The position numbers and the translations under genes were made by a program. A stretch of 64,000 nucleotides of DNA from Natrarchaeobius chitinivorans (GTDB lineage: Archaea; Halobacteriota; Halobacteria; Halobacteriales; Natrialbaceae), in assembly GCF_003841505.1 (NCBI RefSeq), contig NZ_REGA01000005.1, positions 186,001 to 250,000 on the forward strand. The letters run 5' to 3'. The notes below the pieces were generated by a model. That model had not been told where the DNA came from. It did not search any database and worked only from the letters and a program-made list of their open reading frames with translations. How positions within the stretch are numbered: the first letter of the stretch is position 1; every line of letters begins with the position of its first letter. Below, piece after piece: positions 1 to 64,000 of the stretch.

Positions 1-163
1 GTTGCTCGCGGCGGTCTGATCAGGGTTGGCCGCTGGCCGGCGAAGTGAACCGTGCGGGACTCACTCGCGGAGGCGGTTCCTCCGGCTGCTCGGTCGACGC
101 TGCCCCGTCCACCGACGATCAGCCCGGCACCGTTTTACCGACTCGGTGAGTCCGAACGGACGA

Positions 164-1648
164 ATGCAACTCGAGACCGCTACGATCGACATCGGCACCA
201 GTCGACCGCTCGTCCTGTTGCACGCAGCCGACGCGGACGAACTGGGTGCGCATCCGCTCGACCGCGTTCGGATCGAGTGGGCCGAGGGGACGACGACCGG
301 AATCGTCAAACGAACGGACGAGCTGGTCGAACACGGCACCGTCGGTCTCACCGAGCCGCTGCACCACGTTCGCGGTCCCGTCGCCGTCACGTTAGCGGGT
401 TCGCCGTCGTCCGTCGGGGCCATCCGCAAGAAGCTCGACGACGCCGAACTCGAGCGTACAGAACTCGAGCGAATCGTGCAGGACATCCACGAGAATCGAC
501 TCTCGGACGTCGAACTGAGCGCCTACGTATCGGCCGTCTACGCGAACGGCCTCTCGCTCGAAGAGACCACACACCTGACGACGGCGATGAGCGAGATCGG
601 CCAGCAACTGACGTGGGAGACGCCGGTGGTCGCGGACAAACACTCGATCGGCGGCGTGGCGGGAAACTGTGTGACGCCGATCATGGTCGCGATCGTCGCG
701 GCTGCGGGTGTGACGATGCCGAAAACGTCATCCCGAGCGGTGACGTCGCCGGCAGGCACTGCCGACGTGATGGAGGTCTTCTGTGACGTCGAACACTCGA
801 TCGACGAAATCGAGTCGATCGTCGCTGAGACGAACGCCTGCCTCGTCTGGGGCGGCGGCGTCGACCTCTCGCCGGTGGACGACGAAATCATCCGTGCGGA
901 GAACCCGCTGTCGATCGATCCGGAGGGACAACTCGTGGCATCGGTCCTCTCGAAGAAGCGAAGTGCCGGCTCGACCCACGTCGTGATCGACGTTCCGTAC
1001 GGCGAGGGGGCGAAAGTCGAGAGTCTCGCCGCCGCACGCGGACTCGCGGACGACTTCAAGCGCGTCGCCGACCACCTCGGGATCGACGTCTGCTGTGCGA
1101 TCACCCACGGCGCGGACCCGATCGGTCGCGGCGTCGGTCCGGTCCTCGAGGCGCGGGACGTCCTCGCGGTACTCGAGGGACTCGAAGAGGCGCCGGAATC
1201 GTTGCGACTGAAATCGATCCGCCTCTCGGAGTTGCTCCTCGACCACTGTGGCGTCGATGCGGACGTCCTCGACCTTCTCGAGTCGGGGCGTGCACTCGAA
1301 CGATTTCGGGAGATCGTTGCCGCACAGGGTGGCACTCCCGACGTCAGTTACGCCGATCTCGAGCCCGCAGCGGAGTCGACGGCCGTCCGCGCGGATCGGT
1401 CCGGCATCGTAACCCGCGTCGACAACAGAGCCCTCTGTGATCTCGCGCGCCGTGCGGGTGCGCCGCTCGACGGTCGAGCCGGGCTCGTCGTTCATCCGTC
1501 CGCCGGTGACGAAATCGACGTCGGCGATCCGCTCTGTACGATTCACGCTCAAACGACGGCTAAACTCGAGGAGGCCGCGAGTCTCGCCGACCGACTGGAG
1601 CCGATACGAGTTCGAAGCAAGACGGATGCGCTCGTCGAGCGACGCTGA
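164..1648 (+). CDS. deoA: AMP phosphorylase (archaeal thymidine phosphorylase family)
   Basis: A 494-residue protein of the archaeal AMP phosphorylase family. These enzymes phosphorolyse AMP, and CMP or UMP, to the free base and ribose-1,5-bisphosphate, the first step of the archaeal nucleotide salvage route that feeds type III RuBisCO. An N-terminal archaeal extension (about residues 1-85) precedes the glycosyltransferase-3 fold. The phosphate and nucleotide region is clear around residues 158-200 (KHSIGGVAGN, then KTSSRAVTSPAGTADVME). The pyrimidine-phosphorylase C-terminal domain closes the protein. The ATG at 164 is chosen because the upstream in-frame extension is arginine-rich and lacks the acidic composition of the rest. 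Length matches the family (about 500). The product is assigned by family resemblance only. Confidence 0.93.
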   Translation: MQLETATIDIGTSRPLVLLHAADADELGAHPLDRVRIEWAEGTTTGIVKRTDELVEHGTVGLTEPLHHVRGPVAVTLAGSPSSVGAIRKKLDDAELERTELERIVQDIHENRLSDVELSAYVSAVYANGLSLEETTHLTTAMSEIGQQLTWETPVVADKHSIGGVAGNCVTPIMVAIVAAAGVTMPKTSSRAVTSPAGTADVMEVFCDVEHSIDEIESIVAETNACLVWGGGVDLSPVDDEIIRAENPLSIDPEGQLVASVLSKKRSAGSTHVVIDVPYGEGAKVESLAAARGLADDFKRVADHLGIDVCCAITHGADPIGRGVGPVLEARDVLAVLEGLEEAPESLRLKSIRLSELLLDHCGVDADVLDLLESGRALERFREIVAAQGGTPDVSYADLEPAAESTAVRADRSGIVTRVDNRALCDLARRAGAPLDGRAGLVVHPSAGDEIDVGDPLCTIHAQTTAKLEEAASLADRLEPIRVRSKTDALVERR

Positions 1649-1700
1649 GCGGTGGCCGATCGTCGCCAGTACCTCCGGTTCAGGGTCGTTTCCGCGTCCG

Positions 1701-2306
1701 TCACGTCTCGAGGTAGCGCGCCGGCACGTGCTCGCGAACGGGAGCCGGCAGCAACCCGGCTAGCCGCGCTGCGACTCCGGCCAGCGATTTGCGAAGCACC
1801 ACGTAGACGCTCGAGACGGCGAGAAGCGCGATGACCACCGCCGTGACGACCTCGTTCCCGATGGCGAGCAGGGGGACCGCCACAACCCCGGCGAGTGCGA
1901 GGTCTTCGGGCGCACCGTCGTAGCGGACCACGCGCCGCGGTCGGAGCCACCGGCCGTGGTAGTGACTGTAGACGGCCCGCTCGGAAGTTCCCTGCCAGGG
2001 TCGGAGCTCGATCCCGCCGCCGAGGACGTCGCTGACGGCGTGTAACGCCGCAGCCGCGAGACCGACGGCGAGCGCGATCGTCCCCATCGTCGGAACGAGG
2101 ACGGCGAGCACGGCGGCCGGGATCACAGCGATCGACGCGTAGACGGGGAAGTGAAGCGTCTTCCGGTGGCCCGTGTACATGTCGGCGTCGGGAGCGAACC
2201 CGCCGACGAGTCCCGCGAGGAACGCAGCCGGAGCGTACTCCGGAGCGGTTGCGAGTACGGGGAGTGCGAGCGCCATCCCCCAGAGCGCGTGCGTCGTGGC
2301 CATCAT
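1701..2306 (-). CDS. Membrane-bound metal-dependent hydrolase, YdjM/DUF457-like
   Basis: A 201-residue polytopic membrane protein resembling the YdjM/DUF457 family, which is described as inner-membrane metal-dependent hydrolases of unknown substrate. Candidate metal ligands are visible: an N-terminal THALWG, GGFAPDAD (near residue 36) and HRKTLHFP (near residue 47), followed by about four hydrophobic spans. It is convergent with the AMP phosphorylase. There are two adjacent start codons (2306 and 2303); either fits. The fold assignment is fairly safe, the activity is not known. Confidence 0.75.
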   Translation of the reverse strand: MMATTHALWGMALALPVLATAPEYAPAAFLAGLVGGFAPDADMYTGHRKTLHFPVYASIAVIPAAVLAVLVPTMGTIALAVGLAAAALHAVSDVLGGGIELRPWQGTSERAVYSHYHGRWLRPRRVVRYDGAPEDLALAGVVAVPLLAIGNEVVTAVVIALLAVSSVYVVLRKSLAGVAARLAGLLPAPVREHVPARYLET

Positions 2307-2434
2307 CGTGTCCTTCTGTAGGCGACGAAACCGTATGAACGTTTCCCACCCCGATCCGTTCGAGAACGCCGATCGGGTCGTCGACTTGCAGCGCCGATGG
2401 TCACGAATTTGACCCCCCAGTTCGAACTGCCGGT

Positions 2435-3742
2435 ATGGAACGGACGGACGAGCTTGGCGCGTTGCTCTCGGAAACGGGCCCCAACGCCGTCGCTGGCTGG
2501 GTGCTCGTCTGTGTGCTGGTACTGACGGCCGTTCTGACGTTTCTCCAGGGGGCGTTCGACTGGACGTTCATCGTACTCCTGGTCGTCGCGATCGTTCTGG
2601 TCCCGAGCGTCGCCTTCCGGGATCCGCGTGTCATGCCGCCGTGGGAACTAATCGTGATCGTCGCCGTTCCGATCCTCTGGCGGGCGCTTCTGGGGAGGGC
2701 GTTCCTGACGGACGTTCCGGCGTATCTCGCCGTCGCCGCGCTGGCGCTTTTGATCGCCGTCGAACTCCACCAGTTTACGGCGCTTCGGATGAATCATACG
2801 TTCGCCATCGCGCTCGTGGTGTTGACGACGCTCGCGGTGGCCGGGATCTGGAACGTCCTCCAGTGGGTAGCAGACGTCGTCTTCGGAACGTCGTTCTTGC
2901 TCGACGGTCGGTCCCAGGACGCGATCAACGCCGACGTGATGATCGAGTTCGGCTACGCCGGAATCGCGGGTATCGGCGGCGGCCTCCTGTTCGACCTGTA
3001 CTTCAGATCCCGCAACCAATTGCCGACCGACCGAACGTACGTCCCGCCGAAACCCCGCGTCGAGCCCGACGCGGGATCGACCGTCCAGACCCCTTCCCCG
3101 AAACTTCGAGACCCACTCGGAATCCCGCCGCGACGGCAGCGACAGGCCAGCCGTGCAATGCAAATCATCCTCGTCGGCGTCTTGCTCTGGGGGATCTACG
3201 TCCGTGACCTTCCGACCATCGCTAACGCCGCAGTGGCGCTCGTGATCACGTTCGTTCCAGCGCTCCTCGAGCGGGAGTACGACCTTCCGATGGACGCCGG
3301 ACTCGTCCTCTGGATCACTACGGCCGTGTTCCTCCACGCGCTCGGTTCGGCCGGGTTGTACGACGCTATCGATCCGTGGGATCACCTCACCCATGCGCTG
3401 TCGGCGTCGGTCGTGGCCGCGACCGGCTACGCGATATTCCGAGCGGTTCACGTCCACACTGACCACGTCTTCATCCCGCCGAAGGTGATGGGCGTTTTCA
3501 TCCTGATTTTCGTGTTTGCGGCCGGCGTCGTCTGGGAAATCCTCGAGTTCGTCATCGACCAGAGCGCGATCGCACTCGACCTCGACGCCGTCCTCGCCCA
3601 GTACGGAATACACGATACGATCGTCGATCTCATCTTCAACGCCGTTGGCGCGATTATCGTCACGCTGTGGGGAACGGCGTATCTCACGGACGTCGCCGAC
3701 TCGATTTCACAACGGTTCGACCGGTGGGCCGAAACCGAGTGA
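2435..3742 (+). CDS. Multi-span membrane protein with YjdF/DUF2238-like C-terminus
   Basis: A 435-residue integral membrane protein with about ten hydrophobic segments and a soluble proline-rich linker near residues 190-240. The C-terminal 130 residues carry a pattern seen in YjdF/DUF2238 proteins: DHLTHALSA, then AAGVVWEILEFVID, then DTIVDLIFNAVGA. The N-terminal half shows a weaker version of the same pattern (NVLQWVADVV, then the 'INADVMIEFGYAG' stretch), which suggests an internal duplication. No catalytic motif or transport family is recognised. The stop codon is followed by TAC (TGATAC), a signature shared with genes that end in the 82-bp repeat described below. Function unknown. Confidence 0.8.
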   Translation: MERTDELGALLSETGPNAVAGWVLVCVLVLTAVLTFLQGAFDWTFIVLLVVAIVLVPSVAFRDPRVMPPWELIVIVAVPILWRALLGRAFLTDVPAYLAVAALALLIAVELHQFTALRMNHTFAIALVVLTTLAVAGIWNVLQWVADVVFGTSFLLDGRSQDAINADVMIEFGYAGIAGIGGGLLFDLYFRSRNQLPTDRTYVPPKPRVEPDAGSTVQTPSPKLRDPLGIPPRRQRQASRAMQIILVGVLLWGIYVRDLPTIANAAVALVITFVPALLEREYDLPMDAGLVLWITTAVFLHALGSAGLYDAIDPWDHLTHALSASVVAATGYAIFRAVHVHTDHVFIPPKVMGVFILIFVFAAGVVWEILEFVIDQSAIALDLDAVLAQYGIHDTIVDLIFNAVGAIIVTLWGTAYLTDVADSISQRFDRWAETE

Positions 3743-4117
3743 TACTATCGGACAGAACGATGTGGCGGTCGGTCACCCTCCTGCGGTCGTCTCCGATTGC
3801 GACGGCCGCGAATTCGTGACCGACGTCTCACTGACTGCTGTCCGACAGTACGACCGAACTGCTCCGCACCGAACGCCCTGTACCAGTGCGTCGTCTTCGT
3901 TCGGTTGCTTCCTTCCCGGCCGGAATGGCCGTGTCAGTGACGTGATCCGAGACGAGAGGCTGCCTGTCGACCACGTGTCCCCGTCGGCCGCCACTTTCGT
4001 CGACTCGAGTCCGGCGCCGATTCTCGAATCCCTGTCGTCGTCGGAGACGGGCCACGTCGTTCACAAACACTGACGCGATCCGAAACCGTTAGCCGTCCGA
4101 TCGGTGTACCGACACCG
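3743..4117. other. Intergenic stretch, nothing recognised
   Basis: About 375 bp between a membrane protein and a glycosyltransferase. Small open frames on both strands have arginine-rich or serine-rich translations unlike neighbouring proteins. No repeat copy, RNA gene or clear terminator was found. Confidence 0.5.
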
Positions 4118-5023
4118 ATGGCGAGTGTCATCCTCCCGACGTTCGAGTGGACGAGATCGTGCGAACAACTGGCTCAGCAACTCGAGACCGAGGACGAACT
4201 GCTCGTCGTCTGTGATAGCGAGGACGATCCAGTCGCGACCGCCGACTTGCCCGATCAGGCCGACCTCCTCGTCGCCGGGGAGCCGGAGGGGTGTTCGGGA
4301 AAGGCAAACGCCGTCGCACTTGCGCTCGAGCACGCGTCTCAGGACCGGATCGTGCTGACCGACGACGACGTCGAACGCGAAGCCGACTGGCTGGCGACGA
4401 TCAAACGGCTCGGCGAGGAACACGGAACGGTGACGGCGATTCCCGTCTTCTACAGCGACGAGTACCCGTTCAAACTGTTGGAACCACTCTGCATCGTCGT
4501 CGCCTCGTTCGTCGTCGACCGGACGAACTGGGTGACCTGGGGCGGCGGTGTCACCGTCGATCGGCGCGATATCGACCTCGAGGGCTACGTGGCCGACTTG
4601 CGCCGAACCGTCTCGGACGACGCCTTACTCGCCGAGTACACCGACGACGTCGTCGCCTCGCGCGAACTCGTCAATCCGGTTTGCGTCCCAGGCGGGCCTC
4701 GAGTCACCTACGAACGGATTACGCGATTCGCGACCATCTTTTACCGGTTTGCACCCCGAAAATCGCTCGCGATCATCGGCCTCTTTCTGGCTGTCATCGC
4801 GGCCGGACTCGCCGCGCCGTTGCTGGTCGCCGCAGGCGTTACGTACCTCGCTCGCGACCGGTACCGGGCACTCGGCGTCGACCGGCGGACGTGGCTGTTC
4901 GCGATCCCCTCGCTCGTTCTCGCGCCGCTTTTCGGACTCGCCGGAATCGTCCGACCGACGTTCGTCTGGGGCGGGCGCCGGTACCGATGGGACGACACGT
5001 TCGACGTGACCGTCCTCGAGTAG
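4118..5023 (+). CDS. Family 2 glycosyltransferase, membrane-associated
   Basis: A 301-residue GT-A fold glycosyltransferase. The N-terminal 190 residues carry the nucleotide-sugar domain, with a metal-binding acidic triplet TDDDVE near residue 88 and a later DD pair near residue 178. Two hydrophobic spans follow (about residues 218-245 and 256-280), so it probably sits on the cytoplasmic face of the membrane. It resembles the ceramide-glucosyltransferase-like group of GT2, but acceptor and sugar cannot be read from the sequence. It stands alone, so no pathway is implied by neighbours. Confidence 0.8.
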   Translation: MASVILPTFEWTRSCEQLAQQLETEDELLVVCDSEDDPVATADLPDQADLLVAGEPEGCSGKANAVALALEHASQDRIVLTDDDVEREADWLATIKRLGEEHGTVTAIPVFYSDEYPFKLLEPLCIVVASFVVDRTNWVTWGGGVTVDRRDIDLEGYVADLRRTVSDDALLAEYTDDVVASRELVNPVCVPGGPRVTYERITRFATIFYRFAPRKSLAIIGLFLAVIAAGLAAPLLVAAGVTYLARDRYRALGVDRRTWLFAIPSLVLAPLFGLAGIVRPTFVWGGRRYRWDDTFDVTVLE

Positions 5024-5327
5024 ATCGCCGTTTTCACGTCGACCGAATCGTGACTGGTCCTCGGCCTCCCGTGTCGAAGGACCACCGGACTCGCCCTCGC
5101 AGGAAATCGGCGTCGGAGTCCGTATCACTCCTCTGGCACCCGCGCCCGCTAAAGCAGTTTCCCGATCGCTCGACGCGAACGACGTCGTCCGTACGTTTGC
5201 AGTGGAGGCAATCCCGATCAGTTTCTCGTCGGGGATGTGATCGACCACCCCTCCGTAACGGCGTCGCCAACGTCGGTATCTTCGGGGATGGGGCTACCGG
5301 TTCCACCGTCCGGACTATCCAGCCCCT
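5024..5327. other. Intergenic stretch, nothing recognised
   Basis: About 300 bp between convergent genes. Open frames here have no recognisable protein and no clear promoter. No member of the repeat families was seen. Confidence 0.45.
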
Positions 5328-5966
5328 TCAACGTTCCAGATAGGCCATCGCCTCCTCGTCGGATACCTGTGTGAAATTCGCGTAAAACTGACCGACACCC
5401 CTGAACCCGGCAGGGGTCTCGAGACAGACGACCTCGTCGACCTGCGCTTCGAGGTCGGCGATCGTTCCTGGTGGACCGACCGGGACGGCCAGGACGATCC
5501 GGTCGGCGTCGGATCGCTCGAGTTTCGAGAGACACGCCCTCAGGGTCGAGCCGGTCGCCACCCCGTCGTCGACGACGACCACCGTTTTCCCGGCCAGATC
5601 GGGTGCCGGTCGCCCGCCGCGGTAGCGTTCGGCCTTTCGTCGAGCGTTCTCCGCTTCGATCTTTCGCCGTTCTTCGAAGTACCCCTCGTCGGTTCGCGTC
5701 CCGCCGATTGCCCGTTCGTTCCGCCAGACGCTTCCGTCGCTCGCAACTGCGCCGACGGCGTACTCCGGGTTGCCCGGCGCACCGATCTTCTTCGCGACGA
5801 CGACGTCGAGCGGTGCCTCGAGCGCGTCCGCGACTGCACGTCCCAGTGGGAGCCCGCCCCGGGGGATGGCGAGGACGATATCGGCGTCCACTCCGCGGTC
5901 TCGAAGGGTTTCGCCGAGGCGGTCCCCGGCGTCGGCTCTGTCGGTGAACTGTCGAGCCCCGGACAT
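5328..5966 (-). CDS. Phosphoribosyltransferase family protein
   Basis: A 212-residue type I phosphoribosyltransferase-fold protein. The PRPP-binding loop is clear: VVVVDDGVATGST at about residues 128-140, preceded by an N-terminal IVLAIPRGGLPLG motif. It lacks the specificity features of the named purine or pyrimidine enzymes and looks like the 'predicted phosphoribosyltransferase' group found next to, or fused with, dienelactone-hydrolase-like enzymes. That partner is present and divergently transcribed (6066). The ATG at 5966 is chosen because upstream residues are non-acidic and leaderless starts are the rule here. Substrate unknown. Confidence 0.85.
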   Translation of the reverse strand: MSGARQFTDRADAGDRLGETLRDRGVDADIVLAIPRGGLPLGRAVADALEAPLDVVVAKKIGAPGNPEYAVGAVASDGSVWRNERAIGGTRTDEGYFEERRKIEAENARRKAERYRGGRPAPDLAGKTVVVVDDGVATGSTLRACLSKLERSDADRIVLAVPVGPPGTIADLEAQVDEVVCLETPAGFRGVGQFYANFTQVSDEEAMAYLER

Positions 5967-6065
5967 CGTTTCGAACGGTTTCACGGGACGAGACACCAAA
6001 AAACAGGTGGGCCATCGATCCGACTGCCCCATAGCATCAAGATCACTGCTGATGTCGCATCAGAT

Positions 6066-6707
6066 ATGGCCCACGGTACCGATTCACTCGTCACTATCCC
6101 GGTCGACGGCGTCGAACTCGAGGGTTCCCTCGAGGTGCCACCGGATGCAGCGGGCGTCGTCGTCTTCGCTCACGGGAGCGGTTCCAGTCGGAAGAGCCCC
6201 CGGAACAACTACGTAGCAGACGTCATCCGTCGTCGCGGACTCGGCACGTTGCTGTTCGACCTCCTGACCGAAGTCGAGGACCGGGATCGGGAGAATCGAT
6301 TCGATATCCCGTTGCTCACGGACCGTCTGGTTGCCGTCACCGAATGGCTGCGGTCTCGCGAGGACACGCGAGAGGTCCCAGTCGGCTACTTCGGCTCGAG
6401 TACGGGTGCCGCGGCGGCGTTGCGGGCTGCGGCACGATTCGGGAACGACGTCGACGCCGTGGTCTCCCGCGGCGGGCGGGTGGATATGGCCTCAGAAGCC
6501 CTCGAGGCGGTTCGAGCGCCGACGCTGTTCGTCGTCGGTAGTGCAGACACACAGGTACTCGAACGCAACCGCGACGCACGAGCGCACCTCACCTGCGAGA
6601 ACGACCTCCACGTCGTCGAGGGAGCGGGCCACCTCTTCGAGAGCGAGGGGGAACTCGAGGAGGTCGCCGACGTGGCGGCCGACTGGTTCGCTGACGCAGT
6701 GGCGTGA
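6066..6707 (+). CDS. Alpha/beta hydrolase, dienelactone-hydrolase-like
   Basis: A 213-residue serine hydrolase of the alpha/beta fold. The nucleophile elbow GYFGSSTGAAAA (serine near residue 106), an oxyanion region VVFAHGSGSSR near residue 32 and a C-terminal histidine in VEGAGHLFE (near residue 187) are all visible. The acid is probably the aspartate in VVGSADTQ. It is divergent from the phosphoribosyltransferase with a 99-bp shared promoter region, a pairing also known as gene fusions in other lineages. The physiological substrate is unknown. The stop codon continues as TGATAC. Confidence 0.85.
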   Translation: MAHGTDSLVTIPVDGVELEGSLEVPPDAAGVVVFAHGSGSSRKSPRNNYVADVIRRRGLGTLLFDLLTEVEDRDRENRFDIPLLTDRLVAVTEWLRSREDTREVPVGYFGSSTGAAAALRAAARFGNDVDAVVSRGGRVDMASEALEAVRAPTLFVVGSADTQVLERNRDARAHLTCENDLHVVEGAGHLFESEGELEEVADVAADWFADAVA

Positions 6708-6776
6708 TACCATCGACGCTCGCCCGCTGGGATCACGACAGTCACTCCTGAGTCCGCCTCCCACGAACACCACCGA

Positions 6777-7271
6777 TCAGCCCGTCTCGACCGTTATATC
6801 GCCGACCTGCGTCGTCTCGTGGTACGTACAGATGTAGACGTCCATCTCCTCGGACGCGACGACGCCCTCGAGGGTGGTCTCTTCGCCTTCGTCGCCGAGG
6901 TCTTCGCTCTGGTAGTCGTCGATGATCTCGTCGTCGCCGTCGCGGATCTCGAGGTTGTGCACCACGCCGTCGGCGTTGATCCACGTGAAGTCGTACTCCT
7001 GGCCCTCGATCAGCGTGAGCGTCGGATTGTCTTCACCCTCGATGATCGCGGGTTCGACGCCAGTCCAGGCCTCGATTCGTCCCTCGAAGACGAATTCGCC
7101 GATATCTTCCCACTCCTCGTCCACGTCGTCGTCCTCGTCGTTTACTTCATCGTCCACGTCGTCGTCAGCGGGTTCGTCCTCGTCGTCCGGACACCCCGCG
7201 AGCATCGCGAGACTCGCCGCTGCGCCGATCCGCAGCAACGTTCGTCGAGACGGTCGCCGATCACTTCTCAT
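6777..7271 (-). CDS. Tat-exported lipoprotein cupredoxin (halocyanin-like)
   Basis: A 164-residue exported copper protein. The N-terminus has a twin-arginine signal (SRRTLLRIG) and a lipobox ending LAGC with lipidated Cys27. A very acidic linker follows (about residues 28-60). The cupredoxin domain keeps the copper ligands: a His in VVHNLEIRD, and Cys and His in YICTYHETTQVG. The usual axial Met of halocyanins is replaced by Gln at the matching place, as in stellacyanins. It is probably a membrane-anchored electron carrier on the outer face of the cell membrane. The ATG at 7271 is fixed by the signal peptide. Confidence 0.88.
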   Translation of the reverse strand: MRSDRRPSRRTLLRIGAAASLAMLAGCPDDEDEPADDDVDDEVNDEDDDVDEEWEDIGEFVFEGRIEAWTGVEPAIIEGEDNPTLTLIEGQEYDFTWINADGVVHNLEIRDGDDEIIDDYQSEDLGDEGEETTLEGVVASEEMDVYICTYHETTQVGDITVETG

Positions 7272-7730
7272 AGCCGTTTCCACACTGAAGCAGAAAGTAA
7301 AGCCAATACACCGTGGGCACGACTGTTCGACGTCCTGAAACGTTCGAACCCGCCACTCGAACGTCGGCGACGGGTTGGATTCTTTTTTCGAACACTCGCC
7401 GTCGAACCGCCCGAGACGGGTGTCTCGAGTCTGTCGATCGGCTACTACGAGAACGAAAAGTAAGCAGGTTCCGTCACCGTTCGAGCACAGAGCTGCCCTT
7501 GCGGGCACCAAGTGAGCCCTTCGAACGACGTGGCTGTCGACTGGCCGATCAGCCGTATCACGGTCCGACCGTAGGGGACTCGAGACTGTCGTCCATCCAA
7601 CGGAAAACCACCCCGCGAACCGTTACACGCGGCCACTATCCCGCGAACCGTTACACGCGGCCACTATCCCGCGAACCGTTACACGCGGATACCATCCGCT
7701 ATCCGCGCCGTTCGCTCGCGTCGTCGCCGA
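7272..7730. other. Intergenic region with a short tandem repeat
   Basis: About 460 bp. Apart from the 28-bp tandem repeat at 7612-7688 and the promoter of the cupredoxin gene, nothing is recognised. Open frames across it give arginine-rich translations and are not supported as genes. Confidence 0.5.
7612..7688. repeat. 28-bp tandem repeat, about 2.7 copies
   Basis: Two identical 28-bp units (7612-7639, 7640-7667) are followed by a third that is intact for 21 bp (7668-7688) and then diverges. Each unit holds an imperfect inverted pair, CCGCGAACCG and TTACACGCGG. There are no spacers, so this is not a CRISPR array. It lies about 45 bp past the stop of a small membrane protein gene on the minus strand. 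Confidence 0.9.
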
Positions 7731-7982
7731 CTATGTGAGGTAGGTCGCGACGGCTACCCCGAACAGTATGGCGTGCCAGACGATCGCCGACGCTGCGACC
7801 CGCGGATCCGACGGCGGCAGGGGCGGATTTCGGAACATGGCGTCGTAGACGAACAGGGTCGCCACGAGCGTCCCGGCGAAGAGCCCGGCGCTGAAGCTCA
7901 CGGACGTCAGGAGTCCCAGGAGTACTCCGCCCAGGAGGCTCCCTGCGATGCCCGCCAAGACCTTGTCGTAATGTTCGACCAT
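7731..7982 (-). CDS. Small membrane protein, three spans
   Basis: An 83-residue hydrophobic protein starting MVEHYDKVL with about three membrane segments (roughly residues 9-28, 32-45 and 62-80) and a conserved-looking PPLPPSDPRV loop. It resembles short haloarchaeal membrane proteins of unknown function. The start at 7982 is chosen because upstream residues are low-complexity and basic. No partner gene is obvious. Confidence 0.7.
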   Translation of the reverse strand: MVEHYDKVLAGIAGSLLGGVLLGLLTSVSFSAGLFAGTLVATLFVYDAMFRNPPLPPSDPRVAASAIVWHAILFGVAVATYLT

Positions 7983-8133
7983 TCGTACTCCCCTCGTAAC
8001 GAGATACGGCTCCGGTCGGGAGAAACCACCCGCACGTTCCCAGTCCGTAGGATTCGGTCGTGATCGGTTCGTAGTCGACGTGCGTCTCCCTCCACTCTCG
8101 ATTCCCGGTGTAGACACGCTCGATGTGGGCGGT

Positions 8134-8385
8134 TCAGCGCCGTCGGGAGTCGGACTCGAGTTCGCGATCGCTCTCGAGCGTATCCTCGTGAACCGATGGC
8201 CCGTTCTCGTCGTCGAGACGCCAGCCGTTGCCCTCCCGATCGAGTAGCTGGACGTCAGCACAGTGGATGCACCGAAGCGGATAGACGGGACCGTCGTCGG
8301 CCGTGACGACGACTTCGTGAATCTGGGGATGGTGCCAGTCGTGGCCGTATAGCCGGCACTGCCAGTTGAGGTTCAGATAGCCCAT
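8134..8385 (-). CDS. Small haloarchaeal protein with cysteine/histidine pairs
   Basis: An 83-residue soluble protein. It has CRLYGHDWHH near the N-terminus and RCIHC mid-protein, a spacing that could bind one zinc ion. The C-terminal third is highly acidic. Several haloarchaeal proteins share the 'C-x-LYGHDWH...CxxC' layout but no function is known to me. The ATG at 8385 gives MGYLNLNWQC; an upstream ATG would add nine residues. Confidence 0.65.
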   Translation of the reverse strand: MGYLNLNWQCRLYGHDWHHPQIHEVVVTADDGPVYPLRCIHCADVQLLDREGNGWRLDDENGPSVHEDTLESDRELESDSRRR

Positions 8386-8594
8386 AGAGTGTGCTATGTT
8401 CCCATGAAACATAAGACGATCGACGCGTCGCTCGAGGCGTTATCTCACGGCCAGAAGAGCACACCGGTCCCTGAAACCGGGTCGTCAGTGTTCGTCTCGA
8501 TCACGTCGGTCGGACACCATATATTCTCCCACTTATTCCCACGCGACAGGAGTCGTCAGAGGCTTGTAACTGGTTGGTCCGCGTGGTATCACGT

Positions 8595-8948
8595 ATGACA
8601 CCCGGACCACTCCCATGTAATCTGAAAGCCCAGGATCGGCCGACCGGGTGCGACCCGCCGGCGATCGTAGAGACGGTCTCGGACGACGAGGCCAGAGCGA
8701 TGTTCCTGGCGTGTACAGAGCCGAAAACGGCGAAAGAGATCGCGACAGAGTGTGATATTCCCACGAGCACAGCGTATCGAAAGCTGGACAAGCTGACGAA
8801 CGCCGGAATGCTAACACCAGTAGACGAAGACCAATCTTCGATGGCGACACGGTACGTGAAGTCGATGGACTGTATCTCCATCACGTACGACGATCCAGTA
8901 CAGATCGAGTGCGTCAAAAGCGGGCTGCGGTTATCCTGTGAGGTCTGA
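8595..8948 (+). CDS. Winged-helix transcriptional regulator
   Basis: A 117-residue DNA-binding protein. A helix-turn-helix is clear at about residues 44-70 (AKEIATECDIPTSTAYRKL), followed by a wing that carries sequence up to the C-terminus. It belongs to the broad ArsR/TrmB-like haloarchaeal group. No effector domain is present apart from three cysteines in the C-terminal 30 residues. The ATG at 8595 is preferred over a TTG 21 bp upstream. Target genes are not evident; the next gene downstream is nearly 500 bp away. Confidence 0.75.
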   Translation: MTPGPLPCNLKAQDRPTGCDPPAIVETVSDDEARAMFLACTEPKTAKEIATECDIPTSTAYRKLDKLTNAGMLTPVDEDQSSMATRYVKSMDCISITYDDPVQIECVKSGLRLSCEV

Positions 8949-9435
8949 CCAACCACGTCCCAGTTTTGAACCCCTTTGACAGAGCAGGCTCGAGACAGGG
9001 CCGGCCGTCTCCTCCGCGTTTGACCCGGAAACGGTCCACCGTCCACTGTTCCAGTTCATCTCCGCCGTGAGGTCGCTGTTGTCTGGACGTATCGCCGATA
9101 CTCGATAGTAGCTACTGAACGTCACTGCACACCCGATCGCAGGACGACATTGCGATCAGCGTGTCAATCGTTGTAGCTGTTACTACGTCAGCGACCGAAG
9201 ATTCCACTATAGTAATCGTTGAAACGGTTCTCCCCGCTCGTACGCAAGCGGCCAGAATCGCCAGCGCTGGCCGCTAATTCGCGAGCGGGAGTGTAATGAC
9301 GAAAACGACTACTATCGGGTCGCGGTGCTTCCGATCGGAGACACCGAACTGGGGGTCGACGGCTCCACTCGAGCGGGCTCAGGGCCGCCTTGGGGGACTA
9401 CAGCTACTTTTACCCGAACGTGGTAGGGCCCCCCG
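8949..9435. other. Intergenic region containing a family-B hairpin repeat
   Basis: Nearly 490 bp before the Usp-ferredoxin gene. It contains the repeat at 9104-9186. A TATA-like ACTTTTACCC lies about 25 bp before the start at 9436. The remainder (8949-9100, 9190-9400) shows nothing recognisable. Confidence 0.55.
9104..9186. repeat. Family-B hairpin repeat, copy 1
   Basis: Begins GATAGTAGCTACTGAACG and contains a strong hairpin whose arms are CACACCCGATCGCA and TGCGATCAGCGTGT around a short loop. It ends with CGTTGTAGCTGTTACTAC, a partly inverted version of the left end. Related copies are at 18582-18642 and 43303-43372. Confidence 0.7.
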
Positions 9436-10683
9436 ATGTACGACACGATTCTCGTACCGACCGACGGAAGTTCGGTATCGGAAGACGCTGGAGCGTACGC
9501 AACCCGACTCGCTGACCGATTCGGCGCGTCGCTACACGTCATCTCGGTTCTCGAGCGCGGAGTCCTCGGCGACGACGAAGACGAGAGCCACCGGGCGGTC
9601 GAGGTACTGGCCGACCGAGCGAGAGACCGTGATCTCGAGGTGACGACCGAACGCCGCGATGGTGACGATGACGTGCACGAAGAAATCCTCGCGTCGGCTG
9701 ACGAACGCGACGCTGACCTGATCGTGATGGGGACGACCGGTCGCAGTGGCCTCGGCCGATTCCTCCTCGGCAGCGTCGCCGAACAGACGCTCCGACAGTC
9801 GTCGATCCCGGTCGCGACCGTCCACGAGGAGTCGAGGCTCGAGAGTAAGTTCGAGCGCATCTTGGTCCCCACCGACGGGAGTCGAAGTGCGGAGGCGGCA
9901 CTCGACCACGCCATCGATCTCGCAGCCGAGACCGGAGCGCGCCTCCACGTCGTCCACGTCAGCGACGAGAAGACCGTCGGTGAGACGATGACGTTCGACG
10001 TGGCGGATACGACTGCAGACGGTGACGACACCGACGACGTCGGACTCGAACCTGTCGACGACGCGCTCGAGCGCGTCCGCGAGTCGCGTTTGGACGCCGT
10101 CGAAGTCTCGGTCCCGAGCGGTCGCGTCGATCAGCGAATTCTCGCGACTGCGGCGATGCACGACGCCGACTGTATCGTGATGGGAACCCACGGCGAGACC
10201 GGACTACGCCGATACCTCCTCGGGAGCACGACCGAGCGCGTCGTCCGCTTCGCCGGCGTTCCGGTAATCGGCATCAGCGCTCCCCGAACCGAAGGCGTGA
10301 CCGTCGAATACCTCGACTACCGGGTCGTCGACGAACGAGGGTGGTCGTTCGAGGACGACGACCTCCTCGAGCGGGCTGCGGAAGCCGAGCTCGACGAGGA
10401 GGCACACGGTACGTTCGATGTGGCCGGCGACGAGTACGTCCTCGACGCAGCCGAGGCGGCCGGCCACCGCTGGCCGTTTCACTGCCGGGCCGGTGGCTGC
10501 GTGAACTGTACTGCCGTCCTGCTCGAGGGCGAACTCGAGATGGACGTCCAGCGAAGCCTTTCCGAGGAGGAGGTAGAACAGAAGGGGTTCCGGTTGACCT
10601 GCGTAGCCACGCCGGCGAGCGACTCGATCAAACTGGTCTACGGCGCGAAACACCTCGACGAGCTTCGGGATCGTGTCGTCTAG
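9436..10683 (+). CDS. Tandem universal stress protein fused to a 2Fe-2S ferredoxin
   Basis: A 415-residue three-domain fusion. Two UspA domains span about residues 1-131 and 139-283; each has the family start ILVPTDGS and an ATP-type G-2x-G-9x-G(S/T) motif (TGRSGLGRFLLGS and HGETGLRRYLLGS). Residues 288-415 are a complete halobacterial ferredoxin, including the acidic insertion and the cluster motif Cys350, Cys355, Cys358 and distal Cys389 (CRAGGCVNC, then LTCV). All four ligands are intact, so an iron-sulfur cluster is likely. It is followed 74 bp later by a ferric-reductase-like membrane protein, which suggests electron transfer under nucleotide control. That coupling is inference. Length equals two Usp plus one ferredoxin. 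Confidence 0.93.
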   Translation: MYDTILVPTDGSSVSEDAGAYATRLADRFGASLHVISVLERGVLGDDEDESHRAVEVLADRARDRDLEVTTERRDGDDDVHEEILASADERDADLIVMGTTGRSGLGRFLLGSVAEQTLRQSSIPVATVHEESRLESKFERILVPTDGSRSAEAALDHAIDLAAETGARLHVVHVSDEKTVGETMTFDVADTTADGDDTDDVGLEPVDDALERVRESRLDAVEVSVPSGRVDQRILATAAMHDADCIVMGTHGETGLRRYLLGSTTERVVRFAGVPVIGISAPRTEGVTVEYLDYRVVDERGWSFEDDDLLERAAEAELDEEAHGTFDVAGDEYVLDAAEAAGHRWPFHCRAGGCVNCTAVLLEGELEMDVQRSLSEEEVEQKGFRLTCVATPASDSIKLVYGAKHLDELRDRVV

Positions 10684-10757
10684 GGTCTCGTACTGGGGAT
10701 ACCTTTATCTGACAGATCGGTGTTCGTGTGGTCACAATTGCGTGATGCGACGATACC

Positions 10758-11408
10758 ATGACGGCAGACACGAACAACGAACCTACCCATCACCTGGGCG
10801 TGGCGATCGGGAGCATCGTCGTGGCGGTCCTGTTGTGGGGTGTCGGATACGGCGGACAGCGAGTCGTCGCTGCCGTTCCCTTCTTCATCCTGTTCTTCGT
10901 GATGGTTATCGGCCCGCTTGTGCGCGTTCGGCCGGAGATCAGGCGTCGATTTTCCGGGAACTTCCCCGTGAACTGGCGGTCGGAGCTGGGGATCTGGTTC
11001 GCTATCTGGTCCGTTGTCCACGTCCTGTTCGTCTTCTGGGCCCGCGACTGGGACGTCGTCGGTTACCTCGTCGACATGAGTCCGTGGGCGTTCGGTGCCA
11101 TGGTTGCCGTCCTCATCGCGATCGTCCTGGCGTTTACGTCTAACAACAAGGCCTACGACTATCTCGGCCCGAAAGCCTGGAAGTGGCACCAGAGCCACGG
11201 CACGTACGTCATCTTCTGGCTCGTGGCCGTTCACGGCTACGACCGGGCGTATCTCCGTCCGTACGAGGAGATAGGGTTTCCCTCGGACGATCCGCTCCAC
11301 CTGCTTTACCTCGCGATGATCGTCATCGTCGTCGCGCTCCACGTGATCGCGTTCGTGGCAGTCGTCTCCGAGTACCGGCAGACCGGTGAGTATCCACCGG
11401 ATCTGTAA
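10758..11408 (+). CDS. Ferric-reductase-like six-span membrane protein
   Basis: A 216-residue polytopic protein of the ferric reductase-like transmembrane group (the domain shared by YedZ/MsrQ and NADPH oxidases). About six spans are visible. Candidate haem ligands are histidines in SVVHVLF, WHQSHGTYVIFW and VAVHGYD. No flavin or NAD domain is attached, so electrons must come from another protein. The Usp-ferredoxin fusion just upstream is the obvious candidate donor, by context only. Confidence 0.75.
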   Translation: MTADTNNEPTHHLGVAIGSIVVAVLLWGVGYGGQRVVAAVPFFILFFVMVIGPLVRVRPEIRRRFSGNFPVNWRSELGIWFAIWSVVHVLFVFWARDWDVVGYLVDMSPWAFGAMVAVLIAIVLAFTSNNKAYDYLGPKAWKWHQSHGTYVIFWLVAVHGYDRAYLRPYEEIGFPSDDPLHLLYLAMIVIVVALHVIAFVAVVSEYRQTGEYPPDL

Positions 11409-11904
11409 TCCGCTCCGAACAACCGCCTCGAGTCGATCTCTACCCCCGCTTGAGGACCCCGATCGTGGGGAGTCGCGACGATCTTCGCGACCCCGAACGC
11501 CAGAACGCCCTCGAGGGCGAACGCGCGGACGAGGGGGTCCTGGATAACCGGGTAGCCGACGCTGTAGACCTGCGGAACCGACAGCGTGAGGACGTCGAGT
11601 CCCCCGCCATTCCCGACCGCGAGCAACACCGATGTCTGGGGATCGGGCAGATCGAGGCGGCTACCGACGGTGGCCCCGCGTTCCACCGATCTGGACGATC
11701 GGGCCCTTGCGGCCGGTCGTCGATCACCTCGCGTGATATCTTTCAGCAACTACTGGCAGAACTCGAGTTCGAGTGGTACGAACTGCGGACCGACGACGTC
11801 TACGGGAGAGCGGCCGCCGACTGATACAGTCTCCCGCACTGATTTGCCGCCGCAATCGTGAGCCCTCTTGCAGTTGTGCCGGTATTGACCAACAGCGATC
11901 CGTA
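11409..11904. other. Decayed region between convergent genes
   Basis: About 500 bp holding a ClC channel fragment on the minus strand (11440-11640) and an 82-bp repeat (11824-11905). A plus-strand frame ends at 11824 in an acidic stretch (AELEFEWYELRTDDVYG) that reads like real protein but is too short to identify. It may be the tail of another lost gene. Confidence 0.5.
11440..11640 (-). pseudogene. Fragment of a ClC-type chloride channel gene
   Basis: A minus-strand frame reads PQVYSVGYPVIQD and then LAFGVAKIVAT, which matches the conserved stretch of ClC channels before the GSGxSGG selectivity motif. After VAT the frame breaks: a neighbouring frame continues with LPTIG, in the position of the family's SLTIGSG. 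Neither start nor the rest of the protein is present. It is best read as a decaying remnant of a once-complete channel gene, truncated on both sides and frameshifted. Confidence 0.55.
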
Positions 11905-11905
11905 T
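11824..11905. repeat. 82-bp palindromic repeat (family A), decayed copy
   Basis: The right end AACAGCGATCCGTAT is well kept; the left end ATACAGTCT is degraded. Its length is exactly the 82 bp of the better copies. The right end touches the stop codon (TGATACGG on the minus strand) of the P-type ATPase gene, and the left end touches a plus-strand stop. Confidence 0.65.
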
Positions 11906-14730
11906 CAGTACCGCTCGAAGTACCGATCCTGAACCTTCACGAAGATCGCCATGAGAAGCGCGAAGGCGACCGCGGCGAGTCCGATCTGCAGCCAGTGGAC
12001 GAACTGGAGCGGTTCGACGTCGAACAGGAGTTGACCGGTCGACGTGTAGAGAACGAGTAGCTGGAGCGTGACTGCGACGGCGACCGCCAGCACGAGCCAC
12101 CGGTTCGAGAACAATCCGAGCCCGTACCGGTACCGGATCGCCTGAATGCGGACGATTTCGAAGACGACGAACCCGGTGAACACCATCGTTTGAGCGAGGT
12201 CGCGTCCCACCTCGTAGCCAGGGCTCCAGCCGAGCAGCGCACCGGTCACGTCGTAGCCCGGGATCAGTTCGCCGAAGTAGTTGAGAGTGAAAAGCGGGAG
12301 CAGACAGATCGTCATGAAGATCGCGATGCCGACGATCGACGTGACGATCCGCTCGGTGATGACGCCTTCCTCCGGTGGCCGGGGATCGCGATCCATGACG
12401 TCTTCGGCCGCGGGGTCGACGCCCATCGTGAGCGCGGGGATGCCGTCGGTGACGACGTTGATCCAGAGGACCTGAATCGGCGTGATAACGAGTCCGAGGC
12501 CGGCGAGCGTCCCGGTGAAGATCATCGTCACTTCGCCCCCGTTACCAGACAGCAGATAGTTGACGAACTTGCGGACGTTGTCGAAGATCCGACGTCCCCC
12601 TTCGACCGCATCTCGGATCGTCGCGAAGTTGTCGTCGAGCAGGACGATGTCGGAGGCCTGCTCGGTGACGTCCGTCCCGCGGATCCCCATCGCGACGCCG
12701 ACGTCGGCGTTTTTCACGGCCGGCGCGTCGTTGACCCCGTCGCCGGTCATCGCCACCGTGTGCCCCTTGCCCTGAAGCGTCTGAAGGATTCGCGTCTTGT
12801 GATCCGGCGAGGTGCGCGCGAAGATGTCGACGTCGTCGACGACGTCCCGTAGCTCGTCGTCGCTCATTCCCTCGAGTTCGGGCCCCGTGATCACCGTCGT
12901 CGACCGGAGCCCGACGTCCTCGCCGACGGCTCGTGCGGTGACGGCGTTATCACCGGTGATCATCACGACGTTGATTCCGGCGTCGAGACAGCCCGCGAGC
13001 GCGTTCGGAACCTCGGGACGAGGCGGGTCGAGCATTCCCTGTAATCCGAGAAAGACCATCTCCCGTTCTACGTCTTCGTCGGGTTCTCGCGTCTGTGCGT
13101 CGGGGACGTCTGGCCGGTAGGCAAACCCCATCACGCGGAGGGCGTCCTCACCGAACTCCTCGGTTCGTCCCTCGATCGCTCGCCGTCGGTCGTCCGTCAG
13201 TTCGACGATTTCACCGTCGACGAGTTCTCGGTCGCACCGCTCGAGGACGGTCTCGGGTGCGCCTTTCATGTAGGCGGTCGGCTCTCCGCCAGGCGTCTCG
13301 TGGACGGTCGTCATCCGCTTGCGCGCCGAGGTGAACTCGACCTCCCCGAGACGGGGGTACTCGTCGGCGAGTTCGCGGTGATCGAACCCGGCTTTCTGTG
13401 CAGCGACGAACAGCGCGATCTCGGTGGGATCTCCGAGGTAGGTTCGCTCCCGCTCTTCGGATCCTTCTTCCGTCGGTTCGGTGTCGCCGTCACGCTCGCG
13501 GGTACCGAGGTCGACGTTGTTACAGAGCATCCCGCAGCGCAAAACCTCGGCGACCCGGTCGACGTCGACGGGTTCGCCGTTACGGCGAAACTCGCCGTCG
13601 ACGTCGAACCCGGTGCCGGTCACGTCGTACGTTTCGCGGTTGGCGACGATCCGCTGAACCGTCATTTCCTCTTCGGTGAGCGTCCCCGTTTTGTCCGTAC
13701 AGACGACGTCGACCGATCCCAGGGCTTCGACGATCGGCAGTCTCCGTACGAGTGCGTTCTTCTCGGCCATCCGACGTGCCCCGAGCGCGAGCGAGAGCGT
13801 GACGACCGCCGGGAGCCCCTCCGGAACCGCCGAGACGGCGATGCCGACCGCCGTCAGAAAGACCTGCAACGCCGGCGTATCGCCGATCACCAGTTCGGTG
13901 ATCGCGATGATCGAGACGACGCCGATCACGCCCAGCGCGATGAGTTTCCCGAGGCGATCCATCTCCGCCTGAAACGGGGTATCGCGCTCTTCGGCTCCTT
14001 CGAGCGCCGTCGCGATCTGGCCGATCTCCGTTTCGGGACCCGTCTCGACGACGACCGCCGTTCCGGAGCCGCGTTCGACGACGGTGTCCTTGTAGAGGCT
14101 GTTCTCGCGTTCGGCCAGCGACGTCTCCTCGTCTACCTCTCCGACTTCCTTCGAAACGCCGACGCTCTCGCCGGTCAGCGCCGCCTCGTCGACGCGCAGA
14201 TTCGATTCTTCGATCAAGCGAGCGTCGGCGGGGACGATATCGCCCGACTCGACGAAGATTACGTCCCCCGGAACGACCTTTCTGGCGTCGATCTCGGTCT
14301 TTTCGCCACCGCGGCGAACGAGCGCGTACGTCGTCGACATCTCCTTGAGCGCCTGGATGCTCTGTTCGGCGCGGTAGTCCTGCAGAAAGCCGAAGACGGT
14401 GATGAAAATCACCACGCCGGCGATGACCGCCGCGTCGATCGTGTGACCGACCGCTGCCATCACGGCAGCCGCGACGATGAGCACCCAGATCAGCGCGGTT
14501 TTGTACTGCTCGAGGAGGATCTGTAGCGGCGTAATCCCTTCTCCCGCTTCGATCTCGTTCGCCCCTTCCCGCTCGAGGCGGGTGCGCGCTTCGGACGGGT
14601 CCAGCCCCTCCTCAGATGTCTCGAGTGTCGCGTAGACGGCCTCGAGTGGCTGTGAGTGCCATTCGCTTTCCGTCGCGGATTCGGGTCGGTCGCTTCGCGC
14701 CGGCTCCTGGTCTCGTTCTGACTGTGACAC
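11905..14730 (-). CDS. Type II cation-transporting P-type ATPase (Ca2+-ATPase-like)
   Basis: A 941-residue ion pump of the P2 class. The N-terminal cation-ATPase domain ([15 protein letters not shown], about residue 28) is followed by paired spans, the actuator loop with TGES, the intramembrane PEGLPAVVT motif, the phosphorylation site DKTGTLT (Asp near residue 346), GDPTE in the nucleotide domain and the hinge [11 protein letters not shown]-terminal six-helix block completes the pump. The PEGL signature fits Ca2+ or a related divalent cation, but Na+/K+-type pumping is not excluded. The start is taken at GTG 14730; the long upstream in-frame extension is glycine/arginine-rich and not pump-like. 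The stop codon abuts an 82-bp repeat. Confidence 0.9.
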
Positions 14731-15257
14731 GGATGTGATCTCGATCTCGATCGGTTGGCCGTCGCTCAGCTTCGTCGGACGGAACCGTCCCGAACTGACC
14801 GCCCTTTCAGTTTGCCGTCTTGCGGACGCTCGTCCGTCCTCCGCTCTGCCGACGCTCTCAGCCGGAAACCGAGACGTCCACCGACCTCCGTGCTGGCGAT
14901 GCCAGCGCTCTGCGCGGTCATGTGGCGACTCGTACGACGATCCGTTCCTTAATACCCCCAGCAACGGGTTCCGTCCCTGACCGATCGGTTCCGGAGGCGA
15001 CACCCACCCACCCCCTCCGGAACCGAGAGAATTCCGCGAACCCCATCGACTGTGGCGTGTCCGTCGTTCGCCGCGTTCACTCCCCGACGTCGTGTGTGGT
15101 TCGAACCGCACTGTTCGAAATCGGCAGCATGACGATCGTATCGCCCGTTATTCGGACCGTACGGAGCAGGTCGAGCGGTCGTCGGACTGCCGGTCAGAGT
15201 GGTGGCGGATACAAACTGCTAACCGACTGCAGGTGGAAGTTCGGCGTACGGTTTCGA
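14731..15257. other. Divergent intergenic region
   Basis: About 530 bp between the P-type ATPase and a Usp gene, so it should carry both promoters. An AT-rich TTCCTTAATACC near 14945 is the clearest TATA-like element. No repeat family member was found. Confidence 0.45.
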
Positions 15258-15743
15258 ATGGCTTCACCTCCCCCCACTGACGATTCAATCCGTTCGATCC
15301 TCGTTCCGACCGATGGGAGTCCCGCTGCCGAGGAAGCGCTTGTCCGGGCTCTGGCGATCGCCGAAGGCGTTCCCGAGGGTGTCGACGCACCGACCGTCCA
15401 CGTTCTCGCCGTCGCCGATACGACCGACGCTCCGTTTCGGTTCGACAGCACGCTCGTTTCCGAACTCGAGGAGCTCAAGCGACGACTCGTCGAGGATATC
15501 GCGTCGGCCTACGAGGACCACGACGTCGACGTGAGCGGAGCCATCCGACGGGGTCGACCGTCTCGAGAGATCGATAGGTACGCCGAGGATCACGATATCG
15601 ATCTCATCGTCCTCGGGCGGACGGGGCAGACGGGTGTGGGACGACTGCTGGGGAGTACGGCCGACCGGGTCGTCCGGACGGCTTCGGTTCCGGTCGTCGT
15701 CGTTCCCGGGCCAAACGACGACGTCGACGTCGACGAGGCCTAA
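15258..15743 (+). CDS. Universal stress protein (UspA family)
   Basis: A 161-residue single-domain Usp. It starts SILVPTDGSPAAEEALVRAL and carries the nucleotide-binding motif GRTGQTGVGRLLGSTA near residue 125, so ATP binding is expected. The start at 15258 gives the usual short lead-in; upstream in-frame sequence is not acidic. It ends with a short aspartate-rich tail. Such proteins are cytoplasmic and thought to help survival under stress; the specific role is not known. Confidence 0.9.
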   Translation: MASPPPTDDSIRSILVPTDGSPAAEEALVRALAIAEGVPEGVDAPTVHVLAVADTTDAPFRFDSTLVSELEELKRRLVEDIASAYEDHDVDVSGAIRRGRPSREIDRYAEDHDIDLIVLGRTGQTGVGRLLGSTADRVVRTASVPVVVVPGPNDDVDVDEA

Positions 15744-15911
15744 TCACACCCTCCCGATTCAGACGGTCCGTTCTGAGTCGTTACCGGTCGACAGCAGGAC
15801 TGGCGGGCGACCGATTGACAATCAGACATCGCGGCCGTCTCGACGCGTCGGCTAGATGCGCCGTCCGTTCGGAGGTGGCTTTAGGAGTACCCGCCACGAA
15901 CACAGAACCTG

Positions 15912-16337
15912 ATGCCACGATCGATTCTCGTCCCGCACGACGGTTCGTCCTCCGCACAGACCGCGCTCCGGTACGCCATCGAAACCTTTCCTGACGCCCG
16001 AATCGTCCTCTTTCACGCGATCGATCCGTTCGAGGTGACTCCCGGGGAAGAGCAGTTACCGCCGTTGACCGACGAGTGGCTCGAAGACCAGCGATCGAGC
16101 ACGACGGCGCTCTTCGAGGACGCGCGAGCATCCCTCGAGGTCGACGAGGTGACGATCGAGACCGAGACGGGTGTCGGCTCGCCGGCCCAGACGATCGTTG
16201 CCGCCGTCGAGGAGACTGACGCCGACCAGATCGTGATGGGGAGTCGAGGCAAAAGCGGTGCTCCCGGGCTTCGAATGGGGAGCACGGCCGAACTCGTGGT
16301 CAAGCGCGCGGACGTACCGGTGACAGTCGTTCGCTGA
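15912..16337 (+). CDS. Universal stress protein (UspA family)
   Basis: A 141-residue Usp with start SILVPHDGSSSAQTALRYAI and the motif GSRGKSGAPGLRMGSTAELV near residue 110. The glycine pattern of the ATP-binding group is kept. It follows another Usp gene in the same direction after 168 bp, and faces a third on the opposite strand. No other domain is present. Confidence 0.9.
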   Translation: MPRSILVPHDGSSSAQTALRYAIETFPDARIVLFHAIDPFEVTPGEEQLPPLTDEWLEDQRSSTTALFEDARASLEVDEVTIETETGVGSPAQTIVAAVEETDADQIVMGSRGKSGAPGLRMGSTAELVVKRADVPVTVVR

Positions 16338-16443
16338 CGATCGCTCCCCCGGAGACAGTCGTCGTCGCCGTTCCGGCTTCGATCGCTGCGGCTTTCCCCT
16401 TCGACCGAACTGCTGCGCTGGTGATCCCCCCATCCACTGCCGG

Positions 16444-16905
16444 TCACTGGTCACCTTCGTGGCGGACGACGGTGACGGGGACGGGCGACCGGCGGACGAC
16501 CATCTCGGCGACGCTTCCGAGAAGTACTCTCGTTATTCCCGTCCGACCGTGACTCCCCATGACGACGTGATCGACGTCTCGTTCCTCGGCGTAGTCGACG
16601 ATTTCGCGCGCCGGTTCGCCGACGACGCCGTCCGTCGTGATCTCCACGTCGTATTCGGCCGCCGCCTCGCGGGCCTCGTCGAAGATCCGTTCTTCTTCCT
16701 CGCCCGCCCGCTCGTACCACTCCTCCGAGCCGTATGCCGGTTCGGTCCTCACGTCGACCTCGGTTGTCGAACTGTAGCCCGGATCGGACGGATCGAGGAC
16801 GTGGAGTGCGACGATCGACGCGTCGTCGTACTCTTCGAGGGCGAACTCGAGCGCCTGGATCGACAGCGGCGACCCGTCGACTGGAACGAGTACGTTGTGA
16901 GTCAT
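16444..16905 (-). CDS. Universal stress protein (UspA family)
   Basis: A 153-residue Usp starting NVLVPVDGSPLSIQALEFAL, with GSHGRTGITRVLLGSVAEMV near residue 120, a complete ATP-binding pattern. Convergent with the preceding Usp gene across 106 bp. This is the third single-domain Usp within 1.7 kb. Confidence 0.9.
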   Translation of the reverse strand: MTHNVLVPVDGSPLSIQALEFALEEYDDASIVALHVLDPSDPGYSSTTEVDVRTEPAYGSEEWYERAGEEEERIFDEAREAAAEYDVEITTDGVVGEPAREIVDYAEERDVDHVVMGSHGRTGITRVLLGSVAEMVVRRSPVPVTVVRHEGDQ

Positions 16906-17074
16906 CGTCGACTCCTACCCCATGCAGTCGTAAAATCCTATCCGGTGGGTGGACCGGACCCGGACCGCCTCCGAGGGCGGTGGAAGGCGGGACGGACGTC
17001 GCGGACACGCCCGCCTCGAGGCGTTCGTTCGCCACAATCCGGATGGCTGTCGTGACTGCGACGGGGTGGTGTAC

Positions 17075-17566
17075 TCACTCCGATGGCGCTCGAGCGGACC
17101 GCTGGGCGTACGTCGGCGGTTCGATCGCGTGTCGGAGTCCCGTCCACTCGTCGACCGTCAACTCGTAGATCCGAACGTGTTCCGTTTCGCTCGCCGTCTC
17201 GAGTAACTCCGGTCGCCACGTCGGCATCTCGTCGTCCGTCACCGCCGATTGCTCGTCTTCGGACAGACGGCGAGGGGCCCCTGTCAGGAGAACGCTTCGC
17301 CAATGAAACATCGTCTCCGCACTGTACACGAGGAAGCTGACGGTCTCCGCCCGTTCGGTGAGATCGACCTTTCGACTCTCGGGGCCGACGACGAACACGA
17401 AGTACAGTCGCGAGTCCCCGTCGAACCCGTACGACATCGGGAGCAGATAGGGGGTCCCATCGGTCGGTAGCCCGAGGACGCCGAGGCTTTTGGTCGCGAG
17501 AAATCGTTCGATATCGTCGTCGTCCATCCGTTCCAGGCCGTAATCGGTGAGTTCGTCGACTGTCAT
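17075..17566 (-). CDS. Pyridoxamine 5'-phosphate oxidase-fold FMN-binding protein
   Basis: A 163-residue split-barrel protein of the PPOX group. The N-terminal motif LATKSLGVLGLPTDGTPYLLPMSYGFDG (about residues 24-51, read in parts) and the central YFVFVVGPESRKVDL and WRSVLLTG strands are typical of haloarchaeal members annotated as pyridoxamine oxidase-like. True PdxH residues for PLP are not evident, so a flavin- or F420-binding reductase is as likely. A paralogue lies at 28100-28543. An 82-bp repeat lies upstream of its promoter. Confidence 0.8.
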   Translation of the reverse strand: MTVDELTDYGLERMDDDDIERFLATKSLGVLGLPTDGTPYLLPMSYGFDGDSRLYFVFVVGPESRKVDLTERAETVSFLVYSAETMFHWRSVLLTGAPRRLSEDEQSAVTDDEMPTWRPELLETASETEHVRIYELTVDEWTGLRHAIEPPTYAQRSARAPSE

Positions 17567-17638
17567 CCCTACCGTATCACACGCGACCGAGGGTCATAAT
17601 TCGCACACCGCTCTCTCGACTCGGCACGTGTTTCTATC

Positions 17639-17720
17639 ATACGGTTTACTGTAAATCATTACCGGCGAACCCGAAACCCGGGCGACGGGTGCGCCGGTAC
17701 ACAGGTACAGTAATCCGTAT
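17639..17720. repeat. 82-bp palindromic repeat (family A)
   Basis: Ends are ATACGGTTTACTGTA and TACAGTAATCCGTAT, inverted with one mismatch. Inner arms are ACCGGCGAACCCG and CGGGTGCGCCGGT, again one mismatch. It sits between the 5' side of the PPOX gene and the 3' end of the epimerase gene, both on the minus strand, where it could act as a terminator. Confidence 0.85.
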
Positions 17721-17751
17721 CACGGGCTGTCGACCGCAAAGCCGTCGGCCG

Positions 17752-18507
17752 TTAGCTCGGCTCTCCCTCGAGACAGGCACGTGCCCGATCCGCGGTGTCA
17801 CGGAGGAGCGTGAGGTCGTCGGTGAACACCTCGATCGCGACGGTTCCGTCGAACCCCGCGAGGTGTTTCCTGACGACGTCGTAGTCGATCTCGCCGGCTC
17901 CGATCGGGATGTGCGTATCGCCCCGGCTTCGCGCGTCGTGGACGTGGACGTGTGAGACGAGGTCGCCGTAGCGCGAGCAAAACCGATCGACGCCGTCGTC
18001 GCCGTCTTCCATATACGCGTGCCCGACGTCGAAACAGACGGCGGTCCCGGTCTCGCGGGCGAGATCTCCGAGGACCGAAAGCGGGAGCCCCTGTTTCTGG
18101 TGACCGACGTTCTCGACGACGAGTTCGACGCCGAACTCCTCGCCAGCCGTCGCGATCGCCTCGAGTTGCTCAGCGAACAGCGGTCGAAGATCCGTATCGT
18201 GTGGATTCCGGGCCGTCCCGTGGAGGACGGCTTTCCTCGCGCCGACCGAACCGGCCCACTCGAGCAGGCGGGTCTGGTAGTCGAGAATCGCCTCGTTGAT
18301 TTCCGGCACCGGCGTCACGACGACCTGCTTGAACGGGAGATGGACGCAGAGGTCGGCACCGGCGTCGTCGAGTATCGTCTCGAGTCTGTCGGCGTCGATT
18401 TCGGCGGTGTCGACGCCTTCGCCCAGCGACAGTTCGGCCAGATCGAACCCGTCGATCGTCTGCGCCATGCGATCGAGCGAGTCGCCGACGGTGAGACCAC
18501 AGTCCAT
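17752..18507 (-). CDS. Sugar phosphate isomerase/epimerase, TIM-barrel (AP endonuclease 2-like)
   Basis: A 251-residue xylose isomerase-like TIM barrel. The metal-binding residues of the family are visible along the strands: VLHGTARNP, VVENVGHQ, CFDVGHAYM, SHVHVHDAR and AIEVF. It therefore probably uses a divalent metal to isomerise a sugar or sugar phosphate. The exact substrate is not predictable. The ATG at 18507 is chosen because the upstream frame runs into a repeat (18582 onward). It is monocistronic. Confidence 0.82.
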   Translation of the reverse strand: MDCGLTVGDSLDRMAQTIDGFDLAELSLGEGVDTAEIDADRLETILDDAGADLCVHLPFKQVVVTPVPEINEAILDYQTRLLEWAGSVGARKAVLHGTARNPHDTDLRPLFAEQLEAIATAGEEFGVELVVENVGHQKQGLPLSVLGDLARETGTAVCFDVGHAYMEDGDDGVDRFCSRYGDLVSHVHVHDARSRGDTHIPIGAGEIDYDVVRKHLAGFDGTVAIEVFTDDLTLLRDTADRARACLEGEPS

Positions 18508-18581
18508 ACGCAGTTTACGAGACGCGCCGCTCTTAAAGACGGCGTCGATCGGCGTCCAGGTGGCGTCAATCGACACCGCAC

Positions 18582-18642
18582 GATAGTAACCACTGCACGT
18601 CATCCCACACCTGATCGCCAGACGGATCGGCGGTCGGTGTAT
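18582..18642. repeat. Family-B hairpin repeat, copy 2
   Basis: Begins GATAGTAACCACTGCACG. The hairpin arms are ACACCTGATCGCC and GGCGGTCGGTGT. It lies about 75 bp upstream of the epimerase start and runs directly into an 82-bp family-A element, so the two repeats share a boundary. Confidence 0.7.
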
Positions 18643-18724
18643 GATTGGTTTACTGTCCGTCAGTTCCGGCGCACCCGCGATCCGGGCGGCGGGTGTGCCG
18701 GTACATCGGTACAGGAATCCTGGA
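18643..18724. repeat. 82-bp palindromic repeat (family A), diverged copy
   Basis: Aligned on GGTTTACTGT at the left and ACAGGAATCC at the right it is again 82 bp. Inner arms CCGGCGCACCCGC and GCGGGTGTGCCGG pair with one G-T. The outer six bases at each end have drifted from ATACGG/CCGTAT. Confidence 0.7.
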
Positions 18725-18795
18725 ATGTTCGTCCACTATATCTGCTTGTAGAACGCTGACTCGTCTAATCAGGACTGAGAGATATTCAGAATATC

Positions 18796-18876
18796 GTGCT
18801 GGATATACAGCGCGAATGTCGTACGGACTGGGGGCCAATCGACGCGGGAGACTGAACGGTCAGTGTGGATGAAAGA
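18796..18876. repeat. Family-C AT-rich repeat, copy 1
   Basis: Carries GCTGGATATACAGCGCGAATGT, listed here as two blocks (GATATACAGCGCGAATGT and GAACGGTCAGTG), which recur in the same order at 24011-24095. The second block recurs alone at 26103-26134. Probably the remnant of a small mobile element. Confidence 0.5.
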
Positions 18877-19218
18877 GATTGCACACACCCACCCGAACTA
18901 TACTCCCGGTAGTTTTCCTTCCACGGGTGCCGACCGCTGCGGATGAGATGAAGTATATAGGCCTACGTTACCGGACGTACGGGTCATTCCGGCGATAGAC
19001 TGGTACTGGAGCAGATATGTGAATATTATAACAATACTTGTACCCGCTCGAGCAAGACCGACGTGATGGCACCAAGCCAGAACTCGAACGGCGTCCGTAC
19101 GACACGACGATCGGCGATTGCGACCATCGGCTCGGTTAGGACGGTTCAGAAGAACGACCAGTGGGTTCCGGGTGTACTACCCGAAGCATAATACTGGTGG
19201 TTCACGAACGTGGTCGAT

Positions 19219-20130
19219 ATGCCCGACGAGGAGGCAGCGGCCGAGGCCTTCGGCACGCTGTCCGATCCCACACGGATCGCGATTCTGCGGGCGTTCGCGG
19301 AGGCCCTGGACGAGCAGGGGCTCTCACCGGGCGGGTCGATGCCGGAGCTGTCCTTTTCGGCGCTGTACGATCGAGTCGAGGTCGACTCGACGTCGCGACT
19401 CTCCTATCACCTCGAGGAACTCGACGGGACGTACCTCCGGCACACCGACGATGGCTGGAAGTTTACCTACGCCGGCGAGGCGATCGTCAGGCAGTATCTC
19501 GCGGGTGCTTACGCAGGCGACATCGAGTTCGAGCCATTCGAGACCGATGGGGGCTGCCTGCACTGTGACGCCGAGGCGCTCGTGACGGACGTCGAGGACA
19601 GGATGTTGCTCCACCGGTGTGAGGAGTGTGGAGGGTGCTTCGGGAACATCCCCGTGACCCCGGCGCAGGTAACGGATCGAGGGGACGACGCCGTGCTCGA
19701 GAGCGTGAAGACGCGGACTGCAAGCTACTTTCAGCAGTTCCGCGACGGGGTCTGTGCGATCTGCGGGGGGAGCAACGATATCGAGGTCAGGGACGTCGAG
19801 GACGTTGCACCCGAGCCGCTCCGGTTCGTCGCGATCGCACGCTGCCAGAGCTGCTGGACCAGATTCAACGGCCCGCTGTCGGTATGGCTCGCCACCTATC
19901 CCGCTTCGATCGCCTTCCACTGGGATCATGGTGTCGACACCACGTCGCTGAGCACGTTCGAGATGGTGCCGCGCGTCATGGACGAGCGGTGGTCCACCGA
20001 ACGCCTCGCGTCAGACGCGTACGAAGTGACGTATCGCGTCGGCGAGAACGTCCTCCGACTGCTCGTCGACGACGACCTCTCGGTCGAGCGTGCCGAGCGC
20101 GTGCGACGCGACTCGGTCGGCGATCACTGA
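19219..20130 (+). CDS. ArsR-type winged-helix regulator with two zinc ribbons
   Basis: A 303-residue regulator. Residues about 8-90 form an ArsR-type winged helix (AFGTLSDPTRIAILRAF, then SRLSYHLEELD). Two CxxC...CxxC modules follow: CLHC with CEECGGC (about residues 115-140) and CAICGG with CQSC (about 180-215). The C-terminal 90 residues form an ungrouped domain seen in haloarchaeal proteins that sit before ABC/RND transporter genes, as here. It probably controls the downstream transporter genes. GTG at 19210 would add three residues. Confidence 0.85.
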   Translation: MPDEEAAAEAFGTLSDPTRIAILRAFAEALDEQGLSPGGSMPELSFSALYDRVEVDSTSRLSYHLEELDGTYLRHTDDGWKFTYAGEAIVRQYLAGAYAGDIEFEPFETDGGCLHCDAEALVTDVEDRMLLHRCEECGGCFGNIPVTPAQVTDRGDDAVLESVKTRTASYFQQFRDGVCAICGGSNDIEVRDVEDVAPEPLRFVAIARCQSCWTRFNGPLSVWLATYPASIAFHWDHGVDTTSLSTFEMVPRVMDERWSTERLASDAYEVTYRVGENVLRLLVDDDLSVERAERVRRDSVGDH

Positions 20131-20307
20131 TCTTTTCGAATTTCCTACTCAATAGCTGTTGAGTGATTTCGGCCCAAGAGCAGATTGGCCGAGTCACTCG
20201 CTCAGAATACCGCCGGATCTACTCAACGCTCCTTTTGAATTGGATGCGATATATGTCATTTCTTCGATAATACTTAAGAGGAAGTCCGGGTGACGTTCGG
20301 ATACGCG

Positions 20308-20709
20308 ATGAGCGCACTCGAGATGAACGACCTGACGAAGCAATACGGTGGCCGGCCGGTCGTCGTCGCGTCGCGGCGTCCGGCGGTACTGGAGCGAATC
20401 GCCGACCGTGTCGGGGTGCTGGAGGCCGGCGAACTCATCGACGTCCAGCGGGTCGACGGACGAACGGTCGACGACGAGGCGACCGTCCGGCTGCGGGTCG
20501 ATCGCGTCCCCTCGATGGACCTCGAGGCGATCCCCGGCGTCGAGTCGGCGACCGAACGGTCCGACGAGCTGATCGTTCGCGTCTCCGACGCCGACGGGAA
20601 GGCGACGATCGTACTGGAGGTTGCCCACGCGGGCGCTGCGATCCACGATCTCGCCGTCGCAGCGCTCGACGAGCCGTATCGACAGCGAACGACCGACAGC
20701 GAACGCTAA
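20308..20709 (+). pseudogene. ABC transporter ATP-binding protein with catalytic core deleted
   Basis: Only 133 residues. It opens like a full ABC ATPase (MNDLTKQYGG) and then jumps directly to the region after the D-loop (VVVASRRPAVLERIADRVGVLEAGELIDV) and the usual C-terminal regulatory part. Walker A, Q-loop, signature LSGG and Walker B are all missing, about 160 residues short, yet the frame is open. A normal partner permease gene is also absent. It is most simply an in-frame deletion remnant, though a derived regulatory role cannot be excluded. It ends 4 bp before the RND exporter. Confidence 0.75.
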
Positions 20710-20713
20710 CACC

Positions 20714-23242
20714 ATGCTACGAACGTTACTCGATCGAACTGCCGACGTCGTAACGACGCACAACTATCTGGTCGTCCTCCTCGCCCTCGTACTCACGGCG
20801 GGCCTGGTCGTCGGGATCACGAACGCCGAGATGGGCGGCGACGGCGGCTTCGCCGGCGCCGTCGAGACCGACGTCGATGAAGCGGAACAGTACATTCAGG
20901 CGAACTACGACATCGACGCGAACGATGAGGAACCGACTGCACGTTTCCCCGTCTACGTGCGAGGCGAAGGTGGAAACGCCCTTTCGGCGGACGCGTTGAT
21001 CGCGACGCTGGAGTACAAGCAGACGGTCGCCAAGGACGACGATGTCGCGGACGCTCGGACCGACGACGAGACCCTGAGCGTCGCCTCACTGGTCGGGACG
21101 CAGGCCGCCGACGATCCCGACGCCAGCATCGACGAGCAGATCGCGGCCCTGGAGGCGGCCGACGAGGACGAGGTCGCGGCCCTCGTCGAGACGACGCTCG
21201 CCGAGGATCCCCGCGCCCAGGTGCTGGTGCCCAACAACTACGAACCGGGCACCGCCGAGGCCGAGAGCACGCAGGTCGTGTTCGCGTTCGCGTCCACCGA
21301 GGACGGCGGGGCGCCCGCCGACGCGCAGTACGCGCTGGCCGACGCGGCCGCCGACCGCGAGGACTCCGAGTTCTTCACGCTCGGCGAACCGGCGATGGAC
21401 GAGATGTCCGAGACCAGCATGGAGAACACGGTTTTCCTGGTCCTCCCGGTCGTTCTCGTGTTGATCCTCGCAGTCGCTGCCTTCGCCTACCGCGACGTCG
21501 TCGACGTGGTCGTCGGGCTCGCGGGCGTGCTCGTCTCGATCCTCTGGATGTTCGGCATCCTGGGCTGGCTCGGCGTCGAGGTCGGGCCCGCGGTCGTGAT
21601 CGGCCCGGTCCTGATCGCGGGACTGTCGATCGACTACGGGTTCCACGTCTTTACGCGGTATCGCGAGGAGCGGGGACCGGACGAAGCGATTCGACCCCCG
21701 ATGGCGCGCGGACTGCGCTCGGTCACGGTCGCGTTCGGACTCGTGACGATCACCGCCGGAATCGGCTTCCTGGCGAACGTCGTCAATCCCGTCGACACCC
21801 TGCGGAATCTCGGGATCGCGATCACGCTCGGGGTCGTCTCCGCGTTCGTGATCTTCGTCACCCTAGTGCCCGCGCTGAAGGTCACGATCGACGACGCTCT
21901 CGAGCGGCTCGGCCTGGACCGCCGCAAGCGGCCGCTGGGCGCCGGGTCCTACGTGGGTCCGGCTCTCTCGAGTACGGTGACGCTGGCCCATCGAGTGGCC
22001 CCCGTCGTAATCGTCGTCGCGCTCCTCGTCGCGGCGGGCGGTGCGGCTGCCTGGACGGCCCTCGACGAGGAGACCATGGGCGCCGAAAACCCCGACGTCG
22101 CCGAGTGGAAGCAGGAGCTTCCCGGCCCGGTGGGGTGGGAGGAAAACGAGGCGATGGCGAATCAGGAGTACGTCGGCGACCAGTTCCGGAGTGCCGCCGC
22201 CGACGAGGGCGACCGCGTCCAGATCCTCGTCGAGAAATCGGTGACCGACGACGACGCGCTGTACGCTCTGGAGAAGGGTGTCGACGAGGGCGTCGATCGC
22301 GGCGCCTTCGCCGAGGGGCGCGTCGACACCATCGAGACGCCGACGACCGTGACCCACGAGGTCGCCGCCGAGAACGACGAGTTCGCGGATACGGTCGAAG
22401 CCGCCGACACGACCGGAGACGGTGTCCCCGACAGCGATCTCGAGGCGGTGTACGACCACCTCTACGAGGTCGCCCCGGATCGGGCGAGTGCGGTGATCGA
22501 GCGCGAAGATGGCGAGTACCAGTCGTTGCGGGCGATCGGGCCGCCCCAGGCTGCCGACGGTCCGGCGATCGACGGCGACCGGGCCGCGAACCTGTTCGCG
22601 GTCGGTGAGGCGATCGAGGCCGAGGGCGGGGACCTGGAGGCGACCGTTGTCAGCGAGGCAACCACCGAGCATGCGGCGATCGAGCGGATCACCGACGGCA
22701 TCGTCCGCGTGATGATCCTCGCCGTGGGCGCGGTGTTCCTGACGCTGGTCGCCGTCTACCGGCGGGCACATGGGAGCGTCACGCTCGGCGCGCTGACGGC
22801 CATGCCCGTCGCACTCGTCCTCGGGTACGTCGTTGGCGGGATGTATCTGCTGGACGTCCCGCTGAACTTCCTGACGGCGCTGCTGGTTAGCCTGGTGATC
22901 GGCATCGGCATCGACTACTCAATCCACCTCAGCGACCGGTTTGCACACGAGCGCGCCCGCGGTCGAACCGACATCGAGGCCCTCGAGACGGCAGTCACCG
23001 GCACCGGCGGCGCGCTCCTCGGGAGCATGTCGACCTCGGTCGCCGCCTTCGTCGGCATGCTGATCCACCCTGATCCGTCCTTCCAGAACTTCGCGACGTT
23101 GGTCGTCTTAGCGATGATCGCCGCGTTTGTCGCGAGCGTGGTTGTCCTGCCGAGTCTGTTGTACCTGTGGGCGCGCCACGGGAGAACCGAACAGGCGGTC
23201 GATGACGTAGACTCTGACGTTGCGGTGTCCACTCAGGACTGA
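20714..23242 (+). CDS. RND superfamily exporter, MMPL/HAE3-like
   Basis: An 842-residue membrane transporter with the duplicated RND layout: a single N-terminal span (about 15-35), a large exterior domain, five to six spans (about 235-410), another single span (about 430), a second exterior domain, and a last block of spans (about 665-825). The signature GLSIDYGFHVFTRYREERG and its repeat GIGIDYSIHLSDRFAHERARG, each with a conserved Asp, are typical of MMPL and patched-like permeases. It probably exports lipids or hydrophobic compounds by proton exchange. It is the only intact transporter of this cluster. Confidence 0.9.
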   Translation: MLRTLLDRTADVVTTHNYLVVLLALVLTAGLVVGITNAEMGGDGGFAGAVETDVDEAEQYIQANYDIDANDEEPTARFPVYVRGEGGNALSADALIATLEYKQTVAKDDDVADARTDDETLSVASLVGTQAADDPDASIDEQIAALEAADEDEVAALVETTLAEDPRAQVLVPNNYEPGTAEAESTQVVFAFASTEDGGAPADAQYALADAAADREDSEFFTLGEPAMDEMSETSMENTVFLVLPVVLVLILAVAAFAYRDVVDVVVGLAGVLVSILWMFGILGWLGVEVGPAVVIGPVLIAGLSIDYGFHVFTRYREERGPDEAIRPPMARGLRSVTVAFGLVTITAGIGFLANVVNPVDTLRNLGIAITLGVVSAFVIFVTLVPALKVTIDDALERLGLDRRKRPLGAGSYVGPALSSTVTLAHRVAPVVIVVALLVAAGGAAAWTALDEETMGAENPDVAEWKQELPGPVGWEENEAMANQEYVGDQFRSAAADEGDRVQILVEKSVTDDDALYALEKGVDEGVDRGAFAEGRVDTIETPTTVTHEVAAENDEFADTVEAADTTGDGVPDSDLEAVYDHLYEVAPDRASAVIEREDGEYQSLRAIGPPQAADGPAIDGDRAANLFAVGEAIEAEGGDLEATVVSEATTEHAAIERITDGIVRVMILAVGAVFLTLVAVYRRAHGSVTLGALTAMPVALVLGYVVGGMYLLDVPLNFLTALLVSLVIGIGIDYSIHLSDRFAHERARGRTDIEALETAVTGTGGALLGSMSTSVAAFVGMLIHPDPSFQNFATLVVLAMIAAFVASVVVLPSLLYLWARHGRTEQAVDDVDSDVAVSTQD

Positions 23243-23509
23243 GACGGACGGCCGTAACTCCCTCTCTCGCCAGCTGACATCCGAATCGGAAGCGTTCCAG
23301 CCGCGAATATAAGGGCCAACAGCACGCCTACCGCTGCGAGATACACGCTCTATATCGGTCACTCCTCTGAATTTATCTAAGCAAACCATCACGAAAAGAA
23401 TAATGAATGCAACGCGCATATCGTTCACCGGTTGCTCCCCGTGCAGCCTGTACAAATTCGTCACCAATTGACGGTATGTGCTTGGTCAACGTAGCGAGAC
23501 AGGCTACCT

Positions 23510-23935
23510 ATGGCACAAGCAAAACCAGACACCGAACAACTCGTGAGAGACTATGGAGAGATGTGGAACGAACAGGACTTCGCGAAGATACCAGACCTCG
23601 TCTCGGAGTCAGTCGTCGTGTCTCATCCAAGCATGCCTGACGGTGAGGTACAGGGACACGAGGGGTTAGAAGAGTGGATGCACGAGGTCACGACTGGCTT
23701 CCCCGACGTTCAGGTGGAAATCATAGATCTTCTTGCTAGTGACGAGATAGTAATGGTTGAAGTGAACTATGCGATGACCCACGAGGGAGAATTCAACGAA
23801 ATCCCAGCGACTGGACGGACAGTCGACATGAAAGGAATGTCTAAATTTGAAATAGAAGATGGTAAAATAAAAGAACACCGAGAGTACATCGACCGACAGG
23901 AGTCCTTCGACCAGCTTGGACTTACAGACGGCTAA
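23510..23935 (+). CDS. SnoaL-like / ester cyclase-family protein
   Basis: A 141-residue protein with the NTF2-like SnoaL fold pattern: VRDYGEMWNEQD at residues 13-24, VQGHEGLEEWM, FPDVQVEIIDLLA and a final KFEIEDGKIKEHREYIDRQ. Family members include polyketide cyclases and many small proteins of unknown role. Codon use is more AT-rich than in neighbouring genes, which suggests later acquisition. Leaderless or short-leader start with ATG at 23510. Confidence 0.75.
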   Translation: MAQAKPDTEQLVRDYGEMWNEQDFAKIPDLVSESVVVSHPSMPDGEVQGHEGLEEWMHEVTTGFPDVQVEIIDLLASDEIVMVEVNYAMTHEGEFNEIPATGRTVDMKGMSKFEIEDGKIKEHREYIDRQESFDQLGLTDG

Positions 23936-23961
23936 GATCAGTCCGCTACTGAGCATATCCT

Positions 23962-24000
23962 CTCTATTCAGCAGCCATCTTCTGACAGAATCTGAGTAAA
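23962..24000. repeat. Family-C related repeat (partial)
   Basis: CTCTATTCAGCAGCC followed by a diverged tail to GAGTAAA, matching the right part of the repeat at 27874-27955. Lies just after a SnoaL-like gene. Confidence 0.45.
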
Positions 24001-24010
24001 ACGTTCAGTC

Positions 24011-24095
24011 TCTGCTGAATATACAGCGCGAATGTTTCACAAGCTTCGGTTCGCTCTACGAACGTGGTGAACGATCAGTGCAGGCGAACAATATA
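24011..24095. repeat. Family-C AT-rich repeat, copy 2
   Basis: GCTGAATATACAGCGCGAAT and, 50 bp on, GAACGATCAGTGCAGGCGAA; same blocks and order as 18796-18876. Confidence 0.5.
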
Positions 24096-24141
24096 CCGCA
24101 TCCACCAACAGAGACAAGCGTCTGTGTCTATCATAGGGTCT

Positions 24142-24390
24142 ATGGATGATTCTGACGAGCCGCCGGGTTCTGACTCTGATATGGTCGTGAATCGGGGTGA
24201 AACGTACGACCACGCCGAACACGGCCAAGTTGAAGTTACAGGGATTTGGAAGGGCGTTGAGCAAGTTGACAAGGCCCGCCATACGGATGAGAAGGATGTG
24301 TTCATCGTCCGGTATTCGGCTGAAATCAACGGAGAGGAGGTTGATGAACTCACAGATACGTTGGACGAATTTCTTGAATCAGTTGAATAA
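24142..24390 (+). CDS. Small acidic haloarchaeal protein, unknown function
   Basis: An 82-residue acidic protein starting MDDSDEPPGSDSDMVV. The middle (YDHAEHGQVEVTGIWKGVEQV) looks like a small beta-rich fold and the end (VDELTDTLDEFLESVE) a helix. I do not recognise a family. It lies alone in the AT-richer accessory stretch between family-C repeats. The start follows a family-C block by about 50 bp. Confidence 0.6.
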   Translation: MDDSDEPPGSDSDMVVNRGETYDHAEHGQVEVTGIWKGVEQVDKARHTDEKDVFIVRYSAEINGEEVDELTDTLDEFLESVE

Positions 24391-24469
24391 TCAAGGTCTA
24401 TGTCCGACCGTTCTTCTCTTTTGAAGGTCACCGGTCAGTTCACAGGTCTACTAAGCGGGTGACACATCC

Positions 24470-24502
24470 GTTTCAGTGAGAAACAAACGAACCCGTCGTC
24501 CT
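24470..24502. repeat. Family-C related repeat (partial)
   Basis: GAAACAAACGAACCCGTCGT matches GAAACAAACGAAGTCGTCGT inside the repeat at 27874-27955. Confidence 0.45.
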
Positions 24503-24582
24503 GACCCCATCCTCTGAATCGGTTATGGTGTTCCTGCCAGTAACCAATCAGTTCGTTCAGTGAGTGCCGACCGTGCTCCGAT

Positions 24583-24936
24583 CTACGGCCAATCTGCCGG
24601 AAGCTCGTCCTCGTGGTCGATCATCAACTCGACGAGTGGCTCGATCTCGTCGAAGCTCGGCCCGTGCGTAATCGTCTTCGAGTGGGGGTTCCACTCGATA
24701 AAGTCCGCTTCGTCGAGCTTCGGGAGGTGACTGTGGTGTAGCCTCGGCAAGACGTCCTCGCGTCGCCCGTTGGGGGCGAAGTCCCGTGGAACGAACTCGG
24801 CGTCCTCGCTCGGATTCGTGTCGGCAAGCGCCGTCAGGATGCGACGCCGGGGGGGCTTGCTGAGGACGTCGAAAAGTTCGTCGAGCGTGGCACGCTCCCG
24901 TTGAACGGTCGTATCGTGTGATGAATGGTCGGTCAT
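24583..24936 (-). CDS. DUF7344-like winged-helix protein
   Basis: A 117-residue protein with the haloarchaeal winged-helix layout LFDVLSKPPRRRILTALADTN, then LHHSHLPKLDEADFIEWNP. These proteins are named DUF7344 in recent annotation (from memory) and often accompany HalOD1 proteins or signalling genes. The ATG at 24936 starts at MTDHSSHDT; upstream in-frame residues are basic and unlike the rest. A similar gene is found at 27252-27641, and a more distant one at 55578-55943. Confidence 0.72.
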   Translation of the reverse strand: MTDHSSHDTTVQRERATLDELFDVLSKPPRRRILTALADTNPSEDAEFVPRDFAPNGRREDVLPRLHHSHLPKLDEADFIEWNPHSKTITHGPSFDEIEPLVELMIDHEDELPADWP

Positions 24937-25118
24937 ATGTTGCCGAGGAACAGATGGGCTTGTCTCGCCGCCCCATCTGACTCGTTCTGGAAGTTTGCGC
25001 CAATCCGCAAAAGAGTTGTGGGAAAACGCAACTCGTGGGAAGGGATTTTCACATTTCACGCCCAATAATCCGCTAATTCTGCACTTTCATCAAGTAATTC
25101 GACAGTCTGCCGGTCTGA

Positions 25119-25595
25119 TTACTCTTTGTCTTTCTCGAACTCGAACTCCGCCCAGGGGCGGGTGTAGTGGTTGGTGATAATTTCGGAGGACTCGATACTG
25201 AAGCCCCGCTTAGCGAGGTCGTTGGTGATTTGGGTCAGGTCTCGGGTGTCCGTGGCAACGACCTCGACGTAGATGTTGCGTTTGCTGGTGAGCATCTCGC
25301 GGACGTCAACGACCCCGTGCTGATCCAGTATGGAGGCGGCCAGCTCTTCGCGCTCGTCGGCGGGGGCGCTACAGACGAACAACACGTGCAGCGGGTAGTT
25401 CGCCTTCTCGTAGTTGATCTTCGGGTAGTACCCCTCGATGACGCCTGTCTTTTCCAGATCTTCGATGCGGTTGCGGACGGTACTGGCAGCGACGTTGACC
25501 TGCTCTGCAATCTCGGCGATCGTGATGTTCCGTGCGTCCTCCTGAAGCAAAAACAGGATACCGCGATCGACGTCGTCGAGTGCGACTTCGCTCAT
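25119..25595 (-). CDS. Lrp/AsnC family transcriptional regulator
   Basis: A 158-residue regulator. Residues 5-65 hold the AsnC-type helix-turn-helix (LDDVDRGILFLLQEDARN, then NVAASTVRNRIEDLEKTGVI). Residues about 70-150 form a RAM-like ligand-binding half, with YVEVVATDTRDLTQI. It is divergent from a HalOD1 gene at 25795 with a 199-bp AT-rich spacer. Effector unknown; a specific amino acid cannot be inferred. Confidence 0.85.
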   Translation of the reverse strand: MSEVALDDVDRGILFLLQEDARNITIAEIAEQVNVAASTVRNRIEDLEKTGVIEGYYPKINYEKANYPLHVLFVCSAPADEREELAASILDQHGVVDVREMLTSKRNIYVEVVATDTRDLTQITNDLAKRGFSIESSEIITNHYTRPWAEFEFEKDKE

Positions 25596-25794
25596 GAGTT
25601 ATACAGACCCGCTGTCTGTATGAATCTTCGTCCATAGTGCGGGAATCCCACCCTTGGTGTCTCACACGGCGAGGACAACGGACTGAGACTGCCTTCCCGA
25701 ACAGATAACTGCGATTTTTGCACATCTGTGAGGGATATTTGCGAAAACGGCATTTTCGAGCCAACATATATACACCATCGCAGCCTAGCGGTAG

Positions 25795-26076
25795 ATGATG
25801 GTATCCCATACGCCGTCGTATCGGGTGGTCGAGGCGGTAGCCCAGAAGGAGGGAGTCTCGCCGAGCGAGTTATCCCCACCACTGTTCAGCGTCGTCAATC
25901 CAGAAGCACTGGACGCACTCGTTCAAGAGGATGCGGACTCGAACACCAGCCAGGTCAAGGTTGAGTTCACGTACCTGGATTACGTAGTTGAGATCCGGAA
26001 CGGGCCCACAGTGAGCGTCTCGGCTCAGAAGGGAGACGCATCGATGGAGAATCCCAAGTCCGTAGCCGAACAGTGA
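25795..26076 (+). CDS. HalOD1 output domain protein
   Basis: A 93-residue haloarchaeal HalOD1 protein: YRVVEAVAQKEGVSPSELSPPLFSVV, then FTYLDYVVEIRNG. HalOD1 is proposed as an output domain in haloarchaeal signalling; no biochemical activity is established. Adjacent ATGs at 25795 and 25798 are both possible. Divergent from the Lrp-type regulator. Confidence 0.8.
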   Translation: MMVSHTPSYRVVEAVAQKEGVSPSELSPPLFSVVNPEALDALVQEDADSNTSQVKVEFTYLDYVVEIRNGPTVSVSAQKGDASMENPKSVAEQ

Positions 26077-26102
26077 GCCAGCTTCGAGGAATAATTCCCT
26101 CG

Positions 26103-26134
26103 GAATGTCGAACGTTCAGTATAGGCGAAGAATC
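26103..26134. repeat. Family-C repeat, short copy
   Basis: GAACGTTCAGTATAGGCGAA, the second block of the family-C repeats, lies just past the HalOD1 gene. Confidence 0.4.
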
Positions 26135-26286
26135 TAACGATGCGTGCTGTGATCTTTCCCCTAACTGGTAGGAGACCTGTGCAGGACTTAGAGTCTGACT
26201 TCAACCTGGCAAGAATTCCGGTCCAGAGCAAAGTGATTGAATCAAGTATGGTCGCATATCTTCTACCGCGTCACTTTGCCCGAGGT

Positions 26287-27029
26287 GGCACTGTCTAGAT
26301 GAGAGTTTGAGGAATGAGCAGGTGGTGGCGAGAAGTGCCTATGCAACTCGCCAACCTGCTCAGAGAGACCTTAGATGTGGATTGTGATGAGGTTTGGGAG
26401 AACGAGCGCACCCCGACACCCGTCAGGGTGTTCGGGGTGCGCCTACATTCGATGGGACTGTCGGTTCGGGAGGTTGTTGCAGTGCTCGAATTACTCGGTA
26501 TTGACCGTTCTCACGGCGCAATCTGGAACTGGACACACAAACTCTCGGCGGCACAGAGCGACCCGCCGACGGCAGCGCCGTCGCGGGTCGCGGTCGATGA
26601 GAAACAAATCAAGGTAGACGGCGAGAAAAAGTGGTTGTACGCCGCGATCGACACAGAATCGAAGCTACTGCTCGAGATCGACGTATACAGCCGCCGCGGG
26701 ACTGACCCCGCGGCGGCGTTCTTGCACCGTCTCACCGAGAAACATGATCTTGCCGAGACAGAGTTTCTCGTCGATGCAGGCGGCTATCTGACTGCCCTCG
26801 CTCGCCACGAATTGAGCGGTCAGCTCAACTACAGCGACCGAAACCACGTCGAAAAGTGGTTTCAGACAGTCTCAATGCGAATCGACCGCTTTCACGCCTT
26901 CTGGCGGGGCAGTCCAGCCAGCGCACGCCGCTGGCTGAGACGCTTCAGACACCACTACAACCACGATCGACCGAATCAAGCGCTGAATGGCCGAACACCA
27001 GCCGAAGAGGTGCTGAACTAGACAGTGCC
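26287..27029 (+). mobile_element. IS6-family insertion sequence with intact ends and 8-bp target duplication
   Basis: A 743-bp element. Perfect 12-bp terminal inverted repeats GGCACTGTCTAG (26287-26298) and CTAGACAGTGCC (27018-27029) enclose one transposase gene. The target duplication CCCGAGGT is present at 26279-26286 and 27030-27037. An 8-bp duplication is the expected size for IS6, and its perfect state points to a recent insertion. It landed inside the last codons of a HalOD1 gene on the minus strand. Confidence 0.95.
26341..27021 (+). CDS. IS6-family transposase
   Basis: A 226-residue DDE transposase. The N-terminal helix-turn-helix region includes MGLSVREVVAVLELLG and DRSHGAIWNWTHK. 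The catalytic triad is visible as VAVDEKQIKVDG, FLVDAGGYLTAL and RNHVEKWFQTVSMRID. The C-terminal HHYNHDRPNQALNGRTPAE is typical of the family. It fills the element and its stop overlaps the right inverted repeat. An ATG at 26314 would add nine residues. Appears intact. Confidence 0.93.
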   Translation: MQLANLLRETLDVDCDEVWENERTPTPVRVFGVRLHSMGLSVREVVAVLELLGIDRSHGAIWNWTHKLSAAQSDPPTAAPSRVAVDEKQIKVDGEKKWLYAAIDTESKLLLEIDVYSRRGTDPAAAFLHRLTEKHDLAETEFLVDAGGYLTALARHELSGQLNYSDRNHVEKWFQTVSMRIDRFHAFWRGSPASARRWLRRFRHHYNHDRPNQALNGRTPAEEVLN

Positions 27030-27259
27030 CCCGAGGTATACAGTTCTCCGTCAACGAATATCTGTTCGTCCTGGGTCATGGTGACTTGATAATCAGCATA
27101 TTGGAACGTAAAGCTCCATTCGCCCTTTTCTCGCCCAGATAGATTCTCTAACATTCCTGGGTCGATGTATGTGTAAAGCGGGTCGAGTTCTTCTTGATCC
27201 ACGCCATCCGCGTTGGCTATCGCTTCGACGACTTTGACGACGAGGTCAGTCTCAGCCAT
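26945..27259 (-). CDS. HalOD1 protein with its C-terminus replaced by IS6 sequence
   Basis: Residues 1-77 are a normal HalOD1 protein (VVKVVEAIANADGVDQEELDPLY, read in parts, then FTFQYADYQVTM). At 27037 the frame enters the IS6 target duplication and then reads 27 residues from the IS before stopping. Removing the IS and one duplication gives an ending of four residues (KVTR) and a TAG at 26263-26265, that is, an 81-residue protein of normal length. The protein is thus only slightly changed at its tail. Its start overlaps the stop of the upstream DUF7344-like gene by 8 bp, so the two form an operon. Confidence 0.8.
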   Translation of the reverse strand: MAETDLVVKVVEAIANADGVDQEELDPLYTYIDPGMLENLSGREKGEWSFTFQYADYQVTMTQDEQIFVDGELYTSGALSSSAPLRLVFGHSALDSVDRGCSGV

Positions 27260-27641
27260 CTGCAGCTAGTTCCCCTAGAACCCGACAGTTTTCGAGCAAG
27301 GAATCGGGGATCTCTTCTATCGATTCGAACACCTTCTCAACGATGAATTCCGCTTCGGCAAAATTGGGTCCACGATGGACACAGAACGGTTCAGACTCCC
27401 AATGAACGTATCCTGCGTCGGCGAGCTTCGGAAGGTGGTGATGTCGTAGCTTGATGGCTAACGTTTCGGATTCCATTGATTGGTTGGGCGACTCTGCAGC
27501 GTCAGGCAGTGGAAGCCGTTCATCCGGGGGCGCATCCCGCAACGAAATAATGATCTCCCGTCGTGGTTCGGCCGAAAGACAGTCAAATAACTGATCCCAT
27601 TGATCTGCCCATTTCTGCTCATTAGGTGGGCTGAAAGACAT
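27252..27641 (-). CDS. DUF7344-like winged-helix protein
   Basis: A 129-residue protein of the same kind as 24583-24936: LFDCLSAEPRREIIISLRDAP, then LRHHHLPKLADAGYVHWESE. Translationally coupled to the HalOD1 gene (overlap ATGGCTGA). The start at 27641 gives MSFSPPNEQ; an upstream in-frame extension is less acidic. The operon suggests the two proteins act together in signalling, but this is inference. Confidence 0.72.
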   Translation of the reverse strand: MSFSPPNEQKWADQWDQLFDCLSAEPRREIIISLRDAPPDERLPLPDAAESPNQSMESETLAIKLRHHHLPKLADAGYVHWESEPFCVHRGPNFAEAEFIVEKVFESIEEIPDSLLENCRVLGELAADG

Positions 27642-27873
27642 ACAATCCCTTTTCCCTCCAACCTCTTCAGCCTTGCCAGTCGATAACACAACATACTACC
27701 GAGAATGAAAATCCCATCTTCTTTGGCCACATACCTCATATAAGTCAAACAATATACTGAACTGCCTTTCGAAATATTCAGTTTACATCTTGCACGACGC
27801 TCCGAACACCATATGAAACTGTCAGGAATCTCAGCGCTCAGTTCGCACGTGTAGTGAGCAGATAGTTCACCAC

Positions 27874-27955
27874 TTTCGGTATGAAACAAACGAAGTCGTC
27901 GTACTGCATTGATGCTCTATATTCAGCAGCCGACTTTTGGCACATTCCAGATAAA
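27874..27955. repeat. Family-C related composite repeat
   Basis: Joins a GAAACAAACGAAGTCGTCGT block and a TATATTCAGCAGCC block. The first part recurs at 24470-24502 and the second at 23962-24000. Likely the remains of a small non-autonomous mobile element in the accessory stretch. Confidence 0.5.
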
Positions 27956-28099
27956 TCGATAGCTGGTTCGGTAACTGCTCCCCCTGCACATACCAGTTAT
28001 TAGGTACCCAAGAGCAAGTATCCGAACGGTTCTATGACACCCTGATTGCAGGTGTGTCCTCCCCGGGGTTTTTCGTCGTCGCGGTAGTAGCTGTACGCT

Positions 28100-28543
28100 A
28101 TGGCGGGGCTTCGCTGGACGACCCTGACCGGTGACGAACGCGACGACTTCCTCGAGACCGGTGGCACTGGCGTGCTCTCGTTTGCGACCGGACCGGACGA
28201 GCCGCCGGCATCGCTCCCGATATCGTACGGGTATTATGCAGCGGACGAGGCGTTTTACTTCCGGCTTTCGTTTCCGCCGGGGACCGCCAAGGACGCTCTC
28301 ATCGAGAACCAGGTTTCGTTCGTCACGCACGACGAGACGGCTGACGGCTGGCGAAGCGTCGTTGCGACCGGAACGCTCGAGGAACTGGCAGACGCCCATC
28401 CCGAATCGGTTGCGGTACAGGGTATGTGGGCGGTTCGAATCCCGACGGTCGACGTCTTCGACCGGCCACGCGACGAGATCGAGTTCCACGACTTCCGCCT
28501 CGATCCGGACACGCTGACGGGGCGAAAGAGCGTCCCCGAGTGA
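28100..28543 (+). CDS. Pyridoxamine 5'-phosphate oxidase-fold FMN-binding protein
   Basis: A 147-residue split-barrel flavoprotein. FLETGGTGVLSFATGPDEPP (residues 15-34) and LPISYGYYAADEAFYFRLSF match the family, with WRSVVATGTLEEL in the centre. It is a paralogue of 17075-17566. Specific substrate unknown. An 82-bp repeat follows 57 bp after the stop. Confidence 0.8.
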   Translation: MAGLRWTTLTGDERDDFLETGGTGVLSFATGPDEPPASLPISYGYYAADEAFYFRLSFPPGTAKDALIENQVSFVTHDETADGWRSVVATGTLEELADAHPESVAVQGMWAVRIPTVDVFDRPRDEIEFHDFRLDPDTLTGRKSVPE

Positions 28544-28600
28544 GACGGATTGCTGTCACGGTTTGCCGGAGAGACCGCAGGCAGCCCGTGAGTGTCTGTC

Positions 28601-28682
28601 ATACGGTTTACTGTCAGTCATTGCCGGCGCACCCGCGACCTGGGCGGCGGGTGCGCCGGTACACAGTGGCAGTAATCCGTAT
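28601..28682. repeat. 82-bp palindromic repeat (family A)
   Basis: ATACGGTTTACTGTC and GGCAGTAATCCGTAT at the ends, GCCGGCGCACCCGC and GCGGGTGCGCCGG inside. It lies between the PPOX gene and the sulfatase gene, both plus strand. Confidence 0.85.
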
Positions 28683-28726
28683 CAGGCGGAACATAATTAT
28701 CCCGCCCGCCGTGGTAGACCGGAGTC

Positions 28727-30106
28727 ATGGTCGATTCACGACCGAACGTTCTCCTGATCCACTGCCACGATCTCGGGCGGTACCTCGGTTGTTACGGGAT
28801 GGATATCGAAACGCCGTCGATCGATGCGCTCGCAGCCGATGGGGCGCTGTTCGAACGACACTTCACGACTGCACCCCAGTGTTCGCCGAGTCGAGGCAGT
28901 CTCATGACCGGGTGTGTCCCCCACGTCAACGGCCTCATGGGGCTCGCACACGGCGACTGGGAGCTTCACGACGACGAGCGAATCCTGCCCCAGTACCTCC
29001 GCGATGCCGGGTACGAGACCCACCTTTTCGGACTCCAACACATCACCCAGGATACGGATCGACTCGAGTACGATCACGTCCACTCCGAAGGGAACCTCTA
29101 TCCGGGCGTCTCGCCGGCGGTCCACCAGGCCAACCGGGCTCGAAACGTGGCGTCGGTCGTGTCCTCGTTTCTCGAGGCGGGGGCGTACGCCGAACCGTTT
29201 TTCGCGTCGGTCGGATTCTTCGAGTGTCATCGGGTCGAAGAAGAAAACGGTCGATACGGGTTCGACGCGGGCTATTACGGTGCCGACGATCCCGACGAGG
29301 TTCGACCGCTCCCGTATCTGCCGGACAGGCGGGGCATCCGTCAGGATCTCGCGGAAATGCGCGGGATGGTATCGGCGATCGACGAGGGCGTCGGGACGAT
29401 CATCGACGCCCTCATCGCGGCCGGTATCGACGAGGAGACGCTCGTGATCTTCACGACCGAACACGGCATCGCGTTCCCTCGAGCGAAAGGTGCCTGTTAC
29501 GATGCGGGAATCGAGGCGGTACTCGCGCTTCGGTATCCCGACGCCATCGACGGCGGCGAGCGATACGACGAACTCGTCAGCAACGTCGACGTGTTGCCGA
29601 CGGTGCTCGACCTCGTCGACGTCGACGTTCCCGACGCAGTCGACGGACGAAGCTTTGCCGCGCTCGTTACCGACGACGAAGACGACAGCTACGAGAAACG
29701 TGATCGCATCTTCGCCGAGATGACGTGGCACGATATGTACAATCCCGTCCGTGCGATCCGGACGGATCGATTCAAGTACATCCGAAACTTCTGGCATCTC
29801 CCCAGAGTGTACCTCCCGGCGGACGTCTTCGCCAGCGAATCCGGGCGCGAAGTTCGAGAGAGCGACGGCGTTCCGGCGCGACAGTACGAAGAACTCTACG
29901 ATCTCCGCGATGCACCGCAAGAAGACGACAACGTCGTGTACGAACCGCGGTATCAGGACGTTAGACGAGAGCTCTCGAGAGAACTCTACGAGTGGATGGA
30001 CGCGACGGACGATCCGCTTCTCGACGGTCCCGTCGTGCCGGGTGACTACGACGAGATTGCGTTGTGGCCGCACGAATCGGGTGACAACCGATTCGACGTC
30101 CGTTAG
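28727..30106 (+). CDS. Sulfatase family hydrolase
   Basis: A 459-residue alkaline-phosphatase-superfamily enzyme. The sulfatase signature QCSPSRGSLMTG is complete, with Cys52 in C-x-P-S-R, the residue that must be converted to formylglycine. Metal ligands are expected in PNVLLIHCHDLG at the N-terminus and in FTTEHG near residue 247. It probably cleaves sulfate esters, perhaps from sulfated glycans or lipids, but the substrate is unknown. No maturase gene is in the window. No signal peptide, so it is cytoplasmic. The 3' end overlaps the GAPDH gene by 4 bp on the opposite strand. Confidence 0.85.
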   Translation: MVDSRPNVLLIHCHDLGRYLGCYGMDIETPSIDALAADGALFERHFTTAPQCSPSRGSLMTGCVPHVNGLMGLAHGDWELHDDERILPQYLRDAGYETHLFGLQHITQDTDRLEYDHVHSEGNLYPGVSPAVHQANRARNVASVVSSFLEAGAYAEPFFASVGFFECHRVEEENGRYGFDAGYYGADDPDEVRPLPYLPDRRGIRQDLAEMRGMVSAIDEGVGTIIDALIAAGIDEETLVIFTTEHGIAFPRAKGACYDAGIEAVLALRYPDAIDGGERYDELVSNVDVLPTVLDLVDVDVPDAVDGRSFAALVTDDEDDSYEKRDRIFAEMTWHDMYNPVRAIRTDRFKYIRNFWHLPRVYLPADVFASESGREVRESDGVPARQYEELYDLRDAPQEDDNVVYEPRYQDVRRELSRELYEWMDATDDPLLDGPVVPGDYDEIALWPHESGDNRFDVR

Positions 30107-31164
30107 CGCGTGGTCGACGGTTGGGTATCGATGATCCCCGACTCCGCGGCAACGTGGGTCGCGAGCGAGATCATCTGCGCCGAGAACCCGTACTCGTTGT
30201 CGTACCAGGCGAGTACTTTCACCAGACCGTCCTCGAGCACCATCGACCCCGCGAGATCGACGTACGACGCGAACGGAAGTCCGACGATATCTCGAGAGAC
30301 GATCTCCTCGTCGGTGTAGCCGAGGACGCCGGCGAGGTCGCCGTCTGCAGCATTGCGGACGGCGTCTTCGAGGTCCGCTTTCGTGACGTCGGCTTCGAGG
30401 GCGACGGTGAGATCGGTAATCGACCCGTTTGGGACTGGAACGCGCATCGCCATCCCGTCGAGTTTTCCCTCGAGTTGTGGGAGGATTTCGGTGGTTGCGA
30501 TCGCGGCACCGGTCGTGGTCGGGACGATGTTCTCGGCGGCGGCCCGGCCGCGGCGGCGCTTCCCGAGCGGCCCGTCGACGAGGTTCTGACTGCCGGTGTA
30601 GGCGTGGACGGTCGTGAGCAAACCGGAGTCGATACCGAACGCCTCGTCGAGGACGTTCACGACCGGGGCGACGGAGTTAGTCGTACAGGAGGCGTTCGAG
30701 ACGACGTCTGCACCGTCGTAGGTCTCGTGGTTGACGCCGTAGACGAACATCGGCATCGGCTTCTCGCCTTTCGGCGGCGCCGAGATGATCACCTTGTCGG
30801 CACCGCCCTCGAGGTGTCCGGACGCCTCGTCGTACGTCCGAAACAGGCCGGTCGCCTCGAAGACGACGTCGACGCCGAAATCGTCCCACGGAATCGTCGA
30901 GGGCTCCCGTTCGGTGAGGAGGCGGATCTCTCGGTCGCCGACGAACAAACTGTTGCCCTCTCGCTTGACGTCCTCGAGTCGGCCGTGGACCGAATCGTAC
31001 TCGAGCAGGTACGCCATGTCGTCGTCGGCCATCACGTCGTTGATGGCGACCACGTCGACGCGCTCGTCCGAAAGCGATGCACGAAGGACGTTTCGACCGA
31101 TTCGGCCGAAGCCGTTCAGACCGATTCGAAGCGACCCGCTGGAGTCATCGGAATACGTTCCCAT
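30103..31164 (-). CDS. gap: Type I glyceraldehyde-3-phosphate dehydrogenase
   Basis: A 353-residue NAD(P)-dependent GAPDH of the bacterial type. The Rossmann motif GLNGFGRIGRNVLRA (residues 15-29) and catalytic SNASCTTNSVAP (Cys160) are intact, and HAYTGSQNLVDGP follows. The enzyme oxidises glyceraldehyde 3-phosphate in the lower glycolytic path, or runs in reverse. The ATG at 31164 is chosen because a TATA-like GGACTTTACC lies about 25 bp upstream (31186-31196). Two tandem duplications lie just beyond the promoter. The neighbouring kinase and PEP synthase point to central carbon metabolism. Confidence 0.93.
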   Translation of the reverse strand: MGTYSDDSSGSLRIGLNGFGRIGRNVLRASLSDERVDVVAINDVMADDDMAYLLEYDSVHGRLEDVKREGNSLFVGDREIRLLTEREPSTIPWDDFGVDVVFEATGLFRTYDEASGHLEGGADKVIISAPPKGEKPMPMFVYGVNHETYDGADVVSNASCTTNSVAPVVNVLDEAFGIDSGLLTTVHAYTGSQNLVDGPLGKRRRGRAAAENIVPTTTGAAIATTEILPQLEGKLDGMAMRVPVPNGSITDLTVALEADVTKADLEDAVRNAADGDLAGVLGYTDEEIVSRDIVGLPFASYVDLAGSMVLEDGLVKVLAWYDNEYGFSAQMISLATHVAAESGIIDTQPSTTR

Positions 31165-31197
31165 AACCGATTGGGCCACACCGGCCGGTAAAGTCCT

Positions 31198-31243
31198 TGG
31201 CCCCGGAACCGAGATGGCTCTGGCCCCGGGACCGAGACGGCTC
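31198..31243. repeat. 23-bp tandem duplication upstream of the GAPDH promoter
   Basis: Units TGGCCCCGGAACCGAGATGG(CTC) and TGGCCCCGGGACCGAGACGG(CTC) differ at two positions. A second tandem duplication of 25 bp (GTGCC-AGCGGTGCC type) follows at 31261-31310. Both lie upstream of GAPDH. Confidence 0.8.
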
Positions 31244-31260
31244 CGATCGTACGGGACGGT

Positions 31261-31310
31261 GTGCCGAGCGGTGCCCGCGATCGGCGTGCCAACCGGTGCC
31301 TGCGACCGGT
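31261..31310. repeat. 25-bp tandem duplication
   Basis: GTGCCGAGCGGTGCCCGCGA and GTGCCAACCGGTGCCTGCGA begin two 25-bp units. They lie between the GAPDH promoter and the 82-bp repeat at 31321. Confidence 0.7.
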
Positions 31311-31320
31311 GGGCCGCTTG

Positions 31321-31402
31321 ATACGGACTGCTGTCAGTCATTATCGGCGCGACCGCGGGACAGCGCCCGGTCGCTCCGGTACACAGTGACAGCAATCCGT
31401 AT
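31321..31402. repeat. 82-bp palindromic repeat (family A), variant arms
   Basis: Outer arms are ATACGGACTGCTGTC and GACAGCAATCCGTAT; inner arms CGGCGCGACCGCGG and CCCGGTCGCTCCGG. Compared with the 17639 copy, A-T pairs in the outer arm are replaced by G-C pairs on both sides. A further right-end fragment (ACAGCGATCCGTAT) at 31428-31441 overlaps the last codons of the kinase gene. Confidence 0.85.
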
Positions 31403-31425
31403 GAGTGTGAGCGCCGAGTAACTCG

Positions 31426-32826
31426 TCACAGCGATCCGTATGACTCCTCGTCGCCGTTTGCGACCGCGAGTTCGAGAACGAAACTCGAGGAGGAGACGAT
31501 GTCGCCGATGCCGACCGTTCCCGCGGGTTCGTCGACGACGCGGTTGGGACAGGCGGCGACCGTCGGGGTGTAGAGGACGCCGCCGTCGGCCGTCTCGCCG
31601 ACTTGATCCGCGAGGAGTTCGATCGCCTCTTTCCCGTTCTCCGAGGGCTCGTACTCGAGCCCCGTCTCGAGGTCGTCTGCTGACGCGATGTGACCCAGCG
31701 CCGCCTTCGTCGCGGCGTTGACGGCGGCGAACTCCAGTCCGCGCTCGACTGCCGCCGGGGGGAGATACGAGTCCATCACGGCGAGATGGTACTCCATCGC
31801 GTGTAACCGGACGCAGTCGACGCCGAGTTCCTCACGCAGCGCGGACAGCATGCGGTAATGGTCGAGAATTTCGTCGGGTTCGAACGGCGTCTCCTCGCTT
31901 GGTGGCGCGTCGACGACGCCGAGTCCGGCGTCCTCGTGGAGGAGGGTGAGTTCGTGGGTGTCCGCGCCGACGACGTTCGCCTCCGGCAGGATCCACTCGT
32001 AGATGCTCTCCCGCAAGTCGTCGTCGTGGGTTACGGCGTACTCGATGTGTATCTTCAGTTCGTCCTCGCTTCCCGACCGGAGTCGGTGAATCACGTCTCG
32101 AGCGTGCCGATGTGCCTGCTCGTAGTCCTCCTCGACGTGGTCGGGTGTGAGGTTGTGATACCCGGCGAGCAACGCCCCGTCGACGGCCTCGCCGACCTGA
32201 TCGACGTGCGCGTCGAGGTCGCCGGCGACGAGGTCGAACTCCGGCGGTCTCGAGGCCGCGATGAATCGGGTGTCTTCGATCGCTCGAACGTCGAAGAGTT
32301 CGTCGCCGACTCTGAACTCGAACACCCAGTTGATCTTCGTTCGCTCGGCGTTGACCGCCTCGCGTAGCGGGACGAACTCCACTTCGCCGTCCTCGACCAT
32401 CGGATACGTCACCGCGTCGGGGTGGTCGAACATCGAGAGCTGTCTGTCCGAGATCAGGTACGTGTACGTGATCGGGGCCCCACCGAGCGAGGAGACGAGG
32501 TTGGTCATGATCCCCGTCTGGCCGCCCATCTGCTGGCTGTCCGGGCTCAACTCCGCCTCGAGCGTCGCCGCGAACTCGTCGGTCATCGCGACTTCGTCGC
32601 CCCGCCCGGCCGCCATCGTGTGCGTGATCGCCGTCGCGAGGTTTCGTTTCGACGCCAGCGGACTCGGCGGGTGACGGTCGCCGGGGTCTGGCGGCCGCTC
32701 GAGATACGACTCGAGGTCCTCGTCGACCCGGACGATCGCGTCCACGTTCGCGTTGTACGCGACGAACACGGGCAGTCCGTCGAGTGCCCGTACGTCCGCC
32801 TCCAGCTGCGAGTGATCGCCTGCCAT
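31426..32826 (-). CDS. ADP-dependent sugar kinase (ADP-glucokinase/phosphofructokinase family)
   Basis: A 466-residue ribokinase-fold enzyme of the archaeal ADP-dependent family. GLPVFVAYNANVDAIVRV (about residues 17-34) and GGQTGIMTN (near 100) form the sugar site. VGIGDIVSSSSF (near residue 443) is the catalytic GxGD motif with Asp as base. Family members phosphorylate glucose or fructose 6-phosphate with ADP; which one applies cannot be decided here. The last codons (SYGSL-stop) are built from an end of the 82-bp repeat. Divergent from PEP synthase. Confidence 0.85.
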   Translation of the reverse strand: MAGDHSQLEADVRALDGLPVFVAYNANVDAIVRVDEDLESYLERPPDPGDRHPPSPLASKRNLATAITHTMAAGRGDEVAMTDEFAATLEAELSPDSQQMGGQTGIMTNLVSSLGGAPITYTYLISDRQLSMFDHPDAVTYPMVEDGEVEFVPLREAVNAERTKINWVFEFRVGDELFDVRAIEDTRFIAASRPPEFDLVAGDLDAHVDQVGEAVDGALLAGYHNLTPDHVEEDYEQAHRHARDVIHRLRSGSEDELKIHIEYAVTHDDDLRESIYEWILPEANVVGADTHELTLLHEDAGLGVVDAPPSEETPFEPDEILDHYRMLSALREELGVDCVRLHAMEYHLAVMDSYLPPAAVERGLEFAAVNAATKAALGHIASADDLETGLEYEPSENGKEAIELLADQVGETADGGVLYTPTVAACPNRVVDEPAGTVGIGDIVSSSSFVLELAVANGDEESYGSL

Positions 32827-32911
32827 GACACGGGGTGCTCCCAGCGCCAGCGAGTTAATGCTGTGCGTGCCTCGATAGACTCCACCGATATGCGGGAGTA
32901 CGTTCTGTGGC

Positions 32912-32983
32912 CCGTACGGTCTATGATCGCCGGGCCCCGTACGGTCTGTGACTACCGCACCCGTCTGTTCTGTGACCCCCGCC
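32912..32983. promoter_or_regulatory. Three imperfect 24-25-bp direct repeats before the PEP synthase promoter
   Basis: CCGTACGGTCTATGATCGCC (32912), CCGTACGGTCTGTGACTACC (32937) and CCGTCTGTTCTGTGACCCCC (32961) are spaced by 24-25 bp and end just before a TATA-like GACTTATTATCG (32984-32995). The start codon is 33021. The spacing of about two and a half helical turns and the position suggest an activator or repressor array for PEP synthase. Regulator unknown. Confidence 0.6.
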
Positions 32984-33020
32984 GACTTATTATCGTCCAC
33001 GTGGTCAGCACGATAGATCG

Positions 33021-35297
33021 ATGGGAGGACACACGTTCGTTCGATGGCTGGAGGACGTCAGCAGCGCCGATACGGGGTCCGTCGGCGGAAAGAGTGCGAA
33101 CCTCGGGGAGCTCGCAGACCTCGATGTCCCGGTGATACCGGGCTTTACGACGACGGCTGGCGCGTACGATTTCTACGTCGAACGGACCGGTATCCGCGAG
33201 GCGATCGAGTCCGAGCTCGCCGGGCTGGACGCCGACGACGTCGCGGACCTGCAGCGGCGCGGAGAGCGGGTTCGCAGCCTGATCTCGGACGCGGAGATGC
33301 CCGCGGAACTCGAGACCGCGATCGTCGAGCGCTACGAGGAGCTGGGAAGTCGGCTAGAGATCGACGATCCCGAGGTCGCCGTCAGGAGTTCCGCGACCGC
33401 CGAGGACCTGCCGGACGCCTCCTTCGCGGGCCAACAGGAGACGTTCCTCAACGTTTCGGGAACGACGGAACTGCTCGAGTCGATCAAACACTGTTTCGCC
33501 TCGCTATTTACCGACCGCGCGATCGCTTACCGCGAGAACAACGATTTCGACCACCTCGCGGTGAAACTCGCCTGCACCGTCCAGAAGATGGGACGGGCTG
33601 ATCTGGCGTCCTCCGGGGTGTTGTTCAGCCTCGATCCCGACACCGGCTTCGACGAGGTCGTCGTCATCGAAGCGGCGTACGGGTTCGGCGAGCCGGTCGT
33701 CCAGGGCGTGGTCGACCCCGACAGGTACGTCGTCTTCGAGCCGACGAACGGCATCGTCGAGAAGGAACTCGGCGGGAAGACCCAGCGCATGGTGCGGCGC
33801 AACGGCGGAACCAAACTGGAGTCCGTCCCCGAAGACGCCCAGGGGGAGTTCGCGCTCTCGGACGACCGGATCCGGGAACTCGCGACGTACGCGAGCCGAA
33901 TCGAAGACCACTTCGGCGTCCCGCAGGATATCGAGTGGCTCGTCGACGGCGAACTCGAGGAGCTGTTCGTCGTTCAGGCCAGGCCGGAGACGGTCCACGG
34001 GGCGGCCGAGGGGAACGTCCTCCGAACGTACAGTCTCGAGGAAACCGCCGACGAGATACTGGAGGGGATCGCGATCGGAAACGCCGTTGCGACCGGTCCC
34101 GTTCGGGTTCTCGACGATCACCGGGAGATGGAACGGGTCGAGGAGGGCGACGTTCTCGTCACGGAGATGACCGACCCGGACTGGGTTCCCGTGATGAAGC
34201 GAGCGAGCGCGATCGTGACCGACCGGGGCGGCAAGACCTCCCACGCGGCGATCGTCTCGCGGGAGCTCGGCATTCCCGCGATCGTTCGCACCGGCGACGC
34301 GACCGGGACGCTGGCGAACGGCACCGCCGTCACGGTCGACTGTTCGACCGACGTCGGGCGGGTGTATGAGGGCGAACTCGAGTACGACGTCACCGAAGAG
34401 GCGGTCGACGATCTCCCGGAGACCGACACCGACGTGAAGCTGATCCTCGGCGATCCCGCGCGAGCGTTCTCGCTCGCGAATCTACCCGTCGACGGCGTCG
34501 GGCTGGCACGCGAGGAGTTCATCGTGACCTCTCACGTCGGCTACCACCCGCTGGAACTGCTCGAGCGCGGTGAAGAGGAACGATTCGTCGACGCGTTGCG
34601 GACCGGCATCGCGAAGATCGGAGCCGCGTTCTACCCGGACGACGTCCTCTTTCGGCTCAGCGACTTCAAGACCGACGAGTACCGCAACCTCGAGGGCGGC
34701 TGGAAGTACGAGCCGGAGGAAGCGAATCCGATGATCGGCTGGCGCGGTGCCTCCCGATACTACGACGAGCAGTTCCGCGAGGCGTTCCGGCTGGAGTGTG
34801 AGGCGTTGCGCCAGGTCCGCGAGGACGTCGGACTGGACAACGTCGTCGTGATGGTCCCGTTCTGTCGCACGCCCGAGGAGGGCGAACGCGTCCTCGAGTT
34901 GCTGGCCGAGTACGGCCTCTCGCGCGAGGAGATGGACGTCTACGTGATGGCGGAACTGCCGTCGAACATCGTCCTCGCGGACCGGTTCTCTGCGCTGTTC
35001 GACGGCTTCTCGATCGGGTCGAACGACCTCACCCAGCTGACCCTCGGCGTCGATCGGAACTCCGAACAGCTCGCGCCGCTTTTCGACGAGACCGACGAAT
35101 CGGTCACGCGGTCGATCAGTTCGTTGATCGAGGAAGCCCACCGGCACGATCGACCGGTCGGCATCTGCGGCGACGCGCCGTCGACGATCCCGGAGTACGT
35201 CGAGTTCCTGCTCGACGCCGGGATTGATTCGATTTCGGTGTCACCCGACGTCGCGGTCGAGACGCTGCTCACCGTCGCCGAACTCGAGGAGTCGTAA
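33021..35297 (+). CDS. ppsA: Phosphoenolpyruvate synthase (pyruvate, water dikinase)
   Basis: A 758-residue three-domain enzyme that makes PEP from pyruvate and ATP. The N-terminal ATP-grasp domain starts GSVGGKSANLGELADL; the swivelling phosphohistidine domain carries TDRGGKTSHAAIVSRELG with the catalytic His near residue 407; the C-terminal PEP-binding barrel ends with VGICGDAPS. Length fits the archaeal enzymes. Divergent from the ADP-dependent kinase, so both directions of sugar flow are coded here. A clear TATA box lies 29 bp before the start, with three direct repeats upstream. Confidence 0.93.
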   Translation: MGGHTFVRWLEDVSSADTGSVGGKSANLGELADLDVPVIPGFTTTAGAYDFYVERTGIREAIESELAGLDADDVADLQRRGERVRSLISDAEMPAELETAIVERYEELGSRLEIDDPEVAVRSSATAEDLPDASFAGQQETFLNVSGTTELLESIKHCFASLFTDRAIAYRENNDFDHLAVKLACTVQKMGRADLASSGVLFSLDPDTGFDEVVVIEAAYGFGEPVVQGVVDPDRYVVFEPTNGIVEKELGGKTQRMVRRNGGTKLESVPEDAQGEFALSDDRIRELATYASRIEDHFGVPQDIEWLVDGELEELFVVQARPETVHGAAEGNVLRTYSLEETADEILEGIAIGNAVATGPVRVLDDHREMERVEEGDVLVTEMTDPDWVPVMKRASAIVTDRGGKTSHAAIVSRELGIPAIVRTGDATGTLANGTAVTVDCSTDVGRVYEGELEYDVTEEAVDDLPETDTDVKLILGDPARAFSLANLPVDGVGLAREEFIVTSHVGYHPLELLERGEEERFVDALRTGIAKIGAAFYPDDVLFRLSDFKTDEYRNLEGGWKYEPEEANPMIGWRGASRYYDEQFREAFRLECEALRQVREDVGLDNVVVMVPFCRTPEEGERVLELLAEYGLSREEMDVYVMAELPSNIVLADRFSALFDGFSIGSNDLTQLTLGVDRNSEQLAPLFDETDESVTRSISSLIEEAHRHDRPVGICGDAPSTIPEYVEFLLDAGIDSISVSPDVAVETLLTVAELEES

Positions 35298-35387
35298 CTC
35301 TCGGTTCGTCGATCGCACCCGCGGACCGATGAAAGGTTTACCACTGGTGGCGTGGGAGGTCACGGCTGGGATCTCTCCCGTATCCGT

Positions 35388-35462
35388 ATGAGCACGAACC
35401 GGATGGCGATTCACGCGAGTTCCGACGACAGCACCGACACGTATCTGCTGGAGGGGATCTGA
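35388..35462 (+). CDS. Possible 24-codon leader ORF
   Basis: ATG at 35388 opens a 24-residue frame (MSTNRMAIHASSDDST...) ending TGA at 35462, 4 bp before the next start. A purine-rich GGAGGGGAT near its end could serve as ribosome binding site for the downstream gene. It is unclear whether it is translated. Confidence 0.3.
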   Translation: MSTNRMAIHASSDDSTDTYLLEGI

Positions 35463-35466
35463 GCCG

Positions 35467-36441
35467 ATGGACGCCGTCGTCCTCGCCGGCGGGTACGCCA
35501 CGCGACTGTGGCCGATCACGAGACACCGGCCGAAGATGTTTCTCCCATTCGGAGAGACCACCGTCATCGACCGCATCTACGCCGAACTCGAGGCGGAAGA
35601 GCGAATCGAGGACGTGTACGTCAGCACGAACGAGCGGTTCGCCCCCGACTTCGAGGCGCAACTCGCAGAAGGCGGCTACGAGAAGCCGCGCCTCTCGATC
35701 GAAGAGACGCGCGCAGAAGACGAGAAGTTCGGCGTCGTCGGCGCACTGGCTCAGCTGATCGATCGCGAGGAGATAGACGACGACCTGCTGGTGATCGCCG
35801 GCGACAACGTCTTCGACTTCGAGATCGCGAGCTTTCTCGACTACTACGACCGAATCGACGCGCCGACGATCGCCGCCTACGACGTCGGCTCGACCGAACG
35901 GGCGACCAGCTACGGCGTCGTCGACCTCGAGGACGACCGCGTGGTCGACTTCCAGGAAAAGCCCGACGAGCCGGCCGGCACGCGCGTCTCCATCGGCTGT
36001 TACGCGTTTCCACGCGAGACGCTCTCGCTCCTTCCGACGTACCTCGAGGCGGGGAACGATCCCGACGAGCCGGGCTGGTTCGTCCAGTGGCTCCAGTCGC
36101 GAGAGCCGACCTACGCGTACGCGTTCGACGGAACCTGGTTCGACATCGGCACCCGGGAGAGCTACCTCGACGCCGTCGCCTGGCGACTCGGGGGCGAGTC
36201 GCGCGTCGACGAGACGGCGACCCTCGAGAACACGACGATCGGCGAGAACGTCCACGTGATGGCGGATGCGACCCTCGTCGACGCCACGATCGAACGCGCG
36301 GTAGTCTTTCCGGACGTGACGCTCGAGGCGACGACCGTACGCCGCTCGATCGTCGACGAGGGGGCAACCCTCGGCGGGATCGATCTTCACGGCGCGATGA
36401 TCGGCGGGTACACGCAGATTCCGAACGATTCACGGCGCTGA
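35467..36441 (+). CDS. Sugar nucleotidyltransferase
   Basis: A 324-residue nucleotidyltransferase. The N-terminal signature VVLAGGYATRLWPITRHRPKMFLPFG binds NTP and sugar phosphate (given in parts: AGGYATRLWP, then RPKMFLPFG). VIAGDNVFDF provides the metal-binding Asp. Residues from about 245 form a short left-handed beta-helix of hexapeptide type (ENTTIGENVHV, then ERAVVFPDV). It probably makes NDP-glucose or GDP-mannose. A TreT-type synthase, which uses NDP-glucose, is encoded nearby. Confidence 0.85.
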   Translation: MDAVVLAGGYATRLWPITRHRPKMFLPFGETTVIDRIYAELEAEERIEDVYVSTNERFAPDFEAQLAEGGYEKPRLSIEETRAEDEKFGVVGALAQLIDREEIDDDLLVIAGDNVFDFEIASFLDYYDRIDAPTIAAYDVGSTERATSYGVVDLEDDRVVDFQEKPDEPAGTRVSIGCYAFPRETLSLLPTYLEAGNDPDEPGWFVQWLQSREPTYAYAFDGTWFDIGTRESYLDAVAWRLGGESRVDETATLENTTIGENVHVMADATLVDATIERAVVFPDVTLEATTVRRSIVDEGATLGGIDLHGAMIGGYTQIPNDSRR

Positions 36442-36465
36442 TAGCGGTGCGCATCGCGGGGGGCG

Positions 36466-37374
36466 TTACGGCGACTCGGCACTGACCGGGACGCAAAACA
36501 CCGGCACGTCGGTCTGTCGAACGACGTTCTCGGTGACGCTCCCGAGAAACCACTGACCGATACCGGTTCGGCCGTGCGTCCCCATGACGATCAGGTCGAC
36601 GCCGCGTTCGCTGGCGGCCGTGAGGATGACGTCCACCGGCGGGCCGGTCGCGATCGTCCCGGAGACGCTGACGCCGGCGTCGTCGGCCTGTTCTCGAATC
36701 GCGTCGATCGCCACCTCTCCGTTTTGTTCGAGCGCCTCGAGCATTTCGTCCGGCTCCTGCGCCCGCGATACGCGGCTCGTGTCGACGGAATACAGCGCGT
36801 GAACCATCGACTCGAGTCGTTTCGCGAGTGCGACGCCCCACTCGGCCGCGATCGCAGCACCGTCGCTGCCGTCCGTCGGCACGAGGAAGTCGTCGAACGC
36901 GACGTCGCCGACGCCGGTCTCGGGTGTGTCGGCGTTCGGAGGAACGGCGAGCACGGGCGTTCTCGCCGTCCGGAGGACGTTCTCGGTGACGCTGCCGAGG
37001 AGGACCCTGTCGAGACCCGTCCGCCCTTTCGTTCCCATGGTGACGACGTCGATCTCCCGTCGCTTCGCGTACTCTCGGATCGTCTGAAACGGCGTTCCTC
37101 GCTTGATCGTCGTCGTCACGTCGAGATCCGGATCGTGGGCGGATACCATCTCCGCGACGGTTTCCACTGCGTCTTCCGCGTCGGCCTCGAGCGTCGAGCG
37201 GAGCGAGTCGACCGCGTCGGTGAGCTCTCCCGAGTCGTGGGGGACGTCGACGACCGAGAGAACGTGTACGTCCGCCTCGGTCCGCGATGCGAGTGCAATT
37301 CCGCGTTTCGCCCCCGCGAGGGCACCCTCGCTATCGTCCGTGGGTATCAGTATCGAGTCGATGGGCCGGCTCAT
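36466..37374 (-). CDS. Tandem universal stress protein
   Basis: A 302-residue protein with two Usp domains (about 1-145 and 150-302). Motifs: SILIPTDDSEGALAGAKRGI and GTKGRTGLDRVLLGSVTENV in the first, FLVPTDGSDGAAIAAEWGV and GTHGRTGIGQWFLGSVTENV in the second. Both carry the ATP-binding glycine pattern. The start is at 37374. It sits between sugar nucleotide and trehalose genes, convergent with the nucleotidyltransferase. Confidence 0.9.
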   Translation of the reverse strand: MSRPIDSILIPTDDSEGALAGAKRGIALASRTEADVHVLSVVDVPHDSGELTDAVDSLRSTLEADAEDAVETVAEMVSAHDPDLDVTTTIKRGTPFQTIREYAKRREIDVVTMGTKGRTGLDRVLLGSVTENVLRTARTPVLAVPPNADTPETGVGDVAFDDFLVPTDGSDGAAIAAEWGVALAKRLESMVHALYSVDTSRVSRAQEPDEMLEALEQNGEVAIDAIREQADDAGVSVSGTIATGPPVDVILTAASERGVDLIVMGTHGRTGIGQWFLGSVTENVVRQTDVPVFCVPVSAESP

Positions 37375-37492
37375 AGCCGTCACGTCTTCATCGCCGCAGT
37401 GGATAGTTGTGTGGGGTACGGGAGCGATTCGATGTCTCTCGGTCGTCGGCTCGACGCACTGACGTTCGACGGTCCGCCACGGTGGGGCGCTC

Positions 37493-38734
37493 TCATCCCG
37501 ACCGATCCAGCGCGTCGACGACAACCTCGAGCAGATCGACGAGCTGACGGGGTAAGAGGAACCGCTCGCGAACGTGCTCTCGGGCGTTTTCGCCGAACTC
37601 CGCTCGACGCCGATCGTCCTCGAGGAGATCCGCGACCCGGTCCCCGGCACCCGAGGCGTCGTCCGGGTCGACGAGATAGCCGGTTTCCCCGTCCTCGATC
37701 TGCAGCGGAATGCCCCCGACGTTCGACCCGACGACCGGCGTGCGCTTCCAGAGGGCCTCCGAGACGACCAGTCCGAACCCCTCGCGCAACGATTTCTGGA
37801 CGACGACGTCCGACAGACGCTGCAGGACGTTCACCCTCGCATCGGGCAGATCGGTCACCACGTGTACGTTCGGATCGTCGACCGCTTTGCTGGCGACTTG
37901 CTCGTACAGCTTCTCCCCTTCCGGATCGTCGCCGGCCATCCCCCCGGCCAGCGCGAGCTGGAGGTCCGGAACGCTCTCGCGTGCGCGACGGTACGCCTCG
38001 AGCGTGCCGAACTGATCCTTCCACGGATCGAACCGCGACACCTGCGTCACGACCGGCGCGTCGAACGAGAGCGGATCCATCCGGTCGCGTTCTGTCGCCA
38101 TCGTCCCCTCGTCGAGCGAGCGATTTTTCTCCGTCAGCGGATCGATCGACGGGTAGACGATCGTCGTCGGGGCGTCCATCTCGATTTCGTAGGCCGATCG
38201 GCTGAAAATCGCGTGATCGACCCTGTCCGTGTATTCGGAGACGAACGCGAGGTACTCCTCGGACGGATCGGTGAGGTCGACGTGACACCGCCAGACGATC
38301 GGTGCGTCCGGCATCGTCTCCTCGAGCCGATCGATCATTCCCAGCGGTTGCGGATCGTGAATCACGACGAGGTCGTACTCCTCGTCGAGTTCGACAGCGT
38401 TTCGCTCGGTAACCGCTCGGTAGGTCGCTTTCATTTCCCCTGTCAGGGGGGGTCCGCTGCCCTGGAGCCCGTTGTGCATCGCCTTGGTCACCTCGAAGAA
38501 GTCGTCGTCGGCGTCCACGACGAGCCAGTCGGTACCGACCTCGAGATCCTCACACACCGGAACGATCGACCGGAGGAGTTCGGCGACGCCGCCGCCGGTC
38601 GCGGTCGAATTGACGTGGAGTATCCGGCGGTCGGCCAGCGTTTCCGCGAGTGACCGGAGCCGTTCGAGTCGACCGTGGCCCGTCACGTCGGTGTAGGCCT
38701 CGATCGTTCGATCGGGGAGTGATGGGGCGTGCAT
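37493..38734 (-). CDS. treT: Trehalose glycosyltransferring synthase (TreT-like GT4)
   Basis: A 413-residue GT-B enzyme closely resembling TreT of Thermococcales. Shared family motifs include HVNSTATGGGVAELL, FEVTKAMHNGLQG, VIHDPQPLGMI, WRCHVDLTDP, TQVSRFDPWKDQFG and SLREGFGLVVSEALWK. TreT reversibly joins NDP-glucose and glucose to make trehalose, a compatible solute. Two starts are possible, 38788 and 38734; the latter gives the family-like length. The nearby sugar nucleotidyltransferase may supply the donor. It forms a coherent osmolyte/energy set with it. Confidence 0.88.
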   Translation of the reverse strand: MHAPSLPDRTIEAYTDVTGHGRLERLRSLAETLADRRILHVNSTATGGGVAELLRSIVPVCEDLEVGTDWLVVDADDDFFEVTKAMHNGLQGSGPPLTGEMKATYRAVTERNAVELDEEYDLVVIHDPQPLGMIDRLEETMPDAPIVWRCHVDLTDPSEEYLAFVSEYTDRVDHAIFSRSAYEIEMDAPTTIVYPSIDPLTEKNRSLDEGTMATERDRMDPLSFDAPVVTQVSRFDPWKDQFGTLEAYRRARESVPDLQLALAGGMAGDDPEGEKLYEQVASKAVDDPNVHVVTDLPDARVNVLQRLSDVVVQKSLREGFGLVVSEALWKRTPVVGSNVGGIPLQIEDGETGYLVDPDDASGAGDRVADLLEDDRRRAEFGENAREHVRERFLLPRQLVDLLEVVVDALDRSG

Positions 38735-39502
38735 CGTCGTGTCCGTCGTACCACGAGCGGTAGTATCAGTTGTGGGGGCAGGAGACATCACCGATGATCG
38801 GGCCGACTCTCCGGTCGAACCCGGAGAACAGAGTCGGGTCTCGGACAAACTGCATCTTGGGTCGGGCGGTTACGGCATCTGTTAACGACGTGGGGTCGTA
38901 CGTTGCTTCGGACAACCCACCCACACGGCGCGTGAGCAATCGGGACGTCGACGTCGAGTACTGTTCATCGTTCCCATCACTTAGGGATTATCGTAGCCTC
39001 CCGGAGGTCTCGAAACCGGGCCTTCGACACTGTGTCTCGGTTCTTCAGCGGGGAACTATGAACTCCTACGATAATCCCTAACTGCAATCAGTCCGTTCTC
39101 TTGGAAGTGCGAGTTATTATTCACAGGTTGTCACGATAGTGGCACCCGACACGTCAGGAACGCTTCCCGTCATATGACGGGTCTGGATCCACTATTTACG
39201 CAGGTACTTATGTAATGGGCCTTTCCCTCGAGGTTCTGGCAACGATCGCTGCTTCCCAATTGTGATCTATATGTCAGATACCGGACAGTACGGATATTTG
39301 GATGTATCCGTGCCAATGATAGTCCCCGGCAGGGTGCGTACCGATACGAAATCGATCACTGCCACCGGTCTCGAAGCCGACACTCCTCGAAACGGCGAGT
39401 ACCCCTCGGGTCGGTCTCGGACTGACTGCTGGAAACCAGTACCGTCGACGGTCGGCCTCGGGATCTCCGGTTGGCGGCGATAGCCCTCCTCAGATAGCCT
39501 TC
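38735..39502. other. Intergenic region with a MITE-like element
   Basis: About 770 bp. It holds the 101-bp inverted-repeat element at 38981-39081. An AT-rich stretch at 39105-39125 is promoter-like, but the following frame (39262-39483) does not look like a protein. Nothing else is recognised. Confidence 0.55.
38981..39081. mobile_element. 101-bp MITE-like element with 16-bp perfect inverted ends
   Basis: TTAGGGATTATCGTAG at 38981-38996 is exactly inverted as CTACGATAATCCCTAA at 39066-39081. The 69 bp between contain no gene. No target duplication is obvious. Size and ends fit a non-autonomous element mobilised by a transposase encoded elsewhere. No second copy is in the window. Confidence 0.75.
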
Positions 39503-40018
39503 TCAGTCGTCATTACCGTCATCTCCAGTCGAATCTGTCGTCTGATAGAAGTCCGCGTGGGGGTCGACCACGTCGACTTTCGGTGGCGCGGATTGTCGGA
39601 CGATGAAGACGTCGTAGGCGTCATCGGCGGCGATGTGGACGCCGACACTCGTCAGGGGCGTGACGACACGTCCGACGTTCTCGCTGCCGAGGAAGACGAC
39701 GCTCGGGTCGTGTTCCAGTGCCAGTCGTTCGATGTGGCCGGCGATTTCGGTTTCGGGGGGAAATTCGCGAAGCCGCTCGTATTCGAACGCCGCCGATGGG
39801 GCCAGGGCCCGAACCTGTTCTCGAAGCCGTTCGACGACCGCATCGACGTCGTACGCCTCGTCCTCGTCGATCCACCCTTTTTCTCGAGCGTATCGTTTGC
39901 GTTCCGGAACGACGGTGATGGCGACGATACCTTCCTCGAGGACGTGATCGTACTCGAGTGCTCTCACGAGGGCTGCTTCCGCGAGCTCCGATCCGTCGAA
40001 GGGGACGACGAACGTCAT
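39503..40018 (-). CDS. Diverged universal stress protein
   Basis: A 171-residue Usp-like protein: MTFVVPFDGSELAEAALVRAL at the start, VVFLGSENVGRVVTPLTSVGVHIA in place of the canonical ATP motif. The usual G-2x-G-9x-G(S) pattern is lost, so ATP binding is doubtful. A 25-residue acidic, aspartate-rich tail follows. It is divergent from a canonical Usp gene at 40157 with a 138-bp gap, so the pair may share regulation. Confidence 0.8.
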   Translation of the reverse strand: MTFVVPFDGSELAEAALVRALEYDHVLEEGIVAITVVPERKRYAREKGWIDEDEAYDVDAVVERLREQVRALAPSAAFEYERLREFPPETEIAGHIERLALEHDPSVVFLGSENVGRVVTPLTSVGVHIAADDAYDVFIVRQSAPPKVDVVDPHADFYQTTDSTGDDGNDD

Positions 40019-40156
40019 GGGTCCTTTCTCCACGCCCTCGTCAATAACTCCGCGGGGCTGGACGGACCCTGTCTCGCAGTACCGGTCCAACCGCGAACCG
40101 ATCGCGGTTACCACCGCCGAGGGGGTATTATACCGACGGATCGCGTACCACTCGAT

Positions 40157-40582
40157 ATGAGCGACCGAACTCTCGTTCCGTACGACGGCTCGCCCCCGTC
40201 GGTGAAGGCGCTCGAGTACGCGTTCGACACGTTTCCCGGCGCCGACATCACCGCCCTGTACGTCGTTCCAGCGCCGGAGGGGTATTGGTCGGCGTTTCAA
40301 GGGTCAAAAGAGGGGCGTTCAGCTCCGGACAGGGCTACCGACCGCGGACGGGAAATTCTCGACGAGGCGACCGAAATCGCCGACGAACACGACCATGCCC
40401 TGGATACGGAACTCGTCGTCGGAAAGCCGGAGCGCGCAATCGTCGAGCAAACTGTGGACGGGGCGTACGACACGGTCGTTATCGGAAGCCACGGCAGAGA
40501 GGGAATCTCGCGGGTCCTGCTCGGCAGCGTGGCGGAAACCGTCGTTCGTCGAGCGCCGGTTCCCGTACTCGTCGTTCGTTAA
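40157..40582 (+). CDS. Universal stress protein
   Basis: A 141-residue canonical Usp: TLVPYDGSPPSVKALEYAF and GSHGREGISRVLLGSVAETV (near residue 110). The ATP-binding pattern is intact. The start at 40157 is preceded by GATATG-type sequence and a short leader. Followed 82 bp later by a small membrane protein gene. Confidence 0.9.
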   Translation: MSDRTLVPYDGSPPSVKALEYAFDTFPGADITALYVVPAPEGYWSAFQGSKEGRSAPDRATDRGREILDEATEIADEHDHALDTELVVGKPERAIVEQTVDGAYDTVVIGSHGREGISRVLLGSVAETVVRRAPVPVLVVR

Positions 40583-40664
40583 CCGATTCCGGGTCGGCGC
40601 CGACACGTCCTCGGGACCGTCGATCGGTATATTGATCACGCCAACTGATACATACGTGTACAGG

Positions 40665-41063
40665 ATGATTCCGAACCGACGTACCGGAGTGTACCTCCTG
40701 TTGGTCGGTGCCGTGTTGGCGACGATTACGTCTCTCGGATTCGCGGCCCGACAGACCCCGTCGGATCCCGACCGGGCGGTGCTCTATCTCGCGATCGGGT
40801 GGATTCCGTACACGGTCACGTTCTATCTGCTCGGCCGTCTCTTTTCTTCACCGGGTGCGCTCCCGAGTATGCGCGCTGCGGACATCGGCCTCGGTATCGC
40901 GCTCGTTTCGCTGCTGTTGAGCCTCGGACTCGACGCGTGGGGATTCACTCCGGCGGCGGTTCCGATCGTCCACGTTCCCCAGGCGATCGGGATCTACGCC
41001 GGCCTCGCGTTGTTCGGGTGGGGGATCGGCCGCCGTTCGAACGCACTCACACGCCGGGATTGA
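40665..41063 (+). CDS. Small four-span membrane protein
   Basis: A 132-residue hydrophobic protein with four likely spans (about 8-27, 38-58, 70-90 and 103-122) and basic ends. No family is recognised. It lies in the same direction as the Usp gene before it and may be co-transcribed. Confidence 0.7.
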   Translation: MIPNRRTGVYLLLVGAVLATITSLGFAARQTPSDPDRAVLYLAIGWIPYTVTFYLLGRLFSSPGALPSMRAADIGLGIALVSLLLSLGLDAWGFTPAAVPIVHVPQAIGIYAGLALFGWGIGRRSNALTRRD

Positions 41064-41147
41064 GCAAACGCGAAGCGTTTGCGATGTTCGGCGAGTCCAC
41101 GACAAAAAGAGCGAATCGACGTGAAGAAGGGGACTCGCCGGGAGTGA

Positions 41148-41603
41148 TCACGGCGCGGTCGAGACGGCGTTTCCGTCTCGGCCGACGACGAGGACGTCAC
41201 AGTCGCTGTGTCGGGTCACGCCTTCGGTGACGCTGCCAAGCATCATCCGACTGATTCCTCCCCTCCCTCTCGTTCCCATGACGATCAGATCCGCATCGAT
41301 CTCCTCGGCGTACTCGAGGACCTCCCGAACCGGTACTCCCTGACGGACCTCGGTCGTAATCGAGACGTCGCGTTCTCGAGCCTGGTCTGCGATCTGCGTG
41401 ACGAACTCGTCTGCGCGCTCGCCGAGGACCGCCTCGGCGCTTCCGGTATCGCCGGGCAGCGAAACGGCTCCGAGCGGACCGGTCTCGGCGACGGAGAGTG
41501 CGGCGACCGTCGCGTCGAGTGCCGACGCGAGTTCGAGTGCTGTATCCGCTGCTGCATCGGCGTGGGAACTTCCGTCGGTCGGAACGAGTATTCGTTCGTA
41601 CAT
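41148..41603 (-). CDS. Universal stress protein
   Basis: A 151-residue Usp: RILVPTDGSSHADAAADTAL and GTRGRGGISRMMLGSVTEGV. Complete nucleotide motif. Located directly after (3' of, on the opposite strand) the small membrane protein gene and just past the HemAT gene in the same direction. Confidence 0.9.
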   Translation of the reverse strand: MYERILVPTDGSSHADAAADTALELASALDATVAALSVAETGPLGAVSLPGDTGSAEAVLGERADEFVTQIADQARERDVSITTEVRQGVPVREVLEYAEEIDADLIVMGTRGRGGISRMMLGSVTEGVTRHSDCDVLVVGRDGNAVSTAP

Positions 41604-41697
41604 ACACTCGAGATGTCCTCACGGAGTATAAAAATGGGCCCCCTCTCGATACTGTACGAAGCTGTCTGCGTCCGGTCGAGGCGTCTCTCGGCGGGGG

Positions 41698-43200
41698 TCA
41701 ATCGTCAGCGAGACGGCTGACTGACGAGCCGATCTCTTTGACCCTCGTCGCCTGTTCTTCGTTCGCAACGGCGACGCGTTCGACCTCCTCGGCGACGTGG
41801 TCGGCTTGCTCGAGGAGTTCGTCGACCATGGACGCGACTTCCTCGGTGCTTGCGGCCTGGTCGTCGGTCGCGGCGGAAACCTCTCGTATCCCGCTCGAGG
41901 CCTCCTCGACCGCGTGTGCGATGTCCTGAAGCGTACTCATCGCGTCGTTCACCTGTTCGATACCTCGATCGATCTGTTGGGTCGTTTCCTCGAGACTCGC
42001 CACCGCGTCGGCCGTATCGTCGGTGACGTCTTCGACCAGTTGCTCGATCTCTCCCGCGTACTCCTGGGACTCTTCGGCCAGCGATTTGACCTCGCTGGCG
42101 ACGACCGCAAACCCGTCACCGGCTTCACCGGCGTGTGCCGCTTCGATACTCGCGTTCAGCGCCAGTAAATTCGTCTGGTCGGCGATATCGTTGATCACTT
42201 CGACGATCTCGTCGATTTCGTCGATCCGGGCTTCCAGGGTGGAGACGTCAGCGGCTACGTTCGCCGTCGACGCGTCAATCGTCTCCATCAACTCGATCGC
42301 TTCGGTCGCCGCCTCCCGACCGTCCGCTGCACGCTGTTCGGCCTGTTCGCTCGTCGATGCGACCTCTTCGGCCGTGGAAGCTATCTCTTCGACGGTTGCC
42401 GACATGTTCGCGACTTCGCCGGCGACCGTTTCTATGGATTCGGTCTGGTCGTGGGCCTCCTCGCTGATTCGTTCGGAACTCGTCGCGACGTCCTCGACCG
42501 AGGACTCGAGTTCCATCATCGGGTCCTGTATCTCGTCGGTGACCTGTTCCATCAACTCGTCTTGCTCGTCGATGACCGCGTCCAGACGCTGGCTGTAGGA
42601 GTGGATGTACGTATCCATCGCCATCTGCTGGTCGAGAGTTATCACCTTCAATAGCGACTTGACGCGAGACTCCATTTCGTCTATCGCTTCCGTCGCTTCG
42701 AGCGAACCGTCCTCCCGTCCGTCCGGTGTCCGAGCAACGTCAGCTTTGAGATCGTCGCCGATAGCCCCGATGAGGTGTTCGTAAAAGACGGTGTACGCTC
42801 CGAGGTAGATCTTCGGCCCGAGATCCAGGATATCGTGGATGCGTCCGATCCGTGCCCGATTCTCGAAGTGCGATCGGCCGTACTGCCCATCGAAAAGCTG
42901 GGTGAGATATCCCCGTTGCGTTCGTTTGAGTTGGCCGACTGTTTTCGAGGACCGATCGAAGATTTCGGCCGTTTCGTCGTGCGCCTGGAGAACGTCGTAG
43001 AACTCGTCGACTGCGTCGTCGATAACCGGTTCAGTCACTCCCGCTAGTTCCTCGAGTCGTTCGCGATCGGCTGAGTCAAACCCTGTAAATTCTTTTCGCC
43101 ATTCGATTTCCCCCTCGTCGATACCGATCTCACTGCACAACTGCGCCCCGTCAATGTCTCGTCTGACTTCCGCGGTTATCTCTTCGCCCCTGGTTGTCAT
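41698..43200 (-). CDS. hemAT: HemAT-type globin-coupled aerotaxis transducer
   Basis: A 500-residue soluble chemotaxis transducer. Residues about 20-175 are a sensor globin; the proximal haem His is in the RIGRIHDILDLGP stretch followed by KIYLGAY. The rest is the coiled-coil signalling domain with the hairpin tip VINDIADQTNLLALNASIEAA and long heptad-rich arms. No membrane segment is present. HemAT senses oxygen and steers aerotaxis in haloarchaea. The start at 43200 follows from the globin length; a family-B repeat lies about 100 bp upstream. Confidence 0.9.
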   Translation of the reverse strand: MTTRGEEITAEVRRDIDGAQLCSEIGIDEGEIEWRKEFTGFDSADRERLEELAGVTEPVIDDAVDEFYDVLQAHDETAEIFDRSSKTVGQLKRTQRGYLTQLFDGQYGRSHFENRARIGRIHDILDLGPKIYLGAYTVFYEHLIGAIGDDLKADVARTPDGREDGSLEATEAIDEMESRVKSLLKVITLDQQMAMDTYIHSYSQRLDAVIDEQDELMEQVTDEIQDPMMELESSVEDVATSSERISEEAHDQTESIETVAGEVANMSATVEEIASTAEEVASTSEQAEQRAADGREAATEAIELMETIDASTANVAADVSTLEARIDEIDEIVEVINDIADQTNLLALNASIEAAHAGEAGDGFAVVASEVKSLAEESQEYAGEIEQLVEDVTDDTADAVASLEETTQQIDRGIEQVNDAMSTLQDIAHAVEEASSGIREVSAATDDQAASTEEVASMVDELLEQADHVAEEVERVAVANEEQATRVKEIGSSVSRLADD

Positions 43201-43652
43201 CTCATAGATGATAATCGCTGATCGCCTGTTATAAGCACTGGCCGAAAGCCGGGACACACATCAACGAGTACAGTCACTTTGTCGAAAGGTGTCACGGTCT
43301 AAATATAGTAACAACTGAAACGATTATCACACCGATCGCCGATTCGTCCCGCGATCTGGTGTGCAATCTCGTGAACCGTTCGTGACGCGAACGCAGTACT
43401 CGCCTGGAACGGCACTGGCACCACCTCGAACTGTTTGCACACCGATCGCAGTATCCGCGATTTTCACTTCCTTCGATTGCTCGCGGCTCCCGTCGGTCCC
43501 CGCTCGACGTTTCGCGATTCTCCCAGTGTCCGCACGCTCTCGCGAGAGCCGTTGTTATCACCGCTGACCTCTCTCATATGGGTTGCTGTGACGATGTACC
43601 GGTGGGACCGCTACGTCACGGTACCACCAGAAATGGCCGACAGCAGACCGTA
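43201..43652. other. Intergenic region with two repeat copies
   Basis: Holds a family-B hairpin (43303-43372) and a family-A element (43576-43653). The 200 bp between them shows nothing clear. Confidence 0.55.
43303..43372. repeat. Family-B hairpin repeat, copy 3
   Basis: Begins ATATAGTAACAACTGAAACG. The hairpin arms CACACCGATCGC and GCGATCTGGTGTG enclose a 10-bp loop. Upstream of the HemAT gene. Confidence 0.7.
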
Positions 43653-43653
43653 T
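43576..43653. repeat. Family-A repeat, shortened copy (78 bp)
   Basis: ATATGGGTTGCTGTG at the left and CAGCAGACCGTAT at the right. Inner arms are rearranged (GTACCGG, CGGTACC). Its right end touches the MFS stop codon (TGATACGG on the minus strand). Confidence 0.65.
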
Positions 43654-44987
43654 CAGTCCGATCCCTCGGGATCTGTGCGACGGTCCGATTCCGGGACGTA
43701 GACACGATCGGAATAGAGCAACGCGACGCAGGCAACCGCCAGCACCGTCCCGATCGACATGACGAGATAGCCCGAACGCATCCCGAGATGCTCAAGGAGG
43801 TAACCGATGAGCGTGGGAAACGCTGCGCTGGTCAGCGTCGCGGCCGTGAAGATGTAGCCGAACGCCCGCCCCTCGAACGCTGGGGGTGTGAGGTCGCTGA
43901 TAAGCGCGTCTCGAGCCGGGTTGACGCCGTAGAGACCGCCACCGAGGACGAACAGCACGGCGATCAGCGTCGCCGGGTGCAACTCGAAGAGGGCGAGCGC
44001 CACCATGCCGACGGTCGCGACTCCCATACAGCAGGCCAACACGAGCCGCGAGTCGTACTCGTCGGTCACCCCGCCCAGATACAGTTGCGTCGCGGCACCG
44101 GCGAGTAACACCAGCGCGAAGTAGCCGCTGGCCACCGACTCGGCGCCGACGTGGACGCCGAAGGCCTCGAACGAGTGGGCGTACACCGCGACCAGAAAGG
44201 CCGGGAGAAAGGCGGTGATGGCGTGGCTCGTCGCGCCACTCGAGACGAAAAAGACGTAAATCGCGGTCATCGGATAGAGGAAGGTTCGACGTTCCTCTCG
44301 GACCAACTCGGACGTCGTCACGCCCGCGTCGCCCTCCGTTCGTTGCCCGGACGGCATCGTCTCGAACTCGTCGCTGCGGAGTGCGAGGTAGAGTGCGATC
44401 CCGTAGAGGACGCCTGCCGTCCCGATTGCGAGGATGATCTGCTCCCAGGACAGCACCAGGATCAACCCGGCGATGGCAGCGGGCGTCGCGGCGTCGCCGA
44501 GTTTCGAGGAGGCCCCGAAAAAGCCGAGGATCTTCCCCTTGTTCCGCTCGTCGACGTTGTCCGTGATCATCGGGTAGCCGGCCGGGTGAACGACGGCCAA
44601 TCCGATCCCAACGATCACCATCGCTGCGGCCATGACGAGGAACCCTCCTTCCAGGGTCGCACCGAGGACCGTCACGGCGGGGAGCGGCCCGCCGAGAACC
44701 GGCGCGAACGCGAAGAGGACGTACGCCCCACCGGAGAGTGCGAGTCCGGTCGGGAGGAGGTATCGGCGGTCGATTCGGTCCGCGAGGACGCCCAGCGGTG
44801 CCTGCACGACACCCATACCGATCGAGTACAGCGTTATCAACAGCCCCAGTTGCCACAGTGGATACTCGAGCGCGACGGCGAGGACGGGAATGAGCGGCGG
44901 CAGCACGCGGTAAAAGACGTGCTGGGCAAAGTGCGACGAACTGACCAGGATCGTAAACTCGAGTTCTCGTCGCGACAGTCCGGACAT
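43653..44987 (-). CDS. Major facilitator superfamily transporter
   Basis: A 444-residue MFS permease with twelve likely spans and the loop 2-3 motif GVLADRIDRRYLLP (about residues 70-83). A short acidic loop divides the two six-span halves. It starts MSGLSRRELEF at 44987. Similar proteins are annotated as general MFS exporters; the substrate is not predictable. It stands next to a VKOR-like gene but 78 bp apart. Confidence 0.85.
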   Translation of the reverse strand: MSGLSRRELEFTILVSSSHFAQHVFYRVLPPLIPVLAVALEYPLWQLGLLITLYSIGMGVVQAPLGVLADRIDRRYLLPTGLALSGGAYVLFAFAPVLGGPLPAVTVLGATLEGGFLVMAAAMVIVGIGLAVVHPAGYPMITDNVDERNKGKILGFFGASSKLGDAATPAAIAGLILVLSWEQIILAIGTAGVLYGIALYLALRSDEFETMPSGQRTEGDAGVTTSELVREERRTFLYPMTAIYVFFVSSGATSHAITAFLPAFLVAVYAHSFEAFGVHVGAESVASGYFALVLLAGAATQLYLGGVTDEYDSRLVLACCMGVATVGMVALALFELHPATLIAVLFVLGGGLYGVNPARDALISDLTPPAFEGRAFGYIFTAATLTSAAFPTLIGYLLEHLGMRSGYLVMSIGTVLAVACVALLYSDRVYVPESDRRTDPEGSD

Positions 44988-45065
44988 CGGTCCTACGTGG
45001 CCGACCGCGGCTCTTGACTCTCCCCGTCTCGGCAAACGCGTTCAATTGTCACTTCAAAACCAGTA

Positions 45066-45701
45066 TCAGGCGAACGGGACCACCTCCGGAAGGGGGAGCA
45101 GTGGCACCATGAACAGGCCGACGAGCGTGACCAGGCCCATGAAAACCGGAACGAGGACGACTGCGTAGTTTGTCCCCTCGAGAACCCGGCGGATATCTCC
45201 TTTCATTCGGGTGAGAGACGGCGTCGTACTCCCTCGGAGAAGCATCATCTCGAGGGCGAACAACACGACGGTTGCCCCGGCAGACATCATACAGAACGGG
45301 CATATTTCGCCGATGACGCCGAGTTGCAGGTAGACGAAATACGCCGAGAACGCGACACCACTCGCGGTGATCGGCGTCAGGATCTTGATGAGCAGCGGGT
45401 GTCGGGTGTCGTACCACCACAGCGCGAACCCGATCGTCGTCAGATAGTAAAACCCACCGAGGGTCGCAAGCGGAATGCCGAAGACGTAAGCCCACTGGCT
45501 CGTGATCACTTCGATACTCCCCTGGACCGGTGCATCAGCCGGAATTGCGGGAATTGCGAATAGGTGTATCGCGGTCAGGGCGACAGTCACCAGCCAGCCG
45601 AGGACTGCAACGAGTGTAAAGAGGCCGAACAGGATCGTCACACGCGGCGAGTAGCGCCACTCGTAGTCGAATTCCATCGACCGTTGTGATTCGGTTATCA
45701 T
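45066..45701 (-). CDS. Vitamin K epoxide reductase (VKOR)-like membrane protein
   Basis: A 211-residue membrane protein with four or five spans and the VKOR redox motif CPFC (Cys134 and Cys137) in GVIGEICPFCMMSA. VKORs reoxidise disulfide-forming partners with quinone. The extra loop cysteine pair typical of VKORs, expected before residue 100, is absent here: no other cysteine is found in residues 1-133. The start at 45701 overlaps a near-match to the ACAATATT motif, and an inverted copy of it lies 30 bp upstream. A start at 45677 is also possible. The stop reads TGATAC. Confidence 0.82.
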   Translation of the reverse strand: MITESQRSMEFDYEWRYSPRVTILFGLFTLVAVLGWLVTVALTAIHLFAIPAIPADAPVQGSIEVITSQWAYVFGIPLATLGGFYYLTTIGFALWWYDTRHPLLIKILTPITASGVAFSAYFVYLQLGVIGEICPFCMMSAGATVVLFALEMMLLRGSTTPSLTRMKGDIRRVLEGTNYAVVLVPVFMGLVTLVGLFMVPLLPLPEVVPFA

Positions 45702-45740
45702 ACAATACTGCATTTGAGGAGGAGACACTAAAGTATTGTG
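45701..45740 (-). promoter_or_regulatory. Inverted ACAATACT half-sites at the VKOR-like gene promoter
   Basis: ACAATACT (45702-45709) and its reverse complement AGTATTGT (45732-45739) are separated by 22 bp, spanning the likely transcription start. Variant of the motif found near most sulfur genes here. Confidence 0.45.
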
Positions 45741-45926
45741 TATGAATCCCAACTCCATGAACAGAGTGCACTCCCAAACTGAACCGAGTGCGCCAGCCCC
45801 ATACGGGCTGGTAGTCCACTGCCCCGGTGGAACCACACCTGTCTGTGACCCTGCCAACAGACCGATACAATAGACCGCACGAACCGGTCCACACACCGGT
45901 CGCACTATCCGCGGTTCTTTCTCGTT

Positions 45927-46337
45927 TCACCGAGAACTATCGTCGTCCGTCAGCGCTTCGTGGGCGTCGTCGTACGTGTCCTCGAACTCCCGGACGAGCG
46001 TTCCCATCTTCGCGTACCAGTCGCTGAGCGTTCGTTGCATCTCGCGTGTGACCACCGTGGGATCGGTCGGGTAGTACACGTGGTAGTATCCGCCGTCGTC
46101 GTAGTTGATCTGTTCTTTCTCGAGCAACCCACGCTGGTGCAATCGCTTGATCGATCGGTAGGCTGTCGAGCGTTCGCGGCCGACGCGTACGGCTATTTCG
46201 TCGACCGTGAGCGGCCCGTCGCTTTCGACCATCGTTCCGTAACACTGCCTGTCGAGCGGCTTGAGGCCGTACAGACACTCAAGCAGACTCTCACACTGCA
46301 TGTTCCGGTTGAGTTGATCGGTTACTGACGATGACAT
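45927..46337 (-). CDS. Winged-helix regulator with three N-terminal cysteines
   Basis: A 136-residue transcription factor. Residues about 35-90 form a winged helix (TVDEIAVRVGRERSTAYRSI, then LHQRGLLEKEQ) and a C-terminal helix (LSDWYAKMGTLVREFED) probably dimerises. The N-terminus has Cys15, Cys21 and Cys32 in MQCESLLECLYGLKPLDRQC. The paralogue at 54839-55243 has cysteines at the same three positions, with no others conserved. This layout suggests a thiol or persulfide switch, or a metal site. The start at 46337 is supported by an upstream TATA-like ATCTATAG and the ACAATATT-type motif at 46382. Confidence 0.85.
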   Translation of the reverse strand: MSSSVTDQLNRNMQCESLLECLYGLKPLDRQCYGTMVESDGPLTVDEIAVRVGRERSTAYRSIKRLHQRGLLEKEQINYDDGGYYHVYYPTDPTVVTREMQRTLSDWYAKMGTLVREFEDTYDDAHEALTDDDSSR

Positions 46338-46381
46338 GGCTCTTACCGACCGTACGTGACGCACTGCTATAGATCTTGTGG

Positions 46382-46396
46382 ACAATATACAATACT
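46382..46396 (-). promoter_or_regulatory. ACAATATT-type motif, doubled, before the winged-helix gene
   Basis: ACAATATACAATACT holds two overlapping near-matches and lies about 45 bp upstream of the start, just upstream of the TATA-like element. Suggests autoregulation. Confidence 0.5.
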
Positions 46397-46428
46397 ATGA
46401 ATAACTGTGTCTTCGGGCTTGCACCGAA

Positions 46429-48285
46429 TCAATCGTGAGGGTGGAATCGCTTGATCGCGCGGTCGACGGCCTTCGTCTGACCGATAAACGTCACGCGGTC
46501 ACCCTCCCGGAGTTCGTGGTCGCCGGTCGGAACCTCGGTCGCGCCGTCGCGGTGGGTAAGCAAGCCGACGATACAGCCGTCGGGAATCTCGGCGTTGAGT
46601 TCGGCGATCGACTTCCCGACGAGGTCGGTGGCGGTCACTTCGATCTCCTGGACGTCGCCGGTCCGTCCCAGTTCGTTCATCCACGCCGACAGCGACGGCC
46701 GCTCTAAGACGTTCTCGAGCGACCAGGCGGTCGCCATCGAGAGGTCGATCGCGTGGACGCCGAGCGATTCGAAGGCACCCACGTTGTCGGGCTGGTTGAC
46801 CCGCGAGGCGACCTTTTCGACGTCGTAACTGGTCTTCGCGAGCTGGCAGACCAGCAGGTTGACGTCGTCGTCGGGCGTCGTCGCGATGACCGTCTTCGCG
46901 TCGTCCGCGCCCGCACGTTCCAGAACGTCGGCGTCGGTGCCGTCGCCCTCGAGCGCTCGGAGGCCGCGTTTGCGGGCTTTCTCGACCGCGTCGGGGTCCC
47001 TGTCGACGAGGAGTACGTTTTCACCGTCCTGTTCGAGCCGTTGCGCGAGGGACAGGCCGACCCGTCCCCCGCCGACGATTATCGTGCGCATTGGTGATAC
47101 CTCGAGGTAGTTCGCGATCTGTCGTGCGAGGCCGGCCTGAAGGACGACCGTCGCGAAGATGATGAGAAAGACCGTCCCGGCGAGTAGCTGTGCCTCCTGC
47201 GGTCGGCCGAGCGCCTGCAACTCGACGGCGAACAGCGTCGCGACGCTCGCGGGGATGATCCCGCGCGGGCCGACGGCGCTGAGAAAGAGCCGCTCGTTTC
47301 GCGTAAAGCGGTCGATAGACATCGTCGAGAGGTAAATTACCGCTGGGCGAAGCACCATCGTTACGGCGACGACGACGAGGAGTCCCGCCAGACCGAGCGA
47401 GAAGATGTCTCCGAAGTCGATCAACGCCGCCAGTGCGACGAAGACGAACGAGAGGACGACGACCGAGACGTCGTCGAGGAAGTCGATCACCGCTTCGTGG
47501 TAGGGGAGATCGACGTTCCCGAGGACGAAACCGGCCGTCGCAGCGGCGGCGATGCCCGTCTCGCTCGCGATCAGTTCCGCACCGCCGTAAGCGACGACGA
47601 TTCCGGCGAGGACGATCAGCCTGGCGTGAAGCGGCGCAGCACAGGGCCTGGACCGTCCGCGGTCGAGCACCAGCCAGACGGTGGCGGCGACGGTCGCGCC
47701 GACAGCGATCCCGACGAGCAACCGCAATGCGAAGTTGCCGACGAGGGCGGCCGGCGTTCCGTTACCGGCGACCAACACCTCGAAGACGACGACGACGAGA
47801 ATCGCCGCGGTGACGTCGTTGATCACACCTTCTCCCTCGAGGACGGCGGCGACGTGATCGCGGACGGTGACGACCTGCAGGATGGGGCCGATCACCGTCG
47901 GTCCGGTTGCGATCAACAGCGCGCCGACCAGCAGGCCGACCTCGAAACTGGTCTCGAGGAAGACGACCGTGGCGGCGGCAGTCCCGAGCCAGGTGATCGC
48001 CGCGCCGACGGTGATCATCCTGAACAGCGCCGTCGGGCTCTCGCGGAGCTTCTCGAGGCGGAGGTGATAGCCCCCCTCGAAGAGGATGATCGCGACGCTG
48101 ACGCCGACCATCGCAGAGAGGCCCCCACCGAACGTCTCCCGGGAGACGAACCCGAGTATCTCGGGCCCGATCGCGATCCCGGCGACGATCAGAAAGAGGA
48201 CGCTCGGAATTCGTAATCGGTCGGCGAGGACTCTGGAGGCGACCCCGAGTGCGAGCACGAGCGCGACGGTCGCAACGAGATTCAC
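46429..48285 (-). CDS. Cation:proton antiporter (CPA family) with TrkA domain
   Basis: A 618-residue transporter. About twelve spans (residues 1-385) follow the NhaP/CPA pattern, with ATGPTVIGPIL and the GEGVINDVTAAI motif (acidic residue in the transport path). Residues about 398-520 are a TrkA-N Rossmann domain (IIVGGGRVGLSLAQRL), followed by a TrkA-C domain to the end. It exchanges Na+ or K+ for H+ with nucleotide control. The adjacent sulfur genes are not obviously connected with it. Confidence 0.88.
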   Translation of the reverse strand: MNLVATVALVLALGVASRVLADRLRIPSVLFLIVAGIAIGPEILGFVSRETFGGGLSAMVGVSVAIILFEGGYHLRLEKLRESPTALFRMITVGAAITWLGTAAATVVFLETSFEVGLLVGALLIATGPTVIGPILQVVTVRDHVAAVLEGEGVINDVTAAILVVVVFEVLVAGNGTPAALVGNFALRLLVGIAVGATVAATVWLVLDRGRSRPCAAPLHARLIVLAGIVVAYGGAELIASETGIAAAATAGFVLGNVDLPYHEAVIDFLDDVSVVVLSFVFVALAALIDFGDIFSLGLAGLLVVVAVTMVLRPAVIYLSTMSIDRFTRNERLFLSAVGPRGIIPASVATLFAVELQALGRPQEAQLLAGTVFLIIFATVVLQAGLARQIANYLEVSPMRTIIVGGGRVGLSLAQRLEQDGENVLLVDRDPDAVEKARKRGLRALEGDGTDADVLERAGADDAKTVIATTPDDDVNLLVCQLAKTSYDVEKVASRVNQPDNVGAFESLGVHAIDLSMATAWSLENVLERPSLSAWMNELGRTGDVQEIEVTATDLVGKSIAELNAEIPDGCIVGLLTHRDGATEVPTGDHELREGDRVTFIGQTKAVDRAIKRFHPHD

Positions 48286-48358
48286 GGTTGACTATCGTCA
48301 CCGCTTCCGAAAGAGTTAGCGGTCAGACAGATGCATTTCTGGCCGTCTGTCGGTGTCA

Positions 48359-49384
48359 TTAGTCACCCCTGTCGGGGGCTGGCTGTGTGTCGGGTTCGTC
48401 CGTCCCACCCGATCGGACGACCTGATAGAGGATCATCGACGCGACGGCGAACGACGAACCGACGAGCAGGAGGACGCTCACCAGATCGAGCGCACCCGTC
48501 CCGAGCCAGTTCGCCAGTTCCGAAAGCGCGATGCCAGCGCTCGCGAGCACCATCATGATGCCGAAGTAGACGATCACGTCGTCTTCGTCGACGGTCGCCG
48601 TCGCCGCCGAACCGATCCGCGCGCCGAGTGCGCTGCCGACCAGCAGCAAGGAGACGACGGTCAGGTCGACGCTACCGGACATCCCGTACGTGAACGCTCC
48701 GAACGCCCCCGAGAACAGGCCGGCAAAGAGGCTGGTCCCGACGGCGGCCGAAAGCGGCGTCCCGATCAGGTAGTAAATCGCCGGCATTCGGATGAAGCCA
48801 CCGCCGACGCCGATCAGGCCAGAGACGAGGCCGACGCTCCCGCCGGCACCCGAGATCGTCCACAACGAAGCCCGCCCGCCAGCAGTCAGTGAAATCATCG
48901 GCGGTACGGAGTACGACTGGATTTTCTGTCCGACTGGCGGAATTTCGTCGTCGCTAACGTCACCTGCGTCGTCCTCGTCGTCCTCGAGGTTGGACGCTCG
49001 ACGGAGGAACAACGCGCCGATCCCAGCCAACAAGACGACGTACGCGACACCCGTGACGAAATTGGCGATCCCCAGCGCCTCCAGACCGAACACGAGTCGG
49101 CTCCCGAGTTCGATCCCGATCGAAAGGACGACGAACATGATCGCACCGAGTTTGTAGTCCACCTGTCCGATGTCGTAGTGTTTCAGTACGGCGATCACGG
49201 AGGTGCCGAAGTAAAACGCCAGTCCGCTCCCGATCGCAACCGATGCGGGGTAATCGAGCAACAACAGCGTCGGTGTGATCAGGAAGGACCCACCCATCCC
49301 GAAGAAACCGAACAACACCCCGACCATGAAGCCGAAGCTCACGAACAGCACCAACAGGGTCAGACTGAGTCCCAGTACTTCCAT
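48359..49384 (-). CDS. TauE/SafE family sulfite/anion exporter
   Basis: A 341-residue membrane protein of the TauE/SafE group. Eight or so spans carry two copies of the repeat GxxxGFFGMGGSFL (near residue 25) and GLIGVGGGFIRMP (near residue 210). A charged acidic loop separates the halves. Family members export sulfite, sulfoacetate or related organosulfur anions. It starts at 49384 and is preceded by a 46-residue membrane peptide gene 3 bp away, so both are one operon. Confidence 0.85.
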   Translation of the reverse strand: MEVLGLSLTLLVLFVSFGFMVGVLFGFFGMGGSFLITPTLLLLDYPASVAIGSGLAFYFGTSVIAVLKHYDIGQVDYKLGAIMFVVLSIGIELGSRLVFGLEALGIANFVTGVAYVVLLAGIGALFLRRASNLEDDEDDAGDVSDDEIPPVGQKIQSYSVPPMISLTAGGRASLWTISGAGGSVGLVSGLIGVGGGFIRMPAIYYLIGTPLSAAVGTSLFAGLFSGAFGAFTYGMSGSVDLTVVSLLLVGSALGARIGSAATATVDEDDVIVYFGIMMVLASAGIALSELANWLGTGALDLVSVLLLVGSSFAVASMILYQVVRSGGTDEPDTQPAPDRGD

Positions 49385-49387
49385 CGA

Positions 49388-49528
49388 TTACGTCTTCGTC
49401 ATCGTTTCGATCAGCGGCGTTGCGACTCGCTCGAGGATTCCGTACCCGACGTAGAGGGCGACTGCCTGGACGAGGATGGCGCCCACGACGAGCGTTGCCT
49501 GTACGGGTGCAGAGAGGGATTCGATCAT
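49388..49528 (-). CDS. 46-residue single-span membrane peptide (DUF7512-like)
   Basis: MIESLSAPVQATLVVGAILV begins a peptide with one hydrophobic helix and a polar tail. Small haloarchaeal proteins of this kind occur just before TauE/SafE genes (from memory named DUF7512). The start codon is preceded by GGAGGT at a good distance, so translation probably uses a Shine-Dalgarno site. It is tightly linked to TauE and may be an accessory subunit. Too short for standard gene calls. Confidence 0.7.
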   Translation of the reverse strand: MIESLSAPVQATLVVGAILVQAVALYVGYGILERVATPLIETMTKT

Positions 49529-49628
49529 GCGTCCCGACCTCCGTTCGCGTTCGTTAGTGTGCGGGTCATGGATTTCTACTCGGTATCCACTACCCGGAGT
49601 GTGCGTATAACGCTTTTGGGAATGGCGT

Positions 49629-49637
49629 ACAATATTA
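49629..49637 (-). promoter_or_regulatory. ACAATATT motif before the TauE operon
   Basis: ACAATATTA exact match, about 100 bp upstream of the membrane peptide start and about 25 bp upstream of a TATA-like GTTATACGC. Same motif as at the other sulfur genes. Confidence 0.5.
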
Positions 49638-49978
49638 CTGTGGGATATGCCACGGCTATCCAACCGAAATATCTCCATACGTTATGCAGATATCGGGGGA
49701 TCAGCGACCGCTCGATTCACCCCGGCGCGTCGTGACGCACGCGTGATAAGTCTCCTGCGCGAAACGGCGCAGTGTGCGGTCGATCCAAAGCGCAGGAGGG
49801 CCAGCGGACAGTTGCAGTGGAGACAGTGGACAGACGTGTGTACATGCGCACGGTCGCTGATCGACGCGAGCGTCCGGATACCATCGACGTTCTGGATCGG
49901 CATCGATAGTCCGGATGGCTCTAACGCTCCGAAGGGGTCGCACCGAAAGCGACCGTCACTCGTTTCCTATTCTCTACT

Positions 49979-50003
49979 ATATTGGGCATTCAAAACAATA
50001 TTA
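49979..50003 (+). promoter_or_regulatory. Inverted ATATTG/CAATAT pair before the CxxC Usp gene
   Basis: ATATTG (49979-49984) and CAATAT (49996-50001) are separated by 11 bp; the second is part of ACAATATTATA, which also acts as the likely TATA box, 27 bp before the start. Confidence 0.5.
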
Positions 50004-50026
50004 TACCGTCGTCACCTACGACCAGT

Positions 50027-50872
50027 ATGAAAGCGGTACTCGCCACCGACCTGTCGGCTGCCAGCGAGGCGACCATCGAGAACGAAACCTGTCTCGGGTG
50101 TCTCGGACGCATCGGCATCGAGGAGATGCACCTCGTGACGGTAATCCCGTCGAACGTCCACGCGGGCATGCCCGGTATCGACTTCGAGAAGCGGCGTCGA
50201 AATGCGATCAGGAGCTACGAACGCGTCATCGAAGACGCGGGATTCGACGTCGACGTACACGTCGTCCGTGGCACGCCGCATCGACGGATCCGGGGCATCG
50301 CCGAAACGATCGGCGCGAGTTTGACGCTGGTGGGATCGCGAGGGAAGAGCCCCCTCGAGAACCGTGTCATCGGTTCGACGGCGCGCAACCTCGCGCGGAC
50401 GACCGAGACGCCGCTTCTCGTCAACCGAATCGAGCGCGCGGCCGACGACCCGGACGTTGTCAGGCAACATCTCTTCCAGCGGATGCTGTACGCGACGGAC
50501 TTCTCGGATAACGCCGAGCGTGCGTTCGAGGCGTTTTCGTATCTCCGCCATGCTACGCAGGAAGCGACGCTCGTTCACGTCGAAACGCCGAAGGATCCGG
50601 GACCGTCGGACGACACCGATCCCGAAACGCAACTCGGTGAACGTGCGGAGCAACTCGAGGGGTGGGGCATCGAGACGCGGACTGAAATCCGTCGTGGCGA
50701 CCCGACCGACGAGATACTCGCCGCAGAAACGACGTACGATCCGACCACGATTCTCGTCGGTTCGCGCGGTCACAGCCGGTTGCGTCGATTGCTTCTCGGC
50801 AGCGTCTCGGAGGATCTGGTCGCTCGAGCGAACGGAAACGTGATGCTCGTTCCGCCCGAGCGGACGCGGTAA
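50027..50872 (+). CDS. Tandem universal stress protein with CxxC motif
   Basis: A 281-residue protein of two Usp domains. The second carries a full ATP motif (GSRGHSRLRRLLLGSVSEDL); the first a similar one (GSRGKSPLENRVIGSTARNL). Unusually, the first domain has Cys22 and Cys25 as ENETCLGCLGR, a CxxC arrangement absent from the other Usp proteins in this window. The promoter carries the ACAATATT motif shared by sulfur/thiol genes. This suggests thiol- or metal-responsive behaviour, which is inference. Confidence 0.85.
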   Translation: MKAVLATDLSAASEATIENETCLGCLGRIGIEEMHLVTVIPSNVHAGMPGIDFEKRRRNAIRSYERVIEDAGFDVDVHVVRGTPHRRIRGIAETIGASLTLVGSRGKSPLENRVIGSTARNLARTTETPLLVNRIERAADDPDVVRQHLFQRMLYATDFSDNAERAFEAFSYLRHATQEATLVHVETPKDPGPSDDTDPETQLGERAEQLEGWGIETRTEIRRGDPTDEILAAETTYDPTTILVGSRGHSRLRRLLLGSVSEDLVARANGNVMLVPPERTR

Positions 50873-50994
50873 GGACTGGTTCGGACTATCGTCCCTCAGT
50901 GGTGTAAACCGAGTCTCACCCCGTCGATGGGCCAATCCTCCGACCACTGCCGTTGCCGCAATCGGCCAGCGGTGGATCTCGGTTCGATGGTTGC

Positions 50995-51002
50995 CAATAT
51001 TG
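50995..51002 (+). promoter_or_regulatory. Palindromic CAATATTG before the OsmC gene
   Basis: On the reverse strand it reads ACACAATATTGG, a stretch also present upstream of TusA. A TATA-like CTTAAAC follows about 15 bp later. Confidence 0.55.
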
Positions 51003-51100
51003 TGTAATGTGCGCAAACCTTAAACAGCCACACATCGGACTACCGTGTGTAACGGCGACGGTACTGGACGAGACGAACGAACGATTCCCAACACTCAACG

Positions 51101-51526
51101 ATGACACGATCAGAGACGCTGACGACGTACGAATTGACGGGCGAACGACTCAGTCCGAAACGCACCCGAATCGATACCGGTGACGCCGAGTTCGTCGTCG
51201 GCAAGGACGTCAATCCCGTCGAGTATTTCCTTGGGGCGATCATCGGCTGTCTGAACTCGACGGCCACGATGGTCGCCCGCGATATGGACCTCGAGATCGA
51301 CGACATGGAAATATCGGTCGAAGGAGACGTCGACTACGCCAGCTACCGCGGCGAGCCATCCGACGTCCGCCCCGGCTTACAGGACCTCGAGGTGACGATC
51401 TCGGTCGTGGCCGATGCCGACGATGACGAACTGGCGGCCTGGCTCGCCGCCGTCGAGGATCGGTGTCCGGTCACCGACAACGTCGAGAACGAAACCGCTC
51501 TCGAGGTCGCCGTGGAGTCGGCCTGA
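51101..51526 (+). CDS. OsmC/Ohr-family thiol peroxidase-like protein
   Basis: A 141-residue OsmC-fold protein. Both redox cysteines are present: Cys50 in LGAIIGCLNSTA and Cys121 in DRCPVTDN, the normal peroxidatic and resolving positions. Family members reduce organic hydroperoxides or act on persulfides with dithiol partners. The start codon lies about 75 bp after the TATA-like box, so a 5' leader is likely. The ACAATATT-type site and sulfur neighbours fit a thiol-stress role. Confidence 0.85.
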   Translation: MTRSETLTTYELTGERLSPKRTRIDTGDAEFVVGKDVNPVEYFLGAIIGCLNSTATMVARDMDLEIDDMEISVEGDVDYASYRGEPSDVRPGLQDLEVTISVVADADDDELAAWLAAVEDRCPVTDNVENETALEVAVESA

Positions 51527-51628
51527 GAGCGGACGGACGTAGTTTCGCGTTCGGGGTGTATTGCTCGTGTCGCCAGACACACTCCCTGGCGAACCAGTTT
51601 TATCCTCGACCCCAACGAACGATCGAGT

Positions 51629-51987
51629 ATGGACGTAGACAACGATCTTCTCAGACTCGTACTGCTCGTCGTCGCAGGCGTCTTGCGCTGATACCTGTGT
51701 TGATGATGGCCGTTGCCTGGCCGATGATGGGTCTGTGGGGCGGCGGACACATGTGGACCGATGGAACCGGAAACGGCTTCGGTGCGGTGGCGTCGTGGCT
51801 GGCGATCTGGATTCCGCTGGTGGTAGTCGTCTTCGCTGGGACCTACCTTCTGTACAGAATAACGGGAAGCGACGAGCGGAGAGACCGGGACGAAGCACTC
51901 GAGGAGCTACGCCTTGCCTACGCCCGCGGTGACCTCACCGACGAAGAGTTCACAAACCGACGCGAGCGACTACAGCGTGAGAAGTAG
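51629..51987 (+). pseudogene. Frameshifted SHOCT-domain membrane protein gene
   Basis: The gene opens with MDVDNDLLRLVLLVVAGVL and then hits TGA at 51689. One base further on, another frame continues the expected protein without a gap (LIPVLMMAVAWPMMGLWGGG), then a span and a C-terminal SHOCT motif (LEELRLAYARGDLTDEEFTNR). The simplest reading is loss of a single base near 51680-51684. A TATA box (GTTTTATCC) is in place. Either a real pseudogene or a sequencing error. SHOCT domains are short oligomerisation tags. Confidence 0.75.
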
Positions 51988-52033
51988 GCGGGACGAACGC
52001 ATCGGGGGCCGTCACCGGTCGAGTCGAACTGGA

Positions 52034-52387
52034 CTAGCCGATCGTCAGCAGGCGATCGGAGGACGTCACGACCTCGAGAAGATCGGACATCGTCGACATC
52101 GGACAGTACTCGCTCTCCTCGCTGTTCCGGAGTTCCAGACAGGTTCCACACGCCTGTAGATCGCCGCCAGCGTCGAGGAACGCCTCCATTCGATCTCGGA
52201 CGTCGAACTCGCCGTCGGTGATCTCTTCAGCCTCGACGCCCTCCCCGAGGAGAAATACCGAAACCTCGTGGCCGTCCTCGAGGGCAGTGATACCGAGACG
52301 AAACGCGTTCCAAGCACGTTCGGGATCCGCCGTCTCGAGAACGATTCCGAGGCTGTTTGCGGGTCGCGTCGCGTTCTGAGATGCCAT
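52034..52387 (-). CDS. DsrE-family sulfur relay protein
   Basis: A 117-residue DsrE/DsrF-like protein. The fold pattern is GIVLETADPERAWNAFRLG, VSVFLLGEG and a C-terminal Cys-containing strand LQACGTCLELRNSEES with a CGTC motif. The DsrE family carries sulfane sulfur on a conserved Cys, which is present here. The promoter region contains CCAATATAATAAAC near the TATA. The start at 52387 matches a short leader. Sulfur donors and acceptors are not known. Confidence 0.85.
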   Translation of the reverse strand: MASQNATRPANSLGIVLETADPERAWNAFRLGITALEDGHEVSVFLLGEGVEAEEITDGEFDVRDRMEAFLDAGGDLQACGTCLELRNSEESEYCPMSTMSDLLEVVTSSDRLLTIG

Positions 52388-52404
52388 AGTTGTGCATACT
52401 GCAC

Positions 52405-52418
52405 CCAATATAATAAAC
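52405..52418 (-). promoter_or_regulatory. CCAATATAATAAAC promoter element before dsrE-like gene
   Basis: A near-match to the ACAATATT motif merged with the TATA box about 25 bp upstream of the start. Confidence 0.4.
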
Positions 52419-52643
52419 TAACGGGTTGGCACGGGAAGGTCAAACGGGGTCGAAGAGCACATCCGAGCCACGTGTCGACGGCCATGCCGCAAGCGACCGT
52501 CGACCACTTCGCTTCTTTCCACTCGACAGCCACCACGCGCCGGAAAAACCATCGGTTTAGCGGTAGAGGTGTCGCCGGGGAAGTCCTCAGTTCTGACGTG
52601 TCGAGACGGACTTGATGTGGAACTGGTGTAGTGCTATTTTTGC

Positions 52644-52652
52644 ACAATATTC
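52644..52652 (+). promoter_or_regulatory. ACAATATT motif before the thioredoxin-like gene
   Basis: ACAATATTC exact match directly upstream of the TATA-like AAATACT; 28 bp to the start codon. Confidence 0.55.
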
Positions 52653-52679
52653 AAATACTCGCGGCCCCTCGAACTAGCA

Positions 52680-53051
52680 ATGACCGACACAGCGCACACG
52701 GAAACCACCGCCGAAGCGAACGCAGCGCAAACGCCCGTCTGGGTGGACGACGCGACCGAGTACGACGAACTGCTCGAGTCCCACGACCTCGTGTTACTCG
52801 AGTTCGTCACGTCCGGGTGTGGAATCTGCGCGTCGATGGAACCGGTTCTCGGGTCGGTCGCGCGAAGCGCGCCGGGTGCGGTCGCCGTCGTAAACGCCGG
52901 ACTCGTCCCGGAGCTCGCCGCAGAGTTCGACGTTCGGAGCGTTCCGACGCTTCTCGTCCTCGAAGACGGTGTGGAACTCGAGCGACTGGACGACGGATTT
53001 CAGTCCGCCGAGACGCTCGTGAACGTACTCGAGGCACACGCCGACTCGTAA
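52680..53051 (+). CDS. Thioredoxin-family protein with CGIC active site
   Basis: A 123-residue thioredoxin-fold protein: VLLEFVTSGCGICASMEPVL with Cys47 and Cys50, then FDVRSVPTLLVLEDG containing the cis-Pro. The active site is CGIC rather than CGPC, which usually changes redox potential. About 20 extra N-terminal residues are acidic. Expected to reduce cytoplasmic disulfides or to act on persulfides. The promoter motif links it to the surrounding sulfur genes. Confidence 0.88.
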   Translation: MTDTAHTETTAEANAAQTPVWVDDATEYDELLESHDLVLLEFVTSGCGICASMEPVLGSVARSAPGAVAVVNAGLVPELAAEFDVRSVPTLLVLEDGVELERLDDGFQSAETLVNVLEAHADS

Positions 53052-53185
53052 CCGGCGGTGTTCGTGTGCCCGAACGTCCGGTATCGATCGAGTTGGTTGT
53101 ACTGGGAAGCAACGAGTGTCGTTCCTCGAGACGCAGTGTGCGTGGGTTTAACTGTTATAGCGTCGTCCCCCCCGTACTACCACGT

Positions 53186-61031: not shown

Positions 61032-61589
61032 ATGCTCACTGAACTCTTCGCTCCCGCGCTGTACGAGACGTTGTTTCCCGCCGGGATCAGCCGATACGCC
61101 GTCGGCGGACTGCTCGTCGGGCTCGGAGCCGTCGTCATCTATCTCGGCACCGGCATTCCCGCCGGCGCGAGCACGTTTCTCGAGTCGACGCTGAGCTACG
61201 TCTCCCAGCAGTCGCGGTTCCAGCGGTATCGCGGCTCGAGAGACTGGCGGATCGTCTTCACGCTCGGCATCGTCGCGGGTGCGGCGGTGTACGCGCTGAC
61301 GTTCCAGTCGGGACTGGTCTCGAGCGGACTCTACCAGCCCGGTGGGACTGGCGAGTTGCGCGAGGTCGGCGGGGTGACGATCTGGCTGACCGACGTCCAG
61401 CCCTGGCGGCTGTTCCTCGGCGGGATCCTCGTCGGAATCGGTACCAGGATCGGTAAAGGATGTACCTCGGGCCACGGCGTCTGTGGCGTCGGCTCGGCCT
61501 CGAAGACGTCGATCGTGGGCGTGATCACGTTCCTGATCGTCGCGATCGGGACGGCCCAGGTCGTGATGGCACTGGGGGTGACACCGTAA
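61032..61589 (+). CDS. YeeE/YedE family transporter, first half
   Basis: A 185-residue membrane protein with four or five spans and the family motif GKGCTSGHGVCGVGS (about residues 140-154). Characterised YeeE/TsuA proteins take up thiosulfate through conserved cysteines, and two are present here in CTSGHGVC. It is half the length of the single-chain transporters; the next gene supplies the other half. Confidence 0.88.
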   Translation: MLTELFAPALYETLFPAGISRYAVGGLLVGLGAVVIYLGTGIPAGASTFLESTLSYVSQQSRFQRYRGSRDWRIVFTLGIVAGAAVYALTFQSGLVSSGLYQPGGTGELREVGGVTIWLTDVQPWRLFLGGILVGIGTRIGKGCTSGHGVCGVGSASKTSIVGVITFLIVAIGTAQVVMALGVTP

Positions 61590-61590
61590 T

Positions 61591-62052
61591 ATGAGTCGAA
61601 ATCGACATCCCCTGTTCATGCCGCTGATCTTCGTCGGTGGGCTGATCTTCGGCTTCGGGCTCGGCTTCAGCCACATGGCCCGTCCCGAGGTCGTCCTGAA
61701 CTTCCTGCAGTTTACGGACTTCGGGTTGCTGTTCGTGATGGGCGGTGCGGCGGTCGTCACCGGCATCGCCTTTGCACTGGTTCCGCGACTGCTCGAGCGC
61801 GCGCCGCTGACGGGTGACACCTACGGTCGACGGCTCAAATCCTTCGACCGCAACGTCCTGATCGGCGGCGGAATCTTCGGCGTCGGCTGGGGCCTGTCAG
61901 GGATCTGTCCGGGCGCGGCCTACGCCAGCCTCGGCGTCGGCAACGTGACGATCCTCTGGGCGCTGGCTGGCATGTTCGTCGGCGCTTATCTGCAAGGCTT
62001 CTGGCGCAGTCAGCGCGCCGAGTCCGCGACGACGCCCGCAGGCGCTGACTGA
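61591..62052 (+). CDS. YeeE/YedE family transporter, second half
   Basis: A 153-residue partner of the preceding gene, 1 bp away. It carries GLSGICPGAAYASLG near residue 105, the matching C-terminal-half motif. The two are likely co-translated and assemble into one transporter of thiosulfate or another sulfur compound, next to the rhodanese-dioxygenase that could use it. Confidence 0.88.
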   Translation: MSRNRHPLFMPLIFVGGLIFGFGLGFSHMARPEVVLNFLQFTDFGLLFVMGGAAVVTGIAFALVPRLLERAPLTGDTYGRRLKSFDRNVLIGGGIFGVGWGLSGICPGAAYASLGVGNVTILWALAGMFVGAYLQGFWRSQRAESATTPAGAD

Positions 62053-62199
62053 CTGTAGTCGTTGTTTTCCGTCATTGCAATCCTGCTCGAGGACTTCGTG
62101 AGCGATCGCCTCGATCCCTGGAGTAGCCGATTCCTGCTCGATCGGTAGTCGGCCACCGGTGCGTTTATGCCGAGAGTACACGTACGTTTACGTGTACAC

Positions 62200-62436
62200 A
62201 TGGCAACGAAGACGGTGACGATCACCGAGGAAGCCTACGAGCGACTCAAATCGCACAAGCGGGAGGGAGAAAGCTTCACGGATACCGTTCTTCGGCTTAC
62301 CGAAGCGAACGAGGACGTGATGAAGGGCTTCGGAGCGCTCGCTGACGACGATGGATTCGCCGAAGCTGCTGGACGGACCCACGACGCGTTCGACGACGCG
62401 TTCGACGACCGACGCGACGGACGGTACGAAGAATGA
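62200..62436 (+). CDS. vapB: VapB-type antitoxin
   Basis: A 78-residue protein of the archaeal VapB (DUF217-like) group: KTVTITEEAYERLKSHKREG, then FTDTVLRLTE, and an acidic C-terminal half that would bind the toxin. It overlaps the toxin gene by 4 bp (ATGA), the classic toxin-antitoxin layout. Start at 62200. Confidence 0.87.
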   Translation: MATKTVTITEEAYERLKSHKREGESFTDTVLRLTEANEDVMKGFGALADDDGFAEAAGRTHDAFDDAFDDRRDGRYEE

Positions 62437-62819
62437 TCGCGTTCGATTCGTCGTTTCTGGTCGATTATCTTCGCGGACGAGACGCCGCTCGGTCGTTTCT
62501 GGAACGGCGAGACGAACCCGTTTACTACGTTCCGACGATCGTCCTGTTCGAGTTGTACCGAGACGCAGCGTGGGCCGACGATAGTTCGATCGACGTCGTC
62601 TCGGAGAGTCTCGACTGGCTGGAACCGCTGGATTTCGACGCGGACGCGACGCTCGAGGCTGCTCACGTTCACGCGGAACTGCTCGCGAACGGGACGCAAA
62701 TCAACGTCGCGGACGTCATGATCGCCGGCGTCTGTCGTCACCACGGCGCGTCGATCGTGACCAGCGATGGCGACTTCGAGGCCGTCGACGGCCTCGAGAC
62801 GATTCATTACGATCGGTGA
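62433..62819 (+). CDS. vapC: VapC-type PIN-domain ribonuclease toxin
   Basis: A 128-residue PIN protein. Acidic metal ligands expected for the nuclease are visible: Asp5 in IAFDSSFLVDYL, Glu in TIVLFELY, Asp in NVADVMIAG and Asp in VTSDGDF. The family cleaves RNA, often tRNA, when free of its antitoxin. It pairs with the gene before it. Confidence 0.88.
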   Translation: MIAFDSSFLVDYLRGRDAARSFLERRDEPVYYVPTIVLFELYRDAAWADDSSIDVVSESLDWLEPLDFDADATLEAAHVHAELLANGTQINVADVMIAGVCRHHGASIVTSDGDFEAVDGLETIHYDR

Positions 62820-62939
62820 GGCTGTCCGGAATTATGAGAAGCGCGGATAGTGCGAACAGGAGTGACGCCTCTCGACTCCCTTCTCACGTATCTGCCGGCC
62901 GAAACGAACGTTTATTCGATGGAGACGATAAGTTCCCAC

Positions 62940-64000
62940 ATGGAGACGCCTTCGGGTTCCGCTTCGGTCGCCGCCGACGAGTCGGCAGGGCTGGCGGAAC
63001 GGCTGGACGTTCGGCGGCAGGCGGTTTTCGTCGCCCTCACGTTCCTCGGGATGGTCGGTGGACTCCTCGGGGGCTGGTTCGACGCTCCGTCGTCGTTCGT
63101 CTGGGGCTGTTATGCGGTCGCCTACGTCTTCGGCGGCTGGTACGGGCTCAAAGCGAGCGTCGCGGCGTTACGAGAGCCCGCGGTGGAAATCGACCTCCTG
63201 ATGATTATCGCCGCACTCGGCGCGCTCTACATCGGCGCGCCGTTCGAGGGCGCGATGCTTCTGTTTCTGTTTTCGCTGTCGGGCGTCCTCGAGGAGTACG
63301 CGATGGGGCGCTCGCGAACCGCGATCAAGTCGCTGATCGAGATGCGACCGGAGTCCGCCCGGATACTCCGCGACGGCGAGGAAGTGACGACCCGAATCGA
63401 CGACGTCGACGTCGGCGACGTGTTCGTCGTTCGTCCCGGGGATCGACTGCCACTCGACGGCGTCGTCGAAACCGGCGAGAGCACGGTCGATCAGTCGTCG
63501 CTCACTGGCGAGTCGGTTCCGGTCCCGAAAGAACCCGGAGACGAGGTGTTCAGCGGGACGATCAACGAGACGGGCAGCCTCGAGGTCCGCGTAACCCGGG
63601 AGTCCCACGAGTCGGCGATTTCGCGGCTCATCCATATGGTCGAAAAGGCCCAAGAAAAGCGCGCGCCGACCCAGCAACTCATCGATCGTTTCGAACAGCC
63701 GTACGTGCTGGGCGTCTTCGCGATGACGGCAGTCGCGATCGTGCTCCCACTCTGGCTGCTAGAGCACCCGTTCGAGCCGACGTTCTACCGCGCCATGACG
63801 CTCATGGTCGCGGCCTCGCCCTGTGCGGTCATCATCTCGACGCCGGCGGCGGTGCTCTCGGCGATCTCCGCCGGCGGCCGCCAGGGCGTCCTGTTCAAAG
63901 GCGGCGAACACATCGAGACGGCCGGAAACGTCGACGCGATCGCCTTCGACAAAACGGGAACGCTGACGGAGGGGAACACGCGGCTGACCGACGTGACCGC
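62940..64000 (+). CDS. P1B-type heavy metal ATPase, N-terminal part (runs off the window)
   Basis: The first 353 residues of a metal-pumping P-type ATPase. Visible are four spans, the TGES actuator motif, the intramembrane metal site as SPC (AASPCAVIIS) and the phosphorylation motif DKTGTLTEG. The SPC motif rather than CPC points to the P1B-4 group, which moves cobalt, iron or zinc. There is no N-terminal heavy-metal-associated domain. The ATG at 62940 lies about 27 bp after a TATA-like TTTATTCG; ATG 62919 would add seven residues. The gene continues past 64000. Confidence 0.88.
   Translation, partial: METPSGSASVAADESAGLAERLDVRRQAVFVALTFLGMVGGLLGGWFDAPSSFVWGCYAVAYVFGGWYGLKASVAALREPAVEIDLLMIIAALGALYIGAPFEGAMLLFLFSLSGVLEEYAMGRSRTAIKSLIEMRPESARILRDGEEVTTRIDDVDVGDVFVVRPGDRLPLDGVVETGESTVDQSSLTGESVPVPKEPGDEVFSGTINETGSLEVRVTRESHESAISRLIHMVEKAQEKRAPTQQLIDRFEQPYVLGVFAMTAVAIVLPLWLLEHPFEPTFYRAMTLMVAASPCAVIISTPAAVLSAISAGGRQGVLFKGGEHIETAGNVDAIAFDKTGTLTEGNTRLTDVT

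Follow-up and report, generated by a model that had tools for sequence, protein, structure and literature searches.

What does a protein that joins two universal stress protein (Usp) domains to a halobacterial [2Fe-2S] ferredoxin do, and is the membrane protein encoded beside it its electron partner? The question is raised by a locus of Natrarchaeobius chitinivorans, located in a 64,000-nucleotide stretch of contig NZ_REGA01000005.1 (positions 186,001 to 250,000; hereafter the window, in whose numbering coordinates are given unless a locus is named). The fusion is encoded by a single uninterrupted open reading frame of 415 residues (9436-10683, + strand) and comprises (i) Usp domain 1, approximately residues 1-136 (9436..9843, +), with the ATP-loop motif G99-x2-G102-x9-G112-S113; (ii) Usp domain 2, approximately residues 137-288 (9844..10299, +), with the ATP-loop motif G250-x2-G253-x9-G263-S264 and its best stretch in the Pfam Usp model PF00582 at residues 139-278; and (iii) a C-terminal ferredoxin, residues 289-415 plus the stop codon (10300..10683, +), with the cysteines C350, C355, C358, and C389. 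PF00582 recognizes the protein in two stretches with 197.2 bits (cut-off 24; E 2.3e-58), and the ferredoxin is matched by the Pfam Fer2 model PF00111 (E 9.8e-13) and by NCBIfam NF041393 ('ferredoxin Fer', haloarchaea), the latter at residues 289-415 with 196.8 bits for a cut-off of 150, covering model positions 2-128 of 128. The organization proposed in the first-pass annotation, two Usp domains followed by a full halobacterial 2Fe-2S ferredoxin with four cysteines, is thereby borne out.

Such an organization might be produced by read-through, or by an assembly join of a Usp gene with a fer gene; nothing in favor of this was found, and the same architecture, free of stop codons, recurs at 31 distinct loci, two of which lie on complete named plasmids, NC_013923 and NC_019976 (Natrialba magadii, Natronococcus occultus), which makes an artefact exceedingly improbable. 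Both plasmid records annotate the gene merely as 'ferredoxin Fer', so that its Usp half stays hidden there. The search across haloarchaeal genomes that the first-pass annotation had proposed detects the full Usp-Usp-ferredoxin fusion in 22 of 391 sampled Halobacteria genomes (60 matched, 38 of them with the Usp-Usp part only and excluded from the count) and in 27 of 125 genomes of the window's own family (33 matched, 6 with the Usp-Usp part only being dropped), well beyond a single genome; a single-protein search of genome contigs, far less sensitive than that of the genome sample, returned just two loci, one of them weak. The distribution of the conserved gene pair formed by the fusion and the membrane protein encoded beside it is patchy and falls mostly within a single family, to which Natrialba and Natronococcus belong.

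The alignment of 26 copies, as little as 51% identical to that of the window, discloses that the four cluster cysteines (C-x4-C-x2-C...C) are kept in 26/26 fusions, as are two copies per protein of G-x2-G-x9-G-[S/T], the Usp ATP-loop motif. In the AlphaFold2 model built from these 26 copies (mean pLDDT 77.2), approximately residues 1-285 resemble tandem Usp structures in the fold comparison, the best being ATP-bound TTHA0350 (PDB code, 3ab8; Z 26.8), and residues 288-415 resemble the Haloarcula ferredoxin 1doi (Z 21.8 over 128 residues, 1.6 Å, 54% identity). Compared to the tandem Usps TTHA0350 (with ATP, 3ab8), Rv2623, and AF 3loq, the fusion preserves the tandem fold (Z 25-27) and the ATP-loop motifs of both domains, but displays an additional C-terminal electron-transfer domain. 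Compared to the halobacterial ferredoxin Fer/Fdx (NF041393; 1doi, 1e0z), its ferredoxin domain is likewise of full length, with four cysteines and the same fold, but it stands behind two Usp domains, falls in a separate clade, shows changed residues on the cluster side, and represents an extra copy. Matches to the ferredoxin part occur in 389 of the 391 genomes, and all 22 fusion genomes have at least two, which places the fusion beside, and not in lieu of, the canonical Fer. The fused ferredoxin domains form one clade (SH-aLRT 100) apart from 29 stand-alone canonical ferredoxins, chosen in listing order out of several hundred matches, and the Usp parts likewise group in a single clade, separate from 9 unfused tandem Usps (support 98), so that a single origin of the fusion is the simplest reading. 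Relative to the same 29 ferredoxins, the fused domains show uniform changes at cluster-side positions, including S349 to H/Y/F, A354 to G, A356 to V/I, Q373 to R, and I374 to S; at the level of the alignment, these substitutions lend support to a changed electron partner.

The candidate for that partner is encoded downstream, starting 74 bp past the fusion stop codon: P2 (10758-11408, + strand), a membrane protein with six predicted helices that alignment, an AlphaFold2 model, and fold comparison describe as a STEAP/NOX/MsrQ-like putative haem domain without a reductase of its own. Among 31 aligned relatives (L038 and L048, cut or broken in frame, and L107, too distant, being left out), H12, R74, H88, H144, H159, and H181 are invariant. 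The candidate haem-ligand histidines are H88 in helix 3 and H144 and H159 in helix 5, conserved in 31/31 as is R74, an arrangement similar to the Arg plus three His pattern of YedZ and STEAP proteins described in PMC3591440, with R74 followed by H88 (Arg-14-His). In the fold comparison, rows 1-13 are all STEAP or NOX structures, with Z from 10.8 to 7.8 (STEAP2 10.8, STEAP4 10.3, NOX5 9.2, SpNOX 9.1) against 7.4 for the best unrelated structure; the model is modest (mean pLDDT 70.4) and these values lie under the tool's caution level for helical bundles, about 13, Z near 10 being reachable through helix arrangement alone. No MsrQ-titled structure appears among the rows of the re-ranked list, and the P2 profile returned nothing useful against the sequences of solved structures. 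P2 also remains under the cut-off of Pfam Ferric_reduct PF01794 (18.4 bits versus 28), a model matching 7 of the 31 relatives even at E <= 0.01. Membership of the MsrQ family was considered and rejected, the score with NF003831 being 24.6 bits for a cut-off of 130; the profile alignment with E. coli MsrQ (hhalign) is weak (29% probability), with helix 3 in register.

The first-pass annotation had called P2 a haem-type membrane reductase lacking its own electron domain; this description agrees with the fold comparison and with the invariant histidines, whereas no sequence-family cut-off is reached. As modeled, P2 is likely a STEAP/MsrQ-like domain that binds haem and has no reductase of its own. 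It shares with the short ferric-reductase-domain (FRD) proteins MsrQ/YedZ and STEAP1 the six (predicted) helices, the lack of a reductase domain, and, as far as its modest model goes, the STEAP/NOX folds at the top of the comparison, but differs from them in scoring below the Pfam and MsrQ cut-offs and in having a ferredoxin as its genomic partner in place of MsrP or a flavin reductase.

The linkage to the membrane gene, which the first-pass annotation had also proposed to check, is present: P2 is located within 3 kb of the fusion in 26 of the 31 distinct loci (26 obtained first and five fetched later, L189 being on the same contig as L038 and counted once), with no called gene between the two in 23/31. 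The refuting outcome set by that annotation, a fusion confined to one genome and unlinked, is not borne out. Clade A loci have P2 downstream of the fusion on the same strand (14/14, one with a TrkA-type gene between, L041), and clade B loci have P2 divergent from it (8/8). The five later loci, retrieved once the idea was in place and serving as a small test, contain P2 within 3 kb in four cases and an alternative two-helix membrane protein in one. P2 is rare, occurring in 30 of 391 Halobacteria genomes at E <= 1e-8, yet it is found in 21 of the 22 fusion genomes versus 8 of 369 others (Fisher p 3e-27, uncorrected for descent, one distant match, G368, E 1.2e-9, being left out). Moreover, the presence and absence of the two genes vary together within genera (e.g., g5, g9, g14, and g3), which descent alone does not easily explain. 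The eight genomes with P2 and no fusion indicate that P2 does not need the fusion. Outside the Halobacteria sample, a phylum-wide set of 294 genomes contains six with a P2 match, all from the window's own family and hence without informative distant context. As a separate observation, genome G364 contains, beside a fusion, a P2 gene that is broken in frame (L048:10222-10868, +), together with an intact fusion-P2 pair in divergent orientation (L056) and a pair of P2 with a lipoprotein ferredoxin (L100).

Five fusions have no P2 nearby (L052, L053, L054, L055, and L192). Directly downstream of four of them, on the same strand, lies a two-helix protein of 70-79 residues with two conserved histidines (L052:8386-8604, L053:7926-8135, L055:8263-8502, and L192:8814-9026, all - strand), whose likeness to the cytochrome b561 and PepSY membrane families is weak and below cut-off (for the L052 member alone, 16.5 with Ni_hydr_CYTB, cut-off 30.1, and 17.9 with PepSY_TM, cut-off 28.8). 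With these four, 30 of the 31 fusions have a candidate haem membrane protein of one type or the other in their vicinity; the fusion at L054 (genome G029) has neither neighbor, and the P2 of the same genome lies elsewhere (L106).

Because Usp genes abound in the region, part of the linkage could stem from a common stress island, in which the fusion and P2 would be co-regulated and exchange no electrons. The surroundings offer several points for such co-residence. A cation-transporting P-type ATPase (11905..15111, - strand; annotated as such in N. magadii and N. occultus) has a homologue in 17/31 fusion loci among the fetched stretches, and Usp genes, CBS proteins, and PNPOx proteins recur near the fusions. 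By inspection, the fusion and P2 have separate promoters, that of P2 (10703..10727, + strand) comprising a TATA-like CTTTAT and then GATCGRTGTYCGT at 10715-10727, starting 43 bp before the P2 ATG; since P2 has its own promoter, the two genes are neighbors and not clearly an operon. Against co-residence, the rare P2 tracks the fusion in presence and absence as described above, it does so also in clade B loci with different other neighbors, and its sister clade is paired with another ferredoxin (see below); we regard co-residence without electron exchange as unlikely. Allowing at most one mismatch, the GATCGRTGTYCGT motif precedes P2 in 13 of the 14 clade A loci, and possibly represents an operator or leader element.

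A small protein with a CxxC pair and a WQCRLYGH...RC.HC-like pattern (8134..8412, - strand), traced by neighbor clusters and tblastn, is often divergent upstream of clade A fusions, with relatives in L038, L040, L043, L045, and L051 and no Pfam match. Farther along, the window from 15000 to 64000 contains about nine further Usp matches, an ADP-dependent sugar kinase (31426-33000), a pyruvate phosphate dikinase (33021-35297), a protoglobin-type chemotaxis transducer (41698-43257), and a Na+/H+ exchanger with TrkA (46429-48285), a stress or low-energy island whose gene make-up resembles that of bacterial dormancy regulons. The setting of the fusion, with the P-type ATPase, many Usps, the dikinase, the sugar kinase, and the protoglobin transducer, suggests conditions of low energy or low oxygen. 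The NarO-like palindrome CGAAC-N4-GTTCG has 24 matches in the window at up to one mismatch versus 9.5 expected, none of them exact and all spread window-wide, so no regulon is claimed. A Na+/H+ exchanger-TrkA protein pair also lies near the fusion in L055 (4513-7945, +) and adjoins P2 in two other families (L103, L104), and a TrkA-type protein is found near the fusion in L056 and L057.

The P2 tree comprises two strongly supported halves, one of which accompanies the fusion. Within the other, L097, L099, and L100 encode a lipoprotein containing a [2Fe-2S] ferredoxin domain directly upstream of P2, and L101 and L104 encode one less than 5 kb away. The stretches surrounding L098, L102, L103, and L105 yielded no such gene, the L103 genome having one about 10 kb off. 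The lipoprotein ferredoxin is apparently exported, judging from its N-terminus, in which a cysteine follows a hydrophobic stretch. Close relatives (E <= 3.3e-36) occur in 14 of the 23 genomes with matches, and of these 14, 12 contain P2 and 13 contain P2 or the fusion; among the nine genomes dropped, G283 has P2. The pairing of P2 with a ferredoxin thus recurs in its sister clade. The strongest indication that P2 exchanges electrons with ferredoxins is this double pairing of its family with [2Fe-2S] ferredoxins, in one case inside the cell and in the other apparently outside it. In other haloarchaeal families, at L172 and L175-L180 (G033, G141, G258, G178, G273, G317, G359, and G069), open reading frames mostly of about 306-330 residues match the lipoprotein ferredoxin, most of them twice in tandem, and possibly encode exported double [2Fe-2S] ferredoxins.

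Electron transfer from the fusion to P2 is well supported by this context, and we consider it somewhat probable that the fusion is a dedicated electron carrier to the P2 haem, with its use tied to stress or energy state. The ferredoxin domain would take electrons from the cytoplasmic ferredoxin pool or from the usual reductases (2-oxoacid:ferredoxin oxidoreductases) and, once reduced, donate them to the haem of the neighboring P2. P2 would hand them on either to the quinone pool or to an acceptor on the membrane or beyond it, which in related systems may be an exported lipoprotein ferredoxin. The direction of flow and the acceptor are what we infer from the arrangement, as are ATP gating and stress induction. 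The electrons might also run the other way, P2 reading the quinone pool or the outside and reducing the fusion, whose cluster would alter the Usp half and raise a stress signal, the ferredoxin then being the input. Usp proteins are usually signaling proteins, the neighborhood is full of their genes, and the altered cluster-side residues would suit such a redox sensor; however, STEAP and NOX proteins carry electrons from the cytoplasm outward, although the likeness of P2 to them is one of fold only, and the ferredoxin domain is full-length and of the metabolic carrier type. We hold this reverse flow to be decidedly unlikely.

For the dedicated carrier, the part played by the Usp half is a further matter. 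The tandem Usp half would bind an adenine nucleotide and switch or position the ferredoxin, electrons being released at low ATP or under oxygen limitation. The stress control of electron delivery by ATP sensing put forward in the first-pass annotation is compatible with the two intact ATP-loop motifs and with a predicted tandem Usp fold nearest to an ATP-bound structure. In its most specific form, a nucleotide-gated ferredoxin valve in which the tandem Usp senses ATP/ADP/AMP and opens the flow from the ferredoxin pool through the reductase-less haem membrane protein, the proposal is tentative and, in our estimate, rather unlikely. The Usp half could also serve for dimerization or docking only, the fusion being a constitutive ferredoxin variant whose nucleotide has no regulatory role, a possibility that we rate as rather unlikely. 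Tandem Usps assemble into dimers of tandems, and the structure of one with bound ATP has been described (PMC12159084), so that a structural role for ATP is possible; on the other hand, both nucleotide loops are kept in every aligned fusion, over the full range of divergence, which fits nucleotide use and is no proof of regulation.

Transfer from a ferredoxin to an FRD haem has a precedent, as PMC3591440 describes FRD proteins with Fer2 extensions, in which a [2Fe-2S] ferredoxin serves the haem as a fusion; here, by comparison, the ferredoxin resides on a separate, Usp-joined protein and the flavin/NAD module is absent. The new part is the Usp fusion together with the split ferredoxin/haem-protein arrangement. 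In the literature searched, with subscription papers mostly outside its coverage, no recognized description of a Usp-ferredoxin fusion was found: (i) a survey of archaeal Usp architectures names a permease and a cation/H+ exchanger as partners (PMC12159084); (ii) the publication on the N. magadii genome gives a count of 47 Usp genes (PMC3403918); and (iii) a further paper treats composite haloarchaeal genes (PMC5992828), the word ferredoxin being absent from the accessible portions of all three.

The pair links a ferredoxin to a candidate membrane haem and to stress domains of nucleotide-binding type, and Usp proteins, the mode of action of which is poorly known, gain a concrete electron-transfer output to assay. 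How haloarchaea reoxidize ferredoxin is stated to be unresolved in PMC8305020; if true, the nucleotide-gated valve would be one answer for some of them, and P2 would represent a new class of haem membrane protein, one that has no reductase and receives its electrons directly from ferredoxin.
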